From the NCBI GenBank assembly GCA_019359045.1, contig JAHHIA010000002.1, positions 1 to 64,000 of the forward strand: 64,000 nucleotides of DNA. The letters are read 5' to 3'. Origin of the DNA: Scytolyngbya sp. HA4215-MV1 (GTDB taxonomy: Bacteria; Cyanobacteriota; Cyanobacteriia; Leptolyngbyales; Leptolyngbyaceae). The notes under the pieces are model-generated. The model saw only the letters and a list, made by a program, of their open reading frames with translations, had not been told where the DNA came from and searched no databases. Both the position numbers and the translations under genes were made by a program. Below, piece after piece: positions 1-64,000 of the stretch. Each line of letters opens with the position of its first letter. Positions within the stretch are counted from its first letter, which is position 1.

Positions 1-129
1 TGTTCGATGTAGCTTGCTTCCCTAAGGGTACTGTCGTCCACAGTCATGGCATTTGAATCGTTGTTTACCGTTGTGGATGCGACCGTTCTTCACCGTTTTG
101 GCGGAGGCACAAAGGGGGCAGGCAGGCAT
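1..129 (-). pseudogene. IS1-family transposase (InsA-like) 5' fragment
   Basis: Reading the minus strand from the ATG at 129 gives MPACPLCASAKTVKNGR followed by IHNGKQRFKCHDCGRQYP. This is the CxxC...CxxC zinc-ribbon start of IS1-type InsA proteins, which bind the element ends. A TAG at 24-22 interrupts it after 35 codons. Dropping one T in the CCTTAGG context would restore a readable frame, so this is a decayed copy or a frameshift; the rest lies outside the window. The stretch 130-184 between this start and the TPR remnant would be the element's end. IS1 family assignment rests on the zinc ribbon only. Confidence 0.6.
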
Positions 130-159
130 GGTAGGAGAACAGCGAGAACTTTACTTCTC

Positions 160-184
160 CATCATTACATCTTGAGCACTACCA
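160..184. mobile_element. Putative IS1-type element terminus
   Basis: Read outward on the minus strand, the sequence just before the transposase start begins GGTAGTGCTCAAGATG at about 184. IS1-family ends typically start with GGT. The adjacent plus-strand bases resume an open TPR reading frame at 185, which places the junction here. The other end is outside the window, so no target duplication can be checked. Confidence 0.4.
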
Positions 185-508
185 GATTTTGATCGAGCGA
201 TTGCGTTGGCTCCCAACAATGCGACTGCTTACTTCCTGCGGGGAATGACGAGTGCCCAGTTGGGGAATCATCAAGCGGCGATCGAAGACTACAATCAGGC
301 AATTGCACTGGATGCTGCCAGTCCGCTGGCTTATATTGGTCGCGGCGTGTCTGAACTTAAGGATGGCAACTATGACACGGCTCAGACCGACTTTCAGACT
401 GCTGCAGACCTATTTTGGCAACGAAAAAAGATAGCCGAATACAGAGCGATGAAGCAGTTCATTCAGCAGTTGAGCCAGGGCATGATTGTGTCTGAAGATG
501 ACTTTTGA
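185..508 (+). pseudogene. TPR-repeat protein, 5'-truncated
   Basis: The frame encodes DFDRAIALAPNNATAYFLRG and continues through about two tetratricopeptide repeats (AIxLxPNNA...AYxxRGxxxxxLG...AIxDYNQAIAL) to a TGA at 506-508. There is no good start codon: the frame is open only back to a TGA at 173-175, and the upstream 9-10 bases belong to the putative insertion-sequence end. TPRs are helical scaffolds for protein-protein contacts. I read this as the 3' end of a larger TPR gene cut by the insertion. A TTG at 206 could start a 100-residue product, but nothing supports it. Confidence 0.65.
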
Positions 509-821
509 ATAACTTGAAATCTTGTATCGCTTGCTCCAGTCCGCCCGTGGCTGGATGGTCCTACGAGATTATCTCAGACCACCCGATATAATATGCGAAC
601 GTACACACAGACCAGTAGATGCCAAAATCAGGAAATCTGCGTTTGATTTATTGAAGAATCAATTTCCATTGCTTGAATTTTATCTTTCTGTAATTTAATA
701 GTGATGGCTCTATTGACAGTCTCTGCCTCTGCCCAAGTTTGCAGACTTGCCTCTATTGAAAATGGCGTCTTTGAGATAAATTGACGACAGCAGCACTGGA
801 TACAAAATCCCGTTTATCTCT
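509..821. other. Intergenic region, no gene seen
   Basis: This A+T-rich stretch lies upstream of the CHASE2 cyclase. A TTGACA hexamer at 713-718 is the only promoter-like sequence seen, and there is no convincing -10 box at normal spacing. No RNA gene or repeat was recognised. Confidence 0.4.
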
Positions 822-3146
822 ATGTGGGCAAGCGTGAGAGAGCAACTATGGCGATGGCGCGGTATTTTTATTACCGCTCCCAGTGTGGCAGGGATGGTGA
901 TCGGGCTGCGGTTGGCTGGATGGTTGCAACCTTTAGAGTTTGCAGCCCTGGATCAGTTTTTTTTGCTACGTCCCCCGGACTCGATCGACGCTCGTATTGT
1001 CATTGTGGAGATTCGAGAGCCTGACTTGCAAACACTAGGGCAGTGGCCCATGTCTGATCACCAGTTGGCTCAATTGCTGACGCTGATTAAACAGCAGCAA
1101 CCTCGGGTGATTGGATTAGATCTGTATCGCGATCTACCGGTTGAACCGGGGCATCAAGAATTAGTCAATGCCCTTCAATCCATACCCAATTTAATTGGCA
1201 TTCAAAAAGTCATTGTGAATGCTGATGGAGCGGCGGTGAAACCACCTCAGCCATTAACTAAATTAGTCCAACTGAGCGCCAATGACTTAATCATTGATGC
1301 GGATGGTAAAGTGCGACGTAGCTTACTTGCGATCGATGAGAAGGGTGAAATCATCCCAACGCTGGGCAATGCTTTAGCCCTCAGCTATCTCCAAGCTCAA
1401 AATATTGATGCAACCACAAGCGATACGGACCAGGTACAAATCGGCAAAGCACGCTTTACCTCGCTTCAAGAAAATGATGGTCCTTACGTGCGGGCAGATA
1501 CGGGAGGCTACCAAATTTTGGCGAACTTTCGCAATTTGCCTCGGAGGTTTGATCAGGTTTCTCTAACGCAGGTATTGACCAGACAAGTTCCCAATGATCT
1601 GTTCCGCGATCGCATTGTGTTGATTGGGATCACGGCTGAAAGTGTCGGCGATTTCTTCCTGACACCTTATAGCGCTGGGTGGGGTGGGCAGTTGACCAAT
1701 CGGACTAGCGGGGTGGAACTGCACGCCGAGGTTACTAGCCAGATTTTGAGTGCAGTACTAGAGGGTCGTCCTCTGATCCAGTTCTGGTCAGAGCCGCTGG
1801 AGTATTTGTGGATTGCTGCCTGGGCGCTGATTGGTGCAATGGTCAGTTGGGGCTTGCGCTATCGGGATAGCGCAAGCCAGCGGTTGCCACTGACTGCCAT
1901 CAGTATCAGTGGGCTGGGGGTTGGGCTGGTGGGTGGTAGCTACCTGGCGTTTTTGCAGAGCTGGTGGGTACCCGTGGTACCCGCTGTACTGGCGTTAGTG
2001 GGTGCAGCGATCGCCGTCACCAGTTACGTGGCACGATCGACGCTGGAGATTCGGGAAACCTTTAGCCGCTATCTGACGGATGAAGTCGTCGCCAATCTGC
2101 TGGAAACGTCTCAGGGTTTGAAGTTGGGCGGTGAAAAGCGCAAAGTCACGATTTTGATGGCAGACTTACGTGGGTTTTCTGCCATTTCAGAACGCATTTC
2201 ACCGGAGCAAACTGTGGCGTTTATCAATCGCTATCTGGAGATTATGACCGAAGCGATTACCCAGTATGGCGGCACCATTAATGAGTTTTTAGGAGATGGC
2301 ATTTTTGTTTTGTTTGGTGCCCCTGTGCAGCAGGCAGACGATGCTCAGCGAGCGATCGCCTGCGCGATCGCCATGCAGCAGGCAATGCAGCAGGTCAATG
2401 AGCAGACCCTGGCGATGAATCTGCCGCTGCTGGAGATGGGGATTGGCGTGCATACTGGGGAGGTGCTGGCAGGCAACATTGGCTCACGCAAGCGGGCAAA
2501 GTATACGGTGATTGGTAGCCATGTCAATCTGGCTTCCCGGATTGAGTCTTATACGGTCGGGGGACAGGTGTTAGTGTCGAAGGCGGTGCTGGCAGAAACC
2601 GGAGTGACAGTACGCATCGATGAGCAGTTTCAGGTGCAACCCAAGGGGATTCAGGAACCACTGACGCTGTATGAGATTGGCGGCATTGGTGGCGAGTTTA
2701 ATCTGTTTCTGCCCAGGGACGATGAGGCGATGATTGCGCTGCCGTGGCAACTGTCGATTGAGTATACGGTGCTGGAAGAGAAGCGATCGGGCAGCCAGGT
2801 TTTCCAGGGTAGTATCCGTAAGCTCTCGACCAACCAAGCTGAAGTGTGTGCCGCTGTTCCGGTTGAACGATTGACAAATCTGAAGATTCGGTTGCTGGCA
2901 AATTCACCCAAGTCCAGGGGAATGCGGGATGTGTATGCCAAGGTGACAGACCCCTTTAACCCAAATACGGGCTGTTTTACGGTGCGCTTTACGGCAGTGC
3001 CGCCGGAGGTGGCAACGTTGTTTGATTATTTACAGCAGATGGCAGAGATGGGGGAGATAGGGAGACGCAGGGACGCGGAGACTGGGAGACAGGAGGAGAA
3101 GCGGGAGCAGGGAGATTTTGGCGAGTCCGATCGCTCAATTGGGTAA
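822..3146 (+). CDS. CHASE2-sensor class III nucleotide cyclase with PilZ-like tail
   Basis: The product has 774 residues. A first transmembrane segment (about 15-33) is followed by an extracytoplasmic CHASE2 sensor (about 40-315), three transmembrane helices (about 325-400) and a class III cyclase domain (about 436-620). Metal-binding aspartates are D448 (MADLRGFS) and D492 (FLGDG); the catalytic Asn/Arg pair is N569/R573 (VNLASR). The residue aligned with the adenine-selecting lysine is Glu488 (TINEFLGD), as in guanylate cyclases, so cAMP versus cGMP is open. Residues 640-735 resemble a PilZ domain, a fold that often binds cyclic di-GMP. The last 30 residues (GRRRDAETGRQEEKREQ) come from a low-complexity repeat. 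It faces the DUF928/FHA/CHAT locus and converges with it, overlapping by 12 bp. Confidence 0.88.
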   Translation: MWASVREQLWRWRGIFITAPSVAGMVIGLRLAGWLQPLEFAALDQFFLLRPPDSIDARIVIVEIREPDLQTLGQWPMSDHQLAQLLTLIKQQQPRVIGLDLYRDLPVEPGHQELVNALQSIPNLIGIQKVIVNADGAAVKPPQPLTKLVQLSANDLIIDADGKVRRSLLAIDEKGEIIPTLGNALALSYLQAQNIDATTSDTDQVQIGKARFTSLQENDGPYVRADTGGYQILANFRNLPRRFDQVSLTQVLTRQVPNDLFRDRIVLIGITAESVGDFFLTPYSAGWGGQLTNRTSGVELHAEVTSQILSAVLEGRPLIQFWSEPLEYLWIAAWALIGAMVSWGLRYRDSASQRLPLTAISISGLGVGLVGGSYLAFLQSWWVPVVPAVLALVGAAIAVTSYVARSTLEIRETFSRYLTDEVVANLLETSQGLKLGGEKRKVTILMADLRGFSAISERISPEQTVAFINRYLEIMTEAITQYGGTINEFLGDGIFVLFGAPVQQADDAQRAIACAIAMQQAMQQVNEQTLAMNLPLLEMGIGVHTGEVLAGNIGSRKRAKYTVIGSHVNLASRIESYTVGGQVLVSKAVLAETGVTVRIDEQFQVQPKGIQEPLTLYEIGGIGGEFNLFLPRDDEAMIALPWQLSIEYTVLEEKRSGSQVFQGSIRKLSTNQAEVCAAVPVERLTNLKIRLLANSPKSRGMRDVYAKVTDPFNPNTGCFTVRFTAVPPEVATLFDYLQQMAEMGEIGRRRDAETGRQEEKREQGDFGESDRSIG

Positions 3147-3980
3147 AGGCTTTGATGGAGGCAGAGGCTGTGACAGTGGTATATCTTTCAAGTCGGCTAA
3201 CCCATTGAACTGCAATAAAGCGTTCCAGAGTTCTGTGGCGTTTGTATTTCTGGGTTCATCTTGTCGCAAGGTCATCAAGGTCGATACCATGTCGTACCAA
3301 ATGCCGGATTCGCCATACAGCCTGACGCGATCTAATCCTGTTGCTTGCTTAAGTTGATTTGCCAAAACTGCATCTGGCTCAATGCGTCGAATCGATAGCT
3401 CGGCAAACGGATCATCAGGCTGTGACTCTGTGCCCTTGCAAATAAGTGTGATGTACCCTTCGTAATCCTCGCCTACCCGCAATGCTGGAGCAGCTTGAGG
3501 CAGTGTAACCTGCACAATGGCTGGAGTTTGTGGTAACTGTTGAATGGTCTGGTAAACTACTTCTCCGTCTTTCTGAACAAGTACGAATTCAACGGTTTTG
3601 GCAGAGGTCTGAGGGATGTAAACTGCCAGGCTGGGATGGGCTGCCAGCGTGAACTGCAATTTCGATGATGACGGGTCTACGGGAAGCAGCGGAATCAGGT
3701 TTTGGTCAAGCGGTTTGGGATTCGTCTGAAAGCATGATAGATCCCGTTGTCTACCAGCTCCCCCCACTGTATATTTCGGTCTCGGCTGGTCTTTACGAGG
3801 TTTGAAGGGATTGCGATTGACTCGACCCGACGATCGCCGCCGAGCCATGATCTGAGAGCTGGCAGGTATGACTCCGGCTGACGATGGTAGAGATGTCATA
3901 GATGCCAGGGTAGGTAATGGCAACAGAGCCGATATTGGCAACAGGAGACTAAGCCACAGGAACGTTGGAGAAAGCATCAT
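3135..3980 (-). CDS. DUF928 protein (copy A)
   Basis: This 281-residue protein begins with a hydrophobic leader (MMLSPTFLWLSLLLPISALL, cleavage likely after PTLA), so it is exported. The rest matches the cyanobacterial DUF928 pattern: a proline-rich linker with PRPKYTVGGAGRQRDLSC, a beta-rich core with AAHPSLAVYIPQTSAKTVEF, and a conserved tail LYGESGIWYDMVSTL. No enzymatic role is established for DUF928, but the family recurs next to CHAT and FHA genes in cyanobacteria. It is the last gene of the minus-strand locus, 83 bp after the FHA stop, and is a clear paralogue of the gene at 8994-9884. The start is the first of two adjacent Met codons. Confidence 0.85.
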   Translation of the reverse strand: MMLSPTFLWLSLLLPISALLPLPTLASMTSLPSSAGVIPASSQIMARRRSSGRVNRNPFKPRKDQPRPKYTVGGAGRQRDLSCFQTNPKPLDQNLIPLLPVDPSSSKLQFTLAAHPSLAVYIPQTSAKTVEFVLVQKDGEVVYQTIQQLPQTPAIVQVTLPQAAPALRVGEDYEGYITLICKGTESQPDDPFAELSIRRIEPDAVLANQLKQATGLDRVRLYGESGIWYDMVSTLMTLRQDEPRNTNATELWNALLQFNGLADLKDIPLSQPLPPSKPLPN

Positions 3981-4063
3981 GGAAATCTTTTGGAGGGGTA
4001 ATAGAGAGTCTATAACCAGTTGCCGAACATCACAAACGGTGTTCCAATCACTGACATTGAGCT

Positions 4064-6802
4064 TTAAGGTCGAACTGGATTGCAGGTTGGCGAGGCGACT
4101 CCCGCTGCATGAGGGGTGGTCGGAAGCTGGGCGACCAGGTAGGTGTTGCCCTTGGCATCAGTGACCCAGCCCTGAGCTTCGACGATCGCTTCTGGAGGGG
4201 TGGCAGTTGTGGTCGCGGGTCCTGTGGCTGCGGAAACCTGGCTGGTAGGTACCAGAGACACTGGCTCAGCTAAGGAGTCTGAAGTGCCTGTAAACAAGTC
4301 ATCAGGACTAGTGGGTAAGCCACCCCGCCCCACGATCGTGAACTTACCTTGTCTGGCAGTTCCAGTGCTGGCACAGGCTTCAGTAATTTGGTTGGACGGA
4401 TCGATCGGGGTTCCCGGTAACTCGGTCAAGCCCTGACTGGGGTCTATAGTTGGATTGTTAATTGTGATGCTGCCATTAATGCCCAACTGGGAACTGGCAG
4501 TGATGTCACTGTTGGGCGTTAGTTGAGGCTGTACCTGTAAGCCAAAGATGCCCTGTGTATCAATGCTGATGTTGCCACCAGCCCCACTAAATGCATTGGC
4601 GGTGATGTCGCTGTTTTCTGAGAGAACGCCAACGATGAAGGGTGCCGCGATCGTGATTTTGCCGCCATCCCCCCCTGCTTGAGCTGTCCCTGCGGTGGTA
4701 GAAATGAGGCTGTTATAGCGCATCAGCAAAATATCACGAATATTCAGGGTGATGTTGCCACCCTGAGTGCTGGCGGTTTCAGCAGTAATGGAACCGCGAC
4801 GATCAAGGACCAGTCGATCGGCGTGCATCTGAATACTACCGCCAATGCCGCTCCCTTTACTATCGACCACAATAGCTGCCCCATCTGCAATCTGAACTAA
4901 TTGGGGATCGATCAGAATGCTGCCGCCATTGCCCGATGAACCGGGCGTTGTACTGGCAAATATCCCGGTGCCACTGCCAGTCAGTTGTAAAGTCTCGATT
5001 ACATTCAAACCAATGTCACCAGCGTTGCCTGTGCTGCTGGTGTTGCTGGTGATGCGTGCGCCGCTTTCCAGAGTGGCGTTGTTGGCTATGAGCTGAATAC
5101 TGCCTGCCAGACCACTGCCTGCGGTTGAGGCAGATACTTCGGCATTGTCCGCCATATTGAATGTATTGGTGGTAATTGCCACACTCCCACCCTTACCTGT
5201 TGAACCGGACTCGGTTCCCGCAAACAAGCCTGTATCCTGTCCAGTGAGCAAAAGACGATCGGCAATTTGCAGAATCACGCTGCCACCTGTACCTGCGCCA
5301 GTTGTCGAGGCAGAAACTACCACGCCATTTTGGAGGGTGAGTTGTTGGGCGCTCATGTTCACGTTACCACCTGCGCTACTGCCACTGGTCTCTGCCGAGA
5401 TCGAACCAGCCCCGCTCAATGTAATCGAATCAGGTGCAATCAAGGTAATGGTGCCTCCCCGCCCACTACCTGTTGTAGAAGCAGAGATCGCACTACCGGG
5501 TTCAAAGTTGATAGTCAGATTTTGCCCATTGAGTTCGGGTTGAATCGTGATATTCCCTGCATTGCCTTGACTGTTTGAGGTTGTGGACGTGGTAATGCTG
5601 GCTCCTGAGAGGAGGTTTAACAGAGGTGTGTTGAGGAGAATGCTGCCAGCGTTACCCTGGTCACTGTTTTGGGCAGAAAGTGTACTGGTAGAGTCCAGCA
5701 GAATACCCTGATTGGCAGTTATGTCGATACTGCCTGCCTGCCCAGTGCTGCTGGTATTACTGAGGATTTGACTGTTGTTAAATGTAACCACACCAGGACT
5801 AACCAGGGTAATGTTCCCAGCACGATTACTGCTCCGCGTATCACTTTGAATTAAGCTGTCGCGAAAGGTGAGACTATCCGTGCTGGTGACCGTTACATTC
5901 CCTGCCTGACCTTTGCCACTTAAATTGATTTGGATAGGATCACAAATTGGACAAGGTTTTACTTCAACCTGTTGAGCGGTCAGGACACGGGTGTTGGCGA
6001 CAGTGAGGGTCCCAAACCCGTTGACCTCTACATCTCCTGCAAGCCCACCAGAAGCTACCGTATTGATCTCTAACCCAGAGATCTCGTTGCCAGCCTCCAG
6101 AGTCACTTTACCTCCATTGCCGGAAGCCCCTTGTTTCGAGCCTGAGAAGGAATTGAGGAAGGAGGTATTGCCCAAGATACTGCCTTTTTTGGCACTCAAA
6201 TAAATCATCCCCCCGTTACCCGCAGTGCCCGAGTCTAAGAACGAGAACGAGCTCGAGTCCAAGATCGAGTTTTGGAGGGAGATAGTACCGGAGTTCGTCA
6301 AGAATAAAACCGCCCCCCCATTGCCCGCGTCTGAGAACAACGAGAACGAGCTCGAGGTCAAGTCCGAGTTTTGGAGGGAGATAGTGCCGGAGTTGGTCAA
6401 GAATGAAACTGCACCCCCGTTGCCCGCATTGCCCGGGAACGAGAACGAGGTCGAGGTCAAGGTCGAGTTTTGGAGGGAGATAGTGCCGGAGTTGGTCAAG
6501 AATGAAACTGCACCCCCGTTGCCCGCATTGCCCGAGTCTGAGAACGAGAACGACCTCAAGTCCAAGTCCGAGTTTTGGAGGGAGATAGTGCCGGAGTTGG
6601 TCAAGAATGAAACTGCGCCCCCGTTGCCTGCATTGCCCGAGGACGAGAGCGACCTCAAGTCCAAGTCCGAGTTTTGGAGGGAAATAGTGCCGGAGTTCAT
6701 CAAGAATGAAACTGCCCCCCCGTTGCCAGCATTGCCCGAGTTCGAGCTCGACTTCGAGTCCAAGTCCGAATTTTGGAGAGAGATAGTGCCGGAGTTCGTC
6801 AA
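4064..6802 (-). CDS. FHA-type exoprotein, distal part (frameshifted from 6799-8793)
   Basis: This is the C-terminal two thirds of a filamentous-haemagglutinin-like exoprotein. It opens in the middle of the NSGTISLQNSDLDLRS repeats and continues as glycine/serine-rich beta-helix repeats (GSGxGGxIxLxAxxxLxLxxGA...). It ends with the segment GWVTDAKGNTYLVAQLP that is common at the end of cyanobacterial proteins of this class. It lacks its own signal peptide and secretion domain, so it cannot be exported alone. Its frame joins the upstream half if one C is added to the run at 6814-6819. It may be silent, made by slippage, or joined by correcting a read error. Confidence 0.85.
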   Translation of the reverse strand: MTNSGTISLQNSDLDSKSSSNSGNAGNGGAVSFLMNSGTISLQNSDLDLRSLSSSGNAGNGGAVSFLTNSGTISLQNSDLDLRSFSFSDSGNAGNGGAVSFLTNSGTISLQNSTLTSTSFSFPGNAGNGGAVSFLTNSGTISLQNSDLTSSSFSLFSDAGNGGAVLFLTNSGTISLQNSILDSSSFSFLDSGTAGNGGMIYLSAKKGSILGNTSFLNSFSGSKQGASGNGGKVTLEAGNEISGLEINTVASGGLAGDVEVNGFGTLTVANTRVLTAQQVEVKPCPICDPIQINLSGKGQAGNVTVTSTDSLTFRDSLIQSDTRSSNRAGNITLVSPGVVTFNNSQILSNTSSTGQAGSIDITANQGILLDSTSTLSAQNSDQGNAGSILLNTPLLNLLSGASITTSTTSNSQGNAGNITIQPELNGQNLTINFEPGSAISASTTGSGRGGTITLIAPDSITLSGAGSISAETSGSSAGGNVNMSAQQLTLQNGVVVSASTTGAGTGGSVILQIADRLLLTGQDTGLFAGTESGSTGKGGSVAITTNTFNMADNAEVSASTAGSGLAGSIQLIANNATLESGARITSNTSSTGNAGDIGLNVIETLQLTGSGTGIFASTTPGSSGNGGSILIDPQLVQIADGAAIVVDSKGSGIGGSIQMHADRLVLDRRGSITAETASTQGGNITLNIRDILLMRYNSLISTTAGTAQAGGDGGKITIAAPFIVGVLSENSDITANAFSGAGGNISIDTQGIFGLQVQPQLTPNSDITASSQLGINGSITINNPTIDPSQGLTELPGTPIDPSNQITEACASTGTARQGKFTIVGRGGLPTSPDDLFTGTSDSLAEPVSLVPTSQVSAATGPATTTATPPEAIVEAQGWVTDAKGNTYLVAQLPTTPHAAGVASPTCNPVRP

Positions 6803-7250
6803 GAATGAAACTGCCCCCCGTTGCCCCCAGTGCCCGAGTTCGAGAACGAGCTCGAGTCCAAGTCCGAGTTTTGGAGAGAGATAGTGCCGGAGTTCGTCAA
6901 GAATGAAACTGCCCCCCCGTTGCCCGCATTGCCCGAGTCTAAGAACGAGTCCGACCTCAAGCGCAAGCTCGAGTTTTGGAGGGAGATCGTGCCGGAGTTC
7001 GTCAAGAATGAAACTGCCCCCCCGTTGCCTCCAGTGCCCGAAAACGAGAGCGAACTCAAGTTCAAGTCCGAGTTTTGGAGGGAGATCGTGCCGGAGTTGG
7101 TCGAGAATGAAACAGCCCCCCCGTTGCCCGAGAACGAGAACGACCTCAAGTCCAAGTCCAAGTCCGAGTTTTGGAGGGAGATCGTGCCAGAGTTGGTCGA
7201 GAATGAAATCACCCCCCCGTTGACCCCATCGCCAAAGAACGAATCCGAGC
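6222..7250 (-). repeat. Ten tandem ~99-bp coding repeats with poly-C runs
   Basis: Copies of the unit NSGTISLQNSxLxxxSxSxS-GNAGNGGAVSFLT recur about every 93-105 bp; the ggagtt(c/g) landmark lies near 6291, 6391, 6490, 6595, 6692, 6791, 6889, 6994, 7092 and 7191. Most units carry a run of seven C on the plus strand, or CA/CG plus five C. The unit around 6814-6819 has only six, and the landmark spacing 6791 to 6889 is 98 bp instead of 99, which shifts the reading frame. Copies differ mainly in the Asp/Leu/Ser/Phe stretch. Confidence 0.9.
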
Positions 7251-8793
7251 CCGAATTTAAGAAAATGCGATTAGACGGATCACCGAAGACAGTGATATCG
7301 CCTCGTCCATACGCTTGAATATCCCCTCCATTCGTTTCAGAAATCGCTGTACTGGTATCAATATTTCCTCGAATCGAGATCGTCCCTGGCAGGGTATTGG
7401 GGCTAAACTGATTGGTCAACAACACCAGTCCACCCGGTTGGTCAACCCGAATACCACCAGTCACTGTAATATCTGCGGTTGGATTAGTCCCGACGGGATC
7501 GATCGGAGCAGGCATAAACACTCCCACCAGCACTGGATTAGTGGGCAAACCTCCCAACTGTGCCCAATCGACCCCGGCTCTCACATCCAGGGTTGCTCGA
7601 GTGCTGCCATCAATCACTATTGGCACGGCTACCGGATCCACACTCCTGACCGTGCCATCGCTGTTTAGGGTCGCTTTGTATTCGGTCAGGTTAAAGGTTG
7701 CCAGGTCAGCATAGGTCTTGCTGCCATTAAACAAAGCAGTATTGTTGGGGTTAATCGTCGTTGCAGTTGCTCCTGTCCCTGTAATCCTGACATTGCCCAG
7801 AGAGACACTTCCCCCTGCCAGAATGTGCAGAGATTCCCCCACGTAATCTCCTAACTCCACATTGCCCAGGGCCAAAATAATGGGGTCATTGGGGCTGAGC
7901 AAATCACCAGGTTGTCCATCCAGGCGATCGACCCGCAGATTGCCCCCAGTATAGAAATGGGCATCTCCTACCACCGGATTGTCGGAGCGCAGCACCAAGT
8001 CGCCCCCCGACCAAAAACCACTATCAGGATGGTTCAAAGCAAAAATATCCACTGACTGGTTGCCCTGCACCTGCAAGGTTCCGCCCGCCGCCGCCATAAA
8101 GGGAGTAGTCAGGGTATCTCGCAACCGTACCGTATCTTGAGCCAGCAACGTCAAGGCTTTGCCCGCCAATAGCGTCCCTTGCAAATCCAGAATGTCTGCC
8201 TCCAGGGTCAAATCCTGTCCTGCGGTCAAGTTGCCGCGATCGGTCAGGGTGGAACCGGGAGAAATCGGTCCCCGTTGTAACCCTGGCACTACACTCACCG
8301 TCAGTAAGGGGGGAGTCTGGGGGTTAATAGCACTGAACTCACTGCCATTGGCAAACTGAAAACTGCTGGCAGTGCTGGCAAAAAACGACCCACCGATTTC
8401 CAACCGGGCATTGGGGCCAAACAAAATGCCATTGGGATTGAGCAAAAACAAACTGGCAGTGCCATTCGCTTTCAGCAAACCATCGATATTGGAAATGGAG
8501 TTGCCCGTTACCCGCGTCAGAACATTCTGAATTTGGGGCGCATTATTAAACCAGGCAGTGTTGCCCGTGAGAACCGAAAACTCACGAAAGCTGTGATACA
8601 GGTTGACCCCAGATTCTGTCCCGCCTGTAATCAAGCTGGTGTTGCCCGTCGTGGTGACCTGAGAGTGGATAGGCAGAGTAGTATCGGGAACAATCTGTGC
8701 CTGCCCTGGTGGAGCCATCAGCGCTGAAACCAACAGACTGCCCGCCAGCGAGAGTGGCAAAACCAAATCCAAACGTTGTTGATACATATTCAT
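6799..8793 (-). CDS. FHA-type exoprotein, N-terminal part with TPS secretion domain
   Basis: The likely start is the ATG at 8793, because it places a normal signal peptide first (MNMYQQRLDLVLPLSLAGSL, cleavage near GQAQ). The two-partner-secretion domain follows: TTLPIHSQVTTTGNTSLITG, then SFREFSVLTGNTAWFNN and the hallmark LNPNGILFGPNARLEIGGSF. A beta-helical stalk and the first repeats follow until the frame ends at GGQFHS just past the short C run. A longer frame begins at 8841 but would bury the signal peptide. TPS exoproteins need an outer-membrane TpsB transporter; none is in this window. It lies 200 bp after a DUF928 gene on the same strand. A cell-surface adhesin or S-layer-like role is inferred. 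Confidence 0.85.
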   Translation of the reverse strand: MNMYQQRLDLVLPLSLAGSLLVSALMAPPGQAQIVPDTTLPIHSQVTTTGNTSLITGGTESGVNLYHSFREFSVLTGNTAWFNNAPQIQNVLTRVTGNSISNIDGLLKANGTASLFLLNPNGILFGPNARLEIGGSFFASTASSFQFANGSEFSAINPQTPPLLTVSVVPGLQRGPISPGSTLTDRGNLTAGQDLTLEADILDLQGTLLAGKALTLLAQDTVRLRDTLTTPFMAAAGGTLQVQGNQSVDIFALNHPDSGFWSGGDLVLRSDNPVVGDAHFYTGGNLRVDRLDGQPGDLLSPNDPIILALGNVELGDYVGESLHILAGGSVSLGNVRITGTGATATTINPNNTALFNGSKTYADLATFNLTEYKATLNSDGTVRSVDPVAVPIVIDGSTRATLDVRAGVDWAQLGGLPTNPVLVGVFMPAPIDPVGTNPTADITVTGGIRVDQPGGLVLLTNQFSPNTLPGTISIRGNIDTSTAISETNGGDIQAYGRGDITVFGDPSNRIFLNSGSDSFFGDGVNGGVISFSTNSGTISLQNSDLDLDLRSFSFSGNGGAVSFSTNSGTISLQNSDLNLSSLSFSGTGGNGGAVSFLTNSGTISLQNSSLRLRSDSFLDSGNAGNGGAVSFLTNSGTISLQNSDLDSSSFSNSGTGGNGGQFHS

Positions 8794-8864
8794 AGGGATT
8801 GATGGCTTCAGATATATAGCCCACGGGGGGAGCATGGGCATATGCAGGTAACAGGCGATTGTCC

Positions 8865-8884
8865 GTAGGGGCGTACGCCCCTAC
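8865..8884. repeat. 20-bp perfect palindrome GTAGGGGCGTACGCCCCTAC
   Basis: This perfect palindrome sits between the FHA start and the preceding DUF928 stop. A diverged copy (TAGGGGCATACGGCTGTGCG followed by CCCCTA) lies near 41980-42005. Such GGGGCG hairpins are dispersed repeats in cyanobacterial genomes. Here it could also form an RNA hairpin between two cotranscribed genes. Confidence 0.6.
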
Positions 8885-8993
8885 AAGGATCTGTAAATGC
8901 AGTTGAGTTGATACCGATTCATCGGGAAAGGATTAAAGCTCTGACTTGAGATTTGTCTATACACCGTCGTTTTTCCAAGGGGGACAGGCTTGT

Positions 8994-9884
8994 TCAATTG
9001 CCTCCAGTCTGTGATGGAGGTGTTGCCAGGGGCGCATCTTTCAGTTCTGCTAAGCCATTGGACTGCAAGAGATCGTCCCAAAGATTGGTGGCGGTTGTAT
9101 CCTTGTGTTCGTGGTGTCGCAGTGCTACCAGGGTAGACACCATGTCATACCAGATACCCGATTCGCCATACAGCCTGGCCAGATCCAATCCAGTTACCCG
9201 CTTGAGTTGATTGGCCAATGCGGAGTCTGGCTCAATGCGACGAATCAATTCCCCAACAGATGGATCACTTGGATCGGGGTGTACAACGGCAGACAGATCC
9301 CTCGGCTCAGGGTGTGCCGTGTTACAGGCAAGGGTCACCACCCACACATAATTCTTCCCGATCTCTAAAACTGGAGCATCTTTAGGTAACGTAAACTGCA
9401 CAATAGCTGGCGTCTGCGGTAACGCTTGATTGGCCTGGTAAATGACCCTTTCCGCCTCGCCTTCCTGAGCATAGAGCGTAAATTCAAAGGCTTTGGCAGA
9501 GGTCTGAGGGACATAAACCGTCAGGGTGGGACGCTCTGCCAGCGTCAACTGCAAATCTGGGGGTGACGGGTTCCTGGGCAGCAACGGCGTCAGCATTTGG
9601 TTGAGTGGCTTGGGACTGGTTTTTGATAACGCTGCCTCATCCTGAAGGCAGACCTCCCGCGATCGCCGACCTCCCCCCACCGTATATTTGGGTTTTGGCT
9701 GGCTCTTCCGGGGTTTAAAGGGAGAGCTACTGGTACGCCGCCGCTGAGCTATAACCTGGGAATCAGCGGGCGTTACCTCTGCTGAGGAGTGCAGAGAGTT
9801 CATGGCTGCCCGAGTCGGCACTGGCAACAGAGTCACCGTTGATACCAGGAGACTAAACCACAGGAACTTTGAAGAAACCATCAT
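8994..9884 (-). CDS. DUF928 protein (copy B)
   Basis: I place the start at the double ATG (9884/9881), which puts the signal peptide first (MMVSSKFLWFSLLVSTVTLL). An open frame reaches back to 9929, overlapping the CHAT gene end, but adds a non-leader segment. The mature part has the DUF928 layout: KPKYTVGGGRRSREVCLQDE, TLTVYVPQTSAKAFEFTLYA, and LARLYGESGIWYDMVSTLVA. It is a close paralogue of the gene at 3135-3980, and the two bracket the FHA gene. It follows CHAT by only 35 bp, so cotranscription is likely. Function is unknown; an exported partner of the FHA protein is inferred from position. Confidence 0.85.
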   Translation of the reverse strand: MMVSSKFLWFSLLVSTVTLLPVPTRAAMNSLHSSAEVTPADSQVIAQRRRTSSSPFKPRKSQPKPKYTVGGGRRSREVCLQDEAALSKTSPKPLNQMLTPLLPRNPSPPDLQLTLAERPTLTVYVPQTSAKAFEFTLYAQEGEAERVIYQANQALPQTPAIVQFTLPKDAPVLEIGKNYVWVVTLACNTAHPEPRDLSAVVHPDPSDPSVGELIRRIEPDSALANQLKRVTGLDLARLYGESGIWYDMVSTLVALRHHEHKDTTATNLWDDLLQSNGLAELKDAPLATPPSQTGGN

Positions 9885-9919
9885 AGGGGACCTTCTTTTT
9901 GAGAGTGTAACTGTAACAT

Positions 9920-12559
9920 TTATAACCAATTGCCAAGTAGCACAAACGGTGCCCAGTAGTAGGGATGATTGAATCTGGGTTGCTTCAGCAGTGCCAGTTG
10001 TGCCTGTCTGAGTGCTTCTGCTTTGGTCAGATTCGCTTGCTTCAATTCCCGATAGAACTGCACCATCAACGCCGAGGTTGAGGCATCATCCACAGACCAG
10101 AGAGTTGCCAGGGTGGCGCGTGCCCCCGATCGAATGGCGACCCCTGCCAACCCCAACGCTGCTCGCTCATCGCCACTGGCCGTCTGGCAGGCACTCAATA
10201 CCAGCAACTCGATCGGCTCCTGCATCAGATCGCCTCTTGCCCGCAGCAACGAACCCAATTCTTTCACATCCACCTGGCTATCCCAGGTCAGCACAAAGGT
10301 TTCTTCGGCTCTAGAACCAAACTGTCCGTGAGTTGCCAGATGCACTACTGAAAAGGGTGTGGCATCCACCTTCTGTCGCAAGGCTTTGCGGGTAAAGCTC
10401 TGATTGAGCAGGAGTTGGGAGGTTAGCTCTGAATGAATATTGTCTACTTCGACCTTCACCCCCGGTAAAGCGATAAAGCCTGCTCGCTCTTCGCTCAAAC
10501 CAGCAATCAGAACTTGTAATTGGCGTTGCTTCAGGGCATGGGGTCCCAGCAGTTGCAACCCTGGGGTCAGGGCAAGACCGTACTTTTCTACCAGGTAGTG
10601 TTGCCCATCATAAAGCGCTGCCATCGGCAAACTTTTGAGGGCACCGTCCAGCACAAAGGTCAGTGTCTGGATATGGCTTTGCTTCAGGTCAGCTTCCCAG
10701 GGGCGAATTAGCAGGTTGTAGACCTTTTGGGCAAGGGGCAAGCGTTCTTTTTCCAGCGAGGTACGCCGCAACGACTGGCGCGTTGCACTAATCAGTTTCT
10801 CCAGTTCTGGTTGGGTAATGTTCGCCGTATAGTGACGCAACGGTTGCCTGGGCATTGACAGGATCACTTCCAACCGTTCTGGCAAGATAATCGGGTAAAT
10901 AATGGCAGCGTGGGAATCGATTGTGTCAATCTGTTTGCGCAATCCTGATAGACAGGCTTCTCGAAAGAAGTCATCCAGTTCTGCCAGTTGTAGAGACTCA
11001 ATCACATCTCTGGCTTCTTCTACCCGATCGGATTGGCGAATCGCTCCCCCGGTTGGCTCTAATAACAGCGACACCAACTGACGATAGACTGGCTCAACAC
11101 TTTGCCGGAAGGAAAATTGGGTCTCAAAGCCACTGGCAGCCAGATCATGGCGGATTGCCTTCAGTCCTGTCACTGCATCGCGATAGGCAACGATCGCAGG
11201 CTCACGTTGCCCCTGAACCTTCAACAACCGTCCCAATTGCCACTGCCAGCGATAAGCAATGTCTACCGCGTTATTCATTTGTGCCAGTGCCAGAGCCGAT
11301 TCGGTCAGGCGTTGAGCCTCTGCCCACTGTTGGCTCTGTTCATAGCTTGCTCCCAGATATCCCAGCGCGTAAGATTCCAAGCGGGAGTCTGCCAATTCTT
11401 TAGCCTGCCGAACCGCATCTGTCAGCATCCCGCCTGCCTCGGTTGAACCCGAAGGGATGACACCTGCCGATTGCAATTGCATCCAACTCTGGGCAAAACG
11501 GATACGGGCATAAACTGTCAATCGGGTCAGCGGTAGTTGGGCAACTTGAGGCTGGATTTGGGTCAGAAGCGCTCTAGCTTCCGACCATTGTTGCAGGTCT
11601 GCCAGTACCCGAAATTGATTGAGTTGCGCCTGTACTTTCATGACAGGAGTAGGGGCGATCGCAGCGGCTTGCTGGTAATAGTCCACAGCCTTCTCGGTCT
11701 GTTGTTGCGCGTAGGCAGTGTTACCCAGGCTGAGTTGAGCTGTGGCAATTTCCTGGGGCAGATGAAGCGTAGTGGCAAGTTCCAGGCTCTGTTGCAAGAC
11801 AGTCTCCGCCTGTTGCCAGTTGCCCACCAAGCGCAGCGCATCGCCAAAATTCAGCAATCCCGCTACTTTGAGGGGTGAGTCGGGTTGAGTAGTGAGTGAT
11901 CGGTTAACCTGCTCCAGGATCTCCTGTGCTCGCAGGTACATGCCCAGACTGCGAAAGGCTTTGCTCTGGTTAATCTGGCAACGGATTAACCCCGGTTGAT
12001 CCCCCAGTTGCTGGTAGAGGGCGATCGCCGAGTTCCAGGTTTCTACCGCTAGGTCTGCTTTGCCTTGAGCCAGTTGCAACCCAGCTTGAATATTCAATGC
12101 CTGTGCCAACAGTGCCGAGCGATTTGCGGTCTGAGCCGATTGATTTTGTAGCAACGATACACTGGTCGCGATCGACTGATTTGCTTCTGCCCATTGCCCC
12201 AACTGCTGATACGCCAGTGCCAGATTACTCAATACGCCAGCCTGATTCAGTTTGTCTCCCTGCTGCGCCAGTTGCGCCTCTGCCTTTTGCCAGGAAGCGA
12301 TTGCAGCAGCAAACTGCCCATTCTGGTAATAGGTTTTGCCTGCTTCTACTAATTGAGGCATATCCCCTATCAAACGGCTGAGTGGCGGACTGGACTGAAC
12401 GATCGACGTTCCTTCGGTTGAAAATCCAGGTGTTCCAGTTAGCAGTATCAACAGTGTGACTAAGAACCCTAAAACCAGATATTGCCAGCAGCGCTGGATG
12501 ATTTGACTGAGGTTCGGAGGGAATGATGGTCTTTGAAATTGTCTAAAGAACTTCGTCAT
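9920..12559 (-). CDS. TPR-CHAT domain protein (caspase-like protease)
   Basis: This 879-residue protein has an N-terminal hydrophobic segment (about 30-46, YLVLGFLVTLLILLTGTPGF), about nine TPR-like repeats (about 70-470) and a C-terminal CHAT domain (about 590-879). The catalytic dyad is visible: His744 in VVHLATHGQFGS and Cys791 in LLVLSACQTASG, plus the conserved LATLWSVDD. CHAT is a caspase-related peptidase domain; some CHAT proteins are activated regulators, such as type III-E CRISPR Csx29. Here the leader suggests export or membrane anchoring. It is the first gene of the minus-strand locus with DUF928 and FHA, an association that recurs in cyanobacteria, but its substrate is unknown. 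Processing of the FHA protein is a guess. Confidence 0.88.
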   Translation of the reverse strand: MTKFFRQFQRPSFPPNLSQIIQRCWQYLVLGFLVTLLILLTGTPGFSTEGTSIVQSSPPLSRLIGDMPQLVEAGKTYYQNGQFAAAIASWQKAEAQLAQQGDKLNQAGVLSNLALAYQQLGQWAEANQSIATSVSLLQNQSAQTANRSALLAQALNIQAGLQLAQGKADLAVETWNSAIALYQQLGDQPGLIRCQINQSKAFRSLGMYLRAQEILEQVNRSLTTQPDSPLKVAGLLNFGDALRLVGNWQQAETVLQQSLELATTLHLPQEIATAQLSLGNTAYAQQQTEKAVDYYQQAAAIAPTPVMKVQAQLNQFRVLADLQQWSEARALLTQIQPQVAQLPLTRLTVYARIRFAQSWMQLQSAGVIPSGSTEAGGMLTDAVRQAKELADSRLESYALGYLGASYEQSQQWAEAQRLTESALALAQMNNAVDIAYRWQWQLGRLLKVQGQREPAIVAYRDAVTGLKAIRHDLAASGFETQFSFRQSVEPVYRQLVSLLLEPTGGAIRQSDRVEEARDVIESLQLAELDDFFREACLSGLRKQIDTIDSHAAIIYPIILPERLEVILSMPRQPLRHYTANITQPELEKLISATRQSLRRTSLEKERLPLAQKVYNLLIRPWEADLKQSHIQTLTFVLDGALKSLPMAALYDGQHYLVEKYGLALTPGLQLLGPHALKQRQLQVLIAGLSEERAGFIALPGVKVEVDNIHSELTSQLLLNQSFTRKALRQKVDATPFSVVHLATHGQFGSRAEETFVLTWDSQVDVKELGSLLRARGDLMQEPIELLVLSACQTASGDERAALGLAGVAIRSGARATLATLWSVDDASTSALMVQFYRELKQANLTKAEALRQAQLALLKQPRFNHPYYWAPFVLLGNWL

Positions 12560-12721
12560 ATCGAGCAGATTGATAGGAGGTGGGTGGCAGGTGATAGGTG
12601 CCAGATAGCAGGGATCTATTCTGAGTTTTGAGGATTAAATTTTGAGCTTTAGAGTTCGGAAATGGAAGGCTCAGATTTTTGTGTAAATGTTGCAGTTAGT
12701 TATGCCAAATAGCGATGACGT

Positions 12722-12970
12722 TATTAACAGTGAAGTTGCTCATTACCCGTATCAGCATGTTTTGAATCTGGGGTGTATTCTTGAACCAGGTGGTGTTGCC
12801 CGTGAAGAGTGAGAACTCGCGGAAGCTTTGATACATGTACCGCCAGTAATTAGGCTGATGATGCCTGTAGTGGTGACTTGCGAGTTGACGGGTAACGTCG
12901 TTCGGACATGCTTTGTGCCTGTACTGGAATGAAATCTGCCTGAATCGGAGAGCAGCAAACTGTTAGCAAG
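12722..12970 (-). pseudogene. Decayed FHA N-terminus (TPS domain remnant)
   Basis: On the minus strand one frame reads LPVNSQVTTTGIISLITGGT, and after a frame change it continues YQSFREFSLFTGNTTWFKN, then TPQIQNMLIRVMSN. These match, in order, the N-terminal secretion domain of the intact FHA gene at 6799-8793. There are at least two frame breaks and no downstream passenger. This is the relic of a second FHA gene upstream of CHAT, consistent with past duplication of an FHA-DUF928 unit. Confidence 0.8.
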
Positions 12971-13646
12971 CCAGATTGAAAAAAAGCTTGGGTTGCTTGC
13001 TGTTTTGTCGATCGAGAACACAGGGCAGATATTTGATGTTGGACTCTGCGAAGAATTAGGGGCAGCTAATGACAGGAATTTTACAACCTGACCACTGCCA
13101 GCTTTGCCAAATAGGTGCATAGTGCCTGCGAGAGGATAATGAGTTTCCCAATCCTACTCACCTTGAATTAGCCTGTAAAGAATAATACACAAGATTTACC
13201 GAAATCACCCTTCTCCCTCTACCTATGCGTTCAGCAGTACCCTATCTAAAACCTGTTTGTGACAAAGCCTACTGAATCTTATCGATACAATGAGGAGCGT
13301 TTACATGAAACCGCTGGGATTGTGTGACTAAGCCAAGCCCTTACCGCTGATTAAGGCATCCTTTTGCCAGAGTGCAACCTGAAACGCTGATTCTTTGGTT
13401 GAGCGATCGCAGGCGTTTTCTACTCGATTCAGCCATCCGTTTGCCGGAAGTCCAAATCTAGAGCAACCCTTTGCCGAAAGTTCAAACCTCCACTATAAGC
13501 ATATGTTATGATTCCTTGCCCACTGCGCCTCAAGCCTTCAAAGTTGTCCTTTGAACTTCGTTGAGTCTTATTGGATGTCTGACTAGACAGTGGGCTCGCG
13601 TTGATTTGCTGAATTGTCTTAATTTTCGGAATTCTTTTGAGGTCGA
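12971..13646. other. Intergenic region upstream of the kinase, with short repeats
   Basis: No gene is supported here. It holds three imperfect copies of a 19-bp motif, listed separately, and one HIP1 site. An 82-codon minus frame (13429-13677) has no recognisable content and runs through the repeats. Confidence 0.5.
13362..13488. repeat. Three imperfect copies of TTTGCCRRAAGTYCAAAYC
   Basis: Copies are at 13362-13380 (TTTTGCCAGAGTGCAACCT), 13440-13458 (TTTGCCGGAAGTCCAAATC) and 13470-13488 (TTTGCCGAAAGTTCAAACC). The second is preceded by TTCAGCCATCC and the first by GGCATCC, exactly the arm sequence of the palindrome at 30370-30410. They are either decayed copies of that dispersed element or operator repeats for the kinase gene about 200 bp downstream. 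Confidence 0.55.
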
Positions 13647-13652
13647 TATAAT
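13647..13652 (+). promoter_or_regulatory. Candidate -10 box (TATAAT) of the hybrid kinase gene
   Basis: A consensus TATAAT lies 40 bp before the kinase ATG. The sequence one spacer upstream (TTTTCG, 13623-13628) is a poor -35 box, so an activator would be expected if this promoter is used. A GAGGGAG ribosome site follows at about 13681. Confidence 0.35.
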
Positions 13653-13691
13653 TGGCGGCATAACTCATGGCACTCATTTCGAGGGAGTTCT

Positions 13692-16600
13692 ATGATTGCG
13701 CTGACTGGGATCGCTGTCCAAAGCAAAATTTATGAGAGTTCGGCATCTCTGATCTATCGAGGTGTGAGAGAGGACGATGGTCGGGCGATCGTCATCAAAC
13801 TGCTCAAGCAAGATTACCCTTCTCCCCAGGAATTAACCCGCTACAGGCAGGAATATGCCATTACTCGATCCTTGAATGTAGAAGGCGTGATCAAAGCATA
13901 TAGCCAACAGAACTATCAACGGACACTCGTCATTCTCCTGGAAGATTTTGGTGGAGAGTCCCTGGAGTATTGGATACAGCAGCGCTCAGAAACTTTCTGC
14001 CCCATGCCTGTCTCTGCTTTTCTGCCGCTTGCCATCGATCTCAGCACAATTCTAGGCAAAATCCATGCTGCTAATATCGTTCACAAGGATATTAATCCCA
14101 GCAACATTGTCCTCAATCCAAATACTGGCGTTGTCAAAATTATCGACTTTGGCATTGCCACTCAATTCAGCCGCACCAATCCCACCTTCAAAAGCCCGCA
14201 TGTATTAGAAGGTACACTCGCTTATCTCTCTCCAGAACAGACCGGGCGGATGAACCGTTTGATCGATTACCGTACCGATTTCTACTCGCTTGGTGTGACG
14301 TTCTACGAATTGCTCACTGGACAAGTGCCGTTTCCGACCACGGATAGCCTTGAACTTGTCCATTGTCATCTTGCTAAACCCCCAATCCCCCCGTGTGAAT
14401 TGAATCCTAAGATCTCCAAACCAGTTTCAGACATGATCTTGAAACTAATGGCAAAGAATGCCGAGAATCGTTATCAAAGTGCCTGGGGTATCAAAGCGGA
14501 TTTAGAGAACTGTGCTAATCAATTGAAAACGAGGGTTCAAATTAATTCTTTTCAACTGGGTCTGCAAGACGTTTCCGATCAATTTCAGATTCCACAAAAA
14601 CTGTATGGTCGGGAGGAGGAGATTGCAGAATTATTAGGAGCATTTGAGAGAGTCGCAGGAGCGGGAGAGTGGATGGGTAGGAGAGTAGATAAGTGGATGA
14701 GTGGGGCAATAGGAGGAAATATCTCTTCATCCACCGCTCTACCCCGCTACCCCTCTATTCGTAGTCAACTAATGCTTGTCTCTGGCTATGCTGGTGTGGG
14801 CAAATCAGCCTTAGTACAAGAACTTTACAAACCGATTACAGCAAAGCGTGGGTATTTTGTCTCTGGTAAGTTTGACCAGTTGCAGCGCAACATCCCTTAT
14901 AGTGCAATTGTAGATGCCCTACGAAAACTGGTGCAGCAACTGCTGGGCGAACCAGATGAGCGGCTACAACAGTGGCGATCGCGCCTTTTAGAAGCGTTAG
15001 GAGGAAACGGGCAACTCATCATTGATGTCATCCCTGAAGTTGAGTTAATTATTGGCAAGCAGCCACCTATACCGGATGTTGGGGCAACGGAGGCGCAAAA
15101 TCGCTTTAATCGGGTCTTTCAGAAATTCATTCGGATGTTTTGTGCGAAAGAACATCCGCTGGTCATCTTCTTAGATGATTTGCAGTGGATTGACTCTGCG
15201 ACACTGAAGTTAATTGAACTGATGCTGCTCGATGAGCAAACCCAAGCGCTGTTTCTGATTGGAGCCTATCGAGACAATGAAGTCACTTCAACCCATCCAC
15301 TAGCGTTGTCATTGGAGAACTTGAGAAAGCAAGGAATAGTGCCTCAGAACGTCGTTCTAGCTCCTCTAACACTGGAACCACTGAATCAGTTAATTGCCGA
15401 AACGCTACATCAGAATGTTGACGCGGTTGCTACCCTGGCTGAGTTGGTGCTGCACAAAACCGAAGGTAATCCGTTCTTTGTGGGCGAATTTTTGCGATCG
15501 TTGCACAGCGAAAATCTCTTGAGCTTTAATCCTGAACAGCGAAGCTGGCAGTGGAATATTGCTGAGATTGAAGCTCAGAATATTACTGATAATGTTGTGG
15601 AGTTGCTGCTGAGCAACTTGAAGAAACTGCCAGAAACCACTCAGCAACTGCTTCAGTTAGCCGCCTGCGTTGGGGCTGAATTTGATTTGGAGACGTTAGC
15701 GATCGTCGTTCAGCAATTGCCCAAAATAGTTTTTCAGGATTTGCTGGCGGCCATTCAAGCTGGACTGGTTCAGCCCACCTCTGAATTAGACGAGAATTTG
15801 TTAGTTCAAACGTATAGGTTCTTGCACGATCGGGTACAGCAAGCTGCCTATGCTCTCATCGATCAGTCACAGCAACAAGAAATACATCTGCAAATCGGTC
15901 GCAATTTACTCGAAAGGACTTTGCCGGAGCAGCGAGCAGAACGGCTATTTGAAATTGTGGATCATCTAAATTATGCAACCGAATTAATCTCTGAACAATC
16001 TGAACAGAATCAGATCGCCGAACTCAATTTGCAAGCAGGTCAAAAAGCGCTGGCAGCGACGGCTTATGAAGCTGCTTTCCAGTATTTCAATACAGGGCTG
16101 AAACTGCTTGAGGTCGAGAGTTGGCAGCGAGAGTATATCCTGACTTTGGCGTTGCATTCAGAGGCAGCAGAGGCAGCATATCTGAGTGGTCACTTTGACG
16201 AAATGGAGCAACTTGTCGAAGTGGTGCTCAGTCGTGCCAAGACAGTGCTAGACACAGTGAAAGCCTACGACAGCAAGATTCAAGCATGGCTGTCGCGGGG
16301 TGCCCCTCAAGCAGCCCTTGAAACTGGCTTAGAAGTGCTGCAACGCTTGGGAATTCGTTTGGTGGAAGCTCCCAGTCAGTTAGACGTTCAAGCAGGATTA
16401 GCGGAAACCACTGCCCGATTGGCTGGGCGGGAAATCGAAGATTTGATTGATTTGCCAGAGATGACTGACCCTGCGCCACTGGCCGCAATCTACATTTTAG
16501 TCAGCACACTGGGAGCGGCCTTTAATGTGTCACCTGCTTTGATGGTGCTGATTGTGTGCCAGATGGTGAATTTATCGATTGCACATGGAAACGCGAGTTG

Positions 16601-19600
16601 GTCGCTGCTCGGTTATGCGGCCTATGGCATGATACTTTGTGGCGTTGTCCAAGATCTTGAACTGGGCTACCAATTTGGCAAACTATCTTTAAACTTAGCA
16701 AAACGATTAAGTAACAAGAGAGGTCACTGCAAAGCATTGCTGATGGTGAATTTCCATATCATTCACTGGAAAGCCCATCTTAAAGATACGTTCCCCAATT
16801 TAGCGGAAGCTTATCAAAGCGGTATCGAAAGTGGAGAGTTTGAATTTGCGAGTTATTGTGCCTTCAGCCTCTGTTATTATCCCTTTTTTGCAGGACAAGA
16901 GCTGACTGAATTGGAACAACAAACCGCGATTTACCGGAAAGCCACCCATCAGATTAGACGAGAGACTGCTGCCATTTGGCTGGCAATGTTGCAGCAAACG
17001 ATCCTCAACCTGCGAGGTCAATCGGAAAATCCAACTCGCTTAATGGGTGGCATCTATGACGAAGAGCAAGCACTCTCATGGGCGATCGCGGTTAAGGATG
17101 GCACGAGCCTTCACTACTTTTACTTGAATAAACTGATTTTGTGCTATCTGTTTGGGGAGTATGAACAGGCGGCAAAAACGGCTACTTTGGCAGAACCCTA
17201 TTTAAGCGCAGCCACCGCAATCATCTCTGTCGCGATCTTCCACTTCTATGACTCTCTGATATTTCTGAGCTTGTGGGCGGATGCTTCAACCGCTGAAAAA
17301 GAAACTTGGTTAAATCGCGTTAATGCTAACCAGGAGAAGATGCAGAAATGGGCACATCATGCCCCGATGAATTTTTTACATAAATTTTATCTGGTTGAGG
17401 CAGAGAAGGCGCGAGTTTTAGGTCAATTGTTTGAGGCAGAGGAGTTTTACGAACAAGCCATTCAAGGGGCTAAAGAAAACGAGTATCTGCAAGAAGAAGC
17501 CTTAAGTTATGAGTTAGCGGCTAAACATTACCTGGCTCGTGGTCGAGAACGGTTTGCTCAACTCTATATGAAAGAAGCCCATTACTGCTATGAGCGGTGG
17601 GGCGCAATGGCAAAGGTTAAAGATTTAGAGACCCGCTATCCTCAGTTCTTTCCTCAGTTGCAGAATATAGCGTCCAGTCCCATTCGCACCACGGCTGGAA
17701 CGACTTCTAATACCTCACAGGTTGCCTTCGATTTAGCAACGGTGATGAAAGCGTCTCAAGCGATTTCAAGTGAGATTGAACTGGAGCAGTTGCTTCATAC
17801 TTTGATGCAGATCCTCATTGAAAATGCTGGCGCACAAACTGGATATCTGCTTTTAGAAAATTCAGGTGAGTGGACGATCGCAGCGAACTATGAACTGGCT
17901 GAAGGTGAGAGTACCCGCACGACACAAGTGCTGCAATCGACTCCAATGACGAATCGCTTACCTGAGTCAATGATTCAGTATGTGATTCGGACTCACGAAT
18001 CAGTCATCCTCAATAATGCCACTCATGAAGGCAATTTCATTAATGATGCCTACATTCAGCGCCATCAAACGCAATCAGTTTTGTGTTTGCCGTTGCTGAA
18101 TCAAAGCAATCTGATTGGTGTGCTGTATTTAGAAAATCGATTGGTAACTGGGGCATTCACAACAGAGCGATTTTCCGAAGGAGACGCTACGCGAATGCAA
18201 GTTTTAAATCTACTTTCGACTCAGGCAGCTATTGCGATCGAAAATGCCAAACTCTATTCAGAGCAACGCGCAAGCAAAAGTCAGATGGCTCAATTTCTCG
18301 AAGCAATTCCAGTTGGCATTGGCATCGTTGATGCGGCAGGTCGCCCTTATTATGCCAATCAACGAGGGATTCAGCTCATGGGCAAAGCGATTGATCCTGC
18401 CGTCCCTCCCGATCAACTCGCTGAAGTGTATCAGTTCTATGTGACTGGAACGGATCAGCTCTATCCGACAGAGAGACTGCCCGTTATCCGGGCATTGAAC
18501 GGTGAACCTACCACAATTGAAGACATCGATATTCGGCAGAACAATGCCACCATTCCCGTTGAGGTCTGGGGCACTCCTGTCTTTGATGAACAGGGTAATG
18601 TCGTTTATGGAATCGTTGCGTTTCAAGACATCACAGAGCGTAGACACGCTGAACAACTGCTTGCCAATTACAATCGCACCTTAGAACAACAGGTTGCAGA
18701 ACGGACAGCCGCTTTACAGCAAAGTGAAGCTTCACTGCGCCATCGGGAACAGGAACTACGGTTAATCACCAACGCTCTACCGGCTCTCATCAGCTATGTC
18801 AATGCCGATCGGTGCTATCAATTTATCAACCGTACCTATGAAGTCTGGTTCAACTGTAGTCATCATGAAATTGTGGGCAAATCGGTTTGTCAACTTCTTG
18901 GTGAGGCAGTCTATCAGCGGGTTGAGCCCTATATCAATCAAGTGTTTGCAGGGCAAACTGTACTTCTGGAAGCAGAAATCCCCTTTCCAATTGGTAAACA
19001 GTACATCAGCGCGACTTTAATCCCTGATTTTGACGCCAATGCTCAGGTGAGAGGATTCTACGGTCTCATCACTGATATTAGCGATCGCAGACGCGCTGAA
19101 CAAGCCTCAATACTGGAAGAACGCAACCGCATGGCACGAGAAATTCATGATACATTGGCGCAGGCTTTTACGGGCGTTTTGCTGCATGTCGGATCTGTAA
19201 CACAAATGCTGGCAGATGATTCAGGCTCTGCTCAGATATATCTGGAAAGGCTGGAAAAGATTGATGAACTCGCTCGAACCGGACTGGCGGAAGCTCGTCG
19301 TTCAGTGGCCGCGCTGCGCCCCCAGTTGCTAGAAGAAAGTACTCTACAGAGTGCCCTGCATCGCCTCGTAGGTCAAATGCAGTCAACGACCAAGACCACG
19401 TTAATCTGTGAAAGCAAGGGTGGAGTTTATGCTCTACCAACTGAAGTAGAAAATCACTTACTTCGAATTGGACAGGAAGCCTTAACAAACGCCATTAAAT
19501 ACGCCAATGCCAGTAAAATTCTGGTTGAGCTAGTGTACGACGATGCTCAATGTCTTCTGCGCATTCAAGATGATGGACAGGGCTTTGGTGTTGGGAGCGT

Positions 19601-19727
19601 TTCATCCCTGGGTGGCTTTGGCTTGTTGGGAATGAGCGAGCGAGCCGAGCAGATTGGTGCACAACTAACTATTCAAAGCCAACCGGGGCAAGGAACAGAA
19701 ATTATCGTTATTGTCAATCTGGAGTGA
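13692..19727 (+). CDS. Hybrid Ser/Thr kinase - AAA ATPase - GAF - PAS - histidine kinase
   Basis: The product has 2011 residues. A Ser/Thr kinase domain (about 1-280) has K36, the catalytic loop HKDINPSN (D133) and DFG at 152-154. An AAA-type ATPase follows, with Walker A GYAGVGKSALV near 370 and Walker B LVIFLDDLQW near 495. Then come a long helical TPR-like region (about 680-1310), a GAF domain (about 1345-1520), two PAS domains (about 1530-1800) and a NarL-type histidine kinase with phospho-acceptor His1819 (AREIHDTLAQ), N-box and DGQGFG. This is the HstK-type architecture of cyanobacteria. It overlaps or abuts the LuxR-type regulator at its 3' end, its obvious phosphotransfer partner. Residues around 325-357 come from an in-frame low-complexity insertion. 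The signal is unknown. Confidence 0.93.
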   Translation: MIALTGIAVQSKIYESSASLIYRGVREDDGRAIVIKLLKQDYPSPQELTRYRQEYAITRSLNVEGVIKAYSQQNYQRTLVILLEDFGGESLEYWIQQRSETFCPMPVSAFLPLAIDLSTILGKIHAANIVHKDINPSNIVLNPNTGVVKIIDFGIATQFSRTNPTFKSPHVLEGTLAYLSPEQTGRMNRLIDYRTDFYSLGVTFYELLTGQVPFPTTDSLELVHCHLAKPPIPPCELNPKISKPVSDMILKLMAKNAENRYQSAWGIKADLENCANQLKTRVQINSFQLGLQDVSDQFQIPQKLYGREEEIAELLGAFERVAGAGEWMGRRVDKWMSGAIGGNISSSTALPRYPSIRSQLMLVSGYAGVGKSALVQELYKPITAKRGYFVSGKFDQLQRNIPYSAIVDALRKLVQQLLGEPDERLQQWRSRLLEALGGNGQLIIDVIPEVELIIGKQPPIPDVGATEAQNRFNRVFQKFIRMFCAKEHPLVIFLDDLQWIDSATLKLIELMLLDEQTQALFLIGAYRDNEVTSTHPLALSLENLRKQGIVPQNVVLAPLTLEPLNQLIAETLHQNVDAVATLAELVLHKTEGNPFFVGEFLRSLHSENLLSFNPEQRSWQWNIAEIEAQNITDNVVELLLSNLKKLPETTQQLLQLAACVGAEFDLETLAIVVQQLPKIVFQDLLAAIQAGLVQPTSELDENLLVQTYRFLHDRVQQAAYALIDQSQQQEIHLQIGRNLLERTLPEQRAERLFEIVDHLNYATELISEQSEQNQIAELNLQAGQKALAATAYEAAFQYFNTGLKLLEVESWQREYILTLALHSEAAEAAYLSGHFDEMEQLVEVVLSRAKTVLDTVKAYDSKIQAWLSRGAPQAALETGLEVLQRLGIRLVEAPSQLDVQAGLAETTARLAGREIEDLIDLPEMTDPAPLAAIYILVSTLGAAFNVSPALMVLIVCQMVNLSIAHGNASWSLLGYAAYGMILCGVVQDLELGYQFGKLSLNLAKRLSNKRGHCKALLMVNFHIIHWKAHLKDTFPNLAEAYQSGIESGEFEFASYCAFSLCYYPFFAGQELTELEQQTAIYRKATHQIRRETAAIWLAMLQQTILNLRGQSENPTRLMGGIYDEEQALSWAIAVKDGTSLHYFYLNKLILCYLFGEYEQAAKTATLAEPYLSAATAIISVAIFHFYDSLIFLSLWADASTAEKETWLNRVNANQEKMQKWAHHAPMNFLHKFYLVEAEKARVLGQLFEAEEFYEQAIQGAKENEYLQEEALSYELAAKHYLARGRERFAQLYMKEAHYCYERWGAMAKVKDLETRYPQFFPQLQNIASSPIRTTAGTTSNTSQVAFDLATVMKASQAISSEIELEQLLHTLMQILIENAGAQTGYLLLENSGEWTIAANYELAEGESTRTTQVLQSTPMTNRLPESMIQYVIRTHESVILNNATHEGNFINDAYIQRHQTQSVLCLPLLNQSNLIGVLYLENRLVTGAFTTERFSEGDATRMQVLNLLSTQAAIAIENAKLYSEQRASKSQMAQFLEAIPVGIGIVDAAGRPYYANQRGIQLMGKAIDPAVPPDQLAEVYQFYVTGTDQLYPTERLPVIRALNGEPTTIEDIDIRQNNATIPVEVWGTPVFDEQGNVVYGIVAFQDITERRHAEQLLANYNRTLEQQVAERTAALQQSEASLRHREQELRLITNALPALISYVNADRCYQFINRTYEVWFNCSHHEIVGKSVCQLLGEAVYQRVEPYINQVFAGQTVLLEAEIPFPIGKQYISATLIPDFDANAQVRGFYGLITDISDRRRAEQASILEERNRMAREIHDTLAQAFTGVLLHVGSVTQMLADDSGSAQIYLERLEKIDELARTGLAEARRSVAALRPQLLEESTLQSALHRLVGQMQSTTKTTLICESKGGVYALPTEVENHLLRIGQEALTNAIKYANASKILVELVYDDAQCLLRIQDDGQGFGVGSVSSLGGFGLLGMSERAEQIGAQLTIQSQPGQGTEIIVIVNLE
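14663..14761. repeat. Low-complexity inverted repeat inserted in frame in the kinase
   Basis: A G-rich arm (GAGTGGATGGGTAGGAGAG..., then AAGTGGATGAG) is followed about 20 bp later by a C-rich arm (TTCATCCACCGCTCTACCCC...) that is roughly its reverse complement. It encodes a non-conserved segment with WMGRRVDKWMSGAIGG between the kinase and the Walker A strand. The frame is kept, so the repeat is tolerated as an inter-domain linker. Sequence of the same style lies in intergenic DNA at 31930-31965 and 33830-33890. Confidence 0.65.
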
Positions 19728-19735
19728 CACTCATC

Positions 19736-20365
19736 ATGAGTCAATCCACTAAAATTCGGGTTCTGATTGTTGATGATCACGCCCTTGTTGCGGAAGGGTT
19801 GGCAAACATCATTAATTACGATCCAGAAATGACAGTAGTTGCCCAAGCGGAGGACGGACAGCAGGCGATCGAGCGTTATCGTGAACACCAGCCTGATATT
19901 ACTCTCATGGATTTACGCATGCCAGGAATGGGCGGGGTTGAAACCATTACGGCAATTTGTGCTGAATTTAAGTCAGCTCGCATTATTGTGCTGACCACCT
20001 ACGATGGCGATGAAGATATTTACCGAGGCTTACAGGCAGGTGCTCAGGGCTATCTGCTCAAAGATGCAAAACCCAGTGAGCTTTTGAATGCAATCCGGCT
20101 GGTTCATAGTGGGCAGCAGTACGTTTCTTTGGCTGTAGCAAGCAAGCTAGTAGGGCGAATGAATAACCCAGTCCTCAGTGAACGAGAGTTAGAAGTACTT
20201 CGTTTAATTGCGCGAGGATTGAGTAATCAAGATATTGGAACGGCTCTAAGTATTGGTGAGAGTACTGTTAAATCACATGTGACTCATATTTTGAACAAGC
20301 TGGGAGTGAGCGATCGCACGCAAGCCGTCATTGTGGGTGTCAAACGCGGGCTTGTCAGTTTATAG
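19736..20365 (+). CDS. NarL/LuxR-family response regulator
   Basis: A receiver domain has the acidic pair in LIVDDHALVAEG, phospho-acceptor D59 (DITLMDLRMPG) and conserved Lys in LLKDAKPSELL. It is followed by a LuxR-type helix-turn-helix (about 143-205: LSERELEVLRLIARGLSNQD, STVKSHVTHILNKLGVSDRT). I use the ATG at 19736 with GGAG at 19721-19724. A GTG at 19724, overlapping the kinase stop by 4 bp, is an alternative adding four residues. The tight coupling to the hybrid kinase makes this its cognate DNA-binding output. The accessory genes immediately downstream are plausible targets, by inference from position. Confidence 0.93.
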   Translation: MSQSTKIRVLIVDDHALVAEGLANIINYDPEMTVVAQAEDGQQAIERYREHQPDITLMDLRMPGMGGVETITAICAEFKSARIIVLTTYDGDEDIYRGLQAGAQGYLLKDAKPSELLNAIRLVHSGQQYVSLAVASKLVGRMNNPVLSERELEVLRLIARGLSNQDIGTALSIGESTVKSHVTHILNKLGVSDRTQAVIVGVKRGLVSL

Positions 20366-20568
20366 GTCGTGGTTTAGTTGAGATTGGGCTCCTACTTTAG
20401 TCGGAGAGAGGCTCCCACTTGCGCTGGATTGCTTTATCAATCCATAGATTGGGCAGAATTGTAGACTCTCAGTGGGCGACAGATGCGAATCAATTTCCTA
20501 TATTGAATTCATGCAAACGCTAACTGCCATTGAGTTGCAGGGTCTAGGTTTGCTGGCAGGTCTGAACG

Positions 20569-21120
20569 ATGGTTAACGATCACGAGCAGTATTCCTTGTT
20601 TGTTCCACCTTCAAGCCAGGATCACATTCAAGGTGTTTTAAGTGCCAGTGTTGTACTCGTTATGTATGGAGATTATGAATGTTTTCAAAGTGCAAACACC
20701 TATCGATTGATTAAAGCAGCTCAACAGCAGTTAAGCCCACCTTTTGAGGAGGAGGATATATGCTTTATCTTTCGCCATTTTCCTCAAGTAGAAGTTCATC
20801 CTCATGCTCAACGAGCAGCGGAAGCAGCGGAGGCAGCAGCAGTTCAAGGTCAGTTTTGGCAGATGCATGAGCTGCTCTTTATCCATCAACAAGCGTTAAA
20901 GAATGGCTACCTCGTGGAATATGCGAATCGTCTTGGACTTGACATGCCTCGTTTTTTACAAGACTTGTCCAGAGGAGTTTATGTCGATCGCATCCTTGCA
21001 GATATCCAGGGTGGCTATCGAAGTGGAATAGAAGCGGCACCTGCTTTGTTTATGAATGGCATTCGTTATCGCGAGCGCTGGACAATTGAGCGATTGATCG
21101 CAGCCATTTCGCAGGTCTAA
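20569..21120 (+). CDS. DsbA/thioredoxin-fold protein with CxxS site
   Basis: This 183-residue protein has the DsbA-like layout: beta strand VVLVMYGDYEC, FRHFPQVEVHPHAQRAAEAA, a helical insert with QFWQMHELLFIHQQALKNGY, and the cis-Pro loop EAAPALFMNG. The active site is Cys38-Phe-Gln-Ser41 rather than CxxC, so only one thiol is present, which points to isomerase, glutathione-linked or adduct-binding chemistry rather than simple disulfide oxidation. No signal peptide is seen, so it is probably cytoplasmic. It is the first gene after the response regulator, 200 bp downstream, and heads the accessory redox block on the same strand. Confidence 0.85.
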   Translation: MVNDHEQYSLFVPPSSQDHIQGVLSASVVLVMYGDYECFQSANTYRLIKAAQQQLSPPFEEEDICFIFRHFPQVEVHPHAQRAAEAAEAAAVQGQFWQMHELLFIHQQALKNGYLVEYANRLGLDMPRFLQDLSRGVYVDRILADIQGGYRSGIEAAPALFMNGIRYRERWTIERLIAAISQV

Positions 21121-21274
21121 CGACTTCCAGCTCACTTATGACTGCTTTCTACTAATTCGGATGATCAAGTCTCGGTTTAACTCACAGAACTTGAGTGGCT
21201 TGCATTGGGCAATTGCAGAAGCATGAACAGTGACCTGTTTGAAGATCAAATTCACCAATTCAGAGGAAACCAAG

Positions 21275-21742
21275 ATGAGTAGCAATCCCATCAATAGTCA
21301 AAACATGAAACTCGAAGTTGTAGTCATTCCTGTCGCCGATGTCGATCGCGCCAAGGATTTTTATAAAACGTTGGGATGGCGGTTGGATGCCGACTTCGTT
21401 ACTGGTGAAGACTTCCGGGTGATACAGTTAACTCCTCCCGGTTCCGAGTGCTCAATCATCTTTGGCAAAGGCGTGACGTCAGCCGCACCCGGTTCAGTTC
21501 AGGGTTTACACCTCATTGTTTATGACATCGAGGCCGCCCACGCTGAACTTGTTGATCGAGGTATTGAGGTGAGTGAGGTGTTCCACGATGCGGATGGCAT
21601 CTTCCACCATTCAGGGACTGAAGGACGGGTAATGGGTCCCGATCCGAAACGTGGTGACTATGCCTCGTTTGCCTCATTCAGTGATCCAGATGGCAATGGT
21701 TGGGTACTTCAGGAAGTGAAGACACGCGCTCCCGGACGGTAA
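21275..21742 (+). CDS. VOC (glyoxalase/bleomycin resistance) family protein
   Basis: The ATG at 21275 follows a GAGGAAA ribosome site; a longer frame from 21230 has no support. The 155 residues carry the vicinal-oxygen-chelate signature: KLEVVVIPVADVDRAKDFYK, TLGWRLDADF, an internal HLIVYDIEAAHAELVDRGIE, and FSDPDGNGWVLQEV at the end. VOC proteins are metal enzymes acting on small electrophiles or aromatic compounds, such as methylglyoxal adducts; the substrate here cannot be read off. It fits the detoxification theme of the surrounding SDR and hydrolase genes. Confidence 0.88.
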   Translation: MSSNPINSQNMKLEVVVIPVADVDRAKDFYKTLGWRLDADFVTGEDFRVIQLTPPGSECSIIFGKGVTSAAPGSVQGLHLIVYDIEAAHAELVDRGIEVSEVFHDADGIFHHSGTEGRVMGPDPKRGDYASFASFSDPDGNGWVLQEVKTRAPGR

Positions 21743-21787
21743 TCGGACATGCACACACCAAGCAACACCTAAAAACTAACCCATGCG

Positions 21788-22654
21788 ATGAAAATGCAGA
21801 AAGTATGGTTCATTACCGGAGCCTCCAGAGGCTTTGGGCTAGAGATTGTCAAAGCAGTCCTGGCATCAGGCGATCAGGTCATAGCGACGGTTCGCATTAA
21901 ACCTGAACAACTCACCAGAGCTTTACACAATCACTCAAATCTCTACGTGGTGCAGATGGATGTCACTCAAGAAGATCAGGTACAGACGGCTGTCAAGCAG
22001 GGCATTGACCGTTTTGGTCGGTTTGATGTTTTAGTCAATAATGCCGGGTTTGGCATGGTGACGGCGATCGAAGAAGCGACGGATGCCGAAGTTCGCAAAC
22101 AGTATGACACCAATGTGTTTGGATTACTCAACGTGACTCGTGCGGTATTGCCATATCTGCGCCAACAAAAGTCTGGTCGGATTATTAATGTCTCATCATT
22201 ATTTGGCTACGATGCCGTTCCAGGTTGGGGCTTGTATGGGTCTACTAAGTTTGCGGTTGAAGGTCTCTCAAAAGGTTTGGCAGTCGAACTGGCACCGTTC
22301 GGCATCCACGTAACGGCGGTGGCTCCCGGTCTGTTTACAACCGACTTCCTCAGTGCTGAATCCTATGTTGCGGCTCAAACCATCATCGATGATTACCAGG
22401 CAACGGTAGGCCAGATTCGGAGCGGTGCCGAGGCGCTACATGGGAACCAACCCGGTGATCCGCAAAAGTTTGCCCAGGTGATTCTCCAACTTGCAAATAC
22501 AGAACGTCCGCCTCTGCATTTGCCCATTGGCAAGGACGCGATCGCGATGTACCAGAACAATGCCATGAAAGTGGCAGCAGAAATCGAAGCATGGTTGCCA
22601 GTGGCTACCAGTACCGACCATGACCACCGTTTCGCCGCTTCGGCTATAGCTTAA
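21788..22654 (+). CDS. SDR family oxidoreductase (classical)
   Basis: This 288-residue short-chain dehydrogenase has the nucleotide-binding TGASRGFG near the N-terminus, the structural VNNAGFG, catalytic Ser in IINVSSLFGY and the YxxxK pair in LYGSTKFAVEG. The C-terminal half (TVGQIRSGAEALHGNQPGDP) resembles SDRs annotated as oxidoreductases with broad carbonyl or alcohol substrates. No signal peptide is present. It follows the VOC gene by 45 bp and precedes another SDR by 68 bp, all on the plus strand, suggesting one transcript. Substrate is unknown. Confidence 0.9.
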   Translation: MKMQKVWFITGASRGFGLEIVKAVLASGDQVIATVRIKPEQLTRALHNHSNLYVVQMDVTQEDQVQTAVKQGIDRFGRFDVLVNNAGFGMVTAIEEATDAEVRKQYDTNVFGLLNVTRAVLPYLRQQKSGRIINVSSLFGYDAVPGWGLYGSTKFAVEGLSKGLAVELAPFGIHVTAVAPGLFTTDFLSAESYVAAQTIIDDYQATVGQIRSGAEALHGNQPGDPQKFAQVILQLANTERPPLHLPIGKDAIAMYQNNAMKVAAEIEAWLPVATSTDHDHRFAASAIA

Positions 22655-22722
22655 TCGGTAACAGTCAATTCAAAGATTCGTTCGCAGATCCATTTCACAC
22701 ATTATTCCAAAGGAGTTTTACG

Positions 22723-23433
22723 ATGGGCACTGAACAGAAAGTCGCTGTGGTTACAGGCGCATCTCAGGGCATCGGCGCAACCCTTGTTAAGGCATACCGC
22801 GATCGCCACTATCGGGTGATTGCAATCTCACGCTCAATTCAACCATCAGACGATGATGCAGTCATCGCAGTGTCGGGCGATATTGCTGATCGCAAAACTG
22901 CCGAGCGGGCGATCGTCGAGGGCGTGACCCGCTTTGGGCGCATCGACACACTGATCAACAACGCTGGCATCTTTACCGCCAAGCCATTTACCGAGTATAC
23001 CGAAGCTGACTACGCAGCAAACCTGGGAACCAATGTCACAGGCTTTTTTCACATCACGCAATTGGCGATCGCCGAGATGGAGAAGCAGGGCAGCGGTCAT
23101 GTTGTGCAGGTCTCAACGAGCCTGGTTGACCACGCGATCGCGGGCGTACCCTCTGTTCTCGCGTCGCTAACGAAGGGTGGACTGAATGCCGCAACCAAAT
23201 CACTGGCGATCGAATATGCCAGACGTGGTATTCGGGTGAACGCCGTAGCACTGGGTATTATCAAGTCGCCGATGCATCCGGTCGAAACTCATGCCCAGCT
23301 TGATGCCCTGCACCCGATCGGTCATATGGGCGAGATGTCCGATGTTGTCGATGCGATCCTTTACCTGGAATCCGCCAGCTTCGTGACAGGCGAAATTTTG
23401 CATGTCGATGGCGGTCAGAGTGCAGGGCACTAA
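22723..23433 (+). CDS. SDR family protein lacking the catalytic tyrosine
   Basis: This 236-residue SDR has the cofactor motif VVTGASQGIGA, LINNAGIFTAKPF, a Ser in VQVSTSLVD, and the C-terminal YLESASFVTGEILHVDGGQS typical of the family. Where YxxxK should stand, the sequence is ASLTK (in VPSVLASLTKGGLNAATK): the Lys is kept but the Tyr is Ala. The chemistry may differ or another residue may serve as acid. A strong AAGGAG site precedes the ATG. It is one of three SDRs in this block and is not closely similar to the others. Confidence 0.9.
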   Translation: MGTEQKVAVVTGASQGIGATLVKAYRDRHYRVIAISRSIQPSDDDAVIAVSGDIADRKTAERAIVEGVTRFGRIDTLINNAGIFTAKPFTEYTEADYAANLGTNVTGFFHITQLAIAEMEKQGSGHVVQVSTSLVDHAIAGVPSVLASLTKGGLNAATKSLAIEYARRGIRVNAVALGIIKSPMHPVETHAQLDALHPIGHMGEMSDVVDAILYLESASFVTGEILHVDGGQSAGH

Positions 23434-23609
23434 TTTAGATGTGGGGTGTGGGTGTGATTAATGCAAATGGAAACGATTGTAACTCTGACACTTCCAAACA
23501 AGATTGTGCGATCGTCTAACCTTACTTGTAGCGGGTTTCACCCTACACCCCACACCCTACACCCCAACCCCCACTCCCACCTGCAATTGCTACACAAAGG
23601 AATACAGGC

Positions 23610-23936
23610 ATGATCTACGAATTACGCATTTATCACACTGTACCCGGACGACTACCAGCGCTGCTTTCCCGCTTTCAAAATCACACAATCCAGATTTGGG
23701 AAAAGCATGGCATCCGTCAGGCTGGCTTCTGGACGACGCTCATCGGCGAAAGCAACCAGCAGCTCACCTATATGCTTGCCTGGGACAGTATGGCTGAGCG
23801 TGAAGAGCGCTGGAGTGCATTCATCAGTGATCCCGAATGGATTGCCGTCAGCAAGGAGAGTGAGAAGGACGGTCCACTCGTGCAGAACATCCGCAACGAG
23901 TTGTTGGCACCCACTGCCTTCTCCTCAGTGAAGTGA
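23610..23936 (+). CDS. NIPSNAP family protein
   Basis: These 108 residues match the NIPSNAP fold, a ferredoxin-like dimeric alpha/beta barrel: MIYELRIYHTVPGRLPALL, a central HGIRQAGFWTTLIGESNQQL, YMLAWDSMAEREERW and FISDPEWIAVSKESE. Bacterial members are small cytoplasmic proteins of mostly unknown role, often beside oxidoreductases. An AAGGAA site precedes the ATG. About 175 bp of C-rich low-complexity DNA separate it from the SDR upstream. Confidence 0.9.
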   Translation: MIYELRIYHTVPGRLPALLSRFQNHTIQIWEKHGIRQAGFWTTLIGESNQQLTYMLAWDSMAEREERWSAFISDPEWIAVSKESEKDGPLVQNIRNELLAPTAFSSVK

Positions 23937-24008
23937 TGACCTGTGCCTTTGCAACAAATAGCCAATCAATGAAAGCAAGTTGAGTTAGATCCAATCGGAG
24001 AACGATCG

Positions 24009-25061
24009 ATGTCCAAAAACACTAATCATCAACGTCGCCGCTTTTTGGGTACTGCGGTCATGACTATGGTTGCGGCTCAACTTGGCAGAATAGATTTGGC
24101 ACAGGCACAGATCAGCAAGACTACTTTGACAGAAGTGCCATCGATCGAGCCAGGGGCGAATACGTCGTTCGGTTCCCTGAAGCAGATTGATGCTGGTGTC
24201 TTGAATGTCGCATACGCTGAAGCGGGTCCCGCAAATGGCCGCCCAGTTATTCTCCTACACGGCTGGCCCTACGACATTCACAGCTATGTCGATGTTGCCC
24301 CCTTGTTAGCATCAAAGGGGTATTGGGTAATCGTTCCGTATCTGCGCGGCTATGGCACAACGCGCTTTCGTTCGAGCCAGACGTTTCGGAATGGGCAACA
24401 GTCGGCATTTGCTGTTGATATCATCGCTTTAATGGATGCGCTCAAGATTGAGAAGGCACTTCTTGCTGGTTATGACTGGGGCGCGCGCACGGCTAACATC
24501 ATTGCGGCACTCTGGCCCGAACGGTGCAAGGCACTTGTTTCTGTAAGTGGTTATTTGATCGGCAGCCCTGAAGCTAACCAGATGCCGCTGCCGCCGCAGG
24601 CCGAACTCCAATGGTGGTATCAATTTTATTTCACAACAGAGCGAGGTCGAGCTGGCTACGAGAAATATCGGCACGATTTTAATAAACTTATCTGGCAGCT
24701 TGCTTCGCCGAAATGGCATTTCGATGACGCCACATTTGATCGCACCGCGGTAGCTTTCAATAATCCTGATCATGTTCAAATCGTTATTCATAACTACCGC
24801 TGGCGACTTGGCTTAGCTGAAGGCGAGTCGAAATACGCCGAGCTTGAGAGACGGCTTGCTTTGGCTCCCACGATCGCCGTGCCTACCATCACACTCGAAG
24901 GCGATGCCAATGGTGCACCGCACCCCGATGCCAGTTCCTACGCTCAGAAATTCTCGGGCAAGTATGCACACCGAGTGATCAAAGGCGGCATCGGGCACAA
25001 CCTGCCTCAGGAAGCGCCACAGGAGTTTGCCAAAGCTGTTGTTGAAGTTGATGGTTACTGA
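24009..25061 (+). CDS. Tat-exported alpha/beta hydrolase
   Basis: This 350-residue protein opens with a twin-arginine signal (HQRRRFLGTAVMTMVAAQL, cleavage near AQAQ), so it should act in the periplasm. The mature part is an alpha/beta hydrolase of the haloalkane-dehalogenase/epoxide-hydrolase type: oxyanion motif HGWPYD, nucleophile elbow AGYDWGARTA with Asp as the nucleophile, cap domain, and catalytic His in GGIGHNLPQEAPQ. Its last about 25 codons recur, diverged, at the end of the broken redoxin at 29232-29716. It lies within a run of plus-strand enzymes. Whether epoxides, haloalkanes or esters are cleaved is unknown. Confidence 0.88.
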   Translation: MSKNTNHQRRRFLGTAVMTMVAAQLGRIDLAQAQISKTTLTEVPSIEPGANTSFGSLKQIDAGVLNVAYAEAGPANGRPVILLHGWPYDIHSYVDVAPLLASKGYWVIVPYLRGYGTTRFRSSQTFRNGQQSAFAVDIIALMDALKIEKALLAGYDWGARTANIIAALWPERCKALVSVSGYLIGSPEANQMPLPPQAELQWWYQFYFTTERGRAGYEKYRHDFNKLIWQLASPKWHFDDATFDRTAVAFNNPDHVQIVIHNYRWRLGLAEGESKYAELERRLALAPTIAVPTITLEGDANGAPHPDASSYAQKFSGKYAHRVIKGGIGHNLPQEAPQEFAKAVVEVDGY

Positions 25062-25153
25062 TTGTGTTTCGCCTGAGTTGGGAACGGACAAAGAATCCTA
25101 AGGCTCTACCTTGAGCTGAGCGACCCTTTTCTACAGTGATCCTGGAGGAAACC

Positions 25154-25915
25154 ATGACCACCGCAACCACAGCCTCTGCCTCCTTTCGCGAACCCCAACT
25201 GCTTGGGCAGACCGTCGTCGTGCTCGGGGGCAGCGCCGGGATTGGACTCGAGACAGCCAGACGAGCACGCGCCGAGGGAGCCAACATCGTCCTCACTGGC
25301 CGCAACCCAGAACGCCTCCAGCACGCGGCGATCGAGCTTGATGCATTGAGCAGTGCTGCCTTCGACGCGACCGACTTTGATCGCCTCAAGCAGTTCTTCG
25401 ATGAACTACCGACACCGATCGACCACGTCATGGTCACTGCTGGTGCGCCACTCTACGCGCGCTTAACCGATATTGACTTTGAGCAGGCGCGCCGCAATGT
25501 CGATCAGCATCTCTGGCTGCCGCTCCACGTCGCCCGCAATGCGATCGCGAAAGTTCGTCCCGGAGGAACGCTGCTGTTTATGAGCGGTACAGGTGGCCGC
25601 CGCCCAGCCGTGGGGATGGCGCTAAGCTCAGCATTCACCGCTGCTCTCCCCGCGCTCACCAAGGTGCTCGCGATCGAACTCGCGCCCATCCGCGTCAATC
25701 TCATCGCGCCCGGCTTCGTTGACACCCCCCTGTCGGCGAAGCTGCTCGGCGACCACCTCGACGAACGGCGCGCCCAGCTCCGCTCGACATTGCCGATCGG
25801 TCGTGTCGTTGAACCAGAGGATATCGCCGCACTCGCCGTCCATCTGATGATGAACACTGCCCTCACGGGCGCTACCTACGACATCGATGGCGGTCAACAG
25901 TTGGTCGAAGCCTAA
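25154..25915 (+). CDS. SDR family protein, atypical active site
   Basis: The ATG at 25154 follows a GGAGGAAA site; a GTG at 25136 would place that site inside the gene. The 253 residues show the cofactor motif [20 protein letters not shown] with TGRNPERL, Ser in [13 protein letters not shown], and C-terminal [14 protein letters not shown]. In the usual YxxxK position the sequence is [20 protein letters not shown], so neither the Tyr nor the Lys is at normal spacing. Members with this pattern exist but their activity is unclear. Base composition looks more G+C-rich than the flanking housekeeping genes, hinting at acquisition. Confidence 0.88.
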
Positions 25916-25998
25916 CGACTCTTGTCGCCTACCCGCCCAAGCCCTCGACATTGTCTTCACCCGTTATGCGCCTTTACCCAGAACCACAGCAGCAAGGA

Positions 25999-27342
25999 AT
26001 GAGAGAGATGATGACCAGACACAAATTAACCGCAGTTTCCGCTTTTTCACGCCGGACCCTGCTCATTAACAGCCTGGCGGTGGCAGCTGTTGCAGCGTTC
26101 TCGCCAGCGACGATTGCCGCGATTGGTAAGGAAACGACCAAGAAGACTATAGTGCAGCATTCTGGCACAGACGCAATCCGTCCCTTCCATATCAACGTCC
26201 CGAAAGCAGCACTCGACGACCTCCGTCGCCGCATTGTAGCAACACGATGGCCTGAAAAAGAGACGGTTGCTGACGAATCGCAGGGTGTTCAGTTCGCAAC
26301 CATTCAGAAACTCGCGCGCTATTGGGCAACCGATTACGATTGGCGCAAGTGCGAGGCGACACTGAAGGCTCTACCGCAATTCATCACTACGATCGATGGA
26401 CTAGACATTCATTTTATTCACGTGCGATCGAAACACAAAAATGCGTTGCCGCTCATCGTCACCCATGGCTGGCCCGGTTCAATCATTGAGCAGTTAAAGA
26501 TTATCGAGCCACTGACCAATCCCACGGCTCATGGTGGTACTGCTGCGGACGCTTTCGACCTCGTGATTCCCTCGCTTCCGGGCTATGGTTTTTCAGGCAA
26601 ACCGACTAAGATCGGCTGGGAACCCGCTCGTATCGCACGCGCTTGGGTCGTGCTGATGCAGCGCCTTGGCTACGCGCAATTTGTGGCGCAGGGGGGTGAT
26701 TGGGGGAATGCTGTCACAGAGCAGATGGCACTGCTGACACCGCCAGGACTACTTGGTATTCATACCAACATGCCTGCCACTGTTCCAGCTGATGTTGCAA
26801 AGGCACTCAAGTTCGGTGATCCACCGCCATCTGGTCTCTCAGCCGAGGAGAAGAATGCCTGGGAGCAGCTTGACTTTTTCTATAAGCACGGGCTTGGCTA
26901 CGCTCAGGAAATGGCGAATCGCCCCCAAACGCTCTACGGCATTGCAGACTCACCGGTTGGTCTGGCTGCCTGGATGCTCGACCACGATGCACGCAGCTAC
27001 GCGCTCATCGCCCGCGTTTTTGACGGACAGTCTGAAGGACTTACGCAAGACGACATTCTCGACAATATTACGCTTTACTGGTTGACGAACACGGCTGTCT
27101 CTTCGGCTCGTCTGTATTGGGAGAATAAGTTTGCCTTTTTCGATCCCAAACACGTTGCCATCCCGGTTGCCGTGAGTGTCTTTCCGGATGAGATCTATGC
27201 CGCCCCGCGCAGTTGGATCGAACGAGCCTATCCCAAGCTCATCTACTACAATCGAGTCGATAAAGGCGGGCACTTTGCTGCGTGGCAACAGCCGCAACTT
27301 TTCTCTGAAGAGATCCGAGCTGCGTTTCGATCGCTACGCTGA
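25999..27342 (+). CDS. Epoxide hydrolase with EHN domain, exported
   Basis: The product has about 447 residues. A Tat-like leader ([20 protein letters not shown]) is followed by the epoxide-hydrolase N-terminal (EHN) domain ([20 protein letters not shown], about 55-165) and an alpha/beta hydrolase domain with HGWPGS, the nucleophilic Asp in [23 protein letters not shown] and the catalytic His in [11 protein letters not shown]. This matches membrane-bound-type epoxide hydrolases, which open epoxides to diols. I take the ATG at 25999 (AAGGA just upstream); 26008 and 25951 are alternatives. It is the second exported hydrolase in this block and follows an SDR, so a substrate may pass from one to the other (inference). 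Confidence 0.88.
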
Positions 27343-27426
27343 TAGGAGTGGCATGGGAAAACAGGCGTGTCATGCGCCCGTCCTCCCATTTCGAGAAACC
27401 CAAACAGGAAATAGGAGGTGGTCTAC

Positions 27427-29190
27427 ATGGCACGGTTGTTGTCAGTCAATGTCGGTCTTCCTCGCGAAATCTCATGGCGCGGCCAAACCGTATACACGGC
27501 AATATGGAAGGAGCCGGTCCAGGAACGTCGCCTGGTGCGGCGGCTCAACGTTGATGGCGATGCCCAGGGTGATCTGGCTGGTCACGGGGGCGAGCAGCGG
27601 GCGGTGTTCGTCTACCAGATGGATTCCTATCGCTACTGGGAGCGTGAGCTGAATCGGCACGATTTCACATTCGGGCAATTCGGCGAGAACTTCACGGTAG
27701 AGGGATTGGCCGACAGTGAGGTTTGCATCGGCGATCGCTATCGAATTGGCAGCGCATTGTTTGAAGTCACGCAGCCGCGGGTGACCTGCTATCGCGTTGG
27801 CATCCGTATGGATGAGCCAAAGATGGCGGCTTTGCTAGTGGCACATCACCGCCCAGGGTTCTACTTTCGCGTGCTCGAAGAGGGCGAGGTCGGTGCTGGC
27901 GACGAAATCATCAAAGTGGCGGCGGGACCAGAGGGGTTGACGATCGCCGCGGCCGACGCGCTGCTTTATCTGCCTAAACCTGCCCAGAAAGACGTTGAGC
28001 GCGCTTTGCGGATCCCAGCGTTGAGTCCTGGCTGGAAGTCGTCTTTCGAGGCCGTTCTCCAGCAGATGGCACACCCAGAGTCGGGCGCAGGCAACGCTGG
28101 TCTCGCTTCACCGGAACAGATCGTTACAGCCAAGCCTGGATTCCGCCCGCTGAAAGTGGCTAGCATCGATCGCGAGAGCAGTCGTGTGGTCTCGCTGGTG
28201 CTGGAGCCGACGGACGATCGTCCGCTCACCCTGCCGTTGGCCGGGCAGTTTGTGGTGTTGCGCCTGCGTCCCCAAGTGGATGCGCCTCCAGTCTTGCGTA
28301 GCTACTCCCTCTCCGGCCCGCCGAATGCCGATCGTTATCGCATCAGCGTCAAGCAGGAGTCGCACGGAGTCGCCAGCACCTATGTCAGCACCCAGCTTCA
28401 TACTGGCGATGTGCTGGAGGTTAGCGAGCCTCGTGGTGCCTTCATCCTGCAACCCGGCGATCGTCCGGTGGTGCTATTGAGCGCGGGTGTGGGCGTAACT
28501 CCGGTAATGGCCATGCTGCATGCGCTGGCAGCCCAAGCATCCGTGCGCCCCGTCTGGTGGATTTTTGGGGCGCGGAACCACGAGGATCATCCCTTTGCTC
28601 AGGAAGCCCGCGATCTCCTGGCGCAACTCCCCAATGCCCATAGCCACGTGCAGTACAGCCAGCCTGATGCCACTGCCCGATTGGGTTCCGATTTCGATGC
28701 GGTTGGTCATCTGACGGTAACGGTTCTAGAAGAGCTGGGCGTCCCCCTCGAATCTGATTTTTATTTATGCGGACCACCCGCGTTTCTGGCAAACTTCACC
28801 GTTGGATTAGCTGAAAAGGGTGTGGCAGGTGATCGTATTCACAGCGAGGCTTTTGGTTCCGGCAAGTCTATTACGCCAGGTGTAAGGGGGGCATCACACC
28901 GGACACCGCACGCGCCAACGGGTTCCATCGGCGCAGGTCCAAGCATTTCATTTGCCCGATCCGGACTCACGGTTTCCTGGGACTCCAGATTCCAGAACCT
29001 GTTGGAACTCGCTGAAGCCTGTGATGTCCCGGTGCGCTGGTCCTGCCGGACTGGAGTGTGTCACACCTGCGAGTCTGGATTGATCTCTGGATCAGTTAAC
29101 TATGTCCCTGAGCCACTTGATGCTCCGGCGATCGGGAATTTACTGATTTGCTGCGCGCGACCGCAGGAGGACACCGTAATCGATCTTTAA
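27427..29190 (+). CDS. MOSC - flavin reductase - 2Fe-2S ferredoxin fusion
   Basis: The ATG at 27427 is preceded by AGGAGG; an upstream GTG at 27418 is less likely. Of 587 residues, about 1-165 form a MOSC domain as in YiiM (NVDGDAQGDLAGHGGEQRAV, putative molybdenum-cofactor Cys121 in QPRVTCYRVG). About 235-340 form an FAD-binding reductase domain (LRSYSLSGPP), then an NAD-binding domain (LLSAGVGVTPVMAMLH, FYLCGPPAF), and the C-terminus is a plant-type 2Fe-2S ferredoxin (RWSCRTGVCHTCESG ... LLICCA). Such fusions pair a molybdenum-cofactor site with its own electron supply, as in N-hydroxylated base reduction by YiiM/YcbX systems. The substrate is unknown. It is G+C-rich like its upstream neighbours. 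Confidence 0.92.
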   Translation: MARLLSVNVGLPREISWRGQTVYTAIWKEPVQERRLVRRLNVDGDAQGDLAGHGGEQRAVFVYQMDSYRYWERELNRHDFTFGQFGENFTVEGLADSEVCIGDRYRIGSALFEVTQPRVTCYRVGIRMDEPKMAALLVAHHRPGFYFRVLEEGEVGAGDEIIKVAAGPEGLTIAAADALLYLPKPAQKDVERALRIPALSPGWKSSFEAVLQQMAHPESGAGNAGLASPEQIVTAKPGFRPLKVASIDRESSRVVSLVLEPTDDRPLTLPLAGQFVVLRLRPQVDAPPVLRSYSLSGPPNADRYRISVKQESHGVASTYVSTQLHTGDVLEVSEPRGAFILQPGDRPVVLLSAGVGVTPVMAMLHALAAQASVRPVWWIFGARNHEDHPFAQEARDLLAQLPNAHSHVQYSQPDATARLGSDFDAVGHLTVTVLEELGVPLESDFYLCGPPAFLANFTVGLAEKGVAGDRIHSEAFGSGKSITPGVRGASHRTPHAPTGSIGAGPSISFARSGLTVSWDSRFQNLLELAEACDVPVRWSCRTGVCHTCESGLISGSVNYVPEPLDAPAIGNLLICCARPQEDTVIDL

Positions 29191-29231
29191 CCATGCGGTA
29201 ACGTGCATGAAACGATTGAGGAGGATTTCAT

Positions 29232-29716
29232 ATGCGAGCTGATATTGTTTCAGGGGCAGTCTTCCCCGACTACGAACTAGCCGACCATACCGCGAAGCGC
29301 CGAAAGCTCTCCGAATTGCAAGAGCAACATCCGCTGATTCTCATTCTCAGTCGCGGCGGGTACTGCCCAAGGATCGCCGCCAGCATGAAGGGCTGGTGCA
29401 ACTTCATCGTGAAATCGAGGTCGGCTATTGCCGTTTGGTCAGAATCAGCACCGACAATATCACCGAAACGAACGAATATCGCAGCGGTGTGGGTGCTCAC
29501 TGGCCCTTCCTCTCCGACGCGGGACGCAAAATTCAAAAAGATCTCGACATTGCTGAATATACTGACCCGCTTCACAATCCCATGATCCCGCATACGATCG
29601 TCCTGGAACCGGGTCTGATTCGAATTCTTCGAGGCATCAGGCATAATGTCCCTCAAAAAGCACAACAGACCTTTGCCAAAAGGTTTGTCAAAGTTGATGG
29701 TGATTCATTTGCCTAG
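29232..29716 (+). pseudogene. Frameshifted redoxin fused to a hydrolase 3' end
   Basis: The first frame (29232-29585) reads as a peroxiredoxin-like protein: VFPDYELADHTAKRRKLSEL, then LILILSRGGYCP, and then goes out of frame. Adding one C to the CCC at 29366-29368 restores CPKDRRQHEGLVQLHREIEV and continues into the second frame (VGAHWPFLSDAGRKIQ, HTIVLEPGL). After about 29622 the redoxin sequence stops and the tail GIRHNVPQKAQQTFAKR matches the end of the alpha/beta hydrolase at 24009-25061 (GIGHNLPQEAPQEFAKA). So it is both frameshifted and chimeric, from recombination or deletion between former neighbours. A GAGGA ribosome site remains. Confidence 0.8.
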
Positions 29717-29741
29717 CTATTTGTAACAAGGATGAAATTGC

Positions 29742-30026
29742 ATGCAACCCATTACAGAACAAGTTGAATCTCTACTAATTCAAGCTGAACAAGCGCATGG
29801 TCAATATGAACAAACCATTTTGAATGGAGTTTATGACCAGGATTGGTCAACCTGGTACGCAAATTATGTGATTGAACAAGGCATCGAAGAAATACTCAAC
29901 AGACCATTCGCAGGGGAACGATTGAGCCAGTTTCTCAGCCAAAATTATAAGCAGTATAAAGCGGAGCAATCGCAGAAAACCTGGGCTGCCTATACTGCTC
30001 AAAAGTTGGTAGAAGCTTCAGCGTAA
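29742..30026 (+). CDS. Conserved small protein, function unknown
   Basis: These 94 residues are predicted all-helical and acidic-to-neutral (QVESLLIQAEQAHGQYEQTI, NGVYDQDWSTWYANYVIEQG, TWAAYTAQKLVEA). The DQDWSTWYANYV core looks like a conserved family signature, and I believe similar small proteins sit beside oxidoreductase genes in other cyanobacteria, but I cannot name a function. No signal peptide or membrane segment is seen. It begins 25 bp after the broken redoxin and is the last gene of the accessory block. Confidence 0.7.
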   Translation: MQPITEQVESLLIQAEQAHGQYEQTILNGVYDQDWSTWYANYVIEQGIEEILNRPFAGERLSQFLSQNYKQYKAEQSQKTWAAYTAQKLVEASA

Positions 30027-30447
30027 TTCGCAGTCCTAAACCGCTATGTTTGTAAAACAGAGACAGTGCCTATTATGAGTGCAGAAGCTTTTGTTTTGTT
30101 GTTAATTCCTTATGGAAGATAGCGATCGATGAACTCTTATTGGCTTAACGGAGGATTTTGGTAGTGCTGGTCAGTGGATTCATGCGGCTTTACAAAAAAC
30201 AAGAAGAAGCCAAGGCTTCAAGAAATAATAATGATTTGATAGGCTGAGATTGAGAAGAACCTGTGTTCTCATCTTGATTAAGAATAAGCATCCTTCTGCC
30301 ACTTCATAAGTAAGACATCCTCCTGCCACAGCCACAAAAGGATGCCATAAATCACATGCCGCACTTGGCTTCAGGCATCCCTCTGCCATGGCGGCAAAAG
30401 GATGGCTGAAGTTACAGATTGAGAGCTCCGACAAGGGACATTATGAA
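30027..30447. other. Intergenic region with palindromic repeats
   Basis: No gene is supported between the small unknown protein and the tRNA. The region holds several units of a CATCC(T/C)TCTGCC-type palindrome, listed separately, which gives an 84-codon minus frame no coding merit. Confidence 0.6.
30288..30410. repeat. Cluster of CATCCTTCTGCC palindromic repeats
   Basis: The best unit is 30370-30410: arms TTCAGGCATCC (30370-30380) and GGATGGCTGAA (30400-30410) with inner arms CTCTGCC and GGCAAAAG around ATGGC, giving an almost perfect hairpin of about 41 nt. A weaker unit (CATCCT...AGGATG) is at 30316-30344, and a half-site at 30288-30301 (GCATCCTTCTGCCA). Sequences like the right arm occur near 13430-13446 and 13355-13369. 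It resembles a REP-type dispersed palindrome, and at the RNA level could also form a hairpin downstream of the tRNA gene. Confidence 0.65.
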
Positions 30448-30520
30448 TGGAGCTAAGCGGATTCGAACCGCTGACCCCCTCAATGCCATTGAGGTGCGCT
30501 ACCAACTGCGCTATAGCCCC
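30448..30520 (-). tRNA. tRNA-Ala (anticodon GGC)
   Basis: The 73-nt minus-strand sequence folds as a cloverleaf: acceptor GGGGCTA/TAGCTCC with the G3-U70 pair that specifies alanine charging, D arm GCGC-AGTTGGTA-GCGC, anticodon stem CCTCA/TGAGG with loop ATGGCAT (anticodon GGC), and T arm with GGTTCGAATCC. The discriminator base is A. CCA is not encoded, as is usual in cyanobacteria. Confidence 0.97.
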
Positions 30521-30820
30521 TTGATGCGTTCTCCATCATCGCGTGATTCTAGACATTCGTCAAGCAATCAAATCTTGACTTTTCTAGGGGAAACCGAAGA
30601 GTGCAACAAGTTTATACGACAATAACCTAAGAAGACAGTCAACAAAATTGGGCGAAGCCAGTTCTTGTCAGAAATTGGGTGAAATCTATCTCTGCAAAAC
30701 CTGTTCTCCCAGCTTCGATCGCCACCATTCGTGTGACCCAAAGCCTTTATTTAGAAGGCATTGGTCGATTTGTATATCTTCCCAACCATCTTTTGAGAGT
30801 CGTCAATTTTTTCCCTTGCT
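30521..30820. other. Divergent tRNA-Ala / raf1 spacer
   Basis: This 300-bp spacer must carry the promoters of the minus-strand tRNA and the plus-strand raf1. I see no clear -35/-10 pair, repeat or conserved RNA in it. Confidence 0.4.
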
Positions 30821-31927
30821 ATGACTGAAACATCCCAAGAGTTTTCTGATCCTCAGTCTCAATCTGCCCTGTCCGAAGGTGCCGTCGAAGAACTGTTGCG
30901 ATCGCTTCGTCGTAAAGAGGGCACCTGGTTCGAGTGGGGGCAATCTTGTCAGGCATTACAAAAAGCCGGGTATGATCCTCAAGCCATCTTTGAGGCAACC
31001 GGATTTGAACCTATTCAACAAAACCAGATCATTGTGGCTGCTCAGGTCTACGCCACTATCCTCAAAGTGGGAGTATCCGATGCCGTGCAATCGTACTTCG
31101 GACAACGGGGCAGCGATATTCTCTACGAACTGCGGATTTTGAATCAAGAAGAACGCGCCGCTACCGCGACTCTGATTGTTGAAAGAAATTTGGATGTGGA
31201 CGAAGCCCACGAAATTGCCAAAGCCGTCAAAGAATTTACGCGCTTGGGCAAAGTGCCTGAGGAATTTACTAACCATCCTGGCGACATTGTTGCATATCAG
31301 GTTTGGCGACTGGCTCGCCAAAAATCCGATTTACAAGAACGCTCTCGATTAATTGCCCGAGGGCTAAAGTATGCTCATAGCCCCACTGCTCGCCAGCAAA
31401 TTGAAACCCTGTTGACCGACTTCAGTGTGCAGCCCAGCCGTCCGGCTCCCCGCTTGCCCGTTTACCGACTGGAAACCGATGACAATGCCCCCCGCATTCT
31501 TCCCGTTGTTGGCAAACTGCCCCTGACTCGTGCCGACCTGCAAGCTGTGCCCCTGCTCGATACCACCGGACCCTTTCGTCTGGTGAAATTTACTGGCACG
31601 GGTGCCTGGGTCCCTATGCCCGGCTGGCAAGTCATCCAAGCGGCGGAAGATCCCGTCGTGTTGCTGTGCGATAGCGATCGTCTGCCCACTCCACTCCCTG
31701 GCAATCCTGAAGAAGTGCTGGTTGTCGTCGATCGGGCACAACGCAAATGGGATGCTGAAAGCTCGATCGATAGTTACTTTATCGTCGATCACGCCGATCA
31801 ACTCCAACTCCAGTGGTTTGAAACGTCCCCAGAAAACCAGCTCTTGGGACGAGTCATTCTGATCATGCGTCCTCAAAAAGTGTTGGATGAAGATTATACG
31901 AAAGATCCCTGGCAGATTGATGAGTGA
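30821..31927 (+). CDS. raf1: RuBisCO accumulation factor 1 (assembly chaperone)
   Basis: This 368-residue protein matches cyanobacterial Raf1 throughout: the N-terminal helical domain (LLRSLRRKEGTWFEWGQSCQ, YDPQAIFEATGFEPIQQNQI), the helical YELRILNQEERAATATLIVE segment, a proline-rich linker (about 205-225) and the C-terminal beta-sheet dimerisation domain (LPLTRADLQAVPLLDTTGPF, RVILIMRPQKVLDEDY). Raf1 dimers hold folded RbcL antiparallel dimers and pass them on to form the L8 core before RbcS binds. It is cytoplasmic. It stands alone here, far from any rbc gene, as is common. Length is normal for the family. Confidence 0.96.
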   Translation: MTETSQEFSDPQSQSALSEGAVEELLRSLRRKEGTWFEWGQSCQALQKAGYDPQAIFEATGFEPIQQNQIIVAAQVYATILKVGVSDAVQSYFGQRGSDILYELRILNQEERAATATLIVERNLDVDEAHEIAKAVKEFTRLGKVPEEFTNHPGDIVAYQVWRLARQKSDLQERSRLIARGLKYAHSPTARQQIETLLTDFSVQPSRPAPRLPVYRLETDDNAPRILPVVGKLPLTRADLQAVPLLDTTGPFRLVKFTGTGAWVPMPGWQVIQAAEDPVVLLCDSDRLPTPLPGNPEEVLVVVDRAQRKWDAESSIDSYFIVDHADQLQLQWFETSPENQLLGRVILIMRPQKVLDEDYTKDPWQIDE

Positions 31928-32019
31928 GGGAGTAGAGGAGTGAAGAGGTAAAGGAGTGGGAGTAGGTTTTAAGTTTTTTGAAACTTGGAAACCTCCTTAA
32001 AGCCGATCGCTGCCACTCT

Positions 32020-33822
32020 TTAAGAACACCGGTACAACTGATAAGGAATGCCAATTCGGTAGTAGTTTGCTGGATCAATCTTGCAGGTCAGGGGCTGGGG
32101 ACTTTTCATTGGGAAGCCCGGTAGAGAAAGCTGGGCGGGGTAATCATGACGTTTAATACCAGGTGCCATGATCCAGAGATTCAGAGGCTGTCCGACTGAT
32201 TTGGGGAAAGCAGACGGAGAATCTTGCGCTGAGGCAGGGAGCGTGGCAGAGGGCTGAGCGTCATCTACTGAGCGAAGCTGACTAAGGTTCTGCCATAGGG
32301 GAGCATAGCCCTGCGATCGCGACAGAAACGCAAAAGAGCTTGCTGCAGAATTCTGCAACTTCTGCATCTCCAGAGCAAAGCTCAACCCCAACGCCACATC
32401 TTGTAATCCTTCATAGCCCATGATTGTCAATTGTGGCGATCGTTCCAGACGGATTTGGCTGGCAACCTGACGCGGCATATAAGGCTTTTGAAACACCCAA
32501 TCTGCATTCACAAAGCCACAACTGACCAAACCAACCAGCAAAATTATCCCAACAGGCGACACCAAACGCGATGTAAAACCAGAGAAAAAAGCCCCTTTTC
32601 CCTCCCATCTCCTGCCTCCTACCTCCTGCCTCCTACCTCCTGCCTCCTGAACCAAACTTGCCCCCAACAAAGCGCAAACCGCTGGATAGTAAACAAAATG
32701 GTAGCGAGGAACAGCCGTGATGTCTTTCCCTAAGAAATAGACGATCGCCAAAAATTCCAGCAGCACCACGCCAATAAAAGTACTCAACAAAAAAGTCGTT
32801 GGATGAGTGGCGCGATCGCACCACAGGGCACACATCCCCACAATAATTGGACGGATCAACCATCCCGCCACGCCCAACATAACCACGACAGAAGGAATCG
32901 CCAACCAGAGGGGCTGCCCTTCGACCGGGAACGCCATCACCATCAGCATCCACCCGGCTGAAAGTTGATAAAGTGGTACGAACAGAAAGCTTAAACCAGA
33001 GGCGGTTGAATTGAGCCAATCCGATTCGGGGCGGCTGAGGTGCCCCAACAGTGTCGGGAGCCAGGGTAGGTAACTGAGATACACTCCTGCGATCGCCAAC
33101 GCGATCGCCCCCCAAACCCGCCGCGAAAAGTCGTAGTGCTGCCGCCAGACCAGCCAGATCAGGCTCACTCCTTGCGCGACAAACGCCAGCAAGAAGAAAT
33201 AGTGAACATAAAATCCTAAACTATTGACTGCCATCCAGCCCAGCCAGATACCAGGCTGTAGCTGTCGTCGTCGCAATCCCTGCTGGATCTGCACCAAGCC
33301 AAGCAACGCCAATGTAATCAATAGCATGGGCAAGGTGTAGTGCCGTGCTTCCTGCGACAAGTACACCGCCAGCGGCGAGACAGCTAAAATTGCCGCTGAC
33401 AGCCACCCGGCTCTGATGGAAAAAGCTACGCGGTTGAGCAGAAAGATGGCTGGAATCATCCCTACTCCAACCAAAGCAGGCAACGATCGCAACTTCCAGG
33501 GCAAAGATAAAGGCATAGCACTCAATCCGTTGAGCCACTGATGCATCCAACAGAAAAAGAGCGGCGGATGCACCGACTGAATCGACACAGTTTGTACAAT
33601 TTCCGCACAAGTCGCTCCAGGTCGCAGTGTTAAGAGATCCTCCAGCATCGCCAATGGAAACGCCACTCCCAGCGGCACATCAGTGTAACCCCGCCCTAAA
33701 CTCAAGATCGTCGTAATTACTTCATCGAGCCAAAGCGGTTTGGCATCCAGTTGCCAGAAGCGGAGTCCTGCGCCCACGGCGATCGCGACCAGCAATATCA
33801 AAAACGGGCGGAGGGGTTTCAT
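32020..33822 (-). CDS. GT39-type membrane glycosyltransferase
   Basis: This 600-residue polytopic protein has about ten or more membrane segments. The first periplasmic loop holds the acidic motif in AKPLWLDEVITTIL, as in the ArnT/PMT (GT-C, family 39) glycosyltransferases that move sugars from polyprenyl phosphate donors to lipids or proteins at the outer face of the cytoplasmic membrane. A second motif SVHPPLFFCWMHQWL fits this class. The soluble C-terminal part (about 440-600) ends in CKIDPANYYRIGIPYQLYRC. Around residues 392-409 the segment GGRRQEVGGRRWEG comes from a heptad-like DNA repeat at 32596-32650 and is probably a non-essential loop. Acceptor is unknown. Confidence 0.85.
   Translation of the reverse strand: MKPLRPFLILLVAIAVGAGLRFWQLDAKPLWLDEVITTILSLGRGYTDVPLGVAFPLAMLEDLLTLRPGATCAEIVQTVSIQSVHPPLFFCWMHQWLNGLSAMPLSLPWKLRSLPALVGVGMIPAIFLLNRVAFSIRAGWLSAAILAVSPLAVYLSQEARHYTLPMLLITLALLGLVQIQQGLRRRQLQPGIWLGWMAVNSLGFYVHYFFLLAFVAQGVSLIWLVWRQHYDFSRRVWGAIALAIAGVYLSYLPWLPTLLGHLSRPESDWLNSTASGLSFLFVPLYQLSAGWMLMVMAFPVEGQPLWLAIPSVVVMLGVAGWLIRPIIVGMCALWCDRATHPTTFLLSTFIGVVLLEFLAIVYFLGKDITAVPRYHFVYYPAVCALLGASLVQEAGGRRQEVGGRRWEGKGAFFSGFTSRLVSPVGIILLVGLVSCGFVNADWVFQKPYMPRQVASQIRLERSPQLTIMGYEGLQDVALGLSFALEMQKLQNSAASSFAFLSRSQGYAPLWQNLSQLRSVDDAQPSATLPASAQDSPSAFPKSVGQPLNLWIMAPGIKRHDYPAQLSLPGFPMKSPQPLTCKIDPANYYRIGIPYQLYRCS
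32596..32650. repeat. Tandem CTCCTGCCTCCTAC-type short repeat inside a gene
   Basis: Seven-base units of the CCTCCTA/CCTCCTG type are repeated about seven times, giving the GGRRQEVGGRR segment on the minus strand of the glycosyltransferase gene. Related TGACTCC-type heptamers occur at 60722-60762, 61508-61548 and 62948-63000. These are the short tandemly repeated repetitive sequences known from cyanobacteria. Confidence 0.75.
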
Positions 33823-33897
33823 GGAAGGCGGAAAAGGGGTGGAGAGATGAAGAGTAGAGCCGTGGAGAAGTGAAGGAGTAGAGGCGTGGAGAAAAGG

Positions 33898-34275
33898 TCA
33901 TTTAAAGCTGAAGGCAGCGATTGCTAAGCAGCCCCAACCGACTAAAAACGCAACACCTCCGAGAGGTGTGATTGCCCCTAACCATTTGATGCCAGTTAAG
34001 CTGAGCAGATACAAACTGCCAGAAAAGATGGCAATGCCTGCAATAAATGACCATCCCGCTGCGTTCAGAAAGGCTTGTGCCGCTTCTGCCCGACTCAATA
34101 ACACGCCAACCAACAACAACGCCAGCGCATGATACATCTGATATCGTGCGCCCGTTTCAAAAATTTCGAGAAAACGTTCACTGAGCTTTTCTTTCAAGGC
34201 ATGGGACGCAAAGGCTCCAGCAGCAACGGAGAGTCCTGCCAAAATTGCGGCGATCGCAAGAAACAGACGAGTCAT
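33898..34275 (-). CDS. DUF423 small membrane protein
   Basis: These 125 residues carry four hydrophobic segments and the family hallmarks: LAGLSVAAGAFASHALKEKL near the N-terminus, FETGARYQMYHALALLLVG in the middle and TPLGGVAFLVGWGCLAI at the end. This is the DUF423 (YgdD-like) family of bacterial inner-membrane proteins with no established function. The ATG at 34275 is the obvious start. It is 75 bp upstream of the GT39 gene on the same strand, with low-complexity repeat in between. Confidence 0.93.
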   Translation of the reverse strand: MTRLFLAIAAILAGLSVAAGAFASHALKEKLSERFLEIFETGARYQMYHALALLLVGVLLSRAEAAQAFLNAAGWSFIAGIAIFSGSLYLLSLTGIKWLGAITPLGGVAFLVGWGCLAIAAFSFK

Positions 34276-34358
34276 AGGAAGATACTCAGAAGAGAATAAA
34301 GGGTAGCAGCTGAATTCAACACACGCCTAGAAACTAGTCAGCAGTCACGATCGATCAA

Positions 34359-35018
34359 CTAATTCAAGACAATCAGAACTTCAACACCATCTGCATCCAA
34401 ACGACTTCTAAACTTCTCAGCCGTGGCTTTATCAATCCCCTGTTGCACCGTAATAGGGTATGTGTTGCTTTTCAAAAGGGTTTTGGCTTCGTGCCACTCT
34501 AACCCCATCAAATCGTGTAAGGTTTTGACGACCTGTCGTCGTTTGTGTGAAGGCACAAATTCCAGAATTACATCATAAGTTTCTTCGGCGGGCGTGAGGC
34601 GAGAAACACCAGGATTGCCCAGGTCGAAATAGTAGGAAATGGTGCCTGCTTCGTTGACATGAAAGTTAGCACTAAACTCTTTGGCGCGTTCGTCCAAGTA
34701 GGCTTTGGCTGCTTCGCCATTGAGATTGGTTTCCATGGCAAACAACAGTGGGGTAATGTGTCCGTTGCCTTCTTTCAATAAGCGGAAAAAAGTTCCTTGC
34801 AGACGATCGAGGTGCTTTTTTTGACGACGATCGCCCCGTCGTAGTAACCAAATTCCCAAGGTTGTCGGGGGCAATCCCATCATCAACAAAGTGACACCAG
34901 CTGCCTGTTGGCTTTGGGGGGATGCCTGCCGACTCAGCAGTGGGGGGAGCATCAAAATACTAATCGGCAAACCAATGCCCAACAAAATACCCGCTGCAAT
35001 TCTTGTATTCAATTTCAT
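34359..35018 (-). CDS. Membrane protein with L7/L12-like C-terminal domain
   Basis: From the ATG at 35018 (MKLNTRIAAGILLGIGLPIS) the 219-residue product has two membrane segments (about 5-27 and 40-60), a basic stretch (RRGDRRQKKH), a cytoplasmic helical part and a C-terminal domain (about 150-219). The last part, YDVILEFVPSHKRRQVVKTL then HDLMGLEWHEAKTLLK and KATAEKFRSRLDADGVEVLI, follows the ribosomal protein L7/L12 C-terminal fold that binds translation factors. Some cyanobacterial proteins carry this domain outside the ribosome, with unknown role. An upstream ATG at 35045 would add nine residues ahead of the membrane segment. Confidence 0.8.
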   Translation of the reverse strand: MKLNTRIAAGILLGIGLPISILMLPPLLSRQASPQSQQAAGVTLLMMGLPPTTLGIWLLRRGDRRQKKHLDRLQGTFFRLLKEGNGHITPLLFAMETNLNGEAAKAYLDERAKEFSANFHVNEAGTISYYFDLGNPGVSRLTPAEETYDVILEFVPSHKRRQVVKTLHDLMGLEWHEAKTLLKSNTYPITVQQGIDKATAEKFRSRLDADGVEVLIVLN

Positions 35019-35268
35019 ACTCAGCCGATTCCTCATCCCAGCCACAATTCCACTTCTGCCGAGATCTTAGCCTTATTAGACTCTTCATACCATTTCGGAT
35101 TTTGGAGTCGCGTTTGCGTAAGGCGGCGTCAAAATACGCTCGATCGAGGATTGCAGAATGTTTTGATTTCCTAAAAATCAATTCACTGGTGTGCGTGATT
35201 TACAACAAATTTCAGGGCACTCTTTAACTGTTTCTAAAGAAAATCATCACCAGATAGGGTGTCGTCTT

Positions 35269-35811
35269 ATGCAAAAACGCGATCGCAATCAGAACTTGCA
35301 ACCTCAAAAACTCTCGGTCGCTGGTTTCACGCTCATTGAACAATTGATCATTATGCTGATCTTGGCAAGCTTGAGCGCGATCGCCGCGCCAGGTTGGATT
35401 ACCTTCCTCAAAATTCGTCAACTGAATACAGCCCAAGAGCGAACAATTCAGGTAATGCGCAAAGCTCAATCGACCGCAATAAGGCAGAAAGTAGATTGGC
35501 AGGCAAGCTTTCAACAAGTGAATGATGAAATCCGTTGGGCAGTTCATCCAGTGACAACCAACCCTGCCAATGCAGTTTGGCAAACGCTCACACCCCAGGT
35601 CATGATAGACCCGGCCTCTACCCTGTCTTTGACAAATAATATTTGGCAAGTTCGATTTACTCATCGAGGACATGTCAGTGGTAGGTTAGGCAAACTAACC
35701 TTCTTTGCGACCAATCAAAAAGCGAAAAGATGTGTAGTGGTTTCTACGTTACTGGGCAGCATTCGCAAAGGACAAGAAACTGTAACGAATGGGACTGTGA
35801 CTTGTAACTAA
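35269..35811 (+). CDS. Type IV pilin-like / GspH-FimT pseudopilin
   Basis: The start at 35269 (MQKRDRNQNLQPQK) gives a short basic leader and a prepilin peptidase site: cleavage between Gly and Phe in VAGFTLIEQLIIMLILA, with Glu at +5. The hydrophobic helix and the globular C-terminal domain (RTIQVMRKAQSTAIRQKVDW, TFFATNQKAKRCVVVSTLLG) fit minor pseudopilins of the GspH/FimT type, which prime pilus or type II secretion fibres in the cytoplasmic membrane. The 180-residue size is normal. It is solitary here, with no other pilus gene nearby. The frame also opens at 35191, which would put a long non-leader segment first. Confidence 0.87.
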   Translation: MQKRDRNQNLQPQKLSVAGFTLIEQLIIMLILASLSAIAAPGWITFLKIRQLNTAQERTIQVMRKAQSTAIRQKVDWQASFQQVNDEIRWAVHPVTTNPANAVWQTLTPQVMIDPASTLSLTNNIWQVRFTHRGHVSGRLGKLTFFATNQKAKRCVVVSTLLGSIRKGQETVTNGTVTCN

Positions 35812-35838
35812 TGCGCTCTAGCTTGGCAGTTATGACAA

Positions 35839-35872
35839 ATTCCTGACTCCCTCTGGACAGGGAGTCAGGAAT
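35839..35872. terminator. 14-bp stem hairpin after the pseudopilin gene
   Basis: ATTCCTGACTCCCT (35839-35852), a six-base loop and AGGGAGTCAGGAAT (35859-35872) form a perfect 14-bp stem starting 28 bp after the pseudopilin stop. No T-run follows on either strand, so it may terminate poorly or serve as an RNA-stabilising hairpin. Its arm contains the CCTGACTCCC unit of the dispersed short repeats. Confidence 0.55.
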
Positions 35873-36036
35873 CAGAATACAGGAGTCATCCCGTTTTAGG
35901 CACGAAGAAACGATCTACCGCCAACATAAGAGCGCAACGATCGCCACCCTAAGAGTCAAGTCAGTGCTTTGGGTCATTGGATAACCGAAACCCCCCTCTT
36001 AGATTGCCGATTTAAATTGCCACACTCAAACACTCA

Positions 36037-38331
36037 TCAGGATTGCTTTTGAGCCGCCAGCGTTTTTTGACGATCGAGCTTCAAAATCAGCACACCCAAA
36101 GGTGGCAGGCAAAGATCGATCGAATACGGACGATTGTGGAACGACCAATCTTCAGACCATTTGCCGCCCAAATTCCCCATGTTGCTTCCGCCATACGCGC
36201 GCGCATCGCTATTAAAGAGTTCAGTATAGAAGCCAGGCTCTGGCACACCTACTCGATAGTGGGAATGGGGTTGAGGAGTAAAGTTGCACACTGTCACAAC
36301 AAATTCATCCGAATCCTTAGCACGACGAATGAAGGACACTACACTATGGCGATTGTCACTACAATCAATCCACTCAAAGCCTTCTTGAGCAAAGTCTTGC
36401 GTGTATAGGGCAGCTTCGTGACGATAGATCTGATTCAGCTTAGAAACAAACTGCTTGAGTTGTTGGTGGGGTTCGTATTGCAACAGTTGCCATTCCAGAT
36501 CTGCCCAAACATTCCACTCGCTCCACTGCCCAAACTCCATGCTCATGAACAGCGTTTTCTTGCCAGGGTGAGCAAACATGTAGGTGTAAAGACAACGAAG
36601 GTTGGCAAACTTTTGCCACTCATCGCCAGGCATTTTGCCAATCATGTTGCTCTTGCCATGCACCACTTCATCGTGGGAAAGCGCCAGCATGAAGTTTTCG
36701 CTGTGGTTATACCACATGCTAAAGGTGATGTTGTTTTGGTGAAACTGTCGGAACCAGGGGTCCATGTGGAAGTAGTCCAGCATGTCATGCATCCAGCCCA
36801 TGTTCCACTTCAAGTTGAAGCCCAATCCCCCTACATACGTGGGCCAAGAAACCATGGGCCAAGAGGTGGATTCTTCAGCGATCGACAGCACGCCAGGAAA
36901 ATAGCTAAAGATCACATGGTTGACCTGGCGCAGAAAATCGGCAGCTTCGATATTCTCCCGTCCCCCATATTGGTTGGGTAACCATTCGCCACTCTCACGG
37001 CAATAGTCTAAATAAAGCATCGAAGCCACAGCATCGACCCGAATGCCATCAATGTGGTACTTGTCGAACCAGAAGAGGGCGTTGGCAACCAAAAAGTTGC
37101 GGACTTCGTGACGGGCATAGTTAAACACCAACGTGCCCCACTCTTTGTGCTCACCCTTGCGTGGATCAGCATGTTCATAAAGGTGGGTGCCATCAAAAAA
37201 TGCCAAGCCATGTCCATCTTTCGGGAAGTGCCCTGGCACCCAATCAACCAGTACGCCGATGCCATTTTGATGGCACTGGTCGATGAAGTACATCAAATCT
37301 TGAGGAGTGCCGAAGCGTGAAGTACAGGCAAAATAACCTGTTACCTGGTACCCCCATGAGCCATCGAAGGGATGCTCAGCGATCGGCAACAACTCGATAT
37401 GGGTAAAGCCCAACTCTTTGACATAGGGAATGAGGCGATCGGCAAGTTCGCGATAGGTCAAAAAGCGCGCACCTGGTTTTAGTTCCGAAACCACCACCAC
37501 TGGCTCAGTTTCTCCATTAGGCAGTTGGGCGGGTTGATCCGATCCAGCATGCAACCAGGAACCTAAGTGAACCTCATACACAGAAACTGGATGCGCCAGT
37601 GGATCGGTATGGCGACGCTTTTCCATCCATTCTGTGTCTTGCCAATCGTAAGCTTCCAGATCCGCCACGATCGAGGCTGTTTTCGGTCTTACTTCTTGCT
37701 GAAACCCAAAAGGATCGGACTTCTCATAGATATGTCCAGCCTGATTCTTAATTTCATATTTATAGGACTCGCCCACGACCACCCCAGGAATAAACAATTC
37801 CCAGATGCCATTCCCCCCCAATCGCATCTGGTGCTTACGCCCATCCCAGTAGTTAAAATTACCCAACACGGAAACATTGCGAGCATTGGGAGCCCAAACG
37901 GCAAAATGAACCCCCTTTACCCCCTCAACCTCGGTCAAATGTGCTCCCAACTTCTCGTAGAGACGGTGATGGTTGCCTTCAGCAAATAGATGAACATCAA
38001 AATCGGTCAAGTGAGGAGAACGAAAGGCATAAGGATCATAAATAACTCGTTCATGCTCGCCTTCCTTTACCCGAAGTTGATAGTTGGTGAGTTCTGGTGC
38101 ATCAATCACACATTCAAAAAAGTGGGGATGATGCACCGATTGCATCGGATATTCAGATCGATCCTCCGGACAAATCACCCAAACTGCTTCGGCAGTGGGT
38201 TGATACGCTCTAACGACCCAGACCTCCTTGCCATCCACATGAGTGTGATGAGGTCCCAACACCGCAAAAGGGTCTTGGTGCTGGTTCCAAACAATCCGCT
38301 CAATTTGGTCAGGGGTAATGGTCGAGGACAT
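36037..38331 (-). CDS. glgB: 1,4-alpha-glucan branching enzyme
   Basis: This 764-residue protein is a full-length GH13 branching enzyme that makes the alpha-1,6 branches of glycogen in the cytoplasm. An N-terminal module and CBM48 (about 10-230) precede the catalytic barrel, with nucleophile D433 ([16 protein letters not shown]), acid/base E486 ([12 protein letters not shown]) and D554 ([10 protein letters not shown]), followed by the beta-sandwich C-terminus ([18 protein letters not shown]). The ATG at 38331 gives the normal start [14 protein letters not shown]. It is a single gene with no other glg genes adjacent. Confidence 0.97.
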
Positions 38332-38628
38332 GAAGCTACCTACCTAAAAAAGAAATCTGAACAGCGATATAACCATCAAACGAGAGAAATGCCGACTCAA
38401 TCAGAGAGTCAGACAAAGTTGAAGTTCTACCCCTTTGCCGTCTAGCTCAGAGGGGACTTAAAGATCTCAAGCACAAACAAATAACCCAAGGACATCGTAA
38501 ACGGGTTTTGTCACAGCAGGAATGCCAATTAAATGCAAAAAAAATCTATGAACTGTAATAAACCGTAGCAAATCCTGGTCAAAGTCTCAAATTATTTGTG
38601 CAAAATGTCGAGCATTGAGCTAAGAATA

Positions 38629-38676
38629 TAGCGGTTTGGGACCGACTTCCGTACTCATTTCGGTAGAACACCGCTA
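38629..38676. other. Nested hairpin, possible structured RNA
   Basis: An outer 7-bp stem TAGCGGT (38629-38635) / ACCGCTA (38670-38676) encloses an inner stem ACCGA (38641-38645) / TCGGT (38660-38664). The perfect outer pairing around a second stem is more than expected by chance in this A+T-rich spacer. It could belong to the ycf65 3' end, the glgB leader or a small RNA. Confidence 0.35.
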
Positions 38677-38686
38677 GACATGCCAA

Positions 38687-38717
38687 AGCGCCCCTGGTTC
38701 AATCACCCAGAGGCGCT
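38687..38717 (-). terminator. Probable terminator of ycf65
   Basis: On the minus strand AGCGCCTCTGG, a short loop and CCAGGGGCGCT pair over 11 positions with one mismatch, followed by TTTGGC. It lies 84 bp beyond the ycf65 stop. The T-run is short, so efficiency is uncertain. Confidence 0.5.
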
Positions 38718-38800
38718 GCGATCGGATCAAAGACCCAAAACACACTGAATCCCAGTGGCGACTTCTTAAAGTTGCCCCCTGGAGCTAGGCAAACTGCTGA

Positions 38801-39112
38801 TTAGGCGCTACCCGTAAAAGTAACCTCTGGAAACTTTGCTTGAGCTTCCGACATCGGACGACGCTTACCCTCTTCTTGCCAGTAGTTAATTACTTCTGTC
38901 GCTTTGTTGAGCAGTTCTACCCGATCGATTTCAGAAATCCAATGCTTTGCTTCCAGTTCGTTTTTCAACTGTTCCCAGGCATCATTGCGAGGCCAGAAAA
39001 AGTAAGATGTCAGGGGACTAGTTCCTTTACCAACCACCTGATCAACCGCCAGCGCTACATTGTCGTCCAGCCAGAGAACTTTCAAAATGAACTTCGACAA
39101 GCCAACCTCCAC
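38801..39112 (-). CDS. ycf65: 30S ribosomal protein PSRP-3 (Ycf65)
   Basis: These 103 residues match the plastid-specific ribosomal protein 3 family found in cyanobacteria and plastids: [40 protein letters not shown], then [20 protein letters not shown] and [20 protein letters not shown]. It binds the small ribosomal subunit, and its presence is a strong cyanobacterial marker. The start MEVGLSKF follows a short spacer and is the only sensible Met. It is transcribed divergently from the HAD hydrolase at 39206. Confidence 0.95.
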
Positions 39113-39205
39113 TTCCCAAGTCTTTCATTCTACCGCACTCCATTCTACTGCAATGGATCAATGAACGGGTAAAAGTGGCAACCGCAAAGGATAAAAAACA
39201 GGAAT

Positions 39206-40021
39206 ATGGGCACGATCGCACTGATCATTTTCGATATTGATGGCGTGATTCGAGATGTGAGTGGGTCCTATCGGCGAGCCGTGGCGGACACCGTAGAGCA
39301 CTATACAGATGGGGGCTATCGTCCCACTGCCACCGAGATTGATGCTTTGAAATCGGAAGGCAAGTGGAATAACGATTGGCAAGCTTCGCAGGAACTGGTC
39401 TACCGTTATTTTGAACAGCAGGGTTGGCATCGGACCCAAACAACTCAAGAGGATCACCCGATTCGATTCACTTATGAAGAATTGGTGGCGTATTTTCAGT
39501 CTTTGTATCGTGGACGCGAAAGAGATCCCCAACAGTGGAGTGGCTATATTTGCCAGGAACCGCTTTTGATAGGAACGACTTACCTGGAGCACTTGAGTCA
39601 GGCTGGCTATGGCTGGGGGTTTTTTAGTGGAGCAACGCGGGGATCAGCTCGCTATGTACTGGAAACCCGCCTGGGTTTGCAGGCACCTGCATTGGTGGCA
39701 ATGGAAGATGCACCCGGTAAGCCTGATCCCACTGGACTTTTGGCGATGGTTGAGCAGTTGGCATCTGGACAGGACGATCGTTTGCCGGTGTTCTATTTAG
39801 GAGATACGGTCGCCGATTTATACACCGTAGAAAATGCCAGAAAGGTGCAGCCCGATCGCCCCTGGATTGGCATTGGCATTTTGCCCCCCCATGTGCAAAC
39901 AACGCCCGAACGTAGCCAAGCTTATTCCAATACCCTGAAACAAGCTGGAGCCGTGGCTATTTACGAGAATGTGGAGCAACTGACACCTTCTGAGATTGCG
40001 CGGCTGTTGGCGAGATCGTAA
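39206..40021 (+). CDS. HAD-superfamily hydrolase (TIGR01548-type)
   Basis: This 271-residue protein has HAD motif I in LIIFDIDGVIRDVSGSYRRA, a helical cap (about 25-115), motif II at GFFSGATRGSARYVL, the Lys region in EDAPGKPDPTGLLAMVEQL and motif III in YLGDTVADLYTVENA. Asp-x-Asp chemistry is intact, so phosphatase or phosphotransferase activity is expected. This subgroup is typical of cyanobacteria and its substrate is unknown. The ATG at 39206 leaves 93 bp to the divergent ycf65 gene. Confidence 0.88.
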   Translation: MGTIALIIFDIDGVIRDVSGSYRRAVADTVEHYTDGGYRPTATEIDALKSEGKWNNDWQASQELVYRYFEQQGWHRTQTTQEDHPIRFTYEELVAYFQSLYRGRERDPQQWSGYICQEPLLIGTTYLEHLSQAGYGWGFFSGATRGSARYVLETRLGLQAPALVAMEDAPGKPDPTGLLAMVEQLASGQDDRLPVFYLGDTVADLYTVENARKVQPDRPWIGIGILPPHVQTTPERSQAYSNTLKQAGAVAIYENVEQLTPSEIARLLARS

Positions 40022-40355
40022 CGTCCCTTCGTGCAGGAGATCGTCGAGCAGTGCCCCCAGACCAAAGCTTCGACCCTGGCATGATTTTCAGACAGATTCA
40101 GTTTAGTTTCATTAAGCTGAGCGGCTTCTTTTTCCAGCGATCGCTGCTGCCATCTTGACAGATTGCTTATAAGATAAAGCATCCTCACGTAGACATTGGG
40201 ATTTTGCAGATTCATCGCGCGATTCGATGGGGAGGGTGGGAAAAGATTGCCGCAATTTTTTCTCATCAAGCCTCTCAATCTCACCCATGATTGAGGACTG
40301 CGATAGAACCCGTTGTGCTTTGAATTGATTGCGTCAAAAGTTTTAAGGAGCTTTT
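40022..40355. other. Intergenic region, possible small minus-strand frame
   Basis: A minus frame (39961-40284, 107 codons) runs through this spacer and into the HAD gene; its product MRLRGLMRKNCGNLFPPSPS... matches no family I recognise. I do not call a gene. No repeats or RNA genes were seen. Confidence 0.4.
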
Positions 40356-40661
40356 ATGCTGAGCAGTGATCCAGTAACCTCCACTCCTGTGCAAATCATT
40401 TTTCATTATATTAATGGGCATTCAGAAGGCTTTATTATCAACGAACCGACCGAAGAACCCCTGACCCGACAAGAAATTCGGCAGGAAATGCGTCGTTTTT
40501 TAAACGACAGTTGGTGGATTATCAAACTTCCCGAAGAGACGGTTTTCATCAATGCCAGCAATGTCCTCAAAATTGAAATGAAACCCCCGCTGGAGTCCCT
40601 CCAGGGAGAGGGCGTACTGTCGAATGCAGAGCGGATTACTGCCCTGAATCGAGTGCGCTAA
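40356..40661 (+). CDS. Conserved hypothetical protein
   Basis: These 101 residues have a beta-rich start (STPVQIIFHYINGHSEGFII), a helical middle (LTRQEIRQEMRRFLNDSWWI) and a strand IKLPEETVFINASNVLKIEM. I believe this is a conserved cyanobacterial family, but no function is known to me. An AAGGAG ribosome site sits six bases before the ATG, which supports expression. No signal peptide or membrane helix. It is followed 59 bp later by the DUF362 gene on the same strand. Confidence 0.75.
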   Translation: MLSSDPVTSTPVQIIFHYINGHSEGFIINEPTEEPLTRQEIRQEMRRFLNDSWWIIKLPEETVFINASNVLKIEMKPPLESLQGEGVLSNAERITALNRVR

Positions 40662-40720
40662 GTGTACGGCTCTAATTTGAATTGGTAGACTAGCCATCAG
40701 CACTTCACGACAGCGACTTC

Positions 40721-41704
40721 ATGAAATCCTCTGCCAGTCAATCCTCGGTCAGTCTCGTCCGTGCCCATTCTTACGATCGCGCTCAGTTACGCACTGCCGT
40801 AGAAACGTTATTGGCACCCTTGGGTGGCATGGCGGCGTTTGTTAAACCGGGCGATCGGGTGTTGCTCAAACCCAATCTGTTAACTGGTGCGCGTCCGACC
40901 AAAGAGTGTGTGACTCGCCCTGAAGTAGTTCACTGCGTTGCCCAGATGGTGCAAGAAGTGGGAGGCAAGCCCTTTTTGGGTGATGGTCCCGCGTTTGGCA
41001 GTGCTGCTGGAGTTGCCAAAGCCAACGGCTACTTGCCTCTAGTTCAGGAATTAAATTTGCCGATCGTCGAGTTTCATGGCAAACGCTACGAAACAGTCAG
41101 TGCATCGTTCAACCATCTCTTACTTTCAAAAGAAGCAATGGATGCCGATGTGGTGATCAACCTTCCCAAGGTCAAATCTCACATGCAACTGACGATGACG
41201 CTGGGAGTTAAAAACCTGTTTGGCTGCGTTCCCGGTAAGATGAAAGCCTGGTGGCACATGGAAGCAGGCAAAGATAGCACCCGTTTTGGCGAAATGTTAG
41301 TAGAAACGGCACGGACTATTGATCCTGACTTGACGATTCTCGATGGCATCATTGGGCATGAGGGGAATGGACCTAGTGGGGGGGAACCTCGCCCATTAGG
41401 GCTGCTGGCTGCTGCCAGGGATGTGTTTGCCCTCGATCGTGCCGTTTTGGAAATACTTCAGGTTGACCCAGCGATCGTGCCTACGGCTGCTGCCTCTCAG
41501 CGCCTGGGGGTATGTCTTGACCTGGCAGCGATCGAGTTCCCGTTGCTTACGCCCTGGGATCTCCAACTAGATGATTGGCGGTTGCCTGATACCCTCATGC
41601 CGATCGATTTTGGTATGCCTCGTGTCCTGCGATCTACCTTCAAGCATCTCTATATTCGATTAATCAAGGAACCCATGGCGGCGTACGGTGGCATCAAAGC
41701 TTAG
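40721..41704 (+). CDS. DUF362 protein
   Basis: This 327-residue protein has the DUF362 pattern: GGMAAFVKPGDRVLLKPNLL near the N-terminus, VVINLPKVKSHMQLTMTLGV and NLFGCVPGKMKAWWHMEAGK in the middle, and LTILDGIIGHEGNGPSGGEP. DUF362 proteins are cytoplasmic and often carry Fe-S ferredoxin segments; this one lacks the 4Fe-4S cysteine clusters. The function is not established, though related genes occur next to redox and cofactor pathways. The start at 40721 is the first Met after the preceding gene. Confidence 0.9.
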   Translation: MKSSASQSSVSLVRAHSYDRAQLRTAVETLLAPLGGMAAFVKPGDRVLLKPNLLTGARPTKECVTRPEVVHCVAQMVQEVGGKPFLGDGPAFGSAAGVAKANGYLPLVQELNLPIVEFHGKRYETVSASFNHLLLSKEAMDADVVINLPKVKSHMQLTMTLGVKNLFGCVPGKMKAWWHMEAGKDSTRFGEMLVETARTIDPDLTILDGIIGHEGNGPSGGEPRPLGLLAAARDVFALDRAVLEILQVDPAIVPTAAASQRLGVCLDLAAIEFPLLTPWDLQLDDWRLPDTLMPIDFGMPRVLRSTFKHLYIRLIKEPMAAYGGIKA

Positions 41705-42036
41705 ACGTGTGTCCAGGGCGATCGAGCATTATTTGGCGAGTTGATTCGCCAAGTAATGCTCATACCGATTTAAATTAGAAGCATTGCACACGCATGCTCC
41801 CCCCAAATTCCTCTTAAAAAGGGAGACTTCAGATGAGGGTTACGTTTCCCCCTTTTTCTAGTGCAGTGGTGCGTTAGGGCGGGGGCTAAGGAGGATCTCA
41901 ATCTGTCGCATTAGCCGATTATTGGGATCATTTAGGAGATTTCTAGGAAAAAATCTACCTAACGATCAACCACCTTACCTAGGGGCATACGGCTGTGCGC
42001 CCCTACCAGGCGGTAAATCTTTTCTCAGAAATTTCC
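41705..42036. other. Intergenic region made largely of dispersed repeats
   Basis: It holds a diverged copy of the CCCCCTTAAAAAGGGGG element (41797-41899) and a GGGGCATACGG...CGCCCC hairpin (about 41980-42005). No gene or RNA was seen. Confidence 0.6.
41797..41899. repeat. Diverged solo copy of the GATCCCCC/CTTAAAAAGG element
   Basis: It begins GCTCCCCCCAAATTCCTCTT then AAAAAGGGAGACTTC, and ends GGGCGGGGGCTAAGGAGGATC. Both ends are C-rich/G-rich inverted partners, as in the copy at 56673-56746 and in the repeats that bracket the DUF559 gene. No coding content lies between the ends. Confidence 0.55.
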
Positions 42037-43275
42037 TTAGTTCCGCACGCCCACCTTGCCTAAAGGCGTCGGACTCAATTGTGGTACCGGAGCACTAACC
42101 GTATTACCTGCTGGATCGGCATGCGGTAACTCTGTTCCAGCACGATTCACCGCCTCCGCGACGGGTGGCAAAATCTGAGCCAGTTGCGCCTGTTGCTGAA
42201 GCTGTTGGGTCGAGGAGACTAGTCCACTCAAGCCATTCACCAAGTTACGCAAATTAGTCCGGAACGTCGGATCGCCAGTCAGTTCATCCAAATCTGCTGT
42301 AATCTTTTGGGCATTTTGAAAAGTGGCACGGGCGGAGTCCAGGGTTTCTTGTAACACCACCAAATTAGTGGGATTGTTGAGTGCAACACTCACATCACGC
42401 AAGTTGGCAGACGCTTGAGCCGCATTCGCAGACAAGGTTTCCAAATTTCGGAGCAATTCTCCTTTCTCAACCCGATCTAACACGGGAGAAAGGCGGCTCA
42501 CACTCGTGCGCAATTGTGCACTCGTCTGATTGAGATTATCCAACGTAGAAACTAGTGATCCCCGGTTTGCAGCCAGTAAACTATTCACTTCATCCGCCGT
42601 CAGGCTAATTTTATTGGCTGCCTGGGTGGCAGCCCTGGCGGTCGCAGAAAAAGTCCCTACATCCTGTTTCACTAGGCGGGTTAAACTGGTGAACTCGCGA
42701 GTCAGTCTCGTAACTTCTTTCGTCGCTTCTGCCGTATTGCCGAGCACCGTCTCTATTTTATTAAAAAACTTGGGATCACTGTAGAGTTCGGCAAAGCGAA
42801 TTGAGTAGCGAATCAGGGCATCTGGGCTAATGCCAATTTCTCCTTTGAGCCGAGACTTGTTGCAAATAATCAGTGCATCGTTGCAGTTTGCGTCTAAAGG
42901 CTTAGCGCTAATTGCTTGGGTTGCCAGGGTTTGGGTCGGCGTGATTTCGATATAGGCTTCGCCAATTAAACCTGCCTGGTTTGCTTCAACGACCACATTT
43001 CTAGGGATGATCAAATCGGGGGGAGAAATTTCGATATTCACTTCAACCCCGTTAGCACCTGGCTCGACCGAAGTAATTCTACCAACGGTGACGCCTCGAT
43101 AGCGAACAGGCGCACCTTCTTGCAGCCCAGCGACATTGGCAAATTCAACAGTCGCCTTAAAGCTTTTAGAGCCAGGGTTAAGCCCCCGGAGCCAGAGAAT
43201 CACTCCGCCAAACATGCAGAGTCCGACCAAGATGAGTAACCCAACAGAGCCTTCCCGAAATGTTCGCGATCTCAT
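42037..43275 (-). CDS. MlaD/MCE-family lipid transport protein
   Basis: This 412-residue protein has one N-terminal membrane anchor (SVGLLILVGLCMFGGVILWL), a single MCE domain (about 36-115: FANVAGLQEGAPVRYRGVTV, GLIGEAYIEITP) and a long helical C-terminal part (about 170-380), ending in a proline-rich tail. MCE proteins form hexameric rings that carry phospholipids between membranes; the cyanobacterial/plastid version works with an Mla-type ABC transporter (TGD2 in chloroplasts). The partner ATPase lies 27 bp upstream on the same strand. No permease (MlaE) gene is adjacent. Confidence 0.9.
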   Translation of the reverse strand: MRSRTFREGSVGLLILVGLCMFGGVILWLRGLNPGSKSFKATVEFANVAGLQEGAPVRYRGVTVGRITSVEPGANGVEVNIEISPPDLIIPRNVVVEANQAGLIGEAYIEITPTQTLATQAISAKPLDANCNDALIICNKSRLKGEIGISPDALIRYSIRFAELYSDPKFFNKIETVLGNTAEATKEVTRLTREFTSLTRLVKQDVGTFSATARAATQAANKISLTADEVNSLLAANRGSLVSTLDNLNQTSAQLRTSVSRLSPVLDRVEKGELLRNLETLSANAAQASANLRDVSVALNNPTNLVVLQETLDSARATFQNAQKITADLDELTGDPTFRTNLRNLVNGLSGLVSSTQQLQQQAQLAQILPPVAEAVNRAGTELPHADPAGNTVSAPVPQLSPTPLGKVGVRN

Positions 43276-43302
43276 AGTGTTTCCTTGAAGCGATAACGCC
43301 GA

Positions 43303-44085
43303 CTAACCAAGTACCTGAATCGGTCCATCTACCTTGCCGCTAAAAAATTGGCGCAGCAGCGGATTGTCATCTGTATCAATTTCGTTGACACTGCCCTCCC
43401 ATTGAACTTTACCCTGGTACAGAAAAATAACCCGATCGGCGGTTCGCCGAATCGTACTGTCTTGGTGGGTCACCATGACATAAGTACCACAACCTGCTTC
43501 GAACCGTTGCAATTGTCGAACCAGATCCTCAATGACTGTGGAGGCGATCGGGTCTAGCCCTGCCGTGGGTTCATCGTAGAGCAAAACTTCGGGAGTATCT
43601 CTTGGGTTTTCTGGGTTCGCCATAATGGCTCGAGCAAAACTGACCCGTTTGCGCATTCCGCCAGAAAGCGCTGCCGGATAGAGATCGCCAATTCCGGGTA
43701 AGCCCACCATTTCTAGCCGATGCTCGACCAATTCTTTGATTTGAGCAGAGGATAGGTGCGATCGCTGATAGAGCAAAAAACCTACATTTTCCTGGACTGT
43801 CAAAGAATCGAACAACGCGGCTTGTTGAAAAACCATACCAATCCCGATCGGGTCTTCTGCATCTTCAATCAGACCCTGCCGTCGATGTCCCTGAATATAA
43901 ATCTCCCCCTGATCAGGCAGGAGCAAACCAGCAATAATCCGCAGGATCGTAGACTTGCCAGTTCCGGAGGGCCCAATAATTGCCAGCGCCTCGCCTCGAT
44001 AAATCGTGAGATCTACCTGGTCAAGAACCTGATTAGAGCCAAATGTCTTGGAAATACCTTTGAGTTCGATTAACGGCTCAGCCAT
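43303..44085 (-). CDS. MlaF-type ABC transporter ATPase
   Basis: This 260-residue ATP-binding subunit has Walker A IIGPSGTGKST (38-46), Q-loop GMVFQQAALFDSLTV, signature LSGGMRKRVSFARA, Walker B VLLYDEPTAGLDP and switch His in MVTHQDSTIRRTADR. The LSGGMRKR form and QQ-ALFDSLTV are typical of Mla/Ttg2A (TGD3) lipid transport ATPases. It is cytoplasmic and drives phospholipid movement with the MlaD-type protein encoded immediately downstream. Its promoter must lie in the 600-bp spacer shared with yvcK. Confidence 0.92.
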   Translation of the reverse strand: MAEPLIELKGISKTFGSNQVLDQVDLTIYRGEALAIIGPSGTGKSTILRIIAGLLLPDQGEIYIQGHRRQGLIEDAEDPIGIGMVFQQAALFDSLTVQENVGFLLYQRSHLSSAQIKELVEHRLEMVGLPGIGDLYPAALSGGMRKRVSFARAIMANPENPRDTPEVLLYDEPTAGLDPIASTVIEDLVRQLQRFEAGCGTYVMVTHQDSTIRRTADRVIFLYQGKVQWEGSVNEIDTDDNPLLRQFFSGKVDGPIQVLG

Positions 44086-44683
44086 CTAGGGTGCAATTAG
44101 TTTGAACCATTGGTTGCCCGTCCCAGGATCGGAAAAGGTACGACCTGGATTCGGAAAAAGTCTGGCTTTTAAGCATTCAGCCTCAAAAGCAAACTTTACG
44201 CATCTTATCGGTAAACCACATCTACTCTATAGCAGTCCTAAATCAGTATGTGAAACAAAAGCGGATTGCAGATTTATCCTTGTAGGGAAGTTTTCTAGTC
44301 AAGACTTTACACCGAAAGATAGGCAAGACGATTCTATCTTTCGTGCAAAATCTAGCATCCGCTGCTGATAGAGCACAACTTTTGTGAAAGCAACGGCTAG
44401 CTCCGTCAAATCCCCCTAAAGACTGAGGCAAGAGTAAAAAGATTTGTCAGCCAATCGGCGATCAAAAAACGGGAACGAAGAATCTTAAGCTATTCTGCTG
44501 CTAGAACTGCAACAGAATTTGTTCGAGAGAATGCCTTAAAAATCAGAAGGTTATTCTGCATGGGAACAAGTGCAGGCTTCTCAGACAGCTTCTAGACAAT
44601 CCAACTCACCATTCACGATCGTTTTCGCATAAGCCCCACCGACTGTATAAAGTTCCTAGCAGTTGTTCTTACCCCTTCAATCA
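44086..44683. other. Divergent mlaF-like / yvcK spacer
   Basis: These 600 bp separate two divergently read genes. Short frames occur but none shows a protein family. No repeat, hairpin with T-run or known RNA was seen; both promoters should lie here. Confidence 0.4.
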
Positions 44684-46099
44684 ATGACAATTGGTCTCCT
44701 CAAACAAGCTCTTCATGCTCTCCGACAAGAAACGCGCAGCCGTTCTAACTTCCGTCTGAGAGCCACTTTGCCCACTCCAACTCGTGAGCGCAAGCTATTT
44801 CGCTGGTTTAAGTGGCTTGCACCTGGATTGTTGGTCAAGCGATGGTTGCTACTAAGTGCGGGCGGAGTCTTGATGGCGGTGTTGGGGTTTGCGATTTGGA
44901 TTAAGTTGACCCCGGTCTATTTTTTAATCCAGTTGACCGTCGATATTTTGGAAAAGATTACGACGATCATTCCAAACTATGTCAGTGGACCGATCGTCTT
45001 TACTTTTGGGCTACTGTTTATTCTTTGGGGGCAGACTCGTACGTTGGGATCAATCACCGAAGTCTTAATGCCAGAGGGCGATGCAGAACTGGTGGATGTT
45101 CTGCTCACACACCGCCGTTTGAATCGGGGGCCCAAAATTGTTGCGATTGGTGGTGGAACAGGGCTATCAACCCTGCTGAGGGGGTTAAAGGAATTTAGTG
45201 CCAATTCGACTGCGATCGTCACCGTCGCAGACGATGGCGGCTCCTCTGGGCGCCTGCGACGCGAAATTGGTGTGCTGCCTCCTGGCGATGTCCGCAACTG
45301 CTTGGCTGCCCTGGCGAATGAAGAAAAACTGATGACCGAACTGTTTCAGTATCGCTTTCGGGCAGGAGATGGATTGACTGGGCACAGTTTTGGCAACCTC
45401 TTTCTTACGGCACTCAGCGAGATTACGGGAGATTTAGAGCAGGCGATCGCCGCCAGTTCACAAGTCCTGGCAGTACGGGGGCGAGTCTTGCCTGCGACCT
45501 TAACGGATGTCCGTCTCTGGGCAGAGCTGGCAGATGGTCGTCAGATTGAGGGTGAGTCCAATATTACCGAAGCCAAGGGACAAATTGTCCGCATTGGTTG
45601 CATCCCACCCGATCCGCCAGCGCTACCCAGAGCCTTGCAAGCCATCCAAGAAGCAGACTATATCGTGATTGGACCTGGTAGTCTCTATACCAGTGTCATC
45701 CCCAATCTACTGGTGCCCGAAATTGCCGAGGCGATCGCTCAGCGCGATGTACCACGCATTTACGTCTGCAATATCATGACCCAACCGGGCGAAACCGATA
45801 ATTACACCGTTGCCGATCACATCCGGGCGATCGATGCTGTCTGCAAAAGACCCCTCTTTGAGGCAGTTCTAGTTCAAAAAAAGGTGCCCTCAGCACGATC
45901 TCTGATCCGCTATGCCCAGGAAGACTCCTATCCAGTTACCCTCGATCGAGACGCTATTATGCGTTTAGGCAGACGCATTGTCTTAGCCAGCGTCATGGAT
46001 GAAGATACCGAAACTGGCTACCTGCGACACAATCCTCAGAAACTCGCCAGGGTCTTATTGCGCTGGTATAGTCGGACACAAGGGTTGGAAAGGATATAG
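44684..46099 (+). CDS. yvcK: YvcK-family protein (gluconeogenesis factor)
   Basis: The product has 471 residues from the ATG at 44684; a TTG at 44663 adds seven. Two membrane helices (about 60-80 and 95-120) precede the YvcK/CofD-like domain: [20 protein letters not shown], then [20 protein letters not shown] and [13 protein letters not shown], with [19 protein letters not shown] near the end. YvcK binds UDP-sugars and is needed for gluconeogenic growth and cell-shape control in other bacteria. The membrane-anchored form is usual in cyanobacteria. tsaE follows after seven bases on the same strand, suggesting cotranscription. Confidence 0.94.
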
Positions 46100-46106
46100 C
46101 GGAGTC

Positions 46107-46592
46107 ATGTCATCTCAAACGATCGCTCTGCAAAATGCTCAAGCTACCCAAGCGCTTGGGATTGCCTTAGGACAAACGCTGACTGCTGGCACGGTATTGC
46201 TGCTAACAGGTGACTTGGGCACTGGCAAAACAACGCTGGTCCAGGGGCTAGGACGAGGGTTGGGCATTGAAGCGACGATCGACAGTCCCACTTTTACACT
46301 GGTCAATGAATACCTCCAGGGACGCTTGCCGCTTTACCATCTCGATTTGTATCGATTGGAGCCAGCAGAGGTTCCTACCCTACAGCCAGAGCTTTATTGG
46401 GAAGGGGATGAGGTAGAGGCGGGGATTGTGGCGATCGAGTGGTCAGAACGCTTACTCTATCGTCCTCCTGACTACTTACAGATTGATTTGACCCATCAGC
46501 CCGACCACACCCACCAGGCTATATTAACCGCGATCGGTCAGTGCCAGCTCCCCTCCGTGCCGTTGCCACTGTCTATGATCCCCTACTCATGA
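46107..46592 (+). CDS. tsaE: tRNA threonylcarbamoyladenosine ATPase subunit TsaE
   Basis: The start at 46107 follows GGAG at 46101-46104 and gives 161 residues. Walker A is LLTGDLGTGKTTLVQGLGRG, then the family motifs IDSPTFTLVNEY, LYHLDLYRL and IVAIEWSERL. TsaE works with TsaB and TsaD to make t6A37 on tRNAs that read ANN codons. Its last ten bases overlap the end of the convergent pentapeptide-repeat gene. The frame is open back to 45999, inside yvcK, but that extension has no merit. Confidence 0.95.
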   Translation: MSSQTIALQNAQATQALGIALGQTLTAGTVLLLTGDLGTGKTTLVQGLGRGLGIEATIDSPTFTLVNEYLQGRLPLYHLDLYRLEPAEVPTLQPELYWEGDEVEAGIVAIEWSERLLYRPPDYLQIDLTHQPDHTHQAILTAIGQCQLPSVPLPLSMIPYS

Positions 46593-47584
46593 TAAATACT
46601 CCCATCTGGCATAGTTGCCCCTGTCAAGTCGGCTCCCATCAGGTTAGCTGTACTTAACTCCGCTTTCGCTAAATTGGCATCCTTCAGATTTGCACCGCGC
46701 AAATCAGCACGCCCCAAATACGCTTCGATCAAGGTCGCCTCTTGCAGATCCACATTTCGTAAAATTGCCCGACTTAGATCCGATCGATTCAATCGGGCAC
46801 GACGCAAAATTGCCCGACTCAGGTTGGCTTTTGCCAACACCGCTTCCGACAGATTGGCTTCGACTAACTTGACATCGACCAAATTCGATTCACTCAAATT
46901 GGCACGATTGAGCTTCGCATCCGACAAATCTGCCTGACTCAGATTCACTTCCAACAAAATGGCATCGGTCAAAAACGTGCCTCGCAAGGTTGCCTGATTC
47001 AAAATGGCATGGGTCAGATTAGTTTCCCGCAGATTTGCCTCACTTAAGTTGGCTCGGCTCAAGTCCGCCCGACTCAGGTCAGCCCCTAACAAATTGGCAC
47101 CCCGTAGATCAGCCCCCCGCAGGTCGGCGCTCCGCAAATTTGCCCCATCGTATAAGCGACGTTCATAGCGTAAATTCGCTCCTCGCAAACAGGTCCCTCG
47201 CAAAATGGCACCACTGAGGTTCACGTTACGCAGATCGGCATCAATTAAATTCGCATCAAGCAAATTACTTAGGCTGAGGTTTGCCCCCCGTAAATCGGCA
47301 CCATACAAAATGGCACCATGCAGATCGGCATCTTGCAAATTCGCTCCGATCAGATCTGCCTGACTCAGATTTGCGCCACTGAGTTTGGAACCGGTCAGGT
47401 TTGCTTTGCTCAAATTTACCCGGTTGAGGTAAGCCAGGATCAAGCTGGCATCGTGTAAATTTGTCTGAGTCAAGTCCGCGCCAATTAAGTCTGCTTGATC
47501 CAGATTTGCGCCACTCAGGTTAATCCCACTGAAGTTCGTTTGTCCTGCTTCGTAGCGCTTCAGCAATTCACTCACATTCATCAA
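46583..47584 (-). CDS. Pentapeptide-repeat protein
   Basis: Almost all 333 residues are A(D/N)LXX pentapeptides, e.g. LSGANLDQADLIGADL and LRGADLRGANLLGADLSRAD, in about 60 tandem copies, with one break near 136-146 (RYERRLYDGANL). Such proteins fold as a right-handed quadrilateral beta-helix. Most in cyanobacteria have no known role; some mimic DNA or mediate protein contacts. No signal peptide is present, so a cytoplasmic location is likely. It starts seven bases after the cyclase stop (50071-47591) on the same strand, so the two are probably cotranscribed. Confidence 0.93.
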   Translation of the reverse strand: MMNVSELLKRYEAGQTNFSGINLSGANLDQADLIGADLTQTNLHDASLILAYLNRVNLSKANLTGSKLSGANLSQADLIGANLQDADLHGAILYGADLRGANLSLSNLLDANLIDADLRNVNLSGAILRGTCLRGANLRYERRLYDGANLRSADLRGADLRGANLLGADLSRADLSRANLSEANLRETNLTHAILNQATLRGTFLTDAILLEVNLSQADLSDAKLNRANLSESNLVDVKLVEANLSEAVLAKANLSRAILRRARLNRSDLSRAILRNVDLQEATLIEAYLGRADLRGANLKDANLAKAELSTANLMGADLTGATMPDGSIYHE

Positions 47585-47590
47585 GCTACC

Positions 47591-50071
47591 TCACCCGTCC
47601 GAATGGCTGTTAGGGAGTGAACGGTGATGGGGCGGATCAGGCGGTTCAAGATTGTCGGGAGAAGCACTCACTTGGGTTGACTCACTTAAGGGCAGAGAGG
47701 ACGACAGTGCAGGTACCTGAGGGATATGGGGCACAGTAGCATTGGGCGCAGTGTCAAACGCGCCCGTATCTTCGTCTATCACTTGGGAATCAAAACTTTC
47801 CTCGGCAGGAGATGCATAAAATTGATGGGTTTGCTCCTCTTCATCATCACTGATGCTGGCATAGACAATTTGAGTGCCTTCATCGGGTTCAAAGATCAGG
47901 TGGGTGGATTCAGCCAAGTTATCGGTCAGGGTTGTTGGTTTGGGCGGCATCTGAAACCGACTGTAGTAGGGGCGAACTGCTTTGATAATGGCACTGACCG
48001 CTTGGGTTTCTTCTTCTGAGTTAGTCAGATATTGAAGCGTGTTCCGTAGTCTGGTTTCTAGCTCATTGAGCGTGGGGCAAAGATTGAGCAAATTTTGCAA
48101 TAATTCCTCAAGCTCGTACATTTTGAGCGATAACCAATCTTGCTGCCCATAAGAAAAGGGTTGATGCAGGGTGGAGTAGAGCAGGATCTTGGCGCGTAAG
48201 GGGTTGGTATATTTCATGATCTGGAGACGCAAATCGACCAGACTACTGGATTGTCTCCATTCTCGACCAGCAGCAGGCAGCGGATAGGTCGATGGGGCGA
48301 TCGCCGCTTGCTCGGGCTGGGTCAGAATCGGCACCTGGTCTTCTGCACTGGGATAGAGCGGTACCAGCTTGATTAACAAAATATTGGCAATGAGCGTATA
48401 TTCGGCAGGTTTGTTGAGGGTTTTGACGACGCGATCGAGGGATGCCTTGAGGTGATCCATCGTAGGATTTCCCTCAATCAATTGATGCAGGAGTTCTGAC
48501 AGGTTTAAGCGATCTAAAACGGCACGATCGTTGACCCAAGGATTGCCACAAGTAGCAAATAAAAGCTTCTTAATTCTCAAAAGATTTGGATGCTGGATGA
48601 GTTCCTGAAGGGTGGGGTAATAAGGATCATCGGGTTGAATTGAGTCAATAGCTGGTTGATCCCCAATCTCTGACACAACAGGAGATGCAGGTTGCTCAAA
48701 GGAGCGGGCAGGCTGGGTCTGTGAAGCAATCTCTGAAGCGCTGACAAACTGAGTTGCTTCAGACGCTTCGGCAGCGGCAAGTTGAACGTCAGGGGACGCC
48801 TGATAGAGCTGAGCAATTTTACTGAGAACGATATTGGCAACGAGTGTGTATTCGCCCTTTTTGCTCAGCGATTGGATCAATCGCTGAAATCGGCGCAGGA
48901 TTGTATCCAGGGTATTGTTTTGTTCTCGTAGTTCTTGCAAAAGCGATGGTAAGTTAACCTCGTCGAGAATCGCAGGCGTATTTTCCCAGTAGTTTTTACA
49001 AGCAAAAAAAAGCAACTTTTTGATGCGAACGGCGTTGCTGTGTTGTGCCAAGTCTTGGGCGATCGTGTGATATTGCTGAGCTATTTTTTCTTCTGAAGCC
49101 GTGAGATTGGAGCCAGGCAGCGCAACAGCCCCGATTTGTGTTGCATCTGCCGTTCCAAAGGAACCGAGTGGGGCAAGCGAAATTTGAGTCGCATCGGGCG
49201 ACGCTTGAACTGCAGGTTGCAGGTAGGACTGCCCGGTGTAAATAGGAGCCAGTTCTTGCAGAATCAAATCTGCAACAAGCGCATATTCTGCGGGCTTACT
49301 GAGCGTTTTGACCACTTCTTTTAACAAAAATTTCAAGCGATCGGGAGTAGAAGTGTTTCGATGCAATTCTTCAATCAGTTGTCTCAGATCCAGCGCATTG
49401 AGCACTGCCAGATCGTTTTCCCAGCGATTGTGACAAGTATAGAGAATTAGTTTCTTGATCCGGATGGAAGTGGGATGGTTGGCAAGCCGTCGCACCACTT
49501 CGCTATACAAATCGACATACTGCGGCTGAAACGGTAACCGAATTTTGTAAATATGAACGACTTCTCGAATGTTCTTTAAAGCCCTGGGTCCCAAATAAAC
49601 GGTTCCCAGGTGTAAGCCACTTTTGACCACATCGTAAACCGTTTGTGAGATGCAGATCCCGCCCGGATCTGCCTGAGACTGCAACCGGGCGGCAATATTG
49701 ACTCCATTGCCCATGACATCCGTTTCGCTGATAAAGATGTCACCCAAGTGAATCCCAATCCGGTGCTGGAGCGCGTCAGCATCCGGCAAATGCTCTGCCG
49801 CTTCGGTCAATGCCCGTTGAATTTCAACTGAGCATTCTACCGCTTTGACAGCACTCGTAAAAAACATCAGCAGCCCATCTCCAGTGGATTTGAGCACTTT
49901 TCCGTTAAACCGTTCACAGGTAAGTCGCATCAAGCGCAGATCTCTGCGAATCATCTCCAGTGTGCGATCTTCATCGTTCGACATGCGAGCACTGAAGTTG
50001 ACAGCATCGGTAAAAACGACGGCTGCCAGAGTCCGCTGCCCGTATAAGTTGGAGATTGGCTCTTTTTCCAT
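47591..50071 (-). CDS. Class III adenylate cyclase with four-fold repeated C-terminal module
   Basis: The product has 826 residues. The cyclase domain (about 10-180) has metal ligands D22 (VVFTDAVNFSARM) and D65 (LKSTGDGLLMFF), the base-selecting pair K61 and D118 (VMGNGVN), and transition-state residues N124/R129 (VNIAARL), so cAMP is the expected product. The C-terminus has four copies of a helical module of about 90 residues at about 187-278, 333-424, 484-574 and 611-704. Their shared core is IRIKKLLFxxCxNxW ... LxxLLxEL ... LSKxxEYTLVANIxLxKLxxLY. The copies are joined by Pro/Ser/Glu-rich linkers bearing repeated ATQ(I/F)xxA motifs. I do not recognise the module. There is no membrane segment. 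A pentapeptide protein is coexpressed. Confidence 0.88.
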   Translation of the reverse strand: MEKEPISNLYGQRTLAAVVFTDAVNFSARMSNDEDRTLEMIRRDLRLMRLTCERFNGKVLKSTGDGLLMFFTSAVKAVECSVEIQRALTEAAEHLPDADALQHRIGIHLGDIFISETDVMGNGVNIAARLQSQADPGGICISQTVYDVVKSGLHLGTVYLGPRALKNIREVVHIYKIRLPFQPQYVDLYSEVVRRLANHPTSIRIKKLILYTCHNRWENDLAVLNALDLRQLIEELHRNTSTPDRLKFLLKEVVKTLSKPAEYALVADLILQELAPIYTGQSYLQPAVQASPDATQISLAPLGSFGTADATQIGAVALPGSNLTASEEKIAQQYHTIAQDLAQHSNAVRIKKLLFFACKNYWENTPAILDEVNLPSLLQELREQNNTLDTILRRFQRLIQSLSKKGEYTLVANIVLSKIAQLYQASPDVQLAAAEASEATQFVSASEIASQTQPARSFEQPASPVVSEIGDQPAIDSIQPDDPYYPTLQELIQHPNLLRIKKLLFATCGNPWVNDRAVLDRLNLSELLHQLIEGNPTMDHLKASLDRVVKTLNKPAEYTLIANILLIKLVPLYPSAEDQVPILTQPEQAAIAPSTYPLPAAGREWRQSSSLVDLRLQIMKYTNPLRAKILLYSTLHQPFSYGQQDWLSLKMYELEELLQNLLNLCPTLNELETRLRNTLQYLTNSEEETQAVSAIIKAVRPYYSRFQMPPKPTTLTDNLAESTHLIFEPDEGTQIVYASISDDEEEQTHQFYASPAEESFDSQVIDEDTGAFDTAPNATVPHIPQVPALSSSLPLSESTQVSASPDNLEPPDPPHHRSLPNSHSDG

Positions 50072-50403
50072 GAGCAGAGGTGACTGGCAAGGGACACTTG
50101 ATTCGGATAAATTCTCGACCTTGAGAAACTATCTTTAAAGGCTGTGTTGATTCTAAGATGCCCTATCAGTCTGATTTTCTTGCGGCGTTGCCAGGATTTG
50201 GATGAATAGGGCTGCTGATTTGAGTAGATTCACCCCTGAGTGCAGATAGCAATGCTCCCAATAAAACACAAGCTGTACAGACAACCAACTTTAGCAGCAA
50301 AAACCACCGTCAATTGGTAGTTCTAACGAATTGTATCGTTGCTGCTTGAGTTTTCTGCGACTTAAGCTAATTTTATGCTTAACCGGAAGAGAGATGCATT
50401 CTC
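50072..50403. other. Intergenic region, nothing recognised
   Basis: This A+T-rich spacer lies between the cyclase start and the end of the dihydroorotase gene, both minus strand. It should carry the cyclase promoter. No hairpin with a T-run, repeat or RNA gene was seen. Confidence 0.4.
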
Positions 50404-51717
50404 TTAAAGAAATTGAATCGCTTGACCGCGAACCTGGGGATTGAGCTTGCCGCGATCGTACACAATTTGTCCGCCTACCAGGGTGATGATGGGATACCCG
50501 GTTAAGTTCCACCCTTCAAAGGGACTCCAACCGCATTTGGTCAGCAGGTCTTGTCGGCGCACTAGGCGGTAGGTGTTGAGATCCACCAGTACCAGGTCGG
50601 CATCGTAACCGGGAGCGATCGCGCCTTTATTTGGAATGCCATAGGCTTGTGCTACAGCAGTAGACATCCAGCGGGCGACCTGAGCAACCGTGCAGCGTCC
50701 CTGCATGGCTTGGGTCAGCATCAGCGGCAGAGAAGTTTCGACACCAGGCATCCCAGAGGGAGTGTTGGGGTAAGGCTGGGCTTTTTCTGCCAGAGTATGA
50801 GGGGCGTGGTCGGTAGCGATGAAATCCAATACGCCATCTTGCAAGGCTTTCCAGAGCAGGGCATTATCCTGGGGTGATCGCAGGGGTGGGTTCATTTGTG
50901 CCAATGTGCCAATTTCCTGGTAAGCCTCGGTGTTGAGTAAGAGGTGCTGAGGTGTGACTTCGGCGGTGACCCAGGCGGGTTTGTCTTGCCGTAAGAGTTC
51001 AGCTTCTTCCCCAGTGGAAAGGTGCAGGATATGCAATCGCCGTTGATATCGTTTGGAGAGCTTTAGGGCGAGTTGGGTGGCGTTCAGGGCAGCCTGGTTG
51101 TCTTGAATTTGAGAATGGATAGCGGGATCGGTGATGCCTGCAAATTGCTGCCGTCGCTGGGCAATGCGTGCTTGATCTTCAGCATGAACGGCAATGAGTC
51201 GGGTGCCCCGGGCAAAAATCGCTTCCAGGGCTGCTTCCTGATCCACAAGCAGCGCACCATGCATTGATCCCATAAAGATTTTGATCCCCGGCGTGGGGTG
51301 GGCAGTGAGCAAATCGGGCAGATTTTCTGCGGTTGCTCCGATAAAAAAGCCATAATTGACAAGGCACTTTTGAGCAGCACGATGCAATTTGTCGTCCAGG
51401 GCTGCTTGAGTGGTCGTCAGTGGGCGGGTATTCGGCATCTCCAAAAAGGAGGTGACGCCGCCTTTGGCACAGGCGCAAGAAGCGGTAAACAGATCTTCTT
51501 TGTGCTCTAGACCGGGTTCCCGAAAATGCACCTGCGGATCGATGACCCCCGGCAACAAAGTGAGTCCGGTGGCGTCTATGGGAACGAAGGTTGTTTCCAG
51601 GGGGATTTCGGGGGCAACTTGAGCGATCGTACCGTCCTGAATCAAGACATCTCCTCGCAAAAAATCTCCTTCTGGCAAGAGAATCTGAGCTTGGCGGATG
51701 AGGATGCTAGAGACCAT
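50404..51717 (-). CDS. pyrC: Dihydroorotase
   Basis: This 437-residue cyclic amidohydrolase catalyses the reversible ring closure of carbamoyl aspartate in pyrimidine synthesis. Metal-site motifs are LLPGVIDPQVHFREPGLEHK (the HxH motif appears as QxH), LIAVHAEDQARIA, LHILHLSTGEEAELL and LDFIATDHAPHTLAEKA. The DPQVHFREPG variant is common in dihydroorotases of several phyla, so I expect activity. Length and N-terminal beta-sandwich are normal. It lies two genes from a second dihydroorotase-like gene (52681-53964) that has lost the metal ligands, with lepB between them. Confidence 0.92.
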   Translation of the reverse strand: MVSSILIRQAQILLPEGDFLRGDVLIQDGTIAQVAPEIPLETTFVPIDATGLTLLPGVIDPQVHFREPGLEHKEDLFTASCACAKGGVTSFLEMPNTRPLTTTQAALDDKLHRAAQKCLVNYGFFIGATAENLPDLLTAHPTPGIKIFMGSMHGALLVDQEAALEAIFARGTRLIAVHAEDQARIAQRRQQFAGITDPAIHSQIQDNQAALNATQLALKLSKRYQRRLHILHLSTGEEAELLRQDKPAWVTAEVTPQHLLLNTEAYQEIGTLAQMNPPLRSPQDNALLWKALQDGVLDFIATDHAPHTLAEKAQPYPNTPSGMPGVETSLPLMLTQAMQGRCTVAQVARWMSTAVAQAYGIPNKGAIAPGYDADLVLVDLNTYRLVRRQDLLTKCGWSPFEGWNLTGYPIITLVGGQIVYDRGKLNPQVRGQAIQFL

Positions 51718-51900
51718 AGTGTTGGTAGCGATTTTATGATTTGCAGATTGATAAAACTATGACAGTAGAATGGATACATTCAGAATTTAGTTTTTCTTTT
51801 GTTGCTGCTTAAAAAAATGATGGCAGGTTGAGGTTGCCCTGAGAATTGGGGCAGTGGATGGAAAAGTGTTTTAATTGCGTTTTGTGGTTGCCCAGTTTCT

Positions 51901-52599
51901 ATGACTCGTTCGCCTGATAAAGTGCCTGATAGCAATTCTCCCAAACATACGGAAAATCCCTTTTTAGAGGGGCTCAAGACGATCGCCCTCAGTGCTGTTT
52001 TGGCATTAGGGATTCGGACCTTTGTCGCTGAAGCCCGCTATATTCCTTCGGGTTCGATGTTGCCGACGCTTCAGATTGATGACAAGTTGATTGTGGATAA
52101 GGTGAGTTATCGGTTTAATGCCCCTCAGCGGGGCGACATCGTGGTATTTATTCCACCGGATGAAGCCGCGGGGATTTGTTTAGGTTACAATCCGCCCCTC
52201 AACCACAACGCCCTTGAGGCATCCCCGACCACCACCCCTGCCCCATCCGCGAACCCAAAGCCCAAGGATGCTTTCATCAAACGGGTGATTGGCTTGCCCG
52301 GAGATGTGGTTGAGATTAAACGGGGGGAGGTGTTTGTCAACAACCAACTTCTGAAGGAATCTTACATTGAGGATGCTCCTCACTACTCACTGCAACCTGT
52401 GAAGGTGCCGGAAGGTCGTTACTTTGTTTTAGGGGATAACCGCAATAATAGTTGCGATAGCCATTATTGGGGATTTGTCACACGCGATAACATCATTGGA
52501 CGAGCGATCGTGCGCTTTTGGCCCCCCAACCGGGTCGGTGATTTGGAGCAACATCCCACCTATGTGCCAAATCAACAAGGGCTGAATTACGGCAGTTGA
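51901..52599 (+). CDS. lepB: Signal peptidase I
   Basis: This 232-residue protein has one membrane segment (about 24-43), catalytic Ser52 (YIPSGSMLPTLQIDDKLIVD) and catalytic Lys127 (FIKRVIGLPGDVVEIKRGEV), plus the box E motif YFVLGDNRNNSCDSHYWG. It cleaves signal peptides on the outer face of the cytoplasmic or thylakoid membrane. A Pro/Thr/Ala-rich insert (about 105-122) lies between boxes C and D, as in other cyanobacterial LepBs. It is read divergently from pyrC and convergently with the second dihydroorotase-like gene. Confidence 0.95.
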   Translation: MTRSPDKVPDSNSPKHTENPFLEGLKTIALSAVLALGIRTFVAEARYIPSGSMLPTLQIDDKLIVDKVSYRFNAPQRGDIVVFIPPDEAAGICLGYNPPLNHNALEASPTTTPAPSANPKPKDAFIKRVIGLPGDVVEIKRGEVFVNNQLLKESYIEDAPHYSLQPVKVPEGRYFVLGDNRNNSCDSHYWGFVTRDNIIGRAIVRFWPPNRVGDLEQHPTYVPNQQGLNYGS

Positions 52600-52680
52600 A
52601 GTGTCGCGATGCTGGGTCACAGACCCTAAAAAAGAGGAAGGCGTTCAACCCTCCCCTTTGCATAGATGCTGATTCGTGAT

Positions 52681-53964
52681 TCAACTCCAGGTTTGGATAA
52701 CTCGCCCCATCAGTTGCTTGCCGAACCAGGGTGTATTGATGGCGCGAGATTTGAGCGTTTGGTTTTCCACTGTCCAAACCTGACGAGGGTTGAACAAGGT
52801 TAACTCCGCCGATCGTCCGGCTACGATTTGTCCAGGCGGTTGTTCCAGGCATTCGGCAGGGCGCATACTCAGAGCTTGCCATAGTTCCAGCGCCGATAGG
52901 GCACCTAGTTCTACCAGGTTTTGCCAGAGCAGGGGCAGCGCCAGTTCTAGCCCGATCGCTCCGGGCGGGGCTTCGGCGAATGCCAGGGTTTTCTCTTCGT
53001 AGGTATAGGGGCGATGGTCGATCGCGATCGCATCAATCACGCCTGCTTGAATGCCTTGCAGTAAGGCAATGCGATCAGCTTGGCTCCCTAGGGGAGGCTT
53101 GAGATGCAGACTGGGGTCGTAGCTGGCAACGGCGTCGCTGGTTAGGAGCAAGTGCATCCAGGTTGTGCTGGCGGTCACGGGTAAGCCACGGGCTTTTGCC
53201 GTTTGAATCAACTCCACACTGCGTGCCGTAGAAACCCGCATGAGATGAACAGGGGTGCCGATTGCGGCTACACACTCCAGGACGGAGGTTATCGCCGAGG
53301 TTTCCGCCATTTCTGGAATTCCCGGTAAGCCAAACCGCAAGGATTCAGCACCTTCGCGCATCACTCCGCCTGCTGCCAGTTCGCGATCGAAACACCAAAT
53401 CGCGACCGGTTTCTTTAAGGGGCGCAGATACTCTAACAGTCGCCGTAGCATCGATAAGCTGGGAATGGGCTGACCATCCGCAAAGCCAACAATACCGCTG
53501 GTTGCGAGTTCTGCCAATTCGGTCATCTGTTGCCCTTTGACGCCCTGGGTCAACGCCCCCCAGCAGTCCAGCGTAGGGACAGCGGCAGCCGCAGGATGCT
53601 TGTTTGACTCCGGCCTTTGGCTGTGCGATCGCAGCCAGCCCACACTAGCAGGATTGTCGATCGCGGGATGCGTATCCGGTAAAAGGGTAACGCGGGTAAA
53701 GCCGCCTGCTGCTGCGGCTTGTTGCAATGAAGTCAGGGTTTCCCGCTCTTCAAACCCCGGTTCGCCCGAATAAGAATAGAGATCCACCAACCCGGGTCCC
53801 AGCACCAGTCCCCGACAATCGCGAATATGGGTATCTACTGGGACATCCGGGATTTCGGGCGCGATCGCGGCAATCTTGCCATCTACCCACAAAACATCAG
53901 TCACTCGATCGGTGCCAGAAACCGGGTCAACTAACCGGACTTGTTGAAACAATTCGTTGGTCAT
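52681..53964 (-). CDS. Dihydroorotase-like protein without the metal site
   Basis: This 427-residue protein has the dihydroorotase fold (LFQQVRLVDPVSGTDRVTDV, GLVLGPGLVDLYSYSGEPGF, EKTLAFAEAPPGAIGLELAL), but the HxH position reads YSYS, the usual AHAED histidine segment reads VAIWCFDRELAAG, and the last Asp motif is AIDHRPYTYEE. Such pseudo-dihydroorotases (PyrC' or PyrX) serve as structural partners of aspartate transcarbamoylase in other bacteria. In cyanobacteria this type is often named pyrC. The intact enzyme is encoded at 50404-51717. Start at 53964 gives MTNELFQQVRLVDPV. Confidence 0.88.
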   Translation of the reverse strand: MTNELFQQVRLVDPVSGTDRVTDVLWVDGKIAAIAPEIPDVPVDTHIRDCRGLVLGPGLVDLYSYSGEPGFEERETLTSLQQAAAAGGFTRVTLLPDTHPAIDNPASVGWLRSHSQRPESNKHPAAAAVPTLDCWGALTQGVKGQQMTELAELATSGIVGFADGQPIPSLSMLRRLLEYLRPLKKPVAIWCFDRELAAGGVMREGAESLRFGLPGIPEMAETSAITSVLECVAAIGTPVHLMRVSTARSVELIQTAKARGLPVTASTTWMHLLLTSDAVASYDPSLHLKPPLGSQADRIALLQGIQAGVIDAIAIDHRPYTYEEKTLAFAEAPPGAIGLELALPLLWQNLVELGALSALELWQALSMRPAECLEQPPGQIVAGRSAELTLFNPRQVWTVENQTLKSRAINTPWFGKQLMGRVIQTWS

Positions 53965-54567
53965 AAAGTGCTATCAGCCTTCAGCAATCAGCATTCAGGG
54001 GCGGGAGAACTCAGCCAATTAATTTGCCTATCCACTGGCTCCAATTCCCAGTCCGGAATCACTTATTTTCTCTTATCTGTGTATTGTGACTCCTAACCAA
54101 GTCAAGGAAGCTCAGCGCCCACTAACAAGGGGCTTAAGCCCTTACCTGTACTCATTCAATTAAAAATCGTGATCCATCGTCAAACCTTGGGTGGAGAGGA
54201 CTAGTCGTCTGTAACGTAAGTCTAGATACCGTTCTCGCTCACCGGATGTAGATAACCTCGAACTCCAACCGATGATGGCGGGGTTCTTATACTGCCGCAA
54301 CTACCTAAGTGGCTGGGCTAAATTAAATTGAAGATGTTTTTGGGGGTGGAGGGGGTAAACCCCCTGCCTGGGGGCGCAACCCCCAAACCCCTTTCTTACA
54401 ATTAATTAGGGCTACCTGCTTATTGATTTTGGTTTTGTTAGGTATGCTGTGGACTACTAAAAGTTTCTGAATTGAAAGAAGAATGAAATCGATTTAAGAA
54501 GCCGTGCCACTCTCTCTACTAAAGTATTGGGTTACGCCTTACTTTATCTGGTGCAGTTAGCAATATT
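53965..54567. other. Intergenic region with G/C-rich hairpins
   Basis: No gene is supported. It holds a GGGCTTAAGCCC palindrome (about 54129-54141) and a block of GGGGG/CCCCC hairpins at 54337-54393 (GTTTTTGGGGGTGGAGGGGG, AACCCCCTGCCTGGGGGCGC). These look like dispersed repeats. One of them could terminate the gene at 54568-55218. Confidence 0.5.
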
Positions 54568-55218
54568 TCATCCCATACTTTTTTCTATCTCAACCAAAAG
54601 GGAATTTATTTCTTGCTCTACTCCGTTCACATCTCTCTGTATTCTTCTCTCTAGATTTTTCTCCCGTTTATCCAGACTGGATTTAATCAGCCATCCTATA
54701 ATAAAAATGATTATAAGTGCGGGAGGAAAGATGATGGCAGGAAGAGCGATTAAGCCGAAAAAAATTGCCATTAATCTTATGGAACTTAAAAGGGCTCTTT
54801 CCTTACCATATATCAACCCTCTCAACTTATAATTTACGTCTGAAGCAATTGAGCCCAAGTATTCGCGATCAAGTACTTGACGAGAATCTATTCTTAGTCC
54901 AACCAGATACAATTGATCATAGAAATTTGCAATATAGAAATTGCCTTTCAGCTCTGGATTTAGATAAGAATTGATCAAGTTTCCCACAAAAACTTTCTCA
55001 ATCATTTTCACATCATTATTTGGTAATAATGAAAATCTCATATATGCATATTCTGTCGTATTTCCCACAGAACTTGATGTTCCCAAAGCTTCAAGCGTGC
55101 CAACTATACAGGTGATTTTTGACTCCATAGCTTTGTAATTTCTCATCGAAAACTTCACGTTCACTAACTCATTCACCCAAACTTGTAAATTAATGAGTTG
55201 CCTTGACAGACTGGACAC
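54568..55218 (-). CDS. Unknown protein with a C-terminal membrane hairpin
   Basis: I do not recognise this 216-residue protein. The first about 140 residues are soluble and mixed alpha/beta (LQVWVNELVNVKFSMRNYKA, GNFYIANFYDQLYLVGLRID). Two hydrophobic segments at about 147-164 and 165-180 (MAIFFGLIALPAIIFPPALI, IIFIIGWLIKSS) form a hairpin, followed by a charged coiled-coil tail (DKREKNLERRIQRDVNGVEQ). Base composition is clearly more A+T-rich than the flanking genes, which suggests recent acquisition. It starts 19 bp after the phosphatase stop on the same strand. Confidence 0.65.
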   Translation of the reverse strand: MSSLSRQLINLQVWVNELVNVKFSMRNYKAMESKITCIVGTLEALGTSSSVGNTTEYAYMRFSLLPNNDVKMIEKVFVGNLINSYLNPELKGNFYIANFYDQLYLVGLRIDSRQVLDREYLGSIASDVNYKLRGLIYGKERALLSSIRLMAIFFGLIALPAIIFPPALIIIFIIGWLIKSSLDKREKNLERRIQRDVNGVEQEINSLLVEIEKSMG

Positions 55219-55237
55219 CTTCAGATTCTTTCTGCCT

Positions 55238-56584
55238 CTATAGCGCTCCTGCTGCCGTTTTATCTAAGACACTGCCCAGGTGAGTGGTAATATTCATCGC
55301 CTGAAGAATGGGTGCACTCTCTGCGCCATTGGGATAATCGATGACGCTGACGGCACCGTTGCCCTGGCGGAAGTTCCAGAAATTGGCAGGTTTCAGCCCC
55401 AACACCTGGCAAAGAATGGCTTTGTTGATGGCGTCGTGAGCAACCACCAGCACGGTAGTAAATTCTGGACGGCTGGCTGCGGCAGTCACAATGGCTTTCC
55501 AGGCAATTTCTGCCCGTTGCCAAACTTGTTGTAAGTTTTCGCCTTCGGGCATCTGTACGGTTTCTGGGCGAGTGTGCCAGTCTGCCAGCTCTTGGGCATA
55601 GAGTTGCTTGATTTCGGCTTCGTATTTGCCCTCCCACAAGCCGTGGTTGATTTCGACCAAGAACTCATTCAGTTCCAAAGTAATTTGGGGATGCTGCTGC
55701 AAGATGATTTCGGCGGTCTCTTTGGGACGCAGCATGGGGCTGCTGACTGCCATATCCAGGGTGACGGGCTGGAGGAAATCGGCAGCTTTTTGGGCTTGCG
55801 ATCGCCCCGTATCATTCAATGGCACATCGATCTGTCCCTGAAAGCGCGATTGGCGGTTCCAATCGGTTTCGCCATGGCGTACGAGTAATAATCGAGGCCC
55901 GGTGTGCCCCGATCGAATTTTAGGGAGACGATCGCCCAGATGAGAAGTCAGGTTGAGCGATTCCATCTGCACGGGGTCGCCTAAACCACCGGAGAAGTTC
56001 AAGACGCTAATGCCGCAGTTGGACTGTTGAATCGACTGGTAGCGATCGGGGGTTAGCCCAATGGCGGTGCTAATGAGTGCCCGGTTGATGCCACTATGCG
56101 CCACGACTAGAATGGTTTGTCCGGCGTGCTGAGGGAGCACAGTTTGCCAGAACTGACGCGCTTGTTCGTACAACGCCAGGATGGGGAAGAAGTCGATCGC
56201 GGTACCATCGGCGGCGGGAATCACCATCCGCATCAGATGCGGTTCCGTTTGCCATTGCCGATACTCTTCAGGATATTTTTCTGCCACTTCGGTGAATAGC
56301 AAGCCTTCCCACAGCACCAGGTTGACTTCTTTCAGATCATCGGTGGGATGCAATACAGGTGCAGCCGTCAGCCCCGCTGCAATCAGTTCAGCGGTTTCTT
56401 TAGCACGTTGCAAAGGGCTGGTGTAAATGGCTTGGAAGGGCAAATCGGTTAGGGCTGCACCGACCTGTTTGGCAGAAGCTCGACCGGCATCGGTCAGGGC
56501 GGATTCGTCGCAATGACCCTGCACTCTCCGTTCGATGTTGTAGCTGCTTTCGCCGTGACGCACAAGAATGACGCGGGTAGTCAG
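55238..56584 (-). CDS. Tandem two-domain histidine phosphatase
   Basis: The protein has two phosphoglycerate-mutase-like domains. The first starts VILVRHGESSYNIERRVQGH and the second LLVRHGETDWNRQSRFQGQI; each has its second catalytic His (VVAHSGINRALI and VVAHDAINKAIL). These cytoplasmic phosphatases act on small phospho-substrates; duplicated forms are known in cyanobacteria. The first annotatable start is a GTG at 56563, but that would cut into the RHG strand. The frame extends upstream as TTRVIL, and the best start is a CTG at 56584, with GGAGG 8 bases ahead. No ATG, GTG or TTG lies in between. Confidence 0.88.
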   Translation of the reverse strand: MTTRVILVRHGESSYNIERRVQGHCDESALTDAGRASAKQVGAALTDLPFQAIYTSPLQRAKETAELIAAGLTAAPVLHPTDDLKEVNLVLWEGLLFTEVAEKYPEEYRQWQTEPHLMRMVIPAADGTAIDFFPILALYEQARQFWQTVLPQHAGQTILVVAHSGINRALISTAIGLTPDRYQSIQQSNCGISVLNFSGGLGDPVQMESLNLTSHLGDRLPKIRSGHTGPRLLLVRHGETDWNRQSRFQGQIDVPLNDTGRSQAQKAADFLQPVTLDMAVSSPMLRPKETAEIILQQHPQITLELNEFLVEINHGLWEGKYEAEIKQLYAQELADWHTRPETVQMPEGENLQQVWQRAEIAWKAIVTAAASRPEFTTVLVVAHDAINKAILCQVLGLKPANFWNFRQGNGAVSVIDYPNGAESAPILQAMNITTHLGSVLDKTAAGAL

Positions 56585-56989
56585 GGGTCTGTCCTCCTTG
56601 GGATGGTGGAAGGGTTGGATGGCTGGGCTGGGTTATGCCTAAGAGGATGTTTTTTACAGTAGCAACAGAGATGATCCCCCTAAATTCCCCTTAAAAAGGG
56701 GGACTTTGAGGTTGATCCCTCCCTTGTCAGGGGGCTAGGGGGGAGCTATGAGTGCTTGACATCACAGCGAATACTTTTCAAACAACCTCTAAACAACTTG
56801 CCGATCGTTGCCAGAAGAATTCTAACAGCGTTCCGGACGTAATTCAGTTTAGATCCCTGGTAGATGATGAAGATGTTCTCCTCACGGGTAACGGAACTCA
56901 TTAACCCATCCCTGGAGTATGCTGTCTAGAACATAACCGGGGTTGGGGGAGTAGTGTCGAATTGCAAACTGAGATAAGAGGAGATCGGG
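56585..56989. other. Divergent spacer with a solo repeat element
   Basis: It lies between the histidine phosphatase (minus) and the DEP protein (plus). It contains the CCCCTTAAAAAGGGGG element at 56673-56746; the rest has no recognised gene or RNA. Confidence 0.5.
56673..56746. repeat. Solo GATCCCCC/CCTTAAAAAGGGGG element
   Basis: GATCCCCCTAAATTCCCCTT then AAAAAGGGGGACTTTGAGG, followed by a second hairpin half GATCCCTCCCTTGTCAGGGG and GCTAGGGGGGAGC. The ends are inverted partners, giving a miniature-element-like unit of about 75 bp. It matches the repeats at both sides of the DUF559 gene (60114-60155 and 60534-60561). Confidence 0.65.
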
Positions 56990-57532
56990 ATGCTGATGCT
57001 GAGTGCGGAACAGGTGGAATACTGTCAGGTTGTGCGTCCAGACAAAGGACAAAATGCGGTTTTGCCAGGGGTGCGCTATCAAAAAAAGCTGTTTGTGCAA
57101 GACCAGTCGTATCCTAAGGCGCAACGGCAGGCGGTGATCAAGCAAACACGGCAGGCGTTTTTGGATCAGAAGGCGCAGGTTCTGTATCTGGTGGTGGAAG
57201 ATGCGGAGAGCCTGACGGTTTGGTATCAGGATGACCAGGTGCAACTGGCAGATCCGGTGTTGCTGATTGATCTGGAACAGTTGGTGTCAGAGATGCGGAC
57301 GGTGGGCGGGGTCAAGATTCAGGATCGCCCGTATCACTTGTCTAACTATCCCCGGTGTTTTGTGGGCAGTGAGGCGGTGGATTGGTTAAGCGATCGCTTT
57401 CGTCTGGTGCGGGCGGATGCGGTGCGGTTGGGGCAACGGTTGGTGGATGAGCGGTGGATTCATCATGTGACGGATGATCACCCATTTGAGGATGGCTATT
57501 TTTTCTACCGTTTTTATTGGGATGAGAAGTAG
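56990..57532 (+). CDS. DEP-domain protein
   Basis: The N-terminal half of this 180-residue protein (LSAEQVEYCQVVRPDKGQNA, FLDQKAQVLYLVVEDAESLT, VWYQDDQVQLADPVLL) is not recognised. The C-terminal half (about 100-178) is a DEP domain: RPYHLSNYPRCFVGSEAVDW, LSDRFRLVRADAVRLGQRLV and DDHPFEDGYFFYRF. DEP domains in eukaryotes tether signalling proteins to membranes or receptors; bacterial ones are mostly uncharacterised. It begins a plus-strand row with the Trypco1 and caspase-GUN4 genes 170 bp further on, so a shared regulatory role is possible. Confidence 0.85.
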   Translation: MLMLSAEQVEYCQVVRPDKGQNAVLPGVRYQKKLFVQDQSYPKAQRQAVIKQTRQAFLDQKAQVLYLVVEDAESLTVWYQDDQVQLADPVLLIDLEQLVSEMRTVGGVKIQDRPYHLSNYPRCFVGSEAVDWLSDRFRLVRADAVRLGQRLVDERWIHHVTDDHPFEDGYFFYRFYWDEK

Positions 57533-57702
57533 GGCGGGCTGCTGATAGAGAATCCTGACGGGGAGAAAATTCTGGCGCAAAATAGATGAGGACGCCAAGA
57601 TCCCGGCTTCTTCGCCCATACCAGCTTTCTATGCTCAAGTTTGAACCAGACGCCGGGGATCTGAACCCCTGTCCCTATCTACGATCGCAAAAGGTTGTTT
57701 CT

Positions 57703-58050
57703 ATGCCAGAAGATTATATTGTGTTGATTACGGATGATGAGACGACATCGACGCCCATTGAGGGACAACGAGGCTGGGGAGCAGAAGTTCGGCAAAATAT
57801 CGATCGCCTGCGCGAAGTGCGATTGCCCGTAGCAGAGTTGGAACGCAAGATGAATGGCTTTTTGCAACTGGTGGGGCGGTTGTTTAAGCAGGTGGATCAA
57901 CAAATTGGCCCGGAATCGGGAATGCAACTGAATGAGGTGGAGTTGCTGGTAGAGATTAGTGCCGAGGGAGAGATTAAACTGGTAGCGGGGGGCAAAGCGG
58001 CTGGCAAAGGGGCAATTACGTTGAAGTTTGGGCGAATCCCTGCGAAGTAG
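57703..58050 (+). CDS. Trypco1 (CU044_2847 family) protein
   Basis: The start at 57703 gives 115 residues; the frame is open further upstream without support. The C-terminal half (LNEVELLVEISAEGEIKLVA, GGKAAGKGAITLKFGRIP) is the trypsin-co-occurring domain 1 pattern. Such small proteins accompany trypsin-like, caspase-like or other effector enzymes in predicted bacterial conflict systems. Its stop is directly followed by the ATG of the caspase gene with no spacer, so translation is coupled. A partner or activator role for the caspase protein is inferred. Confidence 0.85.
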   Translation: MPEDYIVLITDDETTSTPIEGQRGWGAEVRQNIDRLREVRLPVAELERKMNGFLQLVGRLFKQVDQQIGPESGMQLNEVELLVEISAEGEIKLVAGGKAAGKGAITLKFGRIPAK

Positions 58051-59850
58051 ATGGCGAAGAATTGGGCGATCGTGGTTGGCATTAATCAATATGAGCACTT
58101 GCCACCTAAGGCTCATTTAAGGTGTGCAGTTCAGGATGCTAAGGCGGTGCGGCTTTTTTTGCATCAAACGGCTGGGTTTGATGCAGAAAACATTCTGCTA
58201 TGTTCAGACACATCCCAACCAGTAGGCTGTCTTTCCACTCGTCCTTCCCGATCGAATTTGCGTAGGTTGCTGAGGGAAGAAATTCAACAGGCTCAAGGAG
58301 CCGAGCATCTCTGGCTGTTTTTTAGCGGGCATGGCATGGTTGGCAAAGATCGTCAAGCCTATTTGCTACCTTGTGATGGCTATCCCAATGATCTGGAAGA
58401 GACAGCTATTTCAGTTGCTTTTGTTACCGATCAACTGCGTCACTGTCAGGCAAAAAACGTCGTGATGGTGCTGGATATGTGCCGTAATGAAGTTCCAGAC
58501 GATCGCAAAGGTACTGAAATAACGATGAGCACCCAGATCGAAGCAATTTCCCGACAGCAGGGCATCATCACATTGTTTGCCTGTAGTCACAATGAGTCCT
58601 CCTACGAAATTCGGGAAATTAATCAGGGAGCCTTTACCCACGTTTTGCTTCAGGGTTTGAAGCAGCACACCATTTTACGTCAACTAGAGCAATACTTATT
58701 GCAAGAAGTACCTGCTATTAACCGTAGATATGGCAAACCGATCCAGACTCCGTTGGTAATTCCTGAACCGGGTTGGAAATATGATTTGCCGTTGCTTCCA
58801 GGCTGCGCTACAGAGGCGGATGTGAAAGTTTTGATGGAAGGGGCTAAGGATGCAGAGTTGGAGGAAAAATTTGAGCAGGCAAAAAGTCTGTGGTGGCAAG
58901 TGATCGAAGCATCTCAGTCTAAAGCCCAGATTGGAGAAGCGAGAAAAGCAATTGAACGCATCGATCGCAAAGAGAAGGATCTTAAGCAAGATCCTTCCCC
59001 CTCTTCCAGGCAATTAGATAATCCGATTCATCCTTTTGCCCTACCATCACCCCTCCCAATCCAAAACGTACCTCCAGTCCCAAAAAACTTGCCTTCTTCA
59101 ACAGCACCTCGTCCTTCGCCTCGTGCCTTAAGCAACACGCAAGAGTCGAACCCTATTCCAGTTAATCCTCCGCCAAACCCAACCCTGGGGAAGATAGTAA
59201 GAAGTAAATCCTCTTTCTTCATGACCCGCCAGCAGTTTTTGAAATTGACGGGGTTTGGTGGGGGTGGTCTGGTCGCTGCCCTAATAATTGGCAATCAGTT
59301 CTTTCAGAATTCTCAAACTCCCTTACCTACTCCATCACCCTCACCTACTCCATCACCCTCACCTACTCCATCACCCTCACCCTCATCTTCCCCAGCCTCT
59401 TTGACCAAGCTGGAGGGTTTGCTCAAGGCAGGAAACTGGAAAGCAGCGGATCAAGAAACGCTGGCTGTGATGCTGAAGATCGCCAAGCGAGAAAAAGAAG
59501 GTTGGCTGGATTTTGACAGCATTAAAACCTTTCCTTGCAAGGATTTGCAGAACATCGATCAACTCTGGGTGAAGTATAGTAACGGCAAATTTGGATTTAG
59601 TGTGCAAAAGAAAATTTACCTGGAAGTAGGGGGTAAACCTGACGGCGAGTATCCAGGTGATACGATATGGGACAAGTTTGGAGATCGTTTAGGATGGCGT
59701 GTGAACAAACAGTGGATCGATTACTCTAGTGTCAACTTCAGCGCCTCAGCACATCCTGGACATTTCCCATTCGGGTTTGTATGGGGATGTGGCGTTTGGT
59801 TTGGTTGTTTAAGCGGTTTTTGGGTTCTTCTTTCACATCCATGCTTGTGA
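58051..59850 (+). CDS. Caspase-fold protease fused to GUN4 domain
   Basis: The product has 599 residues. A peptidase C14 domain (about 1-245) shows KNWAIVVGINQYEHLPPKAH, catalytic His94 (LFFSGHGMVGKD) and Cys144 (VMVLDMCRNEV). A helical stretch (about 262-310) and a Pro-rich linker follow. Then comes a membrane-like segment (TRQQFLKLTGFGGGGLVAAL, 392-411), reminiscent of Tat-type internal signals in other cyanobacterial effectors. A PSPTPSPS repeat (about 426-446, from an 18-bp tandem repeat) leads to a C-terminal GUN4 domain (about 451-599: LLKAGNWKAADQETLAVMLK, FPCKDLQNIDQLWVKYSNGK, FGDRLGWRVNKQWIDYS). GUN4 binds porphyrins, so a tetrapyrrole- or redox-triggered protease is a reasonable guess. 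It is coupled to the Trypco1 gene. Confidence 0.9.
   Translation: MAKNWAIVVGINQYEHLPPKAHLRCAVQDAKAVRLFLHQTAGFDAENILLCSDTSQPVGCLSTRPSRSNLRRLLREEIQQAQGAEHLWLFFSGHGMVGKDRQAYLLPCDGYPNDLEETAISVAFVTDQLRHCQAKNVVMVLDMCRNEVPDDRKGTEITMSTQIEAISRQQGIITLFACSHNESSYEIREINQGAFTHVLLQGLKQHTILRQLEQYLLQEVPAINRRYGKPIQTPLVIPEPGWKYDLPLLPGCATEADVKVLMEGAKDAELEEKFEQAKSLWWQVIEASQSKAQIGEARKAIERIDRKEKDLKQDPSPSSRQLDNPIHPFALPSPLPIQNVPPVPKNLPSSTAPRPSPRALSNTQESNPIPVNPPPNPTLGKIVRSKSSFFMTRQQFLKLTGFGGGGLVAALIIGNQFFQNSQTPLPTPSPSPTPSPSPTPSPSPSSSPASLTKLEGLLKAGNWKAADQETLAVMLKIAKREKEGWLDFDSIKTFPCKDLQNIDQLWVKYSNGKFGFSVQKKIYLEVGGKPDGEYPGDTIWDKFGDRLGWRVNKQWIDYSSVNFSASAHPGHFPFGFVWGCGVWFGCLSGFWVLLSHPCL
59323..59388 (+). repeat. 18-bp tandem repeat encoding a PSPTPS linker
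   Basis: The unit CCTACTCCATCACCCTCA is repeated three to four times with a degenerate end, giving the Pro/Ser/Thr linker between the membrane-like segment and the GUN4 domain of the caspase protein. Copy number could vary between strains. Confidence 0.8.
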
Positions 59851-59906
59851 ATTGTAGCCAATGAGGCGTTCAGATTTTTCTAAAGTTTTTTAACGGTGCT
59901 GTTTAA

Positions 59907-60127
59907 CTACGAAGAATCCGGGTTCTGGCGTTTCGTTACCTGGCACCGCTGTCGCTCCATCTGCGTAAGTGCCGCTTCTGAGTTGTAGCAATTTGCCAGC
60001 ACAAACTTCTCTGCCACTGACCGGATTTCTTCTACCGGGGCATTCCATTCATCCCATAAGCTTTTTTGCCCTGGACTCACTTTGGCAGATTTGCCCTTAA
60101 TGCTCGGATTCTTCAAAGTCCCCCTTT
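59907..60127 (-). other. Possible protein remnant beside the DUF559 unit
   Basis: After the inverted repeat, a minus frame reads SIKGKSAKVSPGQKSLWDEW, then NAPVEEIRSVAEKFVLANCY and NSEAALTQMERQRCQVTKRQ, ending at 59907. Its composition looks protein-like but it has no start of its own and no family I recognise. It may be the 3' stub of a gene interrupted by the repeat-bounded unit. Confidence 0.35.
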
Positions 60128-60155
60128 TTAAGGGGGATTTAGGGGGATCTCCTCC
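60114..60155. repeat. Left inverted repeat of the DUF559 unit
   Basis: CTTCAAAGTCCCCCTTTTTA continues AGGGGGATTTAGGGGGATCT. It is, with few differences, the reverse complement of the copy at 60534-60561 on the other side of the DUF559 gene, and it encodes the last residues of that protein (EEIPLNPP). Confidence 0.8.
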
Positions 60156-60520
60156 CCGATCCTCTGACACACACCCTCAAATTGATTGATCACCTCATTA
60201 TTGCTGAACCGTATCACCTTTAATCCATAACCTTCCAAGGTTTGTGTTCGCTCCAAATCCCGCATCAACCCTTCCTCTGTAAAGTGGCTCTCTCCATCCA
60301 CCTCAATTACTAATTTCAAAGCTGCACAATAGAAATCTGCAATGAATTGACCAATGGGACGTTGCCGCAATACCCGAAATGGGAACGTTTGCAAGCAGTC
60401 TTGCCAGAGTTTTTTCTCTGCTAGAGTAGGATTTTGACGTAATTCTTTTGCTCTCTCAACCAGCTTAGGGTTGTAGGGAAGATGGAAGTTACGGAAGTTG
60501 CTGATGTTGAGTTCGGGCAT
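60128..60520 (-). CDS. DUF559 protein (Vsr-like PD-(D/E)XK endonuclease fold)
   Basis: The start at 60520 (MPELNISNFRNFHLPYNPKL) gives 130 residues. The core LVERAKELRQNPTLAEKKLW, then FRVLRQRPIGQFIADFYCAA and LKLVIEVDGESH is the DUF559 pattern: D in IADFY and E-x-D in IEVDG are the expected nuclease metal ligands, as in Vsr-type very-short-patch endonucleases. Target and role are unknown. The gene sits between inverted copies of a C-rich palindromic repeat. The reading frame also extends upstream through the repeat into a RAYT transposase start (60593-60652), but I treat that as a separate fragment. Confidence 0.88.
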   Translation of the reverse strand: MPELNISNFRNFHLPYNPKLVERAKELRQNPTLAEKKLWQDCLQTFPFRVLRQRPIGQFIADFYCAALKLVIEVDGESHFTEEGLMRDLERTQTLEGYGLKVIRFSNNEVINQFEGVCQRIGEEIPLNPP

Positions 60521-60533
60521 ATTAGATCCCCCA

Positions 60534-60561
60534 AACCCCCTTAAAAAAGGGGCTTTGAAAG
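60534..60561. repeat. Right inverted repeat of the DUF559 unit
   Basis: GATCCCCCAAACCCCCTTAA then AAAAGGGGCTTTG. It pairs as the reverse complement of 60114-60155. With it, the DUF559 coding region lies in a unit of about 450 bp with inverted ends. Confidence 0.8.
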
Positions 60562-60592
60562 TATGTGCATTTAGATTTCCCAAGGTTATATA

Positions 60593-60652
60593 GCGAATTG
60601 TGATGTGATAGCAAAAACCAGCCTGAAGCTGACGAGGTTGACGAGACATCAT
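60593..60652 (-). pseudogene. RAYT (REP-associated Y1 transposase) 5' stub
   Basis: The minus strand reads RQPRQLQAGFCYHITIR directly after MMS. This is the conserved start of IS200-like REP-associated tyrosine transposases, where the HxH motif follows shortly. Here the similarity stops at 60593 and the frame runs into the C-rich repeat (KAPFLRGFGGSN). The rest of the transposase is absent, so it was cut by the DUF559 unit or by deletion. Confidence 0.65.
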
Positions 60653-60721
60653 TCCCTATCCCTCACTGGAGAGCGATCGCTTCCCATCACTGTACCCAAA
60701 CCAGAGCTTGGGCACGAGAAG

Positions 60722-60764
60722 CTTGGTTCCGACTCCTGACTCCCGACTCCTGACTCCTGACTTC
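60722..60764. repeat. TGACTCC heptamer tandem repeat
   Basis: Units of GACTCCTGACTCCCGACTCC run just upstream of the vapB-like gene. Copies of the same heptamer array lie at 61508-61548 and 62948-63000, so all three are within 2.3 kb around the toxin-antitoxin genes. Confidence 0.75.
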
Positions 60765-60822
60765 TCCCCATCCCACAGATTACGCTCTATCCTTAAGGAA
60801 TGTAGAGAAGCTGTTGCAAACA

Positions 60823-61050
60823 ATGGAAACAATCCGTCAGGTCATTGAAATCAAAGGCGATCGTAAGGTGCAAATTACCTTACCGAATACCATTGAGCCA
60901 GGTTTAGTGGAGATGGTCATTGTAGTGCGATCGCTGCCACAGATTGAGCCTGAAACTGCTCCTCAAGCCACTCACCTATTTGGCTTTTTGCCCCAACGGG
61001 TTGATCCACTCCAGTTTCAACAACAGTTAAGAGATGAATGGAATCGGTAG
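60823..61050 (+). CDS. VapB-type antitoxin
   Basis: These 75 residues begin METIRQVIEIKGDRKVQITL, a beta-rich DNA-binding-like start, and end with a helical tail QFQQQLRDEWNR that would wrap the toxin. It directly precedes and overlaps the PIN toxin by 17 bp, the normal antitoxin-first order. A TTG at 60814 is a possible earlier start. The N-terminal family cannot be fixed by eye. Confidence 0.8.
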   Translation: METIRQVIEIKGDRKVQITLPNTIEPGLVEMVIVVRSLPQIEPETAPQATHLFGFLPQRVDPLQFQQQLRDEWNR

Positions 61051-61432
61051 CCGTTATTTACTCGACACAAATATCTTCATCTACTATTTCAATGGCGATC
61101 CAGTTGTTCAACCGATTGTAGAAGACATCTTGACCGGGAATTCGACAGGTTTTTATTGTCCAGTTAGTTGGGTTGAACTCCTTTGCTATCCCGCTTTAAC
61201 AGAAGAAGAAGCTGAACAGATTCGCGCATTTTTGCGATCGCTGACCTATGTTGCGTTGACAGAATCCGTTCTAGACAGAACTGCTCAGATTCGTCGAGAT
61301 TATCGAACTGCTTTGCCAGATGCTCTGATTGCAGCTTGTGCGCTAGAGGTATCCAGTCCTTTAGTGACACGAAATATCCAGGATTTTAGAGCGATTCATG
61401 AACTAATCGTTATCAACCCCTTCGAGCTTTGA
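61034..61432 (+). CDS. VapC-type PIN-domain toxin
   Basis: These 132 residues form a PIN ribonuclease: D11 in RYLLDTNIFIYYFNG, Glu in VSWVELLCYPAL, and the distal Asps in LPDALIAACAL and VTRNIQDFRAI. VapC toxins cleave tRNA or rRNA when freed from VapB. All acidic ligands are present, so it is likely active. It overlaps its antitoxin gene by 17 bp and converges on the truncated antitoxin and unknown genes on the minus strand. Confidence 0.92.
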   Translation: MNGIGSRYLLDTNIFIYYFNGDPVVQPIVEDILTGNSTGFYCPVSWVELLCYPALTEEEAEQIRAFLRSLTYVALTESVLDRTAQIRRDYRTALPDALIAACALEVSSPLVTRNIQDFRAIHELIVINPFEL

Positions 61433-61702
61433 AAATTGAAGCTCTGGTTGCCAAGCTCCAGCTTGGTAACCCACCCCGGAAGCGCTCTCCCCATCCCCAC
61501 TGGAAGATCCGTTCTGACTCCTAACTTCTGACTCCTGACTCCTAACTCCTTCCCCCTGGCGTTGATCGTTCCTTGCACCTTTAACACGAATCGCCCACGA
61601 ATCGAATGACTCGAACCCGACGGGGTTGGGTTGGGTCAAGGGGGTGTCGAGGGTGAGTTGTCCCAGGTCGTTGATGGTGGCAGTGGTTTCGAGCGCTTTC
61701 AT
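61403..61702 (-). pseudogene. Truncated duplicate of the RelE-partner antitoxin
   Basis: From 61702 it reads MKALETTATINDLGQLTLDT, almost identical to the antitoxin at 62592-62837 (MKAIETTATINDLGQLTLDT). Similarity ends after about 30 codons (about 61610). The frame then runs through unrelated sequence and a TGACTCC heptamer array (GVRSQESEVRSQ) to 61403. DNA identity over the first 95 bp is high, so duplication is recent. Without its toxin-binding tail it may still bind the operator, but I treat it as a remnant. Confidence 0.8.
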
Positions 61703-61706
61703 GGAG

Positions 61707-62228
61707 TTAGATCCCTCGATCGGGTGCTTCACTCAGTTTATCGAAATAGGTGATGCTGGCTTTTGCCCAGACGCTTTCCTCCAGGTAGTGTTTGGCAACT
61801 TCCCCAAGTGTGGCTTTGATGGCTTGGAGGTGACGTTCTGGATTGAGGATCTGTTGGTGCAGGGTTGCCAATCGATGCATTTTGAATGGTTGAGTTTCGG
61901 TGAATTCTGCGTCGATGATGGCGAGTGCTTCAGTTTCGGTGGTGACGTGGGGATGTTGGGTTTGAAGTTGAGTCAACAGCGTTTGCAGTTCAGCGATCGC
62001 GCGCTTAATTTCGGGGTCGATTGGGTGATTGATTTGACTGCCAATCTGATCGCCTTGCACGGTACCGCCCAGGTTAACGGCTGAGTGCTTTGTGGTTAGA
62101 TTGCCGATGTTGAAGGAGTCATTATCTTGGAATCCTACTTGATCACCTTGAATAGTGACATCGCCTGTGTTGAGATTACCGACTTGGTTGATATGGAAAG
62201 TAGATCGATTTTTAGGCTGGTTTGTCAT
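61707..62228 (-). CDS. Unknown protein with NTGDVTIxGDQxG motif
   Basis: In this 173-residue protein residues 1-66 hold repeated glycine/asparagine motifs (INQVGNLNTGDVTIQGDQVG, NIGNLTTKHSAVNLGGTVQG) that look like a short beta-solenoid. The rest is helical (DPEIKRAIAELQTLLTQLQT, HLQAIKATLGEVAKHYLEES). The same N-terminal motif ends the HEAT-repeat gene upstream (VGNFNTGDVTIHGNQIGDN). Its ATG overlaps the RelE toxin stop by four bases, so it is cotranscribed with the toxin-antitoxin pair. Function unknown; an adaptor joining helical effectors is a guess. Confidence 0.75.
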   Translation of the reverse strand: MTNQPKNRSTFHINQVGNLNTGDVTIQGDQVGFQDNDSFNIGNLTTKHSAVNLGGTVQGDQIGSQINHPIDPEIKRAIAELQTLLTQLQTQHPHVTTETEALAIIDAEFTETQPFKMHRLATLHQQILNPERHLQAIKATLGEVAKHYLEESVWAKASITYFDKLSEAPDRGI

Positions 62229-62602
62229 GGGATGGAATCGGGGGGGGAGATTTGCTGTTCGTATTGGGCAATGATGGCTTCGATCGCTGCTGCATCGACA
62301 TCAGTGAGATCAGACTTGGAATAGATGGTGGCAAGAATGATGCTGGCAACCGTTTTAACGTAGTAGATGACGCGGTAGCCACCACTTTTGCCTTTTTGGA
62401 CATTGCTGTTTTTGAGACGAACTTTGAAAACGGTGTAGGTGACTCCCGCGATGCGATCGCCTGGAAGTTCACCCGCTTGCAGTTGGTCAATTAAGGGTTG
62501 AAGATTCGAACGAATCTGGCGGTAGCGCTTGGCGAGGTTGCGGAGATCACGCTGAAAATGGGGAGTGAGGTCAATTTGAATGGAGGGTGGATCAGTCGGC
62601 AT
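62225..62602 (-). CDS. RelE/ParE-family toxin
   Basis: From 62602 (MPTDPPSIQIDL) it has 125 residues; an in-frame start at 62611 adds three. The RelE/HigB-like core is visible: FQRDLRNLAKRYRQIRSNLQ, IAGVTYTVFKVRLKNSNVQK, GKSGGYRVIYYVKTVASIIL and LATIYSKSD. Such toxins cleave mRNA at the ribosome or act on gyrase. The antitoxin gene overlaps its start by 11 bp, and the unknown gene at 61707 starts in its stop codon. Confidence 0.88.
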   Translation of the reverse strand: MPTDPPSIQIDLTPHFQRDLRNLAKRYRQIRSNLQPLIDQLQAGELPGDRIAGVTYTVFKVRLKNSNVQKGKSGGYRVIYYVKTVASIILATIYSKSDLTDVDAAAIEAIIAQYEQQISPPDSIP

Positions 62603-62837
62603 CAATTCCATCCCACAGTTGAGCTAGGGGAATGGTTTGCCCAGTGAAAGCTTCGTGTAAGCCTTGGCGAATCCCTTCAAGGACGACCTCCGTAGGGGTA
62701 TCGTCGGGGTCGGGGTTCTCATCTTCGGGGATGAGGACGATGACTCGAACCCGACGAGGTTGGGTTGGGTCAAGCGGGGTGTCGAGGGTGAGTTGTCCCA
62801 GGTCGTTGATGGTGGCAGTGGTTTCGATCGCTTTCAT
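62592..62837 (-). CDS. Antitoxin of the RelE-type pair
   Basis: The start at 62837 gives 81 residues, beginning MKAIETTATINDLGQLTLDT and ending GLHEAFTGQTIPLAQLWDGI. The N-terminal part is a small beta-rich domain seen in many cyanobacterial antitoxins; the helical tail should neutralise the toxin. It overlaps the toxin gene and lies eight bases after the HEAT gene stop. Its first 30 codons are duplicated at 61610-61702. Confidence 0.85.
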   Translation of the reverse strand: MKAIETTATINDLGQLTLDTPLDPTQPRRVRVIVLIPEDENPDPDDTPTEVVLEGIRQGLHEAFTGQTIPLAQLWDGIDAD

Positions 62838-62844
62838 AGAGTTT

Positions 62845-64000
62845 TTATAAGTTGGAGTTGTCGCCAATCTGGTTGCCATGAATCGTAACGTCACCTGTGT
62901 TGAAATTACCAACACGCTCTATTTTTTCAATATAAACATTCGTCGTCCCCTCCTGACTCCCGACTCCTGACTCCTGACTCCTTCCCCTCGACTCCTGCCT
63001 CTCTGCTTCTTGCTCCTGAAAAATCTCATAGTTGTAAAACTGGCAGTTGGCTTGAATCGCCGCGATCGCTTCCAGAGGTCTTTCGACAACTGTAATAGTT
63101 GCTGCGAGTTGTCTTAAGCAGAGCAGGTGTTCAGCATTGCCTAGCACTTTGGCAGTATCCATTGCATTACGACAAATATCTTCATTTGAGCTATCTAGCG
63201 CAATTTTTAACTGATCAATTATTTCCGAAGTCTCTTTAAACGGCTCTAGAAAGTCAAGAGATAGCTTTTGAAGAGAGTATTCACTTTCTTTAAGTAAATT
63301 TGAAAAAATGCTAGATATACCAACCTTCCCCTGAAAATTTTTCAATCCTAAAATTGCTAATTTACGAGCCTCTTCATTTCCATCTCTAAGAGCATTTTCT
63401 AAAATCTTCACTCCTTTACGATTATTTAAATTACTCAATGAATATGCAGCACAAAGACGAGTAGAAAATTTCTCCCTTTCATTTAGGGCTTGGTATAGAT
63501 AGGGAAAATCTTTGGAATCACCTATAAACCCAAGAGTGAGTATCACTTCTTGTCGAATATCGGCAACTTTATGATGCTTTAACTTCCTGATTTGAGATAA
63601 AGCTTCAACTGCATTCAAGGTACGCAGGGCTTTAATTGCCGCTTCACAAACATAACTATTATCTTGTAAAGCACGAATAAGTGCAGGAATAGCAGTTCGA
63701 TCCTGAAGCTTTTCTAGAGCATTGATAGCAGAACTACGTACAATCTCCTCCTCTTGAGACAAGGCATCAATAAGTAACGGTACTACCTGCGAGTTACCAA
63801 TAAATCCTAAGGAAAGTGCGGCAGTAGAACGAACCGATATATCCGGATCGCTCTGTAATGTGTAAATAAGAGCTATTAGAGCTTCTTCTAAAGAGTTTCT
63901 GTCAAGCCAAATTCCAAGCGATCCGATTTGGAGAGCCGCATGCGAGCGGGTAATCCAGTCATCATCTGATAAGGCATGAATTAAAGTAGGTAGAGCTGCA
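62845..64000 (-). CDS. HEAT-repeat protein, 5' end beyond the window
   Basis: The frame is open from 62845 to the right edge, so the start is outside. At least eight HEAT-like repeats are seen (SDPDISVRSTAALSLGFIGN, VVPLLIDALSQEEEIVRSSA, INALEKLQDRTAIPALIRAL, KVADIRQEVILTLGFIGDSK), forming a curved helical scaffold. A linker QEAERQESRGRSQESGVGSQ comes from a TGACTCC heptamer array, and the C-terminus ends with VGNFNTGDVTIHGNQIGDNS, the motif that opens the gene at 61707-62228. Such repeats often form the sensor half of NACHT-type ATPases, but no ATPase is visible here. Confidence 0.85.
   Translation of the reverse strand, partial: AALPTLIHALSDDDWITRSHAALQIGSLGIWLDRNSLEEALIALIYTLQSDPDISVRSTAALSLGFIGNSQVVPLLIDALSQEEEIVRSSAINALEKLQDRTAIPALIRALQDNSYVCEAAIKALRTLNAVEALSQIRKLKHHKVADIRQEVILTLGFIGDSKDFPYLYQALNEREKFSTRLCAAYSLSNLNNRKGVKILENALRDGNEEARKLAILGLKNFQGKVGISSIFSNLLKESEYSLQKLSLDFLEPFKETSEIIDQLKIALDSSNEDICRNAMDTAKVLGNAEHLLCLRQLAATITVVERPLEAIAAIQANCQFYNYEIFQEQEAERQESRGRSQESGVGSQEGTTNVYIEKIERVGNFNTGDVTIHGNQIGDNSNL

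Follow-up and report, generated by a model that had tools for sequence, protein, structure and literature searches.

Introduction

Bacterial genomes commonly contain short palindromic repeats, for which RAYT is the enzyme usually held responsible. In the REPIN-RAYT system, as far as the consulted parts of PMC3116915 and PMC6006769 describe it, paired inverted REP doublets are present in many copies per genome, the enzyme gene is flanked by repeats, the repeat families are enzyme-specific, and the enzyme is an HUH tyrosine transposase. According to a section of PMC3733652, the REPs of this system also have a tag, GTAG or CGTC, at their foot. In a section on inteins, PMC9403480 places a DUF559 gene in the EDxHD homing family; I-Bth0305I is a homing endonuclease of the EDxHD type (PMC3943268, PMC9403480). 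For VsrA, a DUF559 protein of Caulobacter, part of PMC12907096 reports a Vsr-like nuclease and a link to a solitary cytosine methyltransferase; Vsr itself is treated in part of PMC11878797. Palindromic elements that lie in frame within proteins are described for Rickettsia in part of PMC10969869.

Here we analysed a DUF559 gene of the cyanobacterium Scytolyngbya sp. HA4215-MV1, found in a window of 64,000 nucleotides (contig JAHHIA010000002.1, positions 1 to 64,000). The DUF559-linked repeats resemble those of the REPIN-RAYT system in their paired inverted doublets, their many copies per genome, the enzyme gene that they flank and their enzyme-specific families. However, the linked enzyme is an EDxHD/Vsr-like nuclease, not an HUH transposase; moreover, unlike in that system as the cited parts present it, the doublets can sit in reading frames and direct REPIN copies can flank the gene. 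Similarity to I-Bth0305I, as covered by the cited parts, lies in fold and profile, in the existence of occupied and empty sites, and in the placement of DUF559 in an apparent intein (L103, L108; loci and genomes are denoted by L and G numbers). In contrast to homing of that type, the REPIN-bounded units lie in many different genes, are bounded by palindromes, and have no recognised intron or intein around them. VsrA shares the Pfam domain, but the part of PMC12907096 consulted mentions no palindromic repeats. The Rickettsia elements share the in-frame position of the repeats, but no nuclease gene is mentioned in the corresponding part of PMC10969869. Some lone REPINs lie, like cyanobacterial MITEs, in repeats with terminal inverted repeats, but these ends differ from those at which the examined DUF559 units end.

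The literature searched (open PMC only) yielded no account of DUF559 together with palindromic repeats, and a word search for "DUF" in the main texts of PMC3733652 and of PMC12306157 had no match. Both REPINs and EDxHD homing nucleases are already known; their pairing as one unit appears to be new. The sequence comparisons given below suggest that this pairing is probably a homing-type mobile element, in which a DUF559 nuclease of EDxHD/Vsr-like kin is bounded by its own cognate REPIN-like doublets.

Results

The DUF559 unit in the window

The first-pass annotation, made from the sequence of the window, proposed a mobile unit at 60114-60561 in which near-identical repeats of 30-40 bp in opposite orientation bracket a DUF559 frame. 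Our analysis confirmed an intact gene bracketed by two inverted palindromic arms, while the bounds of the unit were moved outward by homology to L104 (Table 1); in the comparison of L004 with L104 this homology reaches from -62 to +37 around the DUF559 domain. The arms are complementary at 76% over 37 nt and at 84% over 25 nt, and are therefore called alike here, not near-identical. The repeat does form the last codons of the frame, as had been annotated: the end of the gene product (..EEIPLNPP) is encoded by the downstream arm, and the stop codon lies within it. The GATC-type ends of both arms point toward the gene. A longer DUF559 frame, up to 60652, runs on into a RAYT fragment and passes the Pfam cut-off for PF04480 (E 5.4e-28; 97.5 bits against a cut-off of 20.6).

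Table 1. Positions of the DUF559 unit, the RAYT fragments and the gene-free repeat copies in the window.
Feature	Position	Strand	Remark
DUF559 unit	about 60109..60582	-	bounds from homology to the L104 unit (other genome)
DUF559 nuclease gene, intact	60128..60520	-	PF04480 match; likely start MPELN
Downstream palindromic arm	60113..60149	-	encodes last codons of the DUF559 gene
Upstream palindromic arm	60525..60561	+	inverted relative to the downstream arm
RAYT N-terminal fragment	60593..60649	-	query codons 1-19, 63% identity, E 5.5e-5
RAYT C-terminal fragment	59982..60098	-	codons about 205-243, 77% identity
REPIN-like doublet without gene	56673..56746	+	lies centrally in a MITE-like repeat at about 56640-56792 (ends by eye)
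Degenerate REPIN-like doublet without gene	41797..41899	+	6 arm mismatches

Other genes were also noted nearby. A protein with caspase-like Peptidase_C14 and GUN4 domains is encoded at 58051-59850, and a PIN-domain protein (61034-61432) and a ParE/RelE-like protein (62225-62611) are possible products of toxin-antitoxin genes.

RAYT as the interrupted gene

The frame upstream of the DUF559 gene opens with a RAYT start, the downstream frame (59907-60170) carries a RAYT end, and the middle codons between the two fragments are absent. Read from its sequence, the copy in the window is a DUF559 unit with an arm on either side, and the RAYT gene in which it lies is broken. Intact RAYTs of this host family are mostly 250-265 aa long and have the C-terminus ..GQKSLWDEWDAPAEEIRKVAEKFVLANC or a similar one. 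Among the 83 DUF559 loci, four lie inside this RAYT: that of the window, L003, L104 and, in the opposite sense, L085. The missing codons differ, being about 20-205 in the window, 60-177 in L104 and 105-215 in L003. We make no claim of a clean insertion into RAYT; the differing gaps agree with replacement or later decay.

Repeats were present in 2 of the 44 flank windows of intact host-family RAYTs (22 of 30 loci were taken) and in 2/52 flank windows of Y1_Tnp loci (26 of 30 taken). Because intact members of the family are without these repeats, unlike what the cited parts on REPIN-RAYT describe for a cognate RAYT, we regard RAYT as a host gene and not as the partner. On the same ground, and as the gene that the units interrupt, it is ruled out as the owner of the repeats.

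Two further observations were made. In L003, the 5' palindromic arm with the first DUF559 codons is repeated in tandem, in three copies spaced by 110 nt (1192-1450). In G022 there are 42 Y1_Tnp matches, most with the same score and frame length, which represent an expanded IS200-like element.

Linkage of the repeats to DUF559 genes

The first locus set comprised the 50 strongest (E < 1e-20) of the 86 DUF559 matches listed for 58 related genomes, the 36 weaker ones being omitted. A scan of named genomes gave a second set of 33 loci, of which nine are cyanobacterial. The rest come mainly from Bacteroidetes and Clostridia; Chlorobiota, Nitrospirae and unplaced records occur singly. Short flanks removed 1 of the 50 and 6 of the 33 loci from the detector test. 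The detector, a C-run plus a C-rich hairpin, was designed after the sequences had been looked at; its loop limit was 9 nt in the main flank test and 12 in the repeat typing, Y1_Tnp, RAYT and co-variation tests.

In the first set (49 usable loci), repeats were detected in 81/98 flank windows against 10/236 distant control windows, and in 84/98 against 11/236 at a loop limit of 12. Repeats stood on both sides at 33 of the 49 loci, on one side at 15 and on neither at one. The second set gave 43/54 flank windows against 10/158 controls, made up of 16/16 against 7/48 in cyanobacteria (8 of 9 loci usable) and 27/38 against 3/110 in the other bacteria (19 of 24 usable). L001 and L002 bear repeats of another type. 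Two results count against the homing-element reading: the four clostridial loci had repeats in just 2 of 8 flank windows, and the intein-like L103 and L108 have no repeat pair (one side in L103, neither in L108).

Since the detector was designed with the sequences in view, an alignment of left with right flanks served as a motif-free check. It took 73 of the 83 loci, and the score was at least 20 in 57 of them against 0 of 64 controls. The repeats are hairpins and are often intergenic, as they would be if they were ordinary terminators or intergenic hairpins beside a small gene. This explanation is contradicted by the flank similarity, by repeat peptides read in frame and by the cognate variation of the repeats with the DUF559 clade (see below for both), and we find it hardly credible. 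The palindrome-bounded DUF559 package recurs in many cyanobacteria and in some other bacteria.

Unit architecture and host reading frames

Judged from sequence, the repeat is a REPIN-like doublet, and in the clearest cases the unit reads REPIN-DUF559-REPIN and ends at the REPIN ends. In L073, two 96-nt REPINs that are identical at 95 of 96 positions flank the gene in direct order; homology with L051, for which the host gene is a different one, sets in at the very first base of the REPINs and stops 3 nt beyond the last. The same unit was found in different host genes in three pairs (L051/L073, L088/L092 and L053/L071). At other loci the gene lies between two inward-pointing arms, or between outward-pointing ones as in the window. 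Of the 73 loci aligned, 37 had the better flank match in inverted and 34 in direct orientation, with 2 ties, and long direct repeats (score at least 40) were present in 25/73. The unit had been annotated as a miniature transposon or homing-like unit. Its mobility is supported, and the form of a miniature transposon with terminal inverted repeats applies to part of the loci.

Open frames longer than 300 aa contain 27 of the 83 DUF559 loci (L064 and L071 are one place counted twice), and the other 56, including that of the window, lie in frames of at most 300 aa. In 19 of the 27 large frames, peptides encoded by the repeats are in frame on both sides, which argues against terminators. Fifteen large frames were scanned. 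A restriction or methylase family (Eco57I, MmeI, Type ISP or N6_N4_Mtase) was above the Pfam cut-off in 10, one of them the intein-like L103, was weak in 3, and was not found in 2 (L048, L101).

These hosts would also be expected if the units were kept as a nuclease domain donated to restriction-modification proteins, with the REPINs as tolerated linkers, and the large frames together with the 10 strong and 3 weak family matches favour this. We consider it distinctly unlikely, since most loci, 56/83, lie in the short frames and the unit is absent from one restriction-modification site in 33 of 36 genomes.

DUF559 was also seen in an apparent intein in L103 (G057) and L108 (G025). For L103 there is an Intein_splicing match below the cut-off (E 8.9e-4) besides the reading by eye, and its frame additionally holds an N6_N4 DNA methylase.

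Empty, lone-REPIN and filled sites

The restriction-modification site mentioned above lies in an MmeI-type gene, before its NPPF motif. It was uninterrupted in 33 of the 36 genomes (30 read) and filled in two (G032, G033), and one was a partial match. In the filling by L073 about four codons are replaced and the frame is kept. No target site duplication, for which the first-pass annotation had suggested looking, was seen at L073, the sole site read at base level, whose empty relatives have diverged.

At a second restriction-modification site, after ..VHVSIVNW, the best 30 matches run through (20 read) and four genomes are filled. G020 has a single REPIN and no gene there; in G103 a REPIN is present, after which the sequence, as read by eye, jumps toward the C-terminal part. 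Of the four filled genomes, two keep the frame, whereas in G117 and G084 it is broken; this counts against the homing-element reading. So does the test of monophyly of the four DUF559s, which was not rejected (p-AU 0.251). The four filled copies may form one clade, and repeated homing to one restriction-modification site was not upheld.

Empty, lone-REPIN and filled states are thus found at host sites. The first-pass annotation would have been refuted by repeats that are unlinked to DUF559 genes elsewhere and by a lack of empty sites. The opposite was seen for both, given the flank enrichment in both locus sets and the flank similarity, and its two main points, a mobile unit and a link of the repeats to the nuclease, are supported.

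Fold, active site and selection of the nuclease

A profile of 20 members matched two PDB structures, 3hrl at E 1.5e-30 and, at E 3.5e-4, 3r3p, which is that of the homing endonuclease I-Bth0305I. The AlphaFold2 model of DUF559 (pLDDT 86.7, pTM 0.79) had the same two structures as its best Foldseek matches (3r3p: E 1.4e-3, TMt 0.78), with Vsr at rank 12. The predicted fold is therefore nearest to 3hrl and I-Bth0305I, closer than to Vsr. E35, D62, E73, D75 and H79 are invariant in all 76 of 76 DUF559 proteins; these acidic and histidine residues are of a putative active-site type, the E-D-x-H-D motif being our own assignment and not residue-mapped. The dN/dS ratio was 0.04-0.27 in 15 of 18 pairs, 6 of the 15 having dS >1, and dS was saturated in the other three. 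These ratios indicate that DUF559 is under purifying selection.

DUF559 could instead be a Vsr-like repair or methylation-linked nuclease whose repeats just mark favoured insertion spots. The link reported for Caulobacter VsrA in the consulted part of PMC12907096 and the DNA methylases among many hosts are in its favour, but the fold is closer to I-Bth0305I and the repeats are clade-specific, and we hold this to be very improbable.

Repeat type and nuclease clade

The DUF559 tree and the tests based on it kept 76 of the 83 loci, domain proteins of <95 aa being excluded. The co-variation test used 71 of the 76, without the loci that had no detected repeat, the intein pair and the duplicate L064. 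When ordered by the tree, the repeat sequences fall into clade-specific types, and G013 has three DUF559 clades with three repeat types. Repeat similarity was correlated with protein similarity (Mantel r 0.566 for the 71 loci and 0.653 for the 44 cyanobacterial ones; 0/999 permutations each). In contests within genomes, the repeat was nearer to that of the protein's closest relative in another genome in 23/24 cases, which are non-independent (15 loci, 6 genomes). As far as can be read from these sequences, the repeat tracks the DUF559 clade rather than the genome.

For the copy-number tests, we assigned the clades from the DUF559 tree. With host kinship uncorrected throughout, at least 3 window-type arms were present in 10 of 11 genomes with a window-clade DUF559 against 7 of 47 without (p 3.6e-6; p 0.0013 to 0.0001 at the thresholds of 1, 5 and 10, and 0.0014 or less throughout), and at least 3 copies of the methylase-clade repeat in 15/16 genomes against 17/42 (p 0.00025; p 0.017 to 0.0008 at the other thresholds from 1 to 30). 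Several genomes count against such a relation and against the homing-element reading. Five without a window-clade DUF559 have 9-82 window-type arms (G003, G005, G011, G024 and G057, the last with 82). The genome of the window has two methylase-clade DUF559s and just 5 copies of that repeat type. G008 and G026 have 130 and 83 copies of the methylase-clade repeat without any DUF559 match. That the number of repeats depends strictly on a DUF559 in the same genome is ruled out by the many-copy genomes without a matching one.

Repeat copies in the genome of the window

With up to 3 mismatches allowed, a 32-nt arm pattern had 34 matches across the 6.6-Mb genome, and its reversed control had none. 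An inverted partner arm was found by a strict pattern in 18 of the 30 copies read (L005-L034) and in more by eye. The REPIN-like doublets are about 63 to 130 nt long, with GATC-type ends outside, so that this genome has a dispersed doublet of two inverted REPs, as in REPINs. No consistent foot tag was seen by eye across the repeat types; a few arms, e.g. in L072, have GTAG beside the foot. The two copies that had been annotated as solo in the window are indeed free of a gene, but they are not solo. Both are two-armed REPIN-like doublets of the opposite sense, with GATC-type ends outward. A nested palindrome CTAGCGCAGCGG..GCTAAAGCACG was also observed within some REPIN hairpin loops (e.g. L007, L008, L022, L030).

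Reading by eye placed about 24 of the 30 copies within three MITE-like families whose ends are unrelated, which counts against the homing-element reading. The left flank of the degenerate copy in the window, from 41762, resembles by eye a second, unrelated family of this kind. Therefore, the repeat number in this genome may come from MITE transposases and need not reflect DUF559. The terminal repeats of the three families with central REPIN cores were read by eye as TTAGAGG.TGTTT.., ATACCAATTT.. and GCTACCGTGTACAC...

This nesting and the many-copy genomes without a matching DUF559 are what would be expected if DUF559 were a passenger, the REPINs being spread by RAYT or by IS transposases on REPIN-bearing MITEs and DUF559 persisting or moving between REPINs by homologous recombination. 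A weak enrichment of the repeat was also seen in genomes that have the host RAYT family (at least 5 copies in 7/14 against 7/44, p 0.027; RAYT presence was taken from a 291-genome set that may not include all 58). However, Y1_Tnp genes and intact host-family RAYTs are not flanked by these repeats, and a passenger would predict no tracking of the DUF559 clade by the repeat within genomes, which was seen in 23 of 24 contests. A passenger role is unlikely on this evidence, though less so than the other alternatives considered.

Discussion

We prefer to read the DUF559 unit as a homing-type element bounded by cognate REPIN-like doublets. The idea of the first-pass annotation that DUF559 could act on the repeats has indirect support, from the co-variation of repeat and clade. 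The nuclease would cut DNA at or near its cognate REPIN, or at an unoccupied target, and the break would be mended by copying a REPIN-DUF559-REPIN donor. Later recombination between the two direct REPINs could excise the gene, so that one REPIN stays behind alone.

Taken further, these units might represent a new class of mobile element in several bacterial phyla, in which a homing-type nuclease with its own REPIN family is a counterpart of RAYT with a different chemistry. Such an enzyme would cut cognate REPINs or unoccupied alleles, with lone REPINs as landing sites, would spread both the repeats and itself, and would often lie in genes for DNA methyltransferases and RAYT, that is, in rival selfish or defence genes. 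We put this wider reading forward tentatively, as possible but somewhat short of probable.

Repeat families that have no RAYT partner could be explained by a second enzyme, unrelated to RAYT, that has cognate repeats of its own. Such an enzyme would also point to a function for members of DUF559, whose name still marks the family's function as unknown, and would stand for a kind of mobile DNA that restriction-modification proteins carry in frame. The question of what copies these repeats thereby becomes testable.
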